Part shown: positions 1 through 32,681 of the stretch, piece by piece
Layout of the letters: each line of letters opens with the position of its first letter
How positions within the stretch are numbered: position 1 is the first letter of the stretch
Assembly (NCBI GenBank): GCA_023138735.1
Contig: JAGLOY010000006.1
Location: 1-32,681 of the forward strand
Source: Candidatus Aegiribacteria sp.
Lineage (GTDB): Bacteria > Fermentibacterota > Fermentibacteria > Fermentibacterales > JCC-6
Direction: 5' to 3'
DNA: 32,681 nt
Made by a program: the position numbers and the translations under genes
Notes under the pieces: model-generated
What the model saw: only the letters and a program-made list of their open reading frames with translations
Told to the model about the DNA's origin: nothing
The model's database searches: none

Positions 1-97
1 TAAGGCCACTCAGAGACTATGAGTTTGATAGGCTGCAGGTGTAAGCACAGTAATGTGTTCAGCCGAGCAGTACTAATCGGCCGGGAGGCTTCTATAC
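1..97 (+). rRNA. rrl: 23S ribosomal RNA, 3' end (partial)
   Basis: The first ~97 bases match the conserved end of domain VI of 23S rRNA, including the universally conserved AGTACTAATCGGCCG segment and the closing GAGGCTT. The 5' part lies outside the window. The end is placed by analogy with E. coli, where about six bases follow GAGGCTT, so it is accurate only to a few bases. It is followed after ~65 bases by 5S rRNA in the same orientation, as in a normal rrn operon, with no tRNA in the spacer. Confidence 0.95.
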
Positions 98-161
98 AAT
101 ATATTGCTACGGTTACAAACGGATTTCTCCTTCCCTGCATAGATTTGAAAGAACTGCAAAA

Positions 162-279
162 TGCCGGTGGTCAGAGCGGAGGGGCCACACCCGTTTCCAT
201 TCCGAACACGGAAGTTAAGCCCTCCAGCGCCGATGGTACTAGTTGGGTCACTTTCTGGGAGAGTAGGACACTGCCGGCT
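162..279 (+). rRNA. rrf: 5S ribosomal RNA
   Basis: The ~118-base segment has the canonical 5S core CCGAACACGGAAGTTAAGC at 202-220 and a GATGGTACTAG segment. Its ends, GCCGG near 163 and CCGGC near 274, pair to form helix I. It sits directly behind 23S rRNA and before an intrinsic terminator. The exact ends are estimated from the pairing. Two degenerate partial copies of this gene with its terminator occur elsewhere in the window, at 10873-10980 and 17729-17806. Confidence 0.95.
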
Positions 280-294
280 TTAAATTTCGCAAAG

Positions 295-331
295 AAAACC
301 CCCGGGTCTCCAACCCTCCCGGGGGTTTTCT
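295..331 (+). terminator. rrn operon intrinsic terminator
   Basis: A perfect 12-bp stem (295-306 with 318-329, AAAACCCCCGGG against CCCGGGGGTTTT) encloses an 11-base loop and runs into a T-rich tail. It ends transcription of the rRNA operon 16 bases after 5S rRNA. The same hairpin reappears in altered form at 10937-10970. Confidence 0.92.
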
Positions 332-712
332 CGTTTCTGTTCATAACAAACGATTTCAGAAGCCGGTTATTTAATATGTGAATCTCTCATACTTAGAATG
401 ATGCTGATCTTCATGAAGATACACTTCGTAACCTATCGGAAAACATTGGTTTCCTGCCACCCGGAGTTCTACTGGAATATAATCAGAGGTTTTCAGATAA
501 CAGATGAAATGCTCCACTATATAGATTGCCCCAAAATAAATCTTCAAGTGCGAACATCAAAGAATACAGTGATTGAGTTGTAAAGAATAGGGCTTAGGGT
601 AGATGATGCAGTCAGTCTTGGAAAAGGTTGATTCCCTATGATTGACCTCTTCTAAACATGTGATTATCAATACATAGCTAAGTTATTTAACTGGAATCTT
701 TTCGGGATAGGT
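332..712. other. Intergenic region with no supported gene
   Basis: About 380 bases separate the rrn terminator from the leader hairpin of the histidine kinase gene. The only open frame of any size (398-583, 61 codons) has no Shine-Dalgarno site and its product has no recognisable features, so I do not call it. I see no tRNA, repeat array or transposon end. A promoter for the downstream kinase presumably lies here, but I cannot place it with confidence. Confidence 0.5.
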
Positions 713-731
713 TCTCCAACCAGTTTGGAGA
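713..731 (+). promoter_or_regulatory. Hairpin covering the Shine-Dalgarno site of the histidine kinase gene
   Basis: TCTCCAA (713-719) pairs perfectly with TTGGAGA (725-731) around a five-base loop. The GGAG at 727-730 is the only plausible ribosome binding site for the ATG at 741 (10-base spacing), so it is wholly buried in the 3' arm. This could modulate translation initiation. The pairing is seen directly; a regulatory role is inference. Confidence 0.45.
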
Positions 732-740
732 TTATTGATT

Positions 741-2915
741 ATGAGTGAATCACCCAACTCACATCTTGTGGATGGTCTTTACGGTATTCAGGACCTTATT
801 GAGATTGATACTCTTCGCAGGATATTTGAAAAATACACTGAAGCAACAGGATTTACAATTGGATTTCTGGATCACCCTGATATGAATATTCTAATTTCAT
901 CAGGATGGCGTAGAATATGCACAGAGCTTCATAGATCGCATCCAGTATCTTTGGCAAACTGTCTCAGAAGCAATAAGCATCTTCTATTTCAATTGAACGA
1001 TCCTTCTAAGGTTGTCGTTGAAACTTGTGAGAACGGACTTGTAGATTGTGCTATTCCAATAATGATTGATGGAAAGCATATCGCGAGCTTGGCCACAGGC
1101 CAGCTTTTCCTTGAGAAACCTGATATGGATAAGTTCCATAAGCAGGCAATAGAATTTGGATTTGATGCTGAAGAATACCTCGAAGAGATTAGAAGTATTC
1201 CTGTAATTTCTGAAGAGTACCTAAAAAAAGTAACAGACTTTCTGGGAGAAATTGCACAAATTATTTCTGAAAATGGGTACACCAATCTTCGCATTAAGAA
1301 AGAAGCTTTCCTTCTGGAAGAAGAAGTTACTCATCGAAAACTTGTCGAAAAAGTTCTTATAGAAAGTGAAGAGAAGTACAGATTCCTTGTTGAAAACATG
1401 ACTGATGCTGTTTGGACCGTCGATCTTGATTTCACTATTAACTACGTAAGTACTTCTATTGAGAAGATTCTGGGTTATGCTCCAGACGAGCTAAAACAGA
1501 TACCACCAGAGCAGTTAATAGAAAAGGATTCTCTCCAGATTTTAAGGAACTTGCTTTCTGAGAGAATTACCAGCGAGAGAACTTTTGGCTTTCCAAACGA
1601 CCAATCTGTTGTTGTTGAGATACAACAGTTCTGCAAAGATGGTACTGTTAAATGGGTAGAGTGTACAGTAAAGCCCATGAGGGATTCCTCTGATGAAATT
1701 GTAGGATTTTATGGAGTATCCAGAGATATCTCCCTACGCAAAAAGGCTGAGGAGGAGAAAAGGATTTTGCAGGATAGGCTCGCTATGGCTCGGAAGATGG
1801 AATCACTTGGTCGGCTTGCCGGTGGAGTAGCCCATGACTTTAACAACCTTCTTACTGTGATCCAGGGTCATTCTGAAATTGCACTGGAAGAGTTATCACC
1901 AGTTGATCATTTCTACCACTCATTCGATCAGATTCATAAAGCCGCGGCAGATTCAGCAAGCCTTACTCATCAACTCCTGGCATTTGCCAGAAAGCAGGTT
2001 GTAGAGTCGAAGGTTCTTGATCTCAATGAAACCGTTAAGAGCATGTTAAATATGCTGGGAAGATTAATTGGTGAGCACATTGAGCTTGTTTGGATACCTC
2101 ACCAGGATTTGTGGCCTTCCAGGGTGGACCCAAGACAGATAGACCAGATACTTGCAAACCTCTGCATTAATTCAAAAGATGCCCTTGCCGGTGTTGGCAG
2201 GATCACAATTGAAACAAATAATGTAACGATGGATAAGGACTTTTGCATTATTCGCGGATTTGGCATTCCCGGAGATTATGTTGTACTCTCTGTGAAAGAT
2301 GATGGATGTGGAATTGAAGAGAGGTACATCAAACACATTTTTGAACCTTTTTTTACTACCAAAGATTCTGGCTTTGGCACTGGGCTTGGACTGGCAACAG
2401 TTTACGGTATTGCGAAACAAAATGGTGGATTTGCAGACCTGGTAAGCACTGTTGGGCAAGGTACCAGTATTTATGTTTACCTACCTCGTTCGCTGGACGG
2501 AGAAGTGGAAGGTGAATCGCAATCAAATACACAAATACCAGGTGGTCATGGAGAGACAATACTGCTTGTTGAAGATGAGAAGGTTGTACTGGACACAACC
2601 AGGGCTCTCCTTGAGAAATTGGGCTACAAGGTTTTCTCTGCAAACCTCCCGGGAGAAGCAATCAGCATTCTTAGTGATCACAAAGGAGAGATTCATTTGC
2701 TGCTTACCGATCTTGTTATGCCAGAGATGAATGGTCTCGAACTTGCAGCTGTTGTAGCTAACATAAAACCTGAAATGAAATCCCTATTTATGTCAGGATA
2801 CTCCGCAGATATAATTGCAGGCCATGATGTAGCGAAAGTTGGTATGCTTTTTCTCCAGAAACCATTTTCCATCCTTGAGTTAGCTAAGAAGGTAAGAGAA
2901 GCACTTGAAAAGTAG
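741..2915 (+). CDS. Hybrid sensor histidine kinase: PocR-PAS-HisKA-HATPase-REC
   Basis: This 724-residue soluble sensor kinase has no membrane segment. Residues ~10-175 match the PocR ligand-binding sensory domain (Cys-rich, with ...NGLVDCAIPI... and ...ATGQLFLEKP...). A PAS domain follows at ~205-330, with the ...GFYGVSRDIS... C-cap. The HisKA segment has the phosphoacceptor in GGVAHDFNN (His365). The ATPase domain has the N-box around LANLCINSKDA, G1 DDGCGIEE and G2 GTGLGLATV. A C-terminal receiver domain carries the phospho-acceptor Asp657 in LLTDLVMPEMNG. The design suggests a cytoplasmic sensor of a small molecule that phosphorylates its own receiver. A TTG six bases upstream is in frame, but SD spacing favours ATG 741. 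No separate response regulator lies next to it, so its output is unknown. Confidence 0.92.
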   Translation: MSESPNSHLVDGLYGIQDLIEIDTLRRIFEKYTEATGFTIGFLDHPDMNILISSGWRRICTELHRSHPVSLANCLRSNKHLLFQLNDPSKVVVETCENGLVDCAIPIMIDGKHIASLATGQLFLEKPDMDKFHKQAIEFGFDAEEYLEEIRSIPVISEEYLKKVTDFLGEIAQIISENGYTNLRIKKEAFLLEEEVTHRKLVEKVLIESEEKYRFLVENMTDAVWTVDLDFTINYVSTSIEKILGYAPDELKQIPPEQLIEKDSLQILRNLLSERITSERTFGFPNDQSVVVEIQQFCKDGTVKWVECTVKPMRDSSDEIVGFYGVSRDISLRKKAEEEKRILQDRLAMARKMESLGRLAGGVAHDFNNLLTVIQGHSEIALEELSPVDHFYHSFDQIHKAAADSASLTHQLLAFARKQVVESKVLDLNETVKSMLNMLGRLIGEHIELVWIPHQDLWPSRVDPRQIDQILANLCINSKDALAGVGRITIETNNVTMDKDFCIIRGFGIPGDYVVLSVKDDGCGIEERYIKHIFEPFFTTKDSGFGTGLGLATVYGIAKQNGGFADLVSTVGQGTSIYVYLPRSLDGEVEGESQSNTQIPGGHGETILLVEDEKVVLDTTRALLEKLGYKVFSANLPGEAISILSDHKGEIHLLLTDLVMPEMNGLELAAVVANIKPEMKSLFMSGYSADIIAGHDVAKVGMLFLQKPFSILELAKKVREALEK

Positions 2916-3314
2916 TTTGCTTGAACGAGGAGTATAGAAAAATAATTGAAGAATCCATAAGAATAGAGATACTCGTGGCAGACCTTAAGCTCCTTTTCTA
3001 TTAGTAACTTCCCTATGATGAAGGAATTTTAGGGAGAGCTTCATTATCAGGGTATAATGGAAATTGATATCGATTCTAATCTTCAAATCAGCAAGATATT
3101 CAGACAGCTGAACAGTGAGGATAGTGAACTTTGAAGATAAGGGATGTAAACCCATGCATCAGGTTTGTTGGAAGCATGATCTGATCTGGCAGTCTCGCTA
3201 CAAGTAGGAAGTAGTAATGTGGAATGAGTGTGAGTACACCTCGAGAGCCTGCTGCCCTTTCAATGAAATGATTCGATGTGCACCAAGTACCTAAAGACCA
3301 GGGTTGCGGATATT
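2916..3314. other. Intergenic region with no supported gene
   Basis: About 400 bases lie between the 3' ends of two convergent genes. I find no reading frame with a ribosome site, no convincing terminator hairpin, and no RNA gene. A short open stretch around 3026-3135 (ending in a peptide reading MEIDIDSNLQISKIF) could be a remnant of a lost gene, but I cannot identify it. Confidence 0.4.
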
Positions 3315-6300
3315 TTAAGTTGGATCTTCACGTCCGGATATTGCTCTGGCGTAGTCGGACAAAAGCACCTTCTGACGTTTTGTTAAAGCCTTGCCCGGTC
3401 CAATCGATTCAGCGATCAGAACACTGAATTCAACAGCATTGCCTCTCGGTGCGTCCAGCTTCACAGAAGCGGTTGCCGGAATTGAATGACCCGCGGCCCA
3501 CCCCGAGCCCGGTATGTCAATAACTTTGTACGGCTCGGTATGCTTCAACTTCCTGATGGATCCTCTCAGCCAGGAAACGTCCTCTGCGAAGAAATCAGGT
3601 GCCGCCCTGTCTTTGACGGAACAACCGGAAGGCCCCATCTCGAATAACCATACTGCATCGCAGACCAGGAGTACCCTGAGTTCCCCGAGGGTATCCGGAA
3701 CAGGTAATCTCCCTTTAGATCTTTTTACTGATAAGTTGTCATCCCAGTCCGGTCCAGCGATAAGCTCCAGCGGAGTCGAACCATCTATCAAGGGTAAACC
3801 AGCTTTCCTGTACCTTCTCTCGAGTGCACGGATCACCTTGAGATGACCCCTGAAATCGGCCATCCATCCGGTGCTGTTGGAAGCTGCCATTCTGGCCAGG
3901 ATAAGATACGCGTTGAGCAGATCTCCGCTTCGCAGATTGTTCAGGAATTCGCTGGTGTCTTGCTTATCTAATTCGCTTAATCCTGTCTTTAACTCCTCAG
4001 GTGTCATTCGAGATCTGGAAGCATCTAATATCCGAACTAGTGTTCTGACAGGACTTGCGATTTCCTGATTATGCCAGCTGAAGTGGGTGAGAATACTCAC
4101 CATGTCGAAGTCCCTTTTATCTCCGGGTACAATGTGTCCCAGTCCTATTAATGTCAGCCTCTGCCACAGTGAATCAAGATCACTCGTGGCAAGACCGAGG
4201 AAGATAATTTCAAGGTCGATTCCACCAATGTGATCTTCACTGGAAACCTTGTAACTATCTCTTATCGACTTGATCTCGACTTTCCAGCAGTCAAGGAGCT
4301 GATTCAGAAGGCTGTCAGCTCTAGTCATGTTCATCTGCTGCAGACTGGCACCTAACATCATCGCAAGTTCGGGGATCGGTTGCGACCGGTTCTGCATATC
4401 TCGGAGACGGGAGTTCAAATGGTTATGGTAATGCTCTTGAGCTTCCCAAGCAGTGAGGCTGCCACTAAGCCGACCAAGTGATATCTCGTTGATCGCAGCA
4501 CCGTATGCGAAATACTTGAAACCGCTTAACGAAGCGATGAACTGCGCATCTGCGAGCATATTCCTCACATCGATGGTCGGAATAACCTCTGACATCATAG
4601 TTTCTCTTGCGTTGACTGATTTCCAGAAGGCATAGATCCCTGGTAATCTTGCTGGATCTGGGGGATCAAGACTATTGAACAGGATCAACGTTCTCTCCGA
4701 TTTCCTACCCGTTGTAATGCATAACAAGGTGATGACCGCTTCAAACATCCATCGCTGTTCTTCCGAGTCTGCCAGTTCCTTCAGATCAGCAAGTACAGCA
4801 AGTGCATCCTCAAGATCGTCAGGTTCACCGGGAGGTGCGAGCATACACACGCAGGCCACTGCCGCGAGATCCAACCTTCGGAGTGCAATACATCCTTTGC
4901 AGAATGTGATGGCATCAGAAAACAGCAAGGCTCCTTTCAACGTACAGAGCCGCAGCATTCCAAGAATAAGACGGGATTCAGCAGGAAGATCGAATTTCTT
5001 GATGACTTCAATTACTCTGAGAGCGAATTGCCATTGCTCACTGTCTAAATTGTAGACACTGTCACGCCTGGAATCTGAGATGTCACGAATAGTCCCTGTT
5101 AGGCTGATTGCTGTTTCTAAATCGATCCCACCGAGTGCGATTTTCCCAATAAATCCAAGTCTATCTTCAATGTTGATCAATTCTTCCGAATCCTCGAAGT
5201 ATCTGTTGAGAAGCAGACACTTGACTCTGGACGGGATGCTTGAGTCGTTCAGGCTCCAGTCTAGTTCACGAAGGTTCCTGCATCCATTTGTCAGCAGGTG
5301 TTCCCTCAGAATATTCGGATGCTGCCTGTCGTAGCGGGTATCCTGTTCGGGCATCCAGACGGACAGGTTCTGGCTGACGCCTGTCAGGAGAATCAAATAT
5401 GGGTAATCACCGGTTTTCCCACATGAGATGGAATCTGTGGAGCAGCCTTGAAGAACAGGTACAGATGTTGCAGAAGCCTGGCCGGGTGTCGAGGATATAC
5501 AGACGTTAGGATCGTCCTCAAGGGTGCGATTCCCCCTGCAGTTTGTGATGAGCTGGTAATACTCGAAGGATGATGTCCAATCTCCGAAGAAATCCGGTGT
5601 TCTGTCCATCCTTCTGGAGGTTACTCTCGACAGCAATCCCCTCTTCCCGGCTCTCTCGAAGGGCTGTGTTATGCTGAAGAGGTCCGAGCAATCTATTTTT
5701 TTGTCAGAGAAGACGATTATCCTGATGTTATCCGAATCGATCACCTCGAGCAAATGCGTGACCATCCGCTCTACCGAAACATTATCACTGCTGTTCAGTG
5801 AGTTGATGACAAGATCGATCCGTGCTCCTGCTGAAATTCGTAGGATACCGGTGATAGCATTTCTTATATCCTTGTTCTCATGAATTGCATAAACGGACAG
5901 ACTCGAAGTCAGTGATTCCAGAGAATCGCAGGATGATTCAACCACGAAGTTCCCGAATAGGCGGCTGGAGATGCAGAAATCTCTGGTCAGGACACCTGCT
6001 CCCCATTCCATTCGACCAATTACATTGACACCTCTGAAGTGGTTCCTGTGGGCGAAATCAACGGATTTGAGCAGCAGATCGAGTTTATCCTCAAATCCAA
6101 GCAGCCAACTCGTTGGTTCGGCATTGTAGAGCTTTGTCCAGTCCTCTTCCTCTACCGGAACAACGCTCTCCTCAAGGAAGCGGTAGGCTGAATCAGTAAC
6201 GTTTCCACTCAATCCTGTCTCGGAGATGAATGCCCTGAATTCTTCAATCGGATCAAGGGGCTTGGATCTCGGAGATGATCTGGGATGTGGGAGAACAGGT

Positions 6301-6728
6301 CTCTCTACCGAGTAGGATGTGGTGACTGAAGAGAGTGCTCCGTGCCTGCACAGAGATGTGCTAAGACAGCCCAATGCGAAAGCTGCCCTGAAGAGAATCC
6401 TGGAAACGAGTTCAGAGGAAGAGTCTATTCCAAGGAGTTCCTCAAGCGTTAGTCCAGCCTGGTGAATGGATTCAACAAATAGAAGCGGCTTGCCTGGTAG
6501 CTTCCCATCTACGTCGAAAACCACTCCGGCATCCAGAATACGAGAAGTATGTGCGCCAGCTATCCTGCTGGAGGTACTGAACCATTCTCTAAGTGTATCC
6601 AGCGAGTCTACCTCAAGGTCAAGGAACTCAAGACGGGAAGCAGCGCGGGAGGAGTTGCTTGCTATCCAGTGTTCACCGTCCGGAATCACAATGATATGGC
6701 CGTTGACGGTATGCTTTGTCTTATCCAT
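3315..6728 (-). CDS. Degenerate kinase/STAND ATPase-like protein (pseudokinase, dead NTPase, helical repeats, GAF-like)
   Basis: This 1,137-residue protein follows the plan of large PknK-like Ser/Thr kinase-STAND proteins but seems to have lost every catalytic signature. Residues ~1-150 look kinase-like (...LLFVESIHQAGLTLEELL...), yet the catalytic-loop position reads RHGALSSVTTS where HRDxKxxN is expected, and no DFG is visible. Near residue 238, VIGRMEWGAG stands where a Walker A GxxxxGKS belongs. Near 306, LVINSLNSSD stands for Walker B LVLDDLHWAD. A long helical, TPR-like middle (~540-990) follows, then a C-terminal GAF-like domain. It may act as a scaffold or regulatory receptor. ATG 6728 is preferred (GGA ten bases upstream) over an in-frame TTG at 6743. 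Domain assignments come from pattern resemblance, not a search; the protein could be an unrelated novel family. Confidence 0.8.
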   Translation of the reverse strand: MDKTKHTVNGHIIVIPDGEHWIASNSSRAASRLEFLDLEVDSLDTLREWFSTSSRIAGAHTSRILDAGVVFDVDGKLPGKPLLFVESIHQAGLTLEELLGIDSSSELVSRILFRAAFALGCLSTSLCRHGALSSVTTSYSVERPVLPHPRSSPRSKPLDPIEEFRAFISETGLSGNVTDSAYRFLEESVVPVEEEDWTKLYNAEPTSWLLGFEDKLDLLLKSVDFAHRNHFRGVNVIGRMEWGAGVLTRDFCISSRLFGNFVVESSCDSLESLTSSLSVYAIHENKDIRNAITGILRISAGARIDLVINSLNSSDNVSVERMVTHLLEVIDSDNIRIIVFSDKKIDCSDLFSITQPFERAGKRGLLSRVTSRRMDRTPDFFGDWTSSFEYYQLITNCRGNRTLEDDPNVCISSTPGQASATSVPVLQGCSTDSISCGKTGDYPYLILLTGVSQNLSVWMPEQDTRYDRQHPNILREHLLTNGCRNLRELDWSLNDSSIPSRVKCLLLNRYFEDSEELINIEDRLGFIGKIALGGIDLETAISLTGTIRDISDSRRDSVYNLDSEQWQFALRVIEVIKKFDLPAESRLILGMLRLCTLKGALLFSDAITFCKGCIALRRLDLAAVACVCMLAPPGEPDDLEDALAVLADLKELADSEEQRWMFEAVITLLCITTGRKSERTLILFNSLDPPDPARLPGIYAFWKSVNARETMMSEVIPTIDVRNMLADAQFIASLSGFKYFAYGAAINEISLGRLSGSLTAWEAQEHYHNHLNSRLRDMQNRSQPIPELAMMLGASLQQMNMTRADSLLNQLLDCWKVEIKSIRDSYKVSSEDHIGGIDLEIIFLGLATSDLDSLWQRLTLIGLGHIVPGDKRDFDMVSILTHFSWHNQEIASPVRTLVRILDASRSRMTPEELKTGLSELDKQDTSEFLNNLRSGDLLNAYLILARMAASNSTGWMADFRGHLKVIRALERRYRKAGLPLIDGSTPLELIAGPDWDDNLSVKRSKGRLPVPDTLGELRVLLVCDAVWLFEMGPSGCSVKDRAAPDFFAEDVSWLRGSIRKLKHTEPYKVIDIPGSGWAAGHSIPATASVKLDAPRGNAVEFSVLIAESIGPGKALTKRQKVLLSDYARAISGREDPT

Positions 6729-6825
6729 CTCTGTAAAATCCAAAAAGAATTTGGAACATCTGCATCTTCATCATTGGCTGATAATATAGAATTATGTGAG
6801 TGATGGCAATACTAAGTTCAAGTGT

Positions 6826-6849
6826 GCATATCACCTAATATGCGCATAT
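6826..6849. promoter_or_regulatory. Palindromic candidate operator in the divergent promoter region
   Basis: GCATAT, a six-base spacer, then the perfect palindrome ATATGCGCATAT (6838-6849) lie between the divergent pseudokinase and carboxypeptidase genes. The half-site TAATATGYGC recurs in a larger palindrome at 11047-11064. It could be a binding site for a dimeric regulator; no regulator is identified. Confidence 0.3.
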
Positions 6850-6909
6850 CTCGTATAAGTGAATCTGTCTGATACTTCAATACAATTGGAATAATATGGA
6901 AATTACCTA

Positions 6910-6938
6910 TTGACGATCAAATATAGAACCCACATATT
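6910..6938 (+). promoter_or_regulatory. Candidate sigma70-type promoter for the peptidase pair
   Basis: TTGACG (6910-6915) and CATATT (6933-6938) are separated by 17 bases, close to the -35/-10 consensus. An AAAGGAGG ribosome site follows at 6947-6954 and the ATG at 6960, implying a very short leader. It would drive the M14 and C25 peptidase genes, which are 36 bases apart. Confidence 0.45.
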
Positions 6939-6959
6939 CTGCTCGAAAGGAGGAACATT

Positions 6960-8450
6960 ATGGAAACTTCTAGATTATGTAGCTCTGTGATTGCGCTTAT
7001 TGCGATGAACTGCCTTGCGCTTTCGGAGGTCTATGCCGATGAAGTGCTGGTCAGACTGACCGGACTGCGGGACTGCTCCGTAGAATCTCTTCATGCTGAT
7101 GGATACGATGTCACCTCGGTTAATCTCAACCAGGATTACGTTGATATATTCATTGACCGGGCGGATATCTCCACGCTTGAGGAGAAAGCCCAGAATATCA
7201 AGATATTGCCGGAATCATGGGGAAGCCTGCTACCTTCAAACGCCGCCAATGCGGGTTACTACTACAGCCCCGATGAGAACTGGGATTTCTGGACGGATTT
7301 GGCAGCAACTTATCCTGATCTTGTTCAATCCCCTGTTACAATAGGACAGTCTTTTCAGGGCAGGGATATCTACTCGATCTGCATAACCAGTTCTTCAGGT
7401 CCATCTGACAAGCCTGCCATTCATTTCAACGCTCTTACTCACGCCAGGGAACCGGCAGGCAACTCCGTTATGATCGATTTCGGCATGTGGCTGGCCACCG
7501 AATACGATAATGATACTATGGCCACATTCATACTTGATAACTCGGAGATCTATCTGGTTCCCATCGTGAATCCCGATGGATACGTTGCCAACATGCCGGG
7601 TGGGGGGAACCAGCGTAAGAATATGAACTTCACTACTCCGGTTACTTCCGACGGAATCGACCTGAATAGAAACTTCGGTTACCAGTGGGGATATGATAAC
7701 ATGGGATCCAGTCCAAATCCATACGATCCAACCTACAGAGGATCTGCCGCATTCTCGGAGCCGGAGACGGAAACACTCCGCAGTTTTATCAACAGCATAG
7801 ATCCTATTGGTTCAATACACTATCACTCCTATGGAGGTATGTTGATCTACCCCTGGAACTACGTGAATCAGCCCACACCCCATCAAAGCACATTCCAGAG
7901 CTGGGCTTCAGCAATGACTGCACAGAACGGTTATCAGTACGGAAGATGCGGAGAACTGATGTATCCTGCCAATGGTGATGCATGCGACTGGTCGTACGAA
8001 AATTCGGAACACCAGACCTGTCTGTCTTTCGGAGTTGAGGTTGATGACAACGGCTTCTGGGGCAGCCAGAACGATTCCACCGCGATCGCTGACTTCAGCA
8101 CTGAATGCAGGTTCATGAACAAAATGCTGTGCATGAATCTTCTGAATCAGACGGGGATCGAATATGAAAGTGAAACAGGATACTCTGGAATGCTGTCTGT
8201 TGAGGGCGTTTCACCGAATCCTGTTACGAATGCAATGAATCTCTCTGTAAGGATCCCTTCCGGTTCACTGGCAGTCACCGTTTATGACCTTTCAGGGCGC
8301 CGAGTCGATGAATTCTCACTGGAGAATCCCGATTCCGGTGATTGCCAATTGAAATGGGTTGTACCCGAAGGAACACCAAACGGTGTGTACACTTTGATAA
8401 TCCAGTCAGGCAGCCAGACAGCTGGATCGCGCTTCACTGTTCTGAGGTAA
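6960..8450 (+). CDS. Secreted M14 zinc carboxypeptidase with C-terminal sorting domain
   Basis: This 496-residue exported metallopeptidase has a signal peptide at residues ~1-26 and a short prodomain. The M14 catalytic domain spans ~95-400. The zinc ligands His161 and Glu164 lie in THAREP; the third ligand is probably His289 in HYHSYGGMLIYPW, equivalent to HSYSQLLLYPY of carboxypeptidase A. Glu360 in FGVEVDD is the likely catalytic base. NPDGY and DLNRNF are family signatures. The last ~80 residues (SPNP..., VYDLSGRRVDEF, GVYTLII) form a type IX-like sorting and anchoring domain. A strong SD (AAAGGAGG) fixes the start. The neighbouring gene encodes a C25 peptidase with the same tail, suggesting a joint extracellular protein-degradation role. 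Confidence 0.93.
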   Translation: METSRLCSSVIALIAMNCLALSEVYADEVLVRLTGLRDCSVESLHADGYDVTSVNLNQDYVDIFIDRADISTLEEKAQNIKILPESWGSLLPSNAANAGYYYSPDENWDFWTDLAATYPDLVQSPVTIGQSFQGRDIYSICITSSSGPSDKPAIHFNALTHAREPAGNSVMIDFGMWLATEYDNDTMATFILDNSEIYLVPIVNPDGYVANMPGGGNQRKNMNFTTPVTSDGIDLNRNFGYQWGYDNMGSSPNPYDPTYRGSAAFSEPETETLRSFINSIDPIGSIHYHSYGGMLIYPWNYVNQPTPHQSTFQSWASAMTAQNGYQYGRCGELMYPANGDACDWSYENSEHQTCLSFGVEVDDNGFWGSQNDSTAIADFSTECRFMNKMLCMNLLNQTGIEYESETGYSGMLSVEGVSPNPVTNAMNLSVRIPSGSLAVTVYDLSGRRVDEFSLENPDSGDCQLKWVVPEGTPNGVYTLIIQSGSQTAGSRFTVLR

Positions 8451-8486
8451 GGAAAATACTCCATTCTCTCTGAAAGGAGAAATGAT

Positions 8487-10751
8487 ATGAAATACTTAGT
8501 CATCCTCATGCTTCTAGCTGGAGCTTTTTCAGCCAGCGGTGAAATGATCTACCGAAATCCTGACTCACAGACGGCTGCACTCTTCGTTGGAATGGATGAA
8601 GTCGGGTCGTTAGTCGAGATGAATACCATCTGCCTGGAAGCACTGGACTCTGATTTGAGCGAATATGCAGGCACTGTTTTCCGAATCCCTGTGGGTGGAG
8701 GGTTGATGGCGACTATCGGAGCTCCGGATCTTCCCGTGATAAGACGGATGGTCGAAGTACCGGCAAGCGGTAATATCGAGGTTGAGATTCTCAGCAGCGA
8801 ATCATCGAGTATTGGTATTTACGACGTCGCTCCCTATCAGATGCCCCCAACTTATTCAGGACCCGCTCCCGTATACACAATCGACAATGGTATCTATTCA
8901 ACAGACGAATTCTATCCATCCTCATCCGTCACTGTTGAATCCGTACAGATACTAAGGGACATGCGAGTGGCCTGGATCAGATTCAATCCCGTTCAGGTAA
9001 ATCCTGTAACCGGCGAGGTGATTCTCACAACGAGCGCCACAATCAGGGTATCAGCCGGGCAGGAACCCGGTGAGAATGAAATGCATCGCATACCCTTGGG
9101 TATTACACGGACCTTCCTACCCATGTATGAGCAGGTACTTGGTGACGGCACGGACGGTGACATAGTCAATGGAAGTTATGTATTCATCGGGACTTCCGAG
9201 ACAATTGGATACGTCCAGGAACTTATCGACTGGAAGCGACAGAAGGGCTACCAGGTTGAAATCGGGCTGATGTCCGTTATCGGCTCTAGCAGCAGTGATG
9301 TAGATGCATGGATTGAGGATGCTTTCAATACATGGCCTAACCCTCCTGAGTACGTAATGCTTGTCGGTGATGAGACCATAGTGCCCTCAAAGGCTTGCAC
9401 TTACGAAGGTCCGTCCGGGCCATTACCAGGAGTTACTGATAACGATTATGGTGTGATAGGCACCGGTAGCGTTCCTTCCATTCACATATCCCGAATCTGC
9501 GGTAACGATATCAGCGATCTTTCGTACATTGCGTGGAAGATCAGGATGAACGAGATGGATCCGTATGAAATTTCCGGAGAGAGCTGGTTCAACCATGCGG
9601 TCAGCATGGCCTGCACGGATTTCCAGGCTCCCCAGGAGGCACTTTATCTTCATCAGCTTTTCCAGGCTTACGCTCTCATATCAACGTTTTACTGCAACAG
9701 CTTAGGTGGAGTGACACCGACTCTGACAGCCTTCCTAAGCGATATAAACGATGGACTTTCGATAATCTCGTACATAGGCCATGGGGATATCTCAACCTTC
9801 GTTACCACTGGTTTTAACAATGGCAATGTTGCTGCACTTACTAATGGCAGAAAAATGCCCTGGGTCTACTCCATCGGCTGTCAGAACGGGCAGTTCAACA
9901 GTCAGTACTGCATAATGGAAGCATGGCTTTCAGAAGGGTCGGTATCCGATCCCAAGGGCGCTATCACATGCATGGGGTCTGCTACCTACACTCCAGTTGG
10001 TCCCGGTGATTCGCTGCAGATATACACCTTCAAGGGTTACTTCGAAGAGGAGCTTCATCATCTTGGTGCCGCATATTCCTTCGCCAAGAATAAAATTTAC
10101 CAGTCCTACGGGTCCCAGGCAAACGGAATGAACATGATGGGAACCGTGTTCGGCTGCCCTGAGACGGATATCTACACCGACACCTCCCCGATAGCCTATT
10201 TGACAAACTCTCATTCAGCTTCAGCGGCACCAGGGGCATTCCCGGTTACGATAACCGACGATACAGATGCACTTGTTGAGGGAGCTCTTGTAGGCCTTTA
10301 CTACGCTGATACAAAGGAGACTATTGCGTCCGGATATACTGATGCTTCCGGGGTTGCCAATCTCAACATAAACTCGCTGCCCGGCTCAGCCACAGTAACG
10401 GTGACTTCAACCGCACACAACCGGATTCCATGCGTGAGTTACGCCAACAGCACGGGGATAGAGGGTGGAAGCGGAGATGAAATTGCCCCTGGGATTCATG
10501 TGGGAATAATGCCTAATCCGATAAGAAGTTCAGGGGTTATCAGTCTGTCTATGCCCTTTACCGGAATGGCCGAACTCTCCGTATACGATCTTACAGGGAG
10601 AAGAGTGGAAACCATCCACAATTCCGAACTTTCGGAGGGGCAGCACAGCCTTACATGGACACCTGGATCGGACATCTCAAACGGTGTTTACTTCATTCGC
10701 TTCTCTACACCTGCCGGATCCAATACAGGACAGTTGATGATCCTGAAGTGA
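8487..10751 (+). CDS. Gingipain-like C25 cysteine peptidase with C-terminal sorting domain
   Basis: This 754-residue secreted protease has a signal peptide at ~1-18. An N-terminal propeptide of ~200 residues (C25 propeptide type) precedes the catalytic domain at ~225-570, which begins YVFIGTSETIGYVQELIDWK. The catalytic dyad is likely His432 (SYIGHGD) and Cys465 (SIGCQNGQF), the usual C25 arrangement. An Ig-like segment (~570-660) follows, then a sorting domain (MPNPI, VYDLTGRRVETI, GVYFIRF). SD AAAGGAG precedes ATG 8487. It is co-transcribed with the M14 gene and ends at an intrinsic terminator. In Bacteroidetes such proteins are exported by type IX secretion; whether that apparatus exists here cannot be seen. 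Confidence 0.93.
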   Translation: MKYLVILMLLAGAFSASGEMIYRNPDSQTAALFVGMDEVGSLVEMNTICLEALDSDLSEYAGTVFRIPVGGGLMATIGAPDLPVIRRMVEVPASGNIEVEILSSESSSIGIYDVAPYQMPPTYSGPAPVYTIDNGIYSTDEFYPSSSVTVESVQILRDMRVAWIRFNPVQVNPVTGEVILTTSATIRVSAGQEPGENEMHRIPLGITRTFLPMYEQVLGDGTDGDIVNGSYVFIGTSETIGYVQELIDWKRQKGYQVEIGLMSVIGSSSSDVDAWIEDAFNTWPNPPEYVMLVGDETIVPSKACTYEGPSGPLPGVTDNDYGVIGTGSVPSIHISRICGNDISDLSYIAWKIRMNEMDPYEISGESWFNHAVSMACTDFQAPQEALYLHQLFQAYALISTFYCNSLGGVTPTLTAFLSDINDGLSIISYIGHGDISTFVTTGFNNGNVAALTNGRKMPWVYSIGCQNGQFNSQYCIMEAWLSEGSVSDPKGAITCMGSATYTPVGPGDSLQIYTFKGYFEEELHHLGAAYSFAKNKIYQSYGSQANGMNMMGTVFGCPETDIYTDTSPIAYLTNSHSASAAPGAFPVTITDDTDALVEGALVGLYYADTKETIASGYTDASGVANLNINSLPGSATVTVTSTAHNRIPCVSYANSTGIEGGSGDEIAPGIHVGIMPNPIRSSGVISLSMPFTGMAELSVYDLTGRRVETIHNSELSEGQHSLTWTPGSDISNGVYFIRFSTPAGSNTGQLMILK

Positions 10752-10783
10752 ACTGAAGTGCTGCAGAAGGATCTGATACATTC

Positions 10784-10825
10784 AGCCAGGGCATGGAGAG
10801 GTATCATGCTCTGGCTGTTTTGTTT
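10784..10825 (+). terminator. Intrinsic terminator of the peptidase operon
   Basis: AGCCAGGGCATG (10784-10795) pairs with CATGCTCTGGCT (10805-10816), 12 bp with one G-U wobble and a nine-base loop. The T-rich tract GTTTTGTTT follows. It lies 32 bases after the C25 stop codon. Confidence 0.9.
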
Positions 10826-10872
10826 AAACAACTGCTTTAATTGGTAACCTGGTTTGGAATGGAAGTATATTA

Positions 10873-10980
10873 ATGGTACTAGTTTGGTCACCTTCTGGGA
10901 GAGTAGGACACTGCCGGCTTTAAATTTCGCAAAGAAAACCCCTGGGTCTCCAACCCTCCCGGGGGTTCTTTCTCGTTTCT
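10873..10980 (+). repeat. Truncated second copy of the 5S rRNA 3' half plus rrn terminator
   Basis: This ~108-base segment matches 233-338 with about three substitutions and a two-base insertion. It covers the last ~47 bases of 5S rRNA, the short spacer and the whole terminator. The 5' part of 5S and all of 23S rRNA are missing, so it cannot make a 5S rRNA. Orientation is the same as the rrn operon. It lies between the C25 peptidase and an acetyltransferase gene. Confidence 0.9.
10937..10970 (+). terminator. Terminator hairpin within the 5S-derived repeat
   Basis: AACCCCTGGG pairs with CCCGGGGGTT (10 bp, one G-U) around the same loop as the rrn terminator, followed by CTTTCTCG. The substitution C to T in the 5' arm is tolerated as a wobble, so the structure is still able to form. 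It would be a second terminator after the one at 10784. Confidence 0.7.
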
Positions 10981-11046
10981 TTTGAATACTGTCTTCTTCA
11001 AAACCTCTCCGCACAATTGCACAACTTCGTTCAACCGCTACCTGTT

Positions 11047-11064
11047 TAATATGTGCACATATTA
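11047..11064. promoter_or_regulatory. 18-bp perfect palindrome, candidate operator
   Basis: TAATATGTGCACATATTA is a perfect self-complementary 18-mer located 62 bases before the TTG start of an acetyltransferase gene. It has no T-tract and no loop, so a protein-binding site is more likely than a terminator. Its half-site TAATATG resembles that at 6837-6849. Confidence 0.4.
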
Positions 11065-11126
11065 GAGTATACCAGAATAGATAGAAGGTCTCTACCAATC
11101 GTGCTGAGTTGGAGGGAGAAGAACGC

Positions 11127-11675
11127 TTGGAGCATCCATATAAGGAATTGACAACCGAGAGGTGCATTCTCAAAAAGCCAGAGCCGGAGAATGCCGGGGA
11201 CCTATTCGCCATTTACGGTGACGACGAAACAATGAAGTACATGCAGAAGCCTTGCGTGAAATCTGTTGAAGAGTGTGTAGAGCTGCTGGAGAAATGGGAT
11301 GATCTTTTCTCCCGAGGTATTTCCTTTCGCTGGGGTGTATTCCTGAAGGAAAACCAGTCGCGGATGATAGGTACTGCTGCACTTCATTACTGGTCCAGAA
11401 AGAACCGGCGTATTGAGCTGGGGGCCGATCTGCATAAGGATTACCACCGTAGAGGGTTGATTACTGAGGTTACTTCCAGGATTATCGATTACGCCTTTTG
11501 CGACCTGGGAGTAAATCGTATCGAGTTGCGCTGTCACCCGGACAACACAGGCAGTGTGACCATTGCCGGCAAGTTGGGTTTTGTGCTTGAGGGAACCCTC
11601 CGTCAGTATGTGTTCGTGCCCCGGAAGGGGTTGGTGGATGAGGCTGTATACTCGCTGCTGGCAGACGAGTGGTGA
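11127..11675 (+). CDS. GNAT acetyltransferase, RimJ/RimL-like
   Basis: This 182-residue protein has the RimJ/RimL GNAT fold. It begins with the typical LTTERCILKKPEPENAGDLF entry and has a core ELGADLHKDYHRRGLITEV, where the R-R-G-L loop replaces Q/RxxGxG/A and should bind acetyl-CoA pyrophosphate. It ends with the N-R-I-E-L-R-C..N..S...A.KLGF.LEG.LR signature. Such enzymes acetylate protein N termini or small amines; the substrate here is unknown. An in-frame TTG at 11109 overlaps the SD itself, so the TTG at 11127, ten bases after GGAGGG (11111-11116), is preferred. It is 82 bases upstream of an ABC exporter gene. Confidence 0.85.
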   Translation: MEHPYKELTTERCILKKPEPENAGDLFAIYGDDETMKYMQKPCVKSVEECVELLEKWDDLFSRGISFRWGVFLKENQSRMIGTAALHYWSRKNRRIELGADLHKDYHRRGLITEVTSRIIDYAFCDLGVNRIELRCHPDNTGSVTIAGKLGFVLEGTLRQYVFVPRKGLVDEAVYSLLADEW

Positions 11676-11757
11676 TATTGTAAACTCAGTATGCATGTAG
11701 AAATGGGAAACGGTATATTCCCTATCGCTCTTCAGCCAATTCGAATATGGAGTATCC

Positions 11758-13473
11758 ATGCTAAAACGATTTCTTTCATTCTATAAGCCACACAAGGTTC
11801 TTTTCTTTATTGACATAGCAGTTGCTCTTCTGTCCTCTGGTCTGGCCATTCTCATTCCTTCAATGGTGCGAACTCTTCTGAACAGCTACATTCCCGATGG
11901 AAACGCCAGAGCTGTTGTTATCTATTTCGCGTTGATGATTTTTATCTACCTGGCAAAAATGGTTTTTGAATTCATCCGCATGAAATGGGGGCACATCCTC
12001 GGAGTGAGGATGGAGTATGACATGCGGGAGGATATCTTCCGTCACATCCAGAAGCTGTCATTCAACTATTTCGACAGTACGAAAACCGGGCATATCATGT
12101 CCCGCATATCCAATGATCTTAACACCATAGCAGAAGTTGCCCATCACGCACCTGAAGATCTTATTCTTTCTTTCTTCCTGATTGTGGGTTCCTTTTACTT
12201 CATGTTCAGTTTCAACCCTACTCTAGCCCTTATCTCTTTGATTCCTCTCCCAATAATGATTCTCTGGGGAGTAAAGTACGGCGGCAAAATGAGAAAGGGG
12301 TTTCGCAACGTCCGGAAGAAGATTGCTGATATCAACAGCGCTGTGGAGAACTCGGTTCAGGGAATACGCGAAGTAAAATCTTATACCAATGAAGATTTGG
12401 AAATGACGAAATTCGATACCGTCAACACACACTTCAAAATGGCTAAAGAGAAAATGTATACCATTATGGCAGTGTTTCACTCCGTCTTCCAGTTCCTCTC
12501 AGACATGTATTACCTAATAGTTATTGCAGGGGGAGCCTGGCTATACTTTGAAAACCGGATAACCCTTGCGGATATCGTTGCCTTCATTCTCTATGTTAAC
12601 ATCATACTGAAACCTATTCAACGGCTTATGAACTTTACTGAACAGTTCCACCAGGGTGCCGCTTCATTCGAAAGATTCATAGAAATCATGGATATAGAGC
12701 CCGACATAGAAGACCGGCCCCACGCCCGTTCTTTCCATCCGATAAAGGGTAAAATCGAGCTGAATGATCTGTGGTTCAAATACTCCTCTTCCCCGGACTG
12801 GATCATCAGGGATGTATCCATGACTGTAAAAGAGGGGGAATCCGTTGCAATCGTGGGTGAATCAGGAGCTGGTAAGAGTACAATTGCCTCCCTTATACCC
12901 CGGTTCTACGAACCCAAAAAAGGATGCATCACCTTTGACGGGCATGATATCATGGATCTGAAGCAGCACTTTCTGAGAGAAAACATCGGACTCGTCCAAC
13001 AGAATGTCTTCCTGTTCGACGGCACTATCCGAGAGAATATTATGTACGGTAAACCCACGGCAAGCGAAGAGGAAATGATAGAAGCAGCCAGGTATGCCAA
13101 CATATACGACTTCATCATGTCCCTTCCAGACACGTTCGATACGTATGTTGGTGAGCGTGGAGTAAAGCTTTCAGGAGGTCAGAAACAACGTGTATCCATT
13201 GCCCGTGTCTTCCTCAAGAATCCCACTGTACTTATTTTCGACGAGGCAACTTCTTCGCTGGACAATGAATCTGAAAGCCTTATCCAGGAAGCCATGTTCA
13301 GACTGAGTAGAAACAGAACTACCATTATAATTGCCCACCGTCTCTCCACAGTTCGTAACGTGGACAAGATAATAGTCCTGCACGAAGGCAGCGTCGTTGA
13401 GACTGGAACCCATGACAGCCTGATGAAGCTGAAGGGGTACTACCACAACCTCTATACAAAAAATATCATCTGA
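11758..13473 (+). CDS. ABC exporter, fused permease and ATPase (MsbA-like)
   Basis: This 571-residue half-transporter should work as a homodimer in the inner membrane. Residues 1-~315 form a type I exporter membrane domain with about six helices. The nucleotide-binding domain (~330-571) has Walker A GESGAGKST (Lys373), a Q-loop (LVQQNVFLF), signature LSGGQKQR, Walker B VLIFDEAT (Glu496) and the H-loop in IAHRLS, so it looks active. The sequence resembles lipid and drug exporters (MsbA/BmrA group), but the substrate cannot be read from it. A GGAG lies seven bases before ATG 11758. It is flanked by a GNAT and an APH-like gene, a mix reminiscent of resistance or detoxification genes, though nothing proves this. 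Confidence 0.93.
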   Translation: MLKRFLSFYKPHKVLFFIDIAVALLSSGLAILIPSMVRTLLNSYIPDGNARAVVIYFALMIFIYLAKMVFEFIRMKWGHILGVRMEYDMREDIFRHIQKLSFNYFDSTKTGHIMSRISNDLNTIAEVAHHAPEDLILSFFLIVGSFYFMFSFNPTLALISLIPLPIMILWGVKYGGKMRKGFRNVRKKIADINSAVENSVQGIREVKSYTNEDLEMTKFDTVNTHFKMAKEKMYTIMAVFHSVFQFLSDMYYLIVIAGGAWLYFENRITLADIVAFILYVNIILKPIQRLMNFTEQFHQGAASFERFIEIMDIEPDIEDRPHARSFHPIKGKIELNDLWFKYSSSPDWIIRDVSMTVKEGESVAIVGESGAGKSTIASLIPRFYEPKKGCITFDGHDIMDLKQHFLRENIGLVQQNVFLFDGTIRENIMYGKPTASEEEMIEAARYANIYDFIMSLPDTFDTYVGERGVKLSGGQKQRVSIARVFLKNPTVLIFDEATSSLDNESESLIQEAMFRLSRNRTTIIIAHRLSTVRNVDKIIVLHEGSVVETGTHDSLMKLKGYYHNLYTKNII

Positions 13474-13689
13474 TCTATTGAGAATCCTCAACTAACTTCT
13501 ACGATATCGTGAACCCGGATTCCGCACTCTCGGTTCGTATCAGGCGCCTTGATGTCAGCTACTGTGTTTGACTGCAGGTTTCCCGGGAAGTATTGTCAAT
13601 TTGATAAAGGGATCAGGGATTATCGGGTGTCAGGAGGATGCTCCAAACGCAGAAGACAAGTTCAGTTCTCAGGCGGAAGGCTCCGTTCG

Positions 13690-14625
13690 ATGGAAGACAT
13701 TGATTGGCATAAACACTTACGGGCATATGGTATACGGGTGAAACGGCTGATCCCGATCAGGGATTGGTCTGAATCCCGCGTCATTCGCGTAGAGGGTACC
13801 CGGTGTGGAAAGCCTGCAATCAGCTACCTGAAATGGTTTCCCAGGGGCGGGGACACCGAATTGGCAGTCTACAATTTTGCCGGCCAGCATGCTTCCTTTC
13901 CCGCTCCGGGGGCAACTGCCGTGATGGTAGAAGGGAAAGAATGGCTTTTGCTGGATTGTGCTGATGGCACTCTTCTTGCCGACATCGCGAGAGCAGACAC
14001 TCCCGAAGCTTATATCGCCACTGCTCGCAGGATGGCCCGTTTTCACATGCAGGCTATTGGAGATGGCTGGACATCTGAAATGTCAGGCCTAGGGACTCTG
14101 AAAGTGCGGATAGAGGCTTTATCCACGTCTGTTCTGAAAGATCTGCGTCGAATGGTGTCCGAAGGGAAATACCACGGGGTGAATCTATCCCTCCTATCCC
14201 TGGTCGAGACTGCTTCTGCGCAATTGTGGCCCGAACTCACAGAAGATTTTCGGAGTTATCCTGATTCCCTGATACATGGTGATTGTCATTACGGTAATCT
14301 CTTTCTCACACCGCAGGACGGAATCTGCCTGATCGACTGGGGATCGGCTTCTCTCGCACCGGGACTGATGGATCTGGCTGCGCTTGTGGATGTGACACTT
14401 CGTATGGATGAGCAAGATATCCATGAACCTGATGTGCTGGCCGCTTACTTCGATGAACTATCTCAATCAGAGCGGGAAGCTTATGGGAATCGGGATCGTG
14501 CATGGGACGTCTGCCGTTCCGTTCGGGCTTTCCTGGAGCTGGAGTGGTTTGCCACCACGGGGGATGATTATGGCCAGCGGGTTCAGAGGGAGTTGACCCT
14601 CTTGCGTGCATTTTTCCATATCTAA
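13690..14625 (+). CDS. APH/choline kinase-family phosphotransferase
   Basis: This 311-residue protein has the aminoglycoside phosphotransferase fold. It carries the catalytic HGDCHYGN motif (Asp198, Asn203) and the metal-binding Asp216 in CLIDWGSAS. The N-terminal lobe has SYLKWFPRGGDTELAVYNF for ATP binding. Family members phosphorylate antibiotics, choline, homoserine, sugars or other small hydroxyl compounds; the substrate is not evident. The frame stays open upstream to an ATG at 13549, but those 47 residues do not resemble the family. GGAAGG (13675-13680) is spaced nine bases from ATG 13690, so I start there. It lies 66 bases before a second GNAT gene. Confidence 0.85.
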   Translation: MEDIDWHKHLRAYGIRVKRLIPIRDWSESRVIRVEGTRCGKPAISYLKWFPRGGDTELAVYNFAGQHASFPAPGATAVMVEGKEWLLLDCADGTLLADIARADTPEAYIATARRMARFHMQAIGDGWTSEMSGLGTLKVRIEALSTSVLKDLRRMVSEGKYHGVNLSLLSLVETASAQLWPELTEDFRSYPDSLIHGDCHYGNLFLTPQDGICLIDWGSASLAPGLMDLAALVDVTLRMDEQDIHEPDVLAAYFDELSQSEREAYGNRDRAWDVCRSVRAFLELEWFATTGDDYGQRVQRELTLLRAFFHI

Positions 14626-14691
14626 CCAGGATATAGTTCGAACTTGATCTACCTGCTGAATCAAATGGATGGAGAGTGAAGGACAATAAAG

Positions 14692-15153
14692 ATGCCTGTA
14701 GAAATTGTTGGACCAGTTGACACCAATGTGCAGGATTGTGAGCGGATTCTCCGAGCCCTTCCTGCATATTTTGGTATTGAGGAAGCACTTCTCCAGTATC
14801 TGAAGGACATCGTGGACATGCCCGTATTCTTCGCTTTGCTGAACGGTAAATCTATCGGTTTCCTTGCCATCAACAGACATACAAAATTGTCGGCCGAAAT
14901 TCATGTGATGGGTGTTCTTCCAGAGGAACATCGCAAGGGTGTGGGTGGTGCTCTTACCGCAGCAGCAGAACAGTATCTGAAGTCTGATGGTGTGAAAATT
15001 CTCGAGGTGAAAACCCTTGGGGAGTCTCACCCGGACAAGAACTATGCTGGGACACGAAAATTCTACTTGACACAGGATTTTCTCCCGTTGGAGGAGATAC
15101 CTGATTTCTGGGGCAAAGGATTACCGACATTGTTCATGGTGAAGCACCTGTAA
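14692..15153 (+). CDS. GNAT acetyltransferase
   Basis: This 153-residue single-domain GNAT protein has motif A in IHVMGVLPEEHRKGVGGAL, with the acetyl-CoA loop HRKGVGGAL. It ends with a segment (GTRKFYLTQDFLPLEEIPDFWG) common to small uncharacterised GNATs. GAAGGA lies about ten bases before ATG 14692. Substrate unknown. It follows the APH-like gene by 66 bases and may be co-transcribed. An inverted repeat (ATGCCGGT...ACCGGCAT, 15174-15219) lies just downstream. Confidence 0.88.
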   Translation: MPVEIVGPVDTNVQDCERILRALPAYFGIEEALLQYLKDIVDMPVFFALLNGKSIGFLAINRHTKLSAEIHVMGVLPEEHRKGVGGALTAAAEQYLKSDGVKILEVKTLGESHPDKNYAGTRKFYLTQDFLPLEEIPDFWGKGLPTLFMVKHL

Positions 15154-15319
15154 TGCAATTGTGATGATGTGCTATGCCGGTCCTTTCAAAGAGAGGCGAG
15201 AGATCCGGATCACCGGCATCTATGCACGGTGAGATGGCCGTCAGAAGGAATAATGACTGGAAGTGCTTGTACAAGCATTGACAGAGTCAAGCAAGAGCAT
15301 TTCTAGTAGGAGGTTGAAA

Positions 15320-16618
15320 ATGATACTGAATACGATGACTGTCCTGATGATCATATCGGTTTCCATCGCGGGATATTTCTGCCCCGGCAGATCCGCAGGT
15401 GAGGACTATCAGGAAGTGGTGAATAGAGTAGCTGAGATGGTGTGGGACAGTAGTATAAGGACAATGGCATCTAAGCATGGTCTGGATGTAGTGAACGTTA
15501 CCTGGGAGGATACCGGAAGATACTCCGGCTCCTGCTGGGGACCCAACATATCCGACATGACCATTCAGGTCCACAGCTACCAGAACGGTGCTGAGCATCC
15601 CACCCTTACGTGCATGCCTGTAATACGTTATCCTAATTTTCATGATCTCTCTGCCGACATGGATCCAGACAACTTCTACATGCTGGTGGGCAACGAGATA
15701 GGTGAAGATCTGGGTCCGGTCTCCCTGACCGATTTCGTGGATAACATCCGCTATTACCTTCATGACCCGGATTCGTGGGAGGGAGACGAGAGAGGCCTTC
15801 TGGCGGAGAGGGACAGTGTTGTTCTGGTGAGTGCGCAGGCTGTCTTTCTTCCGATACCCGCCGATGGAAACGCCACATTCAACCCGGTTCTCTATAACTA
15901 CCAGTCCTACGAGGGAGATCCGGCGGTGCTGACCATACTTGTAACCAGGGAGGGTACCAGCGTTACAGTGATAGATAATACCAGGGACGCTGTTCCCGGC
16001 TCGTGGAGCTGGGGACAGAGACTTTTTTTCAACGAGAACGGCGACAGGGCAAGCCTCACAGGACAGAGAATCTCAGACTTCCGCCAGGATTACGCACAGA
16101 GCGGCGGGGATCCCTCAGAGATATCGGATGAGAGCAACCTGAACATGGTTCTGCTTATCCAGATACCCCTCAAGCAGCAGAATCCGCAGAACACCTGGTT
16201 CGACGAATACGAGCTCTGTGCTGATCAAGGTGCTACAGCCGGTGAAAGCAACGGCTTTGGAGGATCGGATGTTGAGGCAGCCGTCATCGGTCACGGAGAG
16301 CTCGAAGGCCCCTTCACTGAGATCGATGGCCTTGAGATAGAGAGGGATCCGAATTTCCCAATCAGGGTGACGGTCCAGTTCTACAAGGCCACGTCAAACG
16401 GTATCGCTTCCCAGGACGATATGAACGAAATAGCCGCCGAGATAGACAAGGTCTACAGCGAGGGCTCCTATGTAGGATCACTCGTGGTGCCGGATGCTGG
16501 AGTCTACAGGCCCACTGACTGGGACAGGGCTTCGGTTCCCAGAAGGTTAAACAGATACTGGAGACACGTCAGGAACGATTACCTGAGCTGGTTAGAAAGA
16601 AGAGACCTGATTGACTGA
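15320..16618 (+). CDS. Secreted protein of unknown function
   Basis: This 432-residue exported protein has a signal peptide at ~1-28 (hydrophobic run from LNTMTVLMIISVSIAGYF). I do not recognise the mature part. It is acidic and mixed alpha/beta in appearance, rich in Asp, Gly and Trp, with few Cys and no metal-binding or protease motif that I can name, and it carries no C-terminal sorting domain. The frame extends 19 codons upstream, but AGGAGG (15308-15313) lies seven bases before ATG 15320 and the signal peptide begins right there. It is followed by its own terminator at 16635-16665. Confidence 0.8.
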   Translation: MILNTMTVLMIISVSIAGYFCPGRSAGEDYQEVVNRVAEMVWDSSIRTMASKHGLDVVNVTWEDTGRYSGSCWGPNISDMTIQVHSYQNGAEHPTLTCMPVIRYPNFHDLSADMDPDNFYMLVGNEIGEDLGPVSLTDFVDNIRYYLHDPDSWEGDERGLLAERDSVVLVSAQAVFLPIPADGNATFNPVLYNYQSYEGDPAVLTILVTREGTSVTVIDNTRDAVPGSWSWGQRLFFNENGDRASLTGQRISDFRQDYAQSGGDPSEISDESNLNMVLLIQIPLKQQNPQNTWFDEYELCADQGATAGESNGFGGSDVEAAVIGHGELEGPFTEIDGLEIERDPNFPIRVTVQFYKATSNGIASQDDMNEIAAEIDKVYSEGSYVGSLVVPDAGVYRPTDWDRASVPRRLNRYWRHVRNDYLSWLERRDLID

Positions 16619-16634
16619 CAGTGAAAACAGATAG

Positions 16635-16665
16635 GAAAAGGGGCGGTCTCTGATCACCCCTTTTC
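16635..16665 (+). terminator. Intrinsic terminator
   Basis: GAAAAGGGG (16635-16643) pairs perfectly with CCCCTTTTC (16657-16665) around a 13-base loop, with the T-run forming part of the 3' arm. It is 16 bases after the stop of the secreted unknown protein. Confidence 0.8.
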
Positions 16666-16797
16666 ATGTAAGATGCACATCCTTCCCCATGAGATTGCAC
16701 ATCTAGCAGGACTTCCGATTAATCCGCTTTCCTATTATCTATTTTGGTGTTCCAGTTTGTAATGTTTCCTTAATTCCCATATGAAAGGACTCCTCCT

Positions 16798-17691
16798 ATG
16801 ATATTCCTTCTGGTTCTAATAGGATTTCCATGGCCTGTGGAAGGCACAGAGAATTTCTATGCCAGCGAGATAATCCCGTTCGGTGAGGGTGTGGTGGCAA
16901 TAGGTCAGGCGGGGAGCAGGCTCCTGGTGTTGGATCGTAACTTGCAGTCGGTTCTGGACCTTACATCGGAGGAGTTACAGATCGACTGGTTCAGAGCAAT
17001 CGCAGCAGATCCGTTACGGGGGGACCTGTGGGTACTTGCTGAGGATCTGGGGCCTTTCCTGTTCCGTTTCGACCGCGAGACCCTCCAGGATATTGACGGG
17101 TACCGGATAGATGACATAAGCAATCCAGTGGTGGATGGAGTTGGCCGTCTCTGGTACTCCTCGGAGGGAACTCTGTTCAGGGACTTCAACGATCTCTGCC
17201 TGCCTGTGAGTACTACCCAGCTGGCAGTGAGTGCCGACGGAGGGCGAGTGGCCTGGGTGGATGGAGAGGACAGAGTCTGGAGCGCACAGGTATCGAACTT
17301 CGAACCTGAACTCGTTGAGGAGAAGCGCTCCATGGCTCCATTCTACCTGCCTACCACTCCCATCCTTGTTGTTCCCCTTGTTAGTGGTGGTTTCACCATG
17401 CATCTACCGGATGGATCGGTGACAGAGATCGAGGAGGGGCTGCAGCCCTTCTGGTGCCCTGTTCCCGAAGGAGTGGTTTACTGCATCTCCAAGGACGACG
17501 GACACCAGATAACCGAATCGGACCTCTATGTTGCTACACCTGACGGACAGATCTTCAGGATTACCGAAACACCAGAGTCCCTGGAGATGAATCCATCTGT
17601 TTTTGACGAGGGTGTCATAGCAGTGGACGACTGCAACGGGTACATGATTGTGGTTCCTGACGACTGCCTGTTTGATCTATCGAAGTACTGA
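16798..17691 (+). CDS. Exported beta-propeller-like protein, unknown function
   Basis: This 297-residue protein starts with a hydrophobic stretch (MIFLLVLIGFPWPVEG) that probably serves as a signal peptide. The rest has repeated short strands of the ...G.LWVLAED...L.RFDRETL..., ...DGGRVAWVDGEDRVWSA... and ...DLYVATPDGQIFRIT... kind, as in TolB-like or quinoprotein-like beta-propellers. No catalytic motif is visible. AAAGGA (16785-16790) is eight bases from ATG 16798. The signal peptide oddly lacks a positive charge. An overlapping ATG at 16781 in another frame encodes MKGLLL and stops within the start codon region, so a frameshift or error may have removed a normal N terminus. A 5S-derived fragment lies downstream. 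Confidence 0.72.
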   Translation: MIFLLVLIGFPWPVEGTENFYASEIIPFGEGVVAIGQAGSRLLVLDRNLQSVLDLTSEELQIDWFRAIAADPLRGDLWVLAEDLGPFLFRFDRETLQDIDGYRIDDISNPVVDGVGRLWYSSEGTLFRDFNDLCLPVSTTQLAVSADGGRVAWVDGEDRVWSAQVSNFEPELVEEKRSMAPFYLPTTPILVVPLVSGGFTMHLPDGSVTEIEEGLQPFWCPVPEGVVYCISKDDGHQITESDLYVATPDGQIFRITETPESLEMNPSVFDEGVIAVDDCNGYMIVVPDDCLFDLSKY

Positions 17692-17728
17692 GTTAACAGT
17701 TGTACAAACTATATAACATGTAATCTGA

Positions 17729-17806
17729 TCCGAACACGGAAGTTAAGCCCTCCTGCGCCGATGGTACTAGTCGGTTCTCCAACCCTCCCGGGAGTTTTTT
17801 CTGTTC
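17729..17806 (+). repeat. Internally deleted third copy of 5S rRNA core joined to rrn terminator
   Basis: Bases 17729-17771 match 5S rRNA positions 201-243 with one mismatch. The sequence then jumps by about 59 bases to the loop and 3' arm of the rrn terminator (equivalent to 303 onward), ending TTTTTTCTGTTC. The 5' arm of the terminator stem is lost; a short CTCCCGGGAG palindrome followed by six T remains. It lies between convergent genes, in rrn orientation. Confidence 0.85.
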
Positions 17807-17818
17807 GACCCTGACGGG

Positions 17819-18538
17819 CTAGTTTCCTGTGTATGTCAGGTTCTCGTTTGTTACTACATCCTCGCCGTAATCGACCAGTACACCGTGCCAGTCGTTGCCG
17901 CTGGGTGTATAAACACAGAGAAATGATGAGACAGCCATAACGAGATAGTCGTCGATAATAACGGCAACTCCCATATAATTTGAATCCGGTTCGTTGTCCG
18001 GGGTGATAGTCTGATCACAGGATAATACCTTGCCGAACGCTTCAAAATGCAGATAGCCGACGTAGCCGCTGCCATCAGGATTATCTCCATCCAGGGTGTA
18101 AGTTCCAGGATTATCCAGGCTCATAAGCACTGGAAGCTCAGGCAGTTCGTTACCCTCTTCAGTTGTGCCATAGATTCTAAGGAGCTTATCATATGCATAA
18201 TCAACCCAGTAACCGTTCAGAGCTCCATCTCCAACAATAAAAATGTCGAGGATCGGAGGATCACCGGCTTCACAGATGGCCAGGTAATTATCACCAAAGC
18301 ATACAGCTGTGTTCGTGTAGGTAGAGCCGTCCTCGTCACCGTAGTCCCAGAGGGCTTTATAGAATCCACTCTCGCTCCTGGTCAGGGTGAGAGTGCAGTT
18401 CAGATCAGAGTCGGTGTACTCAACGGTCATATTGTAGGTTCCACTGGGATCAAGTTCGGTATTCAGCGGGTTCTCTCCGCATGAGACTGCCAAAGGGATG
18501 ATCAGAATAACTGATGTGAGAAGAACTATTCGTATCAT
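17819..18538 (-). CDS. Lipoprotein with two tandem similar domains, unknown function
   Basis: This 239-residue protein has a lipoprotein signal peptide: MIRIVLLTSVILIIPLAVSC, lipobox LAVSC with Cys20 as the lipidated residue. The mature part appears to consist of two related halves of ~95 residues, each starting GTY and holding a ...C...AV...D(N)YL... block, an ...L.G..VDY... block and a final TYTG-like end. I do not recognise the family; it may form two small beta-barrels or lipocalin-like folds. AAAGGAAAT before ATG 18538 supports the start. It is divergent from the roadblock gene and convergent with the propeller-like gene. Confidence 0.82.
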   Translation of the reverse strand: MIRIVLLTSVILIIPLAVSCGENPLNTELDPSGTYNMTVEYTDSDLNCTLTLTRSESGFYKALWDYGDEDGSTYTNTAVCFGDNYLAICEAGDPPILDIFIVGDGALNGYWVDYAYDKLLRIYGTTEEGNELPELPVLMSLDNPGTYTLDGDNPDGSGYVGYLHFEAFGKVLSCDQTITPDNEPDSNYMGVAVIIDDYLVMAVSSFLCVYTPSGNDWHGVLVDYGEDVVTNENLTYTGN

Positions 18539-18675
18539 GTTATTTCCTTTCGGATGGTCTGAACTTTACGAATTACTATGTCTGCGCTGGACGCGGCAGC
18601 ATACCTGTCTTAAGTTTACATTTGATTGACTATACTTCAGACTCCGTGTAAAGGAAATAAAGAAGGGGGTTCACA

Positions 18676-19077
18676 ATGAGATTACGGAGAGATCGCCGCA
18701 AGGATCGTTCAGAGATACCCATGGATGCTGTGAAAAAACAGCTCGAACAGATTGCCCGTGAAGGAGGCTTCAAGGCGGCTATATTGACCACTGAGGATGG
18801 TTTTGCTGTGGTCGACATAGAATCAAATCTGGATTCTAATTCACTTGCCGCTTTGGCTGGTTTCGTTTGGACAATGAACATGAACGTCCTCGATTTAACA
18901 GGACTTGAGACAATAGATCAATTAACTATGAGCGGGTCATCAGGTGATTCCGTCATCTGCCAATCATTTGAAGTACTGGACCAGCCTGTTGTCCTGATTG
19001 TTATTGCCAGTGTAGGGTCAGAGCATCGACATCTTACCGATCGCGCGGTTGAGGGAATTAAACGTATCCTTGATTAG
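18676..19077 (+). CDS. Roadblock/LC7 domain protein (MglB-like)
   Basis: This 133-residue protein is a single roadblock/LC7 domain. It has an amphipathic start (DAVKKQLEQIAREGGFKAAIL), the TTEDGFAVVDIES hairpin and a C-terminal helix (HLTDRAVEGIKRIL). In bacteria such proteins typically act as regulators or scaffolds for small Ras-like GTPases such as MglA, or in signalling complexes. The basic first ~15 residues (MRLRRDRRKDR) are unusual. GAAGGGGGT precedes ATG 18676. No GTPase gene is nearby; instead a cyclase-like gene follows after 37 bases, so the two probably work together. Confidence 0.78.
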   Translation: MRLRRDRRKDRSEIPMDAVKKQLEQIAREGGFKAAILTTEDGFAVVDIESNLDSNSLAALAGFVWTMNMNVLDLTGLETIDQLTMSGSSGDSVICQSFEVLDQPVVLIVIASVGSEHRHLTDRAVEGIKRILD

Positions 19078-19114
19078 ATAATAACAGATTGGGGAAGTCT
19101 GAACTGAGTGGTAG

Positions 19115-19729
19115 ATGGTTATGACTGAAGAAGAAGGACTGTTCGACAGCATTCGGTGTTTTTCAGGACAGATATCCGAACGCAGCCGGTTTGAAGCCGA
19201 TGTTTGGGGAACATTCGGAAGCAGGTGCGCAATGCTCGTTCTCGATTCTTCCGGTTTTACCCAGAGTACACAGGAGTCCGGTATCCTCAATTATCTGACA
19301 TGCATTGTCAGGCTCAGGGATATGATGAAGACAATCCTGACAAGGTTCGGGTGTATTTCCTGGAGGGCTGCAACAGATAATGTATTCGCTGAATTTAAAA
19401 CTGCTGACGGCGCCCTTGCAGCAGCTCTCGAGATACAGAGATCGGTTAGTGCGGCAAACATCCAGATTCAAAACTCGGAGAAATTTGGGGTCTGCATAGG
19501 AATCGGGTTCGGTGATGTTCTACGCTCACTCTCCGAAGGAGTATTCGGTAACGAGATGAATCTTGCGTCGAAACTGGGAGAAGATCTGGCCGGAAACGGT
19601 GAAATATTGCTTACAGAGTCCGCATATCAAGAAATCTCAGATGAAAATAGAAGAGATATCATCTCGAGAAAAACGAATATTTCCGGCATTGAACTTTCTT
19701 ACTATATCATCCTCGGCGAGGGGACCTGA
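19115..19729 (+). CDS. Class III nucleotidyl cyclase-like protein, partly degenerate
   Basis: This 204-residue protein carries little beyond a class III adenylate/guanylate cyclase homology domain. Both metal-binding aspartates seem present (MLVLDSSGFT and AATDNVFAEF). The GEV-like strand is CIGIGFGDVL, and VFGNEMNLASKL keeps the transition-state Asn but has Lys where the usual Arg stands. The base-selecting Lys of the K-T-x-G-D motif also appears replaced (WRAATD). It may thus be a weak, altered or dead cyclase that binds nucleotides for regulation. ATG 19115 is used; ATG 19121 is equally possible. It follows the roadblock gene by 37 bases and precedes a GH5 gene by 42, so all three may form one operon. 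Confidence 0.78.
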   Translation: MVMTEEEGLFDSIRCFSGQISERSRFEADVWGTFGSRCAMLVLDSSGFTQSTQESGILNYLTCIVRLRDMMKTILTRFGCISWRAATDNVFAEFKTADGALAAALEIQRSVSAANIQIQNSEKFGVCIGIGFGDVLRSLSEGVFGNEMNLASKLGEDLAGNGEILLTESAYQEISDENRRDIISRKTNISGIELSYYIILGEGT

Positions 19730-19771
19730 TTCAATCCCCCGGAACGTTGATGAGCTGAGTAATCAGTTGAA

Positions 19772-21337
19772 ATGGGGTTTTCAATGCATTTGCTGCCGCT
19801 GCTGACACTGTGCATGCTTGTACAGATCGACGCCGACATCCCCACCCCTCCTGCAAAGCTAATTGTCTGCGGAAGCAGCATCGTGAATGAAGAGGGAAAC
19901 GAGGTAATGCTCCGCGGCATGAACATGGACTGTTACTATTACCTGTATGACAGCGATCCCGAAGCTCCATTCGATTACGCTTCCGAGGAGGACATAGAGT
20001 ATCTGGCCGGGATCGGCTGCAATTCATTGCGTCTCTGCCTGAACTGGAAGATGTTCGAGACTGATGCTGGATTCCGCCTGATTGATGACTACCTGTCATG
20101 GTGTGAGCCATTGGGGATTTACATCATCCTGGATATGCACATTGTTCCCCCGGGGAGTCGCGCCAGCGACAGGGGGATATGGAGTTCCGCTGATGCCCGA
20201 GATCAGCTCTGCGAACTCTGGCGGTCGATCGCCCTTCGGTATGCCGACCTGGCATGTATTGCTGGGTACGACCTTTTCAACGAGCCCTCTCCTCCCGAAG
20301 CGCAGCAGTGGTGGGACCTGTCCCACTGTATCGCGGGAGCTATCAGAGAGGTAGACTCAAATCATATACTCTTCATCGAATCCTCCTCCTGGAATGGGGC
20401 TGGCTTACGGTTGATTGACGACCCAAACGTGGTCTACTCATTCCATAGTTACGAGCCTTTTGTCGTTTCCCATGCCACTGCTTCCTGGCCCGGGGATTCA
20501 CCTGTACCCGACGCGTATTCCTATCCTGGAGCTGTGCTTACAGGGATGCAATGGGTGGGCTGGTCGTCCGGTGTCACCAGGCTTAACAGGTCGACATCCG
20601 ACTGGATATATTGGGAAAGCGGGGTCATAACTGTTCCCCGCGGGGTTGAATGGGTCTCCATAAAGGTACAAGCTTCGGGGGATGTGGGATCCGTCCTTTT
20701 CGACGGACTGCAACTCCTTCAAAACGGGACGGAGCAGGAAGTTGTTAACCGGGACATTGAGGAGATTTCCTACAGGCGCCCGGGTCAGCCCTCCAGCTGG
20801 TATTTCTATCGCGACTCTGGTGACTTCGAAGGTACATTCAGCGACGATTCATTCACTGGCACAGGAAGCCTTGGGATCACTGGTTCGGGTGGTTCGGGGA
20901 GCTGGATACAGACCAGATCGTTTTACACAGGACCACTCTTCCAGGTTAAGCCGGGAGATGCCCTTGAGGTAAGCGGGATGATAAAAGCTCCTGAGAATAT
21001 GGGAGAGATAATGCTGGGGCTGGATTATCTCAGAGGAAATTATGAGAATTACGATCTTAACCGCCTCAGGGATGGCATCCAGGACATTATTGACTGGGCC
21101 CGCAGCTCCAACGTCCCACTGTACATCGGTGAGTTCGGTGCTCTGCCTGGATCGGATCCGCAAAGTCGATACAATTTCGTAACCGATTGGTTGAGGGTGA
21201 TGAATGACGAGGGGCTGCACTGGGCTTTCTGGACCTATCGCAACCCGGATGAACAGGCTTTCGGGCTCTGGTATCATCACAGCGTCCTGGACTCACGTCT
21301 CGCGGATATACTCTCTGCTGCTTATGGAGTATACTAA
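19772..21337 (+). CDS. Secreted GH5-like glycoside hydrolase with inserted beta-sandwich
   Basis: This 521-residue protein has a signal peptide at ~1-22. The catalytic TIM barrel matches glycoside hydrolase family 5: LRGMN near residue 48, LRLCLNWKMFE, IILDMH, acid/base Glu171 in YDLFNEP, HSYEP, and nucleophile Glu454 in LYIGEFG. About 283 residues separate the two glutamates, far more than the usual ~100-150. Residues ~255-420 look like an inserted carbohydrate-binding beta-sandwich (GSLGITGSGGSGSWIQT, FQVKPGDALEVSGMIKAP). The likely role is beta-glycan hydrolysis outside the cell. No clear SD precedes ATG 19772; ATG 19784 after GGGG is an alternative. It has no sorting domain. Confidence 0.87.
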   Translation: MGFSMHLLPLLTLCMLVQIDADIPTPPAKLIVCGSSIVNEEGNEVMLRGMNMDCYYYLYDSDPEAPFDYASEEDIEYLAGIGCNSLRLCLNWKMFETDAGFRLIDDYLSWCEPLGIYIILDMHIVPPGSRASDRGIWSSADARDQLCELWRSIALRYADLACIAGYDLFNEPSPPEAQQWWDLSHCIAGAIREVDSNHILFIESSSWNGAGLRLIDDPNVVYSFHSYEPFVVSHATASWPGDSPVPDAYSYPGAVLTGMQWVGWSSGVTRLNRSTSDWIYWESGVITVPRGVEWVSIKVQASGDVGSVLFDGLQLLQNGTEQEVVNRDIEEISYRRPGQPSSWYFYRDSGDFEGTFSDDSFTGTGSLGITGSGGSGSWIQTRSFYTGPLFQVKPGDALEVSGMIKAPENMGEIMLGLDYLRGNYENYDLNRLRDGIQDIIDWARSSNVPLYIGEFGALPGSDPQSRYNFVTDWLRVMNDEGLHWAFWTYRNPDEQAFGLWYHHSVLDSRLADILSAAYGVY

Positions 21338-21401
21338 TCATTCTGGGGTAATCTTTAGAACCGCACTTTTTCGGCAGCAGTACCTGCAGAGGAGGGTTCA
21401 T

Positions 21402-22910
21402 ATGCCTAGATATGGGTGTTTTGAACTAAGAACCACATGCAGCAGCTGTGGGTCACCACTTCCAATAAACGGCCCATATACACGGTTTTCCTGTACATCC
21501 TGTTTTGAGGATATAGCGATCCCGCAGGATAGAATAGCTGATTTTCTTAACGATTTCGAAGAGGAGTACGAAGGCTTTACAAAGGGCCAGGGCAGTGGTG
21601 GAACACTCATGTGCGGAAGCGGTACTTTCAAATACAGCCACTGGAGATTGCCGCCACGCTGTTCATCCTGTGAAACCCCTCTTGAAATTCCCGAAGTTCA
21701 GGGCAATTCAATCATCAAATGCAGTAAATGCTCCGCCGAGTATCATGTCTTTCCAGCACCTGATTGGCTCTTTAAAAAAGTACCCTCGGCCAGGTTCGTC
21801 ATTACTCAGCAGCCGCCTCCGGGAGTGACTGGTGGTGAAGACGTAAAGATCGATGAGGATTCGACAAAACCCATAGTGATGTCCTGCCCCCAGTGCGCGG
21901 GAGCGTTATCCGTTTCAGCGCGAAGCGAGAGGATAATGGAGTGCGGTTACTGCAATTCGGAGGTTTACGTTCCGGATGCCGTCTGGAAAAGGCTGCATCC
22001 AGTAATAAAAACGGAGGAGTGGTTCGTCTGTTTTGAGGGAAAGAACAAGATCCAGCTCCAGGTGGCAAGACGTGCGATTGATTTGAAGGAGGAAAAGGAA
22101 GAGCTGAAGATATGGCAACTGAAGAACGCACCCAAGAGAGCCGGTATGAAGTTCAAGTCTTTCCTCCGCATCTTCGGGATATTCACTGCGATAGTGATTG
22201 TTACGAGTGTAATCCTAGTCTTATCAGGAAAGAATGAAAAGGACATTTCCAATCTGTATACCCAGTACGGTCCATATCTTGTAATACCAGTGTCGATTCT
22301 GATCCCTCTTTGGTTCGTCTTTAAGAGCACGTTCTCATCGCGGACAGGCAAAGGCAAAGAGTGCAAACGGGCGTTGGCCCTGCTGGCTGAAAAACACGAC
22401 TGGAAGCATGAATCGGCTGAATACAAAAGCAGTCTGGGTTATATCGATACAAAGTACTGCGGAAGGGATATCGAAATTAACCCCGGTGATGAGTATGCCA
22501 TGGAAGTGGAGATAAACGAATCTCCTTTTTACCTGAAAACAGAACCTCCCGGTTACCCGCACGATGGTGTTCAGAGATTCACTACGGGCGACAGCAGGTT
22601 CGATAACCTCTTTCCTTTCCGTTACGCAACGCCTGAGCTTTCAGAGAGAATAGAGAAATCACCTGAAGAAGCCGCAGTTGTGCTGGCTCCGGTTTACTGG
22701 TTCCTCGACCGCTGGCAGCAGAAACTGGGCAGATTGAAGATTGACTGGTGCGATGCTGCCGTACATCTGATCCCAGGTCATATTGAGCTGATGGATAGCG
22801 GCAACAGATACCTGCTTCCTGAAGACATGGAACCGCTGCTGGAAGATATGATGGTTCTTGCGGCAGGCATCGATGCAATAGCTGCCGGTAGGGAGCCGGA
22901 ACTGCCGTAA
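21402..22910 (+). CDS. Membrane protein with three N-terminal zinc ribbons
   Basis: This 502-residue protein starts with three zinc-ribbon modules, each two CxxC pairs: CSSC/CTSC (Cys13-16 and 31-34), CSSC/CSKC and CPQC/CGYC. Two membrane helices follow at ~254-274 and ~289-309, then a ~190-residue soluble domain without recognisable motif. The N-terminal ribbons probably lie in the cytoplasm. The function is unknown; triple ribbons suggest nucleic-acid or protein binding near the membrane. The open frame extends upstream into the GH5 gene, but GGAGGG (21391-21396) is five bases from ATG 21402 and the first ribbon starts there. No obvious operon partner. Confidence 0.82.
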   Translation: MPRYGCFELRTTCSSCGSPLPINGPYTRFSCTSCFEDIAIPQDRIADFLNDFEEEYEGFTKGQGSGGTLMCGSGTFKYSHWRLPPRCSSCETPLEIPEVQGNSIIKCSKCSAEYHVFPAPDWLFKKVPSARFVITQQPPPGVTGGEDVKIDEDSTKPIVMSCPQCAGALSVSARSERIMECGYCNSEVYVPDAVWKRLHPVIKTEEWFVCFEGKNKIQLQVARRAIDLKEEKEELKIWQLKNAPKRAGMKFKSFLRIFGIFTAIVIVTSVILVLSGKNEKDISNLYTQYGPYLVIPVSILIPLWFVFKSTFSSRTGKGKECKRALALLAEKHDWKHESAEYKSSLGYIDTKYCGRDIEINPGDEYAMEVEINESPFYLKTEPPGYPHDGVQRFTTGDSRFDNLFPFRYATPELSERIEKSPEEAAVVLAPVYWFLDRWQQKLGRLKIDWCDAAVHLIPGHIELMDSGNRYLLPEDMEPLLEDMMVLAAGIDAIAAGREPELP

Positions 22911-23093
22911 TAACCGTTTGAGATAACCTGTTTGCCGGTGTCATCCATTGACGAAATGGTTTCCATATCATAGTTTAATATTGGAAGTGGTATCGATGCT
23001 GAAAAGGCTTCAACTTCGATAAGTACTTACATAGCCCTATAATCAGCGCAATAAACAGGGGTGTAATAATCCCCGAGAACAAAGGAGTAACAA

Positions 23094-23903
23094 ATGAGAA
23101 CTCTATCTGTTTTCATTCTCGCTACGCTGTTGCTGGCAATCCCTGCAATAGCAAGTGAAGCGATGGATGTTGGAGATCTAACTTCCTCAGATGCATCGGG
23201 TTCTGGTTATACCGGGCCCATCTGGGATGGCCCTAAGGCTGTCCTGTGGGATAACGGTCCCTTCATCACCAGTTACGGAACGGGTGTAGGCGGAGCAGAT
23301 GAGTCCATACTGGACCCGAACGACACTGTTAACGGTTTCGGTTGCCAGTGGCTCGCTGATATCAGGCTTGCCGACGACTTCGAAGTCCCGGCAGGATCAA
23401 CATGGGAAATCAATTCCATAACACTTTACGGTTACCAGACAGGTGGCGGGCCACCCTCAACACTCACCGGCACCTATATCGAGATATTTGATGGACCGCC
23501 GGAAACCGGAACATCCGTCTGGGGAGATCTTTTCACTAACGTCATGACTACTACAGCCTGGACGAACGTATACAGAGTCAAACCGGATGTTTCAGGTATC
23601 AGTGCTGATCGTCCCATTATGGCCAATGTGTGTGATTTTGCTAGCCCGATAGTCCTCACTCCGGGAACTTACTACCTATGCTGGCAGCATGACGGAACCG
23701 AGACGTCAGGTCCCTGGAATCAGCCCGTAACGATAAACGGTACGCTTGAAACAGGCGATGCCATGCAGTATTACGATTACCTATGGGATTTCATAATTGA
23801 TGATGGTACCGGCTCACTGAAGGGAATGCCTTTCATAATTGAAGGAACTTCTACAGGTGCTCTCGAGAACGAAACCTGGGCTGCAATAAAGACGATATTC
23901 TAA
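23094..23903 (+). CDS. Secreted protein of unknown function
   Basis: This 269-residue exported protein has a clear signal peptide (MRTLSVFILATLLLAIPAIA, then S-E-A). The mature part is rich in Gly, Thr, Asp and Trp and looks all-beta, with blocks such as LADDFEVPAGSTWEINSITLYGYQ and LTPGTYYLCWQHDG that resemble extracellular jelly-roll modules of secreted proteins in FCB-group bacteria. No catalytic residues or sorting domain are visible. AAAGGAG precedes ATG 23094. A hairpin at 23929-23956 lies just after it. Confidence 0.8.
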   Translation: MRTLSVFILATLLLAIPAIASEAMDVGDLTSSDASGSGYTGPIWDGPKAVLWDNGPFITSYGTGVGGADESILDPNDTVNGFGCQWLADIRLADDFEVPAGSTWEINSITLYGYQTGGGPPSTLTGTYIEIFDGPPETGTSVWGDLFTNVMTTTAWTNVYRVKPDVSGISADRPIMANVCDFASPIVLTPGTYYLCWQHDGTETSGPWNQPVTINGTLETGDAMQYYDYLWDFIIDDGTGSLKGMPFIIEGTSTGALENETWAAIKTIF

Positions 23904-23928
23904 AATAGTTTAGAATGCTTTAAGATTG

Positions 23929-23956
23929 GGGGGTATGGCTGAACTGCCATATCCCC
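23929..23956 (+). terminator. 11-bp hairpin, possible terminator
   Basis: Bases 23929-23939 pair with 23946-23956 (GGGGGTATGGC with GCCATATCCCC, one G-U) around a six-base loop. No T-tract follows, so termination may be weak or factor-assisted. Its position after the secreted-protein gene and before the GTG start at 23983 argues that the upstream in-frame TTG (23926) and ATG (23935) are not the ferredoxin start. Confidence 0.5.
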
Positions 23957-23982
23957 TGATATTCAGAAAGGGAGATATTTCT

Positions 23983-24483
23983 GTGTTTTCAAAGAGCAGA
24001 TGGATCGTCCCAATAATGCTGTTCATAGTTGCCGCTTCCGCCATCGCGATGCTATGGATCTATCAGGTCGATCCGGCTATCTGCAACGGATGCGCGAGAT
24101 GCATCCCGTACTGCACCACAGGCGCCCTCTCCATGGTTGGCTCCAATGCTGTGATCGATCCTGCTCTTTGTAACGGCTGTGGTGATTGTGTGCCACCCTG
24201 TATTCGCGGAGCTATTTACAAGTACTGGTACGTAGGAATTACCGGGGACGAAACCGAGGGGCAGATCTCGTTCGGACCAAACCCCGCAGTGGAATCAGTT
24301 TTCGTAACCGGCGCAGCAGCCGGTGATCCGGTAGAAGTATTCGATCTCACCGGAAGGCTTGTTGCATCCACTGTTGTATCCCCCGACGGAGAAGCGGTAC
24401 TTGAATTGTCGAATCTTGCTTCCGGTAACTACCTTATTCGGGTTGGAATGGATGAATTTCAGGTATTAACCCTCATCAAATAG
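23983..24483 (+). CDS. Exported 2[4Fe-4S] ferredoxin-like protein with C-terminal sorting domain
   Basis: This 166-residue protein combines three parts. Residues ~1-27 are a hydrophobic signal or anchor (SKSRWIVPIMLFIVAASAIA). A dicluster ferredoxin domain at ~32-80 has two full CxxCxxCxxxC motifs, CNGCARCIPYC and CNGCGDCVPPC, able to bind two [4Fe-4S] clusters. The last ~75 residues are a sorting domain (FGPNP, VEVFDLTGRLVAST, GNYLIRV) like those of the M14 and C25 peptidases. A secreted ferredoxin is unexpected because clusters form in the cytoplasm. GTG 23983 is chosen because AAAGGGAGA (23968-23976) precedes it and it starts the signal peptide. It could pass electrons outside the cell or act as an iron-sulphur sensor. 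Confidence 0.82.
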   Translation: MFSKSRWIVPIMLFIVAASAIAMLWIYQVDPAICNGCARCIPYCTTGALSMVGSNAVIDPALCNGCGDCVPPCIRGAIYKYWYVGITGDETEGQISFGPNPAVESVFVTGAAAGDPVEVFDLTGRLVASTVVSPDGEAVLELSNLASGNYLIRVGMDEFQVLTLIK

Positions 24484-24607
24484 CAAGACCGAACTTACTT
24501 TTCTTACCTTTACGCATGCATTATGTTAATTGATGATATATATAAAACGCGACACGCATATTTAGAGATGAAATTCAACGCATAACATTCAAACTGAACA
24601 GGAAATC

Positions 24608-24883
24608 ATGTGCAAGGATAATACATACCTGAGAAATCCTGATGTGGCTCTCAGAGAAGAGGACGAAAGCGGCAGCCTGCTCTTCAATCCCGATACCGGG
24701 GAGGTTCTCGTCATCAATGATACCGCCAGATTCATATGGGAACTTTGCTCTGAAGGCGTCACTATGGATGATATTGTCCATGCATTCGCTGAAAGCTACG
24801 ATGATCTTCCGGAGAACCTGATCGAAGATGTAGATTCATATTTGCTCGTAATGACAAAGGGTGGCTTCATTGGATCGAAGTAA
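24608..24883 (+). CDS. PqqD-like RiPP recognition protein
   Basis: This 91-residue protein has the PqqD fold: NPDVALREEDESGSLLFNPDTGEVLVINDTARFIWELC, then a helical half with YLLVMTKGGFIG. The DTGEVLVINDTA.FIW core is typical of RiPP recognition elements, which bind the leader of a precursor peptide and hand it to a modifying enzyme. It overlaps the first radical SAM gene by about 14-23 bases, so the two are translationally coupled, and it opens the peptide-modification operon. It may correspond to ScmD of the SynChlorMet cassette; this rests on memory of that family and needs a profile search. Confidence 0.88.
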   Translation: MCKDNTYLRNPDVALREEDESGSLLFNPDTGEVLVINDTARFIWELCSEGVTMDDIVHAFAESYDDLPENLIEDVDSYLLVMTKGGFIGSK

Positions 24884-26021
24884 TCTCTCCGTTCCCAAGC
24901 ATTCCAGCGCCCCTTCATCAGTTGATATCTCGATAACCGGTAAGTGCAATCTTAAATGCAGATACTGCTTCTACTCTGACGAGATGGCTGCTTTGAACGA
25001 CCTCTCTACGGATCAATGGAAGAGCAACATCAAGAAACTGGGCGATGCTAGAATTATGCGTATCACCCTGACGGGTGGTGAACCATTCACAAGACCCGAC
25101 ATCTTCGAGCTCATTGATACAATTATTGAAAACAAAATGCGATACTCCGTTCTGACCAACGGCACACTGATCAACGAAAAAACCATAGAAGCTTTCAAGG
25201 TAGGAAAGAGACGGCTCCGACTCGACAGCGTACAGATTTCAATTGATGGCTCATGCGCCAAGGTGCACAACAAAAGCCGTCCTGAGAGTTTCGACAGAGC
25301 AGTTGCGGGACTCAGACTCCTGAAAAAAGAAGGCTTCCCCGTAACTGTCAGAGCAACCATCAGCAAACACAACATTCATGATCTTGAAGCCATGACCGCA
25401 TTCCTTCTTGAGGATATAGGTTTACCGTCAATGACGAACAACGAAGCATCCCCCATTGGTACAGGATGTACCTACAAGGAGGAAGTAGCTCTGGACCACA
25501 AAGAAATTCTGGCAACGGGACTCCGGCTGGAAAAACTTCAGCAGAAGTACCCCGGCAGAATCACCGCTCAGGCTGGTCCCCTTGCAAAACTCAGAATGTA
25601 TAAAGAGATGGAGGACGCCCGGAAAAATGGAGAAACCACTAATCGCTGGAAGATGGGTTATCTGTCGTCCTGCGGTGGCGTGTTCAATAAACTTGGAATT
25701 CTTCACGATGGATCTATTGTCCCGTGTTCCATGCTTCATGACCTCACAATGGGTAACATGCTTTCCGATGACCTTCTTGAGAGATGGGAAAACAGTGAAG
25801 TTATTCAAGAAGTTCGAGACAGGTGTGTAGTTCCAATGTCAGAAATACCGGAATGCTCCAACTGTGAGTGGGTAGAGTTCTGCAACGGCGGCTGCCCCGG
25901 CATAGTTCAGCAGATTCAGAAAACCATAATGGCACCCAGCTGGAGAGGATGCTACAGGAATTTTCTGAAAGCTAACAACATCGAAAGCGTTTACGATGCA
26001 TCCTCCCCGGAAGAGGGATAG
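24870..26021 (+). CDS. Radical SAM/SPASM peptide-modifying enzyme (first of two)
   Basis: This 383-residue PqqE-like enzyme has the radical SAM motif CNLKCRYC (Cys26, 30, 33), which ligates the [4Fe-4S] cluster that cleaves S-adenosylmethionine. SAM-binding TGGEPFTRPD and LTNGTLI follow. The C-terminal SPASM domain has CSNCEWVEFCNGGC, the CX2CX5CX3C auxiliary-cluster pattern, plus upstream and downstream Cys. Such enzymes form thioether, C-C or other cross-links in ribosomal peptides. TTG 24870 fits AAAGG at 24856-24860; the in-frame GTG at 24861 is an alternative. It is followed two bases later by the second radical SAM gene. Confidence 0.9.
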   Translation: MDRSNLSVPKHSSAPSSVDISITGKCNLKCRYCFYSDEMAALNDLSTDQWKSNIKKLGDARIMRITLTGGEPFTRPDIFELIDTIIENKMRYSVLTNGTLINEKTIEAFKVGKRRLRLDSVQISIDGSCAKVHNKSRPESFDRAVAGLRLLKKEGFPVTVRATISKHNIHDLEAMTAFLLEDIGLPSMTNNEASPIGTGCTYKEEVALDHKEILATGLRLEKLQQKYPGRITAQAGPLAKLRMYKEMEDARKNGETTNRWKMGYLSSCGGVFNKLGILHDGSIVPCSMLHDLTMGNMLSDDLLERWENSEVIQEVRDRCVVPMSEIPECSNCEWVEFCNGGCPGIVQQIQKTIMAPSWRGCYRNFLKANNIESVYDASSPEEG

Positions 26022-26023
26022 AC

Positions 26024-27118
26024 ATGACTGATAATTCAACTTCAGTTCCGGGACTCGGGACCATATACATGTACACTTCAGGAGCCTGCAATCTTAACTG
26101 TGCTCACTGCTGGATAGACCCGGAGTATCAGAAGGAGGGTGAAACAAGCAGCCTTCACCTCGATCCTGCTCTTGTTGAGAAAGCACTGATCCAGGGGAAG
26201 CCTCTTGGTCTCAGATCAGTGAAGCTTACAGGTGGCGAACCCCTGCTAAATCCTCGAATTAAAGAAATCATCGAACTCATTTCCGACCAGGGAATGAGCA
26301 TAATCATAGAAACGAACGGAACCCTGGTAGATAGGGAAATGGCCAGATTCCTCGTGTCGACCGATAAGTTCGGATACATTTCGGTAAGCCTTGATGGAGC
26401 TGACGCAGAGACACATGAAGAGTTGAGGAGAGTAAAGGGATCCTTCGATAAAGCTGTTCAGGGCATTCGGAACCTTGTAGATGTCGGTGTGAACCCTCAG
26501 ATAATATGCACTCTTCATCGAAAGAACATTTCCCAGATTCATGATGTTACAGCGTTAGCGAAACACTTGGGCTGTGGATCGGTAAAATTCAACCACGTAC
26601 AGCATGTGGGTAGAGGAAGGGAGTTCGAGGAAGATCGCGCTCTATCCGTACCTGAGATTATTGAACTGAATAATACCATAGAAGAAGAAGTTATTCGGAC
26701 AGCAGGTGTACGCGTACTGCTGGATATACCCTTCGCATTCCAGAAACCAGCACGGTTTCTCAGGAGTGCTCCTGGAATATGCAACATACATCATATCATA
26801 GGTTTACTTGCCAATGGAGATCTTGCTCTCTGCGGGATTGGAACTTCAATTGATGATCTTCTGTACGGAAATCTGAAAACTGATGATCTTGAGGATATCT
26901 GGAAGAATTCTCCGAAGCTTGCCGAACTCAGGAAATTGATACCGGATGAGCTTCAGGGGATATGTTCGAAATGTGTTCATAAGAGATTCTGCAAAGGTAC
27001 GTGTGTTGCTGGGAACTACAATACAAGCGGTAAATTGAATGCTCCATATTATTTCTGTGAGACAGCGGAAAAACTGGGACTTTTCCCGGAAACCAGAATG
27101 AATATATTTGTACAGTGA
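26024..27118 (+). CDS. Radical SAM/SPASM peptide-modifying enzyme (second of two)
   Basis: This 364-residue enzyme has the radical SAM motif CNLNCAHC (Cys22, 26, 29), SAM-binding LTGGEPLLNPR and ETNGTLV. A SPASM domain with CSKCVHKRFCKGTC and a terminal Cys (YYFC) provides auxiliary clusters. It is only distantly similar to the upstream enzyme, so the two probably act at different sites or steps on the same peptide. Two different radical SAM/SPASM enzymes with a PqqD homologue is the hallmark of the SynChlorMet cassette. The start is fixed by the two-base gap after the upstream stop. The stop codon overlaps the ribosome site region of the precursor gene. Confidence 0.9.
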   Translation: MTDNSTSVPGLGTIYMYTSGACNLNCAHCWIDPEYQKEGETSSLHLDPALVEKALIQGKPLGLRSVKLTGGEPLLNPRIKEIIELISDQGMSIIIETNGTLVDREMARFLVSTDKFGYISVSLDGADAETHEELRRVKGSFDKAVQGIRNLVDVGVNPQIICTLHRKNISQIHDVTALAKHLGCGSVKFNHVQHVGRGREFEEDRALSVPEIIELNNTIEEEVIRTAGVRVLLDIPFAFQKPARFLRSAPGICNIHHIIGLLANGDLALCGIGTSIDDLLYGNLKTDDLEDIWKNSPKLAELRKLIPDELQGICSKCVHKRFCKGTCVAGNYNTSGKLNAPYYFCETAEKLGLFPETRMNIFVQ

Positions 27119-27129
27119 AGGAGTGTATT

Positions 27130-27378
27130 ATGACTGAAAGAAAAATATACCTGAAACCTCGAGCAGTTAACCTTTCAGGTTTTGGTGTTATCGGTCAGGA
27201 ACCTCTAGGAACATGTGCCAACGGGACTAACCCCACTGTCGCTTATTGCGTTTCGGGAGACGGAGTACTGCAGTCCTCAGAGAGCTGTTCTCCAACTGGT
27301 ATGAATCCAACAGCTGGTTTCTGTAGTACAGGGGGAAACGTCGAAAACAACTGTTCCTGGGGCTCCATTTTTTCATGA
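27130..27378 (+). CDS. Candidate RiPP precursor peptide with two Cys/NPT repeats
   Basis: This 82-residue peptide sits between the maturase and kinase-like genes. The first ~28 residues (start MTERKIYLKPRAVNLSGFG) are a basic-hydrophobic leader that could bind the PqqD-like protein. The rest holds five Cys (29, 40, 53, 65, 75) and two copies of C-x(4,5)-NPT-x3-C-x2-G-x2-V at 29-46 and 53-71, then a third partial unit CSWGS. Gly, Asn, Ser and Thr dominate. There is no catalytic motif. AAGGAG (27117-27122) is seven bases before ATG 27130, so the in-frame GTG at 27115 is rejected. The Cys and neighbouring residues are plausible sites for radical SAM cross-linking. Confidence 0.82.
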   Translation: MTERKIYLKPRAVNLSGFGVIGQEPLGTCANGTNPTVAYCVSGDGVLQSSESCSPTGMNPTAGFCSTGGNVENNCSWGSIFS

Positions 27379-27384
27379 CGCCGT

Positions 27385-28323
27385 GTGGCTGAGAAGCAGA
27401 GATTCGATTATTATTTTCAGCTAGCGTGCAGTTGTTTCCACATAAACTCCGATTCGAACATCAACTGCTTTCTTCTCCCCCGTTTTTCTGTTTTCTATTC
27501 TAACTGCAATGATTATTTCTCTGCAATCAGATATACTTTTGTGGATGAAAATGAATCTTGTGAAACACCATTCTCAAAAACGGAGTGCAACGACCTTCTC
27601 AGTGCATTTGAGTATCCACTGAAACAATACGAAGTACCTTACTGGAACAGCCATATTCTGAACTTCCCTCCCGTCAGAAAACTACTGGAAGACTGTTCCA
27701 ACCACGGAGAGCAAGTTACCCTTGAGATCAGGAAACACTCTCTTGTAATAATCGATTTCCTCCAGCATCGGATGGACATTTTCTACTCCAGAGATAACGT
27801 TCACACGATAATCGAAGGCAGAGTAGACCCATTAATATTTACGCCATTTCTGCATGATATACGTGCTCTTATTGTCCATAGCTCCTGTGTGAGTTTCGAT
27901 GGAAGGGCCGCTGTGTTCCTCGCTATGGATGAAGGAGGTAAGACAACCGCCGCAAACCTCTGCAAAGGTGGAAGGGTTTTGGCGGATGACCAGATCATCT
28001 TCAGGAAGCAGGATGATGGTGGTTGGCTCGCTTACGGAACTCCCTGGACTACTTTCCCGCCTGATCCAGATCATGCTGTACCGGCTGCGTTCTTCCTGCT
28101 TGAGAAAGCTGATGAATTCAGCCTTACTGAACTGAGTTCTCGAGAACTGTTCTCATTTCTCTGGGGTGAGCATTTTAAAATAAGATTTCAGATACCTTCA
28201 ATGTACCAGACTACTTTGTTCGATCTTTATCGGGAGCTCTCTTCTTCTGCATCGGTATATCTCATGAAATCCCCGAAGGATTACATCGATCAGGATGCTA
28301 TCCTGAAATGTATGAAACCGTGA
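27385..28323 (+). CDS. HPr-kinase-like P-loop protein of the peptide cassette
   Basis: This 312-residue protein has an N-terminal part without known motifs and a C-terminal HprK-like P-loop region. VHSSCVSFDGRAAVFLAMDE is followed by GGKTTAANL (Lys186), then VLADDQIIFRK (Asp201-202), and the pattern TPWTTF seen in HprK relatives of RiPP clusters. The Walker A is atypical (AMDEGGKTT instead of GxxxxGKST). Relatives in lasso peptide clusters phosphorylate the precursor, and a protein of this kind may be ScmC of the SynChlorMet cassette. GTG 27385 is six bases after the precursor stop with no clear SD, suggesting coupling. It overlaps the next gene by 16 bases. Confidence 0.78.
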   Translation: MAEKQRFDYYFQLACSCFHINSDSNINCFLLPRFSVFYSNCNDYFSAIRYTFVDENESCETPFSKTECNDLLSAFEYPLKQYEVPYWNSHILNFPPVRKLLEDCSNHGEQVTLEIRKHSLVIIDFLQHRMDIFYSRDNVHTIIEGRVDPLIFTPFLHDIRALIVHSSCVSFDGRAAVFLAMDEGGKTTAANLCKGGRVLADDQIIFRKQDDGGWLAYGTPWTTFPPDPDHAVPAAFFLLEKADEFSLTELSSRELFSFLWGEHFKIRFQIPSMYQTTLFDLYRELSSSASVYLMKSPKDYIDQDAILKCMKP

Positions 28324-28907
28324 AGACTTCCTTCCGGTTCTATCATGGTCGTAGTATGAGAACTGTATTTCAGTCGGGTGACTGTATCATCTTTGAAGAG
28401 ATCCCCTCTGAACGATTGAGAAAGGGTGATGTGATCGTTTACAGCAGCAATTCTGGTACTGGAATGGATGTTGCTCACAGGATCATCGGAATTAGTGAAA
28501 GCTCCTTTGAAGTTAAAGGTGATGACAATCCTTCCGGTACCGCTGAAACGATTCCCTTCCAGAGGGTGCTGGGACGGGTGGTTGCTGTTGAACGCGAAGG
28601 GAAGAAGCGGAAACCTGTCACCGGAGGGAAGCGCGGTTCTCTATGGGCAGGATTTGTTTCAAGGGAGGGATTTCCAAGAAAAATCTTCAGGTGGTTCTAT
28701 TCCGTTCTGAAACATTCTGGAGTAATCAGGCTTTTGTGGAGACCAGAGATAGAGACTTATAGTCTGGCAACCGATGCAGAGTCTGTGATTCGTCTTGTCA
28801 GCAACGGGAAGAATGTGGGCAAGTGGTGTGCTGAGCGAAAAATACTTGTATTGAAGAAGCCCTATGATCTGATTGTACGGGTGCGGGATGGGAAACTTCA
28901 GCTGTAG
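28308..28907 (+). CDS. S26 signal-peptidase-like protein without membrane anchor
   Basis: This 199-residue protein has the S26 fold: HGRSMRTVFQSGDCIIF with candidate nucleophile Ser16, RKGDVIVY, then DVAHRIIGI with His57 in the place of the general base, as in the eukaryotic/archaeal (SipW-like) type, and a GDDNPSGTAETIP box. It lacks the usual N-terminal membrane helix, so it would act in the cytoplasm. The last ~90 residues are basic and unassigned. It could cleave the leader of the modified peptide. It starts inside the HprK-like gene and its stop overlaps the convergent ABC gene by ten bases. Confidence 0.82.
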   Translation: MYETVKTSFRFYHGRSMRTVFQSGDCIIFEEIPSERLRKGDVIVYSSNSGTGMDVAHRIIGISESSFEVKGDDNPSGTAETIPFQRVLGRVVAVEREGKKRKPVTGGKRGSLWAGFVSREGFPRKIFRWFYSVLKHSGVIRLLWRPEIETYSLATDAESVIRLVSNGKNVGKWCAERKILVLKKPYDLIVRVRDGKLQL

Positions 28908-30697
28908 GCGCTTGCCTGGATTGAATACATCTCTTGGTACTTGCCGTTTATCTCCATCAGTTCTTCATGGGTGCCCTGTTCAATTATTCTTCCTTTATCC
29001 ATTACAGCTATTCTATCTGCCATTCTTACTGTTGAGAATCTGTGGGAGATTATCACAGAGGTTCTTCCCTGCACCAGCTCTCTGAATTTTGTGAACACAG
29101 CATGCTCGGCTTTGGCATCCAGCGCGCTGGTTGGTTCATCGAGAATAACAATGGGTGCATCCCGAATGAACGCTCTGGCAAGGGCAATCTTCTGCCATTC
29201 GCCAATGGAGAGTTCCATGCCTCCTTTGAATGATCTGCCAAGAACGGTTTTGTACCCGTCCGGTAAATTCTGAATCATTAAGTCAGCACCCGCTGCTTCA
29301 GCTGCCAGGTGGATCAGGGAATCATCCGGGGAATGCTTGATATCACCCAGCCTGATGTTCTCGGCAGCTGTGAGATGGTACTTAGCATAATCCTGGAAGA
29401 TGATGCTGATGTTGCTGCGATGGTCCTCAACACTAAAATCTTTTATGGAAGTGCCATCAATACTTACGCTGCCTGAAACTGGGTCGTAAAGTCTGCAGAG
29501 AAGCTTCACAAAGGTTGTTTTACCTGAACCGTTCTCCCCAACCAGAGCAAGCATCTCACCGGGGTTGATCCTGAGCGAAATATCATCGAGAGCCTTTCTG
29601 CTGCTGGATGAGTAATTGAAGTCCACATTATCGAAAACGATTCCTTCATTTATGTTCGGTGGGAATGGGCGAGGATTGACAGGATCGATAACCGATGGCT
29701 TAATGTCAAGGAAATCGAAAAGATTGGAGAGGAACAAATTGCTTTCGTAAAGACCTGCCAGGCTTCCCAGAAGACCTTTGAGGTATCCAAGCCCTCTCTG
29801 AAAGGCCTGGAAGTACATTACCATTCCACCAATGGTTATAAGGCCTGCAAATGCCTGCTTTGCTATGAAGGCCAGCGAGCCGTAGATAAGCAGCGTTGCT
29901 AAGGCTTGAGTGGCAAAATCGGCTGTCGCCCTTCTCTTTGATATTCCCAGTATTTCCTTGCGGATGATAGCTCTTAGATTCAGGTACATTGATCTGAAGT
30001 GCTCTCCGAGGCCGAACAGCCGCAGCTCTTTCGCATGCCCAACAGAAGTTAACAACCAGTGCTTATACCACGCTTTCCGCTCGGTCTCTGTTCTTTTGCG
30101 CTGCCACTTCCAGTTGACTTTAGAAAACTTGAGTTTTACAAGAACTCCCGGAAGCGCTGCTGCAACAAGGACAACAGCTACAATCCAGTGGAAGGAGAGA
30201 AGCAGCCCGACCATGGCAAGCATTGAAATACTGCTCTGGATTGTCCTGATAAAACCGTTTACAATACTTGTGGGCCTGTACGGCGCCTCACCCTGCGCCC
30301 TGTGCATTGTATCGTAGAACTTCGAATCCTCGTAATATGCGAGATCAACTTCGATGGATTTCTTGTGAAGGATGTCCTGCATGTAATCGGTAACTACCCT
30401 GGCCTGGGTCTGTTCAACTATCCCGGCAATAGATTTTACAAAAGATGACAGCAGTGCCACACCGCCCATTATTCCTATGAGAAGGCCAATGTGACCGAAA
30501 GAAGTGGTGTTGCTGTCGTTTATAACTGACTCGATTGAATCGATGAGGAGTTTCATAAGATAGAGGGGGATCAGTGGGAGCAACCCCTGAATAATAGTCA
30601 GGATGAGATTTGCGATGGTCAGCCCCCGGCTGCTTTTCCAGACGAAAGAAACTGCTCTTCCGAGCATCAGTTTCTTACTGCCGGTTTCAGGTTTCAT
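28898..30697 (-). CDS. ABC exporter, fused permease and ATPase
   Basis: This 599-residue half-transporter has about six membrane helices in residues 1-~330, then an ATPase domain with Walker A GENGSGKTT, Q-loop IIFQDYAKYHL, a variant signature LSIGEWQK, Walker B IVILDEPT and H-loop ISHRFS. It has no C39 peptidase domain, so it would not remove a leader itself. Lying tail-to-tail with the S26-like gene, it is a good candidate for exporting the mature peptide, but the opposite strand means separate transcription. The start codon ATG 30697 has only a weak ribosome site. It is divergent from the nucleotidyltransferase gene. Confidence 0.92.
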   Translation of the reverse strand: MKPETGSKKLMLGRAVSFVWKSSRGLTIANLILTIIQGLLPLIPLYLMKLLIDSIESVINDSNTTSFGHIGLLIGIMGGVALLSSFVKSIAGIVEQTQARVVTDYMQDILHKKSIEVDLAYYEDSKFYDTMHRAQGEAPYRPTSIVNGFIRTIQSSISMLAMVGLLLSFHWIVAVVLVAAALPGVLVKLKFSKVNWKWQRKRTETERKAWYKHWLLTSVGHAKELRLFGLGEHFRSMYLNLRAIIRKEILGISKRRATADFATQALATLLIYGSLAFIAKQAFAGLITIGGMVMYFQAFQRGLGYLKGLLGSLAGLYESNLFLSNLFDFLDIKPSVIDPVNPRPFPPNINEGIVFDNVDFNYSSSSRKALDDISLRINPGEMLALVGENGSGKTTFVKLLCRLYDPVSGSVSIDGTSIKDFSVEDHRSNISIIFQDYAKYHLTAAENIRLGDIKHSPDDSLIHLAAEAAGADLMIQNLPDGYKTVLGRSFKGGMELSIGEWQKIALARAFIRDAPIVILDEPTSALDAKAEHAVFTKFRELVQGRTSVIISHRFSTVRMADRIAVMDKGRIIEQGTHEELMEINGKYQEMYSIQASAYS

Positions 30698-30761
30698 TGG
30701 ACTAATCTATAACGCATATGCTGGAGGAACCAGCATAAGGGTGGTGATATTCCAATCCCTG

Positions 30762-31745
30762 ATGTATCAATTGAGCGATATGAAAAACATAGAGCACCGC
30801 GATGCGATAACAGTAGCTGCCTGTCAGTGGCTCCTGTCCGGAGGCCTGACCGGAGCTTACTCCGGGCCCGATCCCGGCCCAGCTCATGATCTATCGCCTC
30901 TTCTCGCGAAGGAGATGGGTCGAAAGGATATCAGTCTGTCTGCAGCAGGGGCATGGTTCCGCCAGGAGCAGATAGTTCGACCGGTTCTGGAACGGCTTTC
31001 TGAAGCAGGCATAGAAGTATGGGCGATTAAGGGTTTTGACCTTGCCAGAAGTGTGTATCCATTTCCGGGTGGAAGACCCATGTGCGATGCTGATGTGTTC
31101 TTGGATGACGATAACCGGCAGAAGATTCTGAGTATTTTTACTCAATCCGGCTGGTCAAGAGGATCTCCCGGAGACGGTATTTTCAATTCAGGCATTGTAT
31201 CCGAGATGAAGATGTATAAGCATGATGTTATGGTTGAGCTGCATACTCACATTTTCTATTTTCCCGCTACATTTCCCGGAAGGCTCCCGATAGATCTGTT
31301 CGATAAAGGAAGGCTGCTGGAACCTGGGCTGATGGGATTCGCCTGGCATAATGCGCTTTTGATGGTCCTTCTTCATATGCTGACTAATGTAAGGATAAGA
31401 CCTGTGTGGTGGGTGGATATCTGTATGCTCTGCATGAAGATTTCCAAAGCAGGCACATGGGCTGAATTCGCACGGAATGCCTTTGAAACGAAGCTGGGTA
31501 ACTCTATTGCAACGCTGCTGGGAACTGCTTCCGTTGAACTGGAGGCTCCTGTTCCCGGATCAGTGCTGGAAGTGCTCAGGGTAACTGACAGTGGGAGAGA
31601 GGATATAATCGAAAAACTGAAATCAGGGCGTAAGGTACCTACTCTGCTCAATCTGAGATACCTGACTGGCTGGAAAAGAATCTCCTGGCTCTATGCTCTT
31701 TTCTGGCTTGTTCTTACAGGTCAGCATCCGTTGAGGCGAAAATAA
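30762..31745 (+). CDS. Nucleotidyltransferase-like protein (NTP_transf_5 type)
   Basis: This 327-residue protein shows the pattern EVWAIKGFDLARSVYP (Lys90) followed by GGRPMCDADVFL (Asp109, Asp111), a D-x-D typical of the uncharacterised nucleotidyltransferase family PF14907. Family members often occur in lasso-peptide and capsule clusters, together with HprK-like kinases. It could nucleotidylate a peptide or another small compound. The frame is open upstream to 30603 but would run antisense through the ABC gene; ATG 30762 (or 30780) is preferred, though neither has a strong SD. It is 97 bases from the glycosyltransferase gene and in the same direction. Confidence 0.75.
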   Translation: MYQLSDMKNIEHRDAITVAACQWLLSGGLTGAYSGPDPGPAHDLSPLLAKEMGRKDISLSAAGAWFRQEQIVRPVLERLSEAGIEVWAIKGFDLARSVYPFPGGRPMCDADVFLDDDNRQKILSIFTQSGWSRGSPGDGIFNSGIVSEMKMYKHDVMVELHTHIFYFPATFPGRLPIDLFDKGRLLEPGLMGFAWHNALLMVLLHMLTNVRIRPVWWVDICMLCMKISKAGTWAEFARNAFETKLGNSIATLLGTASVELEAPVPGSVLEVLRVTDSGREDIIEKLKSGRKVPTLLNLRYLTGWKRISWLYALFWLVLTGQHPLRRK

Positions 31746-31842
31746 CCACTGAGCAGCATATTTTATCGATGATGATTCTATACATCATGTGTTATGATAA
31801 TCGGATAGAAATCAGCAGGATTGATCTCATGGGAGGAGCGCC

Positions 31843-32681
31843 TTGAACTTTGCTGAAAGAGATATGAAAGGGGGACCGGGCAGGATACTGATGCCCGGTT
31901 ACATCGATACCACCGACCCTGAACGCCTTGGCAGGTTAACTGGCGGTATTTTCTACGACTTTATGATAGGAGAGCGTTTCAGGACTTCCGGCTGGGAGGT
32001 GGAGTATTTCGATCTGGAAACTCTTCCCCGATACGCTAAAATGCTCAAACTTCCCTCTGCCGGCATCATCTCCCACAGGTGCGGGAATGCCTTCAATCTC
32101 CTTGTTACTACCCTTGGCTGCAGTACACTTACACTCGGGCTGCAGAGGATGGCAAACCGCCATGGACGATTCACGGTGCTGATATGTCATCATTTCAGGG
32201 GCCACCTTGAGCGGACACCATTAAGACGGTTCCTCTACAGATGGACGGAGAAGAGGATCGTCCGGGAGGCGGATTTCATAATAGCTATAAGTGGTTCTAC
32301 AGTCCGGAAGCTGGAGGAGCTGGGCAGGAGCGGTCAGGATGTTCTGCTCGCCAGACCCGGTCTCAATGTCCGGCTTGCTGATGAACCGAAATTCAGGGAG
32401 GATCCACATAGGTTACTTCTTGTAGGGAACATCGAGGAGCGCAAGGGTATCCTGGAGGCAGTGAAAGCCCTGGCTTACTCAAACTTAGAAAACGTTGAGC
32501 TTTGCATTGTAGGAGAACGAAATTTCGACCAGGGATACCTGAGGAAGGTTGAAGAATGTATAGGTGAACTTGGCCTGGAGGAGAGAGTGCATATCACGGG
32601 AAGATTGAGTGATGCGGATCTGGCCACGGAGTATAACCGGGCCGATGTCTTTCTCTTGCCCTCCTACTGGGAGGGGTATGG
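31843..32681 (+). CDS. Glycosyltransferase family 4, truncated by the window edge
   Basis: The frame runs off the end after 279 codons. The N-terminal half (GRILMPGYIDTTDPERLG...) is the acceptor-side domain. The C-terminal half shows LLLVGNIEERKGILEAVKAL, then LCIVGERNF and RVHITGRLSDADLATEYNRADVFLLPSYWEGYG, the signature of GT-B fold glycosyltransferases that use nucleotide sugars; the E-G-Y-G end is the EX7E region start. The start is TTG 31843 with GGAGG at 31832-31836. It may belong with the nucleotidyltransferase in a sugar-decoration module, or start an unrelated polysaccharide cluster. Confidence 0.9.
   Translation, partial: MNFAERDMKGGPGRILMPGYIDTTDPERLGRLTGGIFYDFMIGERFRTSGWEVEYFDLETLPRYAKMLKLPSAGIISHRCGNAFNLLVTTLGCSTLTLGLQRMANRHGRFTVLICHHFRGHLERTPLRRFLYRWTEKRIVREADFIIAISGSTVRKLEELGRSGQDVLLARPGLNVRLADEPKFREDPHRLLLVGNIEERKGILEAVKALAYSNLENVELCIVGERNFDQGYLRKVEECIGELGLEERVHITGRLSDADLATEYNRADVFLLPSYWEGY

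Follow-up and report, generated by a model that had tools for sequence, protein, structure and literature searches.

What does a small cysteine-rich reading frame encode when it lies just behind two radical SAM genes, and what would the enzymes around it do to its product? The window, by which is meant the whole analysed stretch of 32,681 nucleotides from Candidatus Aegiribacteria sp., raises this question at 27130-27378, where a preliminary description had placed an 82-residue Cys-rich peptide as a candidate cassette precursor. The ORF, its frame and its coordinates are correct, and the product very probably serves as a divergent RiPP precursor of ScmA type in an SCM-like (SynChlorMet) cassette, as had been proposed in outline. 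The call is made because of the leader, the repeated Cys core, the position after the maturases, the orthologues and the profile homology. The gene and its parts are these:

27118..27123, + strand: ribosome site AAGGAG, with the ATG 6 bases downstream
27130..27378, + strand: ScmA-like RiPP precursor ORF, 82 aa, 5 Cys
27148..27159, + strand: leader motif Y7-x-x-P10, of the class recognised by discrete RREs according to the available part of PMC13381572
27214..27234, + strand: unit 1, C29-ANG-TN-P35 (class-A alignment)
27247..27267, + strand: unit 2, C40-VSG-DG-V46 (class-A alignment)
27286..27309, + strand: unit 3, C53-SPTG-MN-P60, one residue longer (class-A alignment)
27322..27342, + strand: unit 4, C65-STG-GN-V71 (class-A alignment)
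27352..27372, + strand: unit 5, C75-SWG-SI-F81 (class-A alignment)

The ORF translates as MTERKIYLKPRAVNLSGFGVIGQEPLGTCANGTNPTVAYCVSGDGVLQSSESCSPTGMNPTAGFCSTGGNVENNCSWGSIFS. Its ATG lies 11 bases past the stop of the ScmF-like radical SAM gene, and six bases separate its own stop from the next ORF, a kinase. The start at 27130 is supported because AAGGAG, rightly judged a good ribosome site, precedes the ATG, and because relatives use the same Met. The precursor dN/dS of 0.26-0.29 (window compared with G022, G017 and G019; 0.12-0.15 for ScmF in the same pairs) indicates that the gene is coding and subject to purifying selection. The leader has a dN of 0.16-0.18, the core one of 0.43-0.52. By dN/dS the leader evolves more slowly than the core in two of the three pairs (0.15 vs 0.36 and 0.11 vs 0.41); the exception is G019 (0.22 vs 0.19), a pair in which core dS is close to saturation. 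Against G039, synonymous sites are saturated for the precursor, the precursor core and ScmF alike. A chance ORF is ruled out by dN/dS and the orthologues. The peptide matches no NCBIfam or Pfam model.

Comparable peptides occupy the same position in relatives, in line with what the preliminary description expected. A search of 60 relatives found the precursor in four sister genomes, each time adjoining ScmF, at 50-63% identity (E 3e-27 to 4e-22; 49-61% in the class-A alignment); further genomes give weaker matches. Of 42 genomes in the phylum, 11 match the class-A profile, with 12 matches in all, and every one of the 12 shares a contig with an ScmF-like gene, about 1 kb or less away. The gene is conserved, carries the C-x2-G repeat and is linked to the cassette. 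In G003 (L062) a tandem pair of precursor copies stands behind ScmF. A third ScmF-linked peptide type also occurs in this phylum (L067, L069, L070, L071, L072, L076-L080, L083-L085). Its pattern is FPxxYxKPxL ... GWxAxC ...; most members carry two or three C-x2-G, L072 none, and the C-terminal tail frequently includes an NPD-like stretch and closes with GL. Three examples were scanned, two having no NCBIfam match and one a weak StsA sactipeptide match (E 0.0095).

How the core is to be read emerges from the nine-row class-A alignment. The two core units already noticed at residues 29-46 and 53-71, together with a half unit (75-81), are present, and the core halves are more alike than expected: 4 of 10000 shuffled cores reach the same score. 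NPT, put forward earlier as the repeated modification site, is confined to the window peptide and missing from the 8 other rows; what is kept instead, in 9/9 rows, are the five core Cys and the Gly that completes each C-x2-G (in unit 3, C-x3-G). The full set of invariant positions comprises Y7, P10, S16, G17, G22, G27, C29, G32, C40, G43, C53, P55, G57, P60, C65, G68, C75 and G78. The conserved theme, and the likelier modification signature, is C-x2-G-x2-[P/A/V], not NPT, and five C-x2-G units describe the window core better than two and a half NPT units do. The alignment across genomes that had been suggested as a check thus comes out divided: the Cys/Gly units are conserved and leader length is fairly constant (22 residues from Y to the first core Cys in 7/9 rows, 24 in L098, 32 in L063), but NPT is not conserved. 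Residue 79, directly after the last C-x2-G, is Ser in 8/9 rows and Thr in 1/9.

The neighbouring genes are the following:

24608..24883, + strand: PqqD-type RRE (ScmD-like); PF05402 E 4e-14, TIGR04248 52 bits
24861..26021, + strand: ScmE-like radical SAM/SPASM enzyme; TIGR04250, C-x3-C-x2-C at 29, SPASM cysteines
26024..27118, + strand: ScmF-like radical SAM/SPASM enzyme; TIGR04251, C-x3-C-x2-C at 22, SPASM cysteines
27385..28323, + strand: HprK/PEPCK-like kinase (ScmC-like); H165, K186, D201 and D202 invariant
28308..28907, + strand: archaeal-type signal peptidase I-like protein; TIGR02228 51.8 bits (cut-off 51.85), S16, H57, D72
28898..30697, - strand: MsbA-like ABC exporter; NCBIfam and Pfam
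30603..31745, + strand: NTP_transf_5 nucleotidyltransferase; PF14907 E 2e-20, true start probably downstream of 30603

ScmE and ScmF both have the SPASM auxiliary cluster cysteines and PF13186 matches by which sactipeptide enzymes are recognised. Among solved structures, those closest to ScmF in sequence include cytosylglucuronate decarboxylase, PqqE, the sactisynthase SkfB, 5wgg, 5v1q and others; they are of mixed kinds, so any bond type proposed here is tentative. The kinase has no Pfam match and a weak HprK_rel_A match (E 0.012). H165, G185, K186, T188, D201 and D202 are kept in 15/15 aligned rows, three of its aligned relatives exceed the TIGR04249 ScmC cut-off, and a search of the PDB with its profile retrieves HPr kinase (E 1.4e-5). 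Its predicted structure (pLDDT 87) matches PEPCK at E 1e-7 (TM 0.47) and HprK at E 8e-5 (TM 0.28 by query length, 0.49 by target length); these TM-scores are low, so the fold call rests on E-values and motifs over superposition. By sequence and predicted fold, the kinase is akin to HprK/PEPCK. The S26-like protein, a candidate leader peptidase, keeps S16, H57 and D72 in 13/13 rows; none of its 19-residue segments is strongly hydrophobic (maximum 0.69). The catalytic-type residues of kinase and peptidase are thus both conserved.

Elsewhere, the pair of exporter and NTP transferase adjoins ScmF-like cassettes whose peptides differ (L065, L069, L071), where the exporter is 76-87% identical; the pair looks like a movable module. 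Ahead of the cassette, 23926-24480 on the + strand encodes a two-cluster 4Fe-4S ferredoxin, possibly extracytoplasmic: a hydrophobic stretch lies at its N-terminus and a T9SS type A sorting domain at its C-terminus (31.8 bits against a cut-off of 23). The first features of the window are the final part of a 23S rRNA (1-97) and a 5S rRNA gene (163-279); an ORF listed at 19-381 overlaps these rRNA genes and is probably not a gene. Across the whole window, Rfam at gathering scores returns the rRNA ends only.

In what sense is this an SCM cassette? The NCBIfam SCM models are TIGR04248-TIGR04252 (ScmA, ScmC-ScmF). Since TIGR04252 bears the name 'SCM_precur_ScmA', an SCM precursor had been proposed earlier, and the preliminary description erred in taking the SCM substrate as unidentified, though this model (cut-off 35 bits) gives no match to the window peptide. 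Window ScmF scores 385.6 bits against TIGR04251 and ScmE 346.3 bits against TIGR04250, both under the cut-off of 400; ScmD, at 52 bits against TIGR04248, is under its cut-off of 100, and the kinase has no match to ScmC TIGR04249 (cut-off 125 bits). With its enzymes under the SCM cut-offs, the cassette is therefore called SCM-like and kept apart from SCM as curated. The likeness lies in a similar gene set, in many loci in similar order, in the C-x2-G repeats that ScmA-type peptides carry, and in ScmC, a homologue of the window kinase in which H, GK, T and DD are likewise invariant; the difference lies in ScmD, ScmE and ScmF scoring under the cut-offs and in a kinase and peptide that the ScmC and ScmA models do not match. 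In a wide sense the window holds an SCM-like cassette, with PqqD, two radical SAM/SPASM enzymes, peptide and kinase together, and its peptide is an SCM-like precursor by hhalign homology to an ScmF-linked set that includes TIGR04252 matches. Queries of open-licence literature with SynChlorMet, ScmA, ScmE/ScmF and the TIGR numbers found no cassette study.

To follow the peptide beyond the phylum, an ScmF alignment was scanned against one genome per species and the best 80 of 291 relatives, from many phyla, were taken. Peptides were called by a rule ([YW]xxP, then at least two C-x2-G) set post hoc, after the first peptides had been seen. Six of the 80 loci, with <600 bases downstream of ScmF, were left out. 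Among the remaining 74, a rule-matching same-strand ORF lies within 400 bases past ScmF in 46, a count that includes a chance ORF in L133 (45 without it) and misses L092 and L093, because there the called ORF start overlaps the ScmF match. When the 800 bases downstream are Markov-shuffled, 18 of 3700 shuffles contain such an ORF. With the distance widened to 5 kb and both strands allowed, 64 of these 74 loci have a rule-matching ORF and 10 have none. Of 81 ORF hits at the best 80 of 291 loci, 79 lie within 6 kb of ScmF and 2 in the remaining 226 kb. Taking away those 2 distant hits, 6 chance ORFs dropped by eye (one each in L096, L124, L128, L133, L137 and L139) and 2 near-identical copies leaves 71 C-x2-G repeat peptides no more than 6 kb from an ScmF-like gene; they come from many phyla and include the sister-genome relatives, and the window peptide makes 72.

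In these 72 peptides, from the best 80 of 291 loci, Gly stands at +3 after 334 of 409 Cys, a figure inflated by the rule's demand for two C-x2-G, which alone guarantees at least 144 (shuffled cores: mean 72.5, maximum 96). A or P, a feature outside the selection rule, stands at +6 after 202 of the 409. The 334/409 count used the last [YW]xxP match, which misplaced a few rows; a recount from the first match gives Gly +3 in 338/415 and A/P +6 in 204/415. Successive Cys are 9-12 residues apart in 248 of 337 gaps, and in the leader a hydrophobic residue follows Y/W at +5 in 66/72 peptides (Ala counted) and at +8 in 69/72. Aligned by hhalign with the 59 peptides that remain when class A and its nearest relatives are set aside from the 72, class A reaches 98.3% (E 1.6e-14, score 73); 200 column shuffles score at most 18.4 and the reversed profile 9.3, and the leader alone gives 94%, the core alone 93%. 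Pfam finds ten families among the 72 peptides, one peptide each, best E 0.0037. TIGR04252 reports 24 of the 72 at E <= 1 (best E 8e-7, 29.2 bits), and 0/72 reach its cut-off of 35 bits. It follows that a large likely radical SAM substrate family is unannotated, as judged from these best 80 of 291 loci. Three loci (L103, L105, L139) have three peptides each, and the longest array is in L165 (2515-2988, - strand), an ScmA-like peptide with 12 C-x2-G units, the maximum among the 72 (best 80 of 291 loci).

ScmF and ScmA distances are correlated (r 0.41, 66 rows; 0/2000 permutations as high), a modest correlation that falls to 0.30 without near-copies (61 rows); shared descent alone could be its cause. 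In a quick ScmF tree of 81 rows (best 80 of 291), a support-100 branch divides 20 rows, the window's among them along with Aminicenantes, Chloroflexota, Acidobacteriota and Methanothrix, from 61 that include Chlorobium, Syntrophaceae and others; rooting is at the midpoint, and either side may be the clade. Phylum labels change 31 times on this tree (minimum 14, shuffled mean 40.9), which suggests gene transfer, though bins can hold foreign contigs. Cassette enzymes lie in a Methanothrix (archaeal) bin at L156 and L158; L156 has no rule-matching peptide and, nearby, two weakly similar C-rich ORFs with YEPP leaders. The partners recur: the 38 loci with long flanks (the flank was too short at 42 of the best 80 of 291 loci) have ScmE in 37, PqqD in 36, ScmA in 35, kinase in 33, S26 in 30, ABC in 21 and NTP in 19. 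This is the stricter recount; a looser one, open to ScmE/PqqD cross-hits, gave ScmE 38, PqqD 38 and kinase 34, and left the other four counts unchanged.

The closest precedents for such a set of enzymes are in other RiPP classes. The linear polyphosphorylated peptides (LPP; LppA-K-B-S-D-N) were published in 2026, and the available part of that account reports that YxxP is essential for RRE binding, that the kinase places several phosphates on one Ser, not on Thr at that site, and that a signal-peptidase-like enzyme (Ser/His/Asp) cuts the leader off with the RRE assisting (PMC13381572). The window contains the whole LPP enzyme set: as far as that account extends, YxxP leader, discrete RRE, HprK-like kinase, archaeal-type (SpI-like) signal peptidase with Ser/His/Asp, NTP transferase and MsbA-like exporter are common to both. 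The two differ in that the window adds two radical SAM/SPASM enzymes, of which the available part of PMC13381572 makes no mention, and in the Cys-Gly repeat core, which belongs to the window system; nor does the LPP leader motif YxxPxVLxHQxIxFETxxS occur in the window leader, which reads YLKPRAVNLSGFGVIGQ. Lasso peptides of the paeninodin/pseudomycoidin type share a PqqD-type B1, an HprK-like kinase with a His-Lys-Asp-Asp motif and a nucleotidyltransferase, and their kinases phosphorylate Ser, according to the excerpts available (PMC9266682, PMC8498205). The 10 window proteins scanned differ in having no macrolactam synthetase or B2 protease, and with no such cyclase among them a lasso peptide is ruled out. 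For the core, the nearest parallel is streptosactin (GggA/GggB), whose C-alpha thioethers join Cys31 to Gly34 and Cys25 to Ser28 (PMC8172795, PMC13361665, as excerpted; one passage gives Cys15 in place of Cys25). Its two unnested four-residue rings have the same C-x2-acceptor spacing as the window, a likeness of spacing; streptosactin is streptococcal, with two units and one radical SAM enzyme, and the excerpts mention no kinase.

A pathway can be sketched from these analogies, in which the neighbouring enzymes probably cross-link, decorate and export the peptide. The PqqD-type RRE would hold the leader through Y7-x-x-P10 and the hydrophobic stretch that follows, and ScmE and ScmF would act on the five C-x2-G units. 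By analogy with the lasso and LPP enzymes, the HprK-like kinase may phosphorylate Ser/Thr, perhaps residue 79, and the NTP transferase may build further on that phosphate; the signal-peptidase-like enzyme would cleave the leader, on the model of LppS, and the MsbA-like transporter would carry the product out. Predicted export suggests a putative role in signalling or competition. Leaving the exact bond aside, we hold with good confidence that the peptide is the precursor of a divergent SCM-type RiPP cassette and is modified at its C-x2-G units. The bond itself may be a thioether from Cys to the C-alpha three residues on, closing a four-residue ring as in streptosactin; this is a tentative choice, to which we give a little less than an even chance.

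The same units leave room for other chemistry. The radical SAM enzymes might instead join each Cys to a side-chain carbon, as in ranthipeptides, or to the small residue (Pro, Ala, Val) standing at +6, and the Gly at +3 would then serve a turn and no more. The frequency of A or P at +6 given above is some three times the A plus P background of the cores, 56/72 peptides (best 80 of 291 loci) finish 6-8 residues past the last Cys, just behind its +6 position, and the solved relatives of ScmF include 5wgg and 5v1q, which we take to be CteB and SuiB. We consider this linkage unlikely, if still worth weighing, since Gly at +3 is far more constant and 29 of the 409 +3 positions in the same peptides are Ser/Thr, the exchange reported for streptosactin in the excerpts available. 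Further from the thioether, the enzymes might form C-C or C-O bonds or act as epimerases or decarboxylases, leaving the Cys as disulfides or metal ligands. SPASM enzymes catalyse many different reactions, several kinds of them by the solved relatives of ScmF, and disulfides are common in Cys-rich exported peptides. Five core Cys here, and the often odd counts in the range of 2-15 among the 72 peptides (best 80 of 291 loci), are nevertheless poor for pairing, and the class-A core (9 rows) is without an invariant aromatic or Lys, all of which makes such chemistry rather improbable.

The number of products is a separate matter. Two or three linked products per precursor had been foreseen, and the range of 2 to 12 units among the 72 peptides (best 80 of 291 loci), as in multi-core RiPPs, would suit a precursor cut into several separate small cyclic products. 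There is little to recommend that outcome here: inspection of the class-A alignment by eye shows no conserved cleavage site between units, one protease-like protein only was found among the 10 window proteins scanned, and five rings on one product fit equally well. A small structural or metal-binding protein, in the operon by accident, is a very improbable reading of the peptide, given its RRE-type leader motif, its repeat core, the same ScmF-side place in many phyla, and the 0 of 12 profile matches found away from an ScmF-like gene in the 42 genomes of the phylum.

If the four-residue Cys-to-Gly thioether is the right choice, a larger and more doubtful picture may be entertained, of a hybrid class, undescribed so far, with consecutive rings of this kind that are also phosphorylated and perhaps glycosylated. 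It would be encoded in SCM-like cassettes of many phyla, perhaps including an archaeon, with five rings here and 2 to 12 C-x2-G units in relatives, and lasso/LPP-type enzymes would decorate the peptide before leader removal and export. The link from SCM to the tailoring enzymes of phosphopeptides and lasso peptides predicts thioether and phosphate on one product, a combination of which the portions of literature examined gave no example. The C-x2-G-x2-small unit, the YxxP leader and the recurring enzymes make ScmE/ScmF chemistry directly testable, in a peptide family built of repeated Cys-x-x-Gly units that is widespread and little studied.
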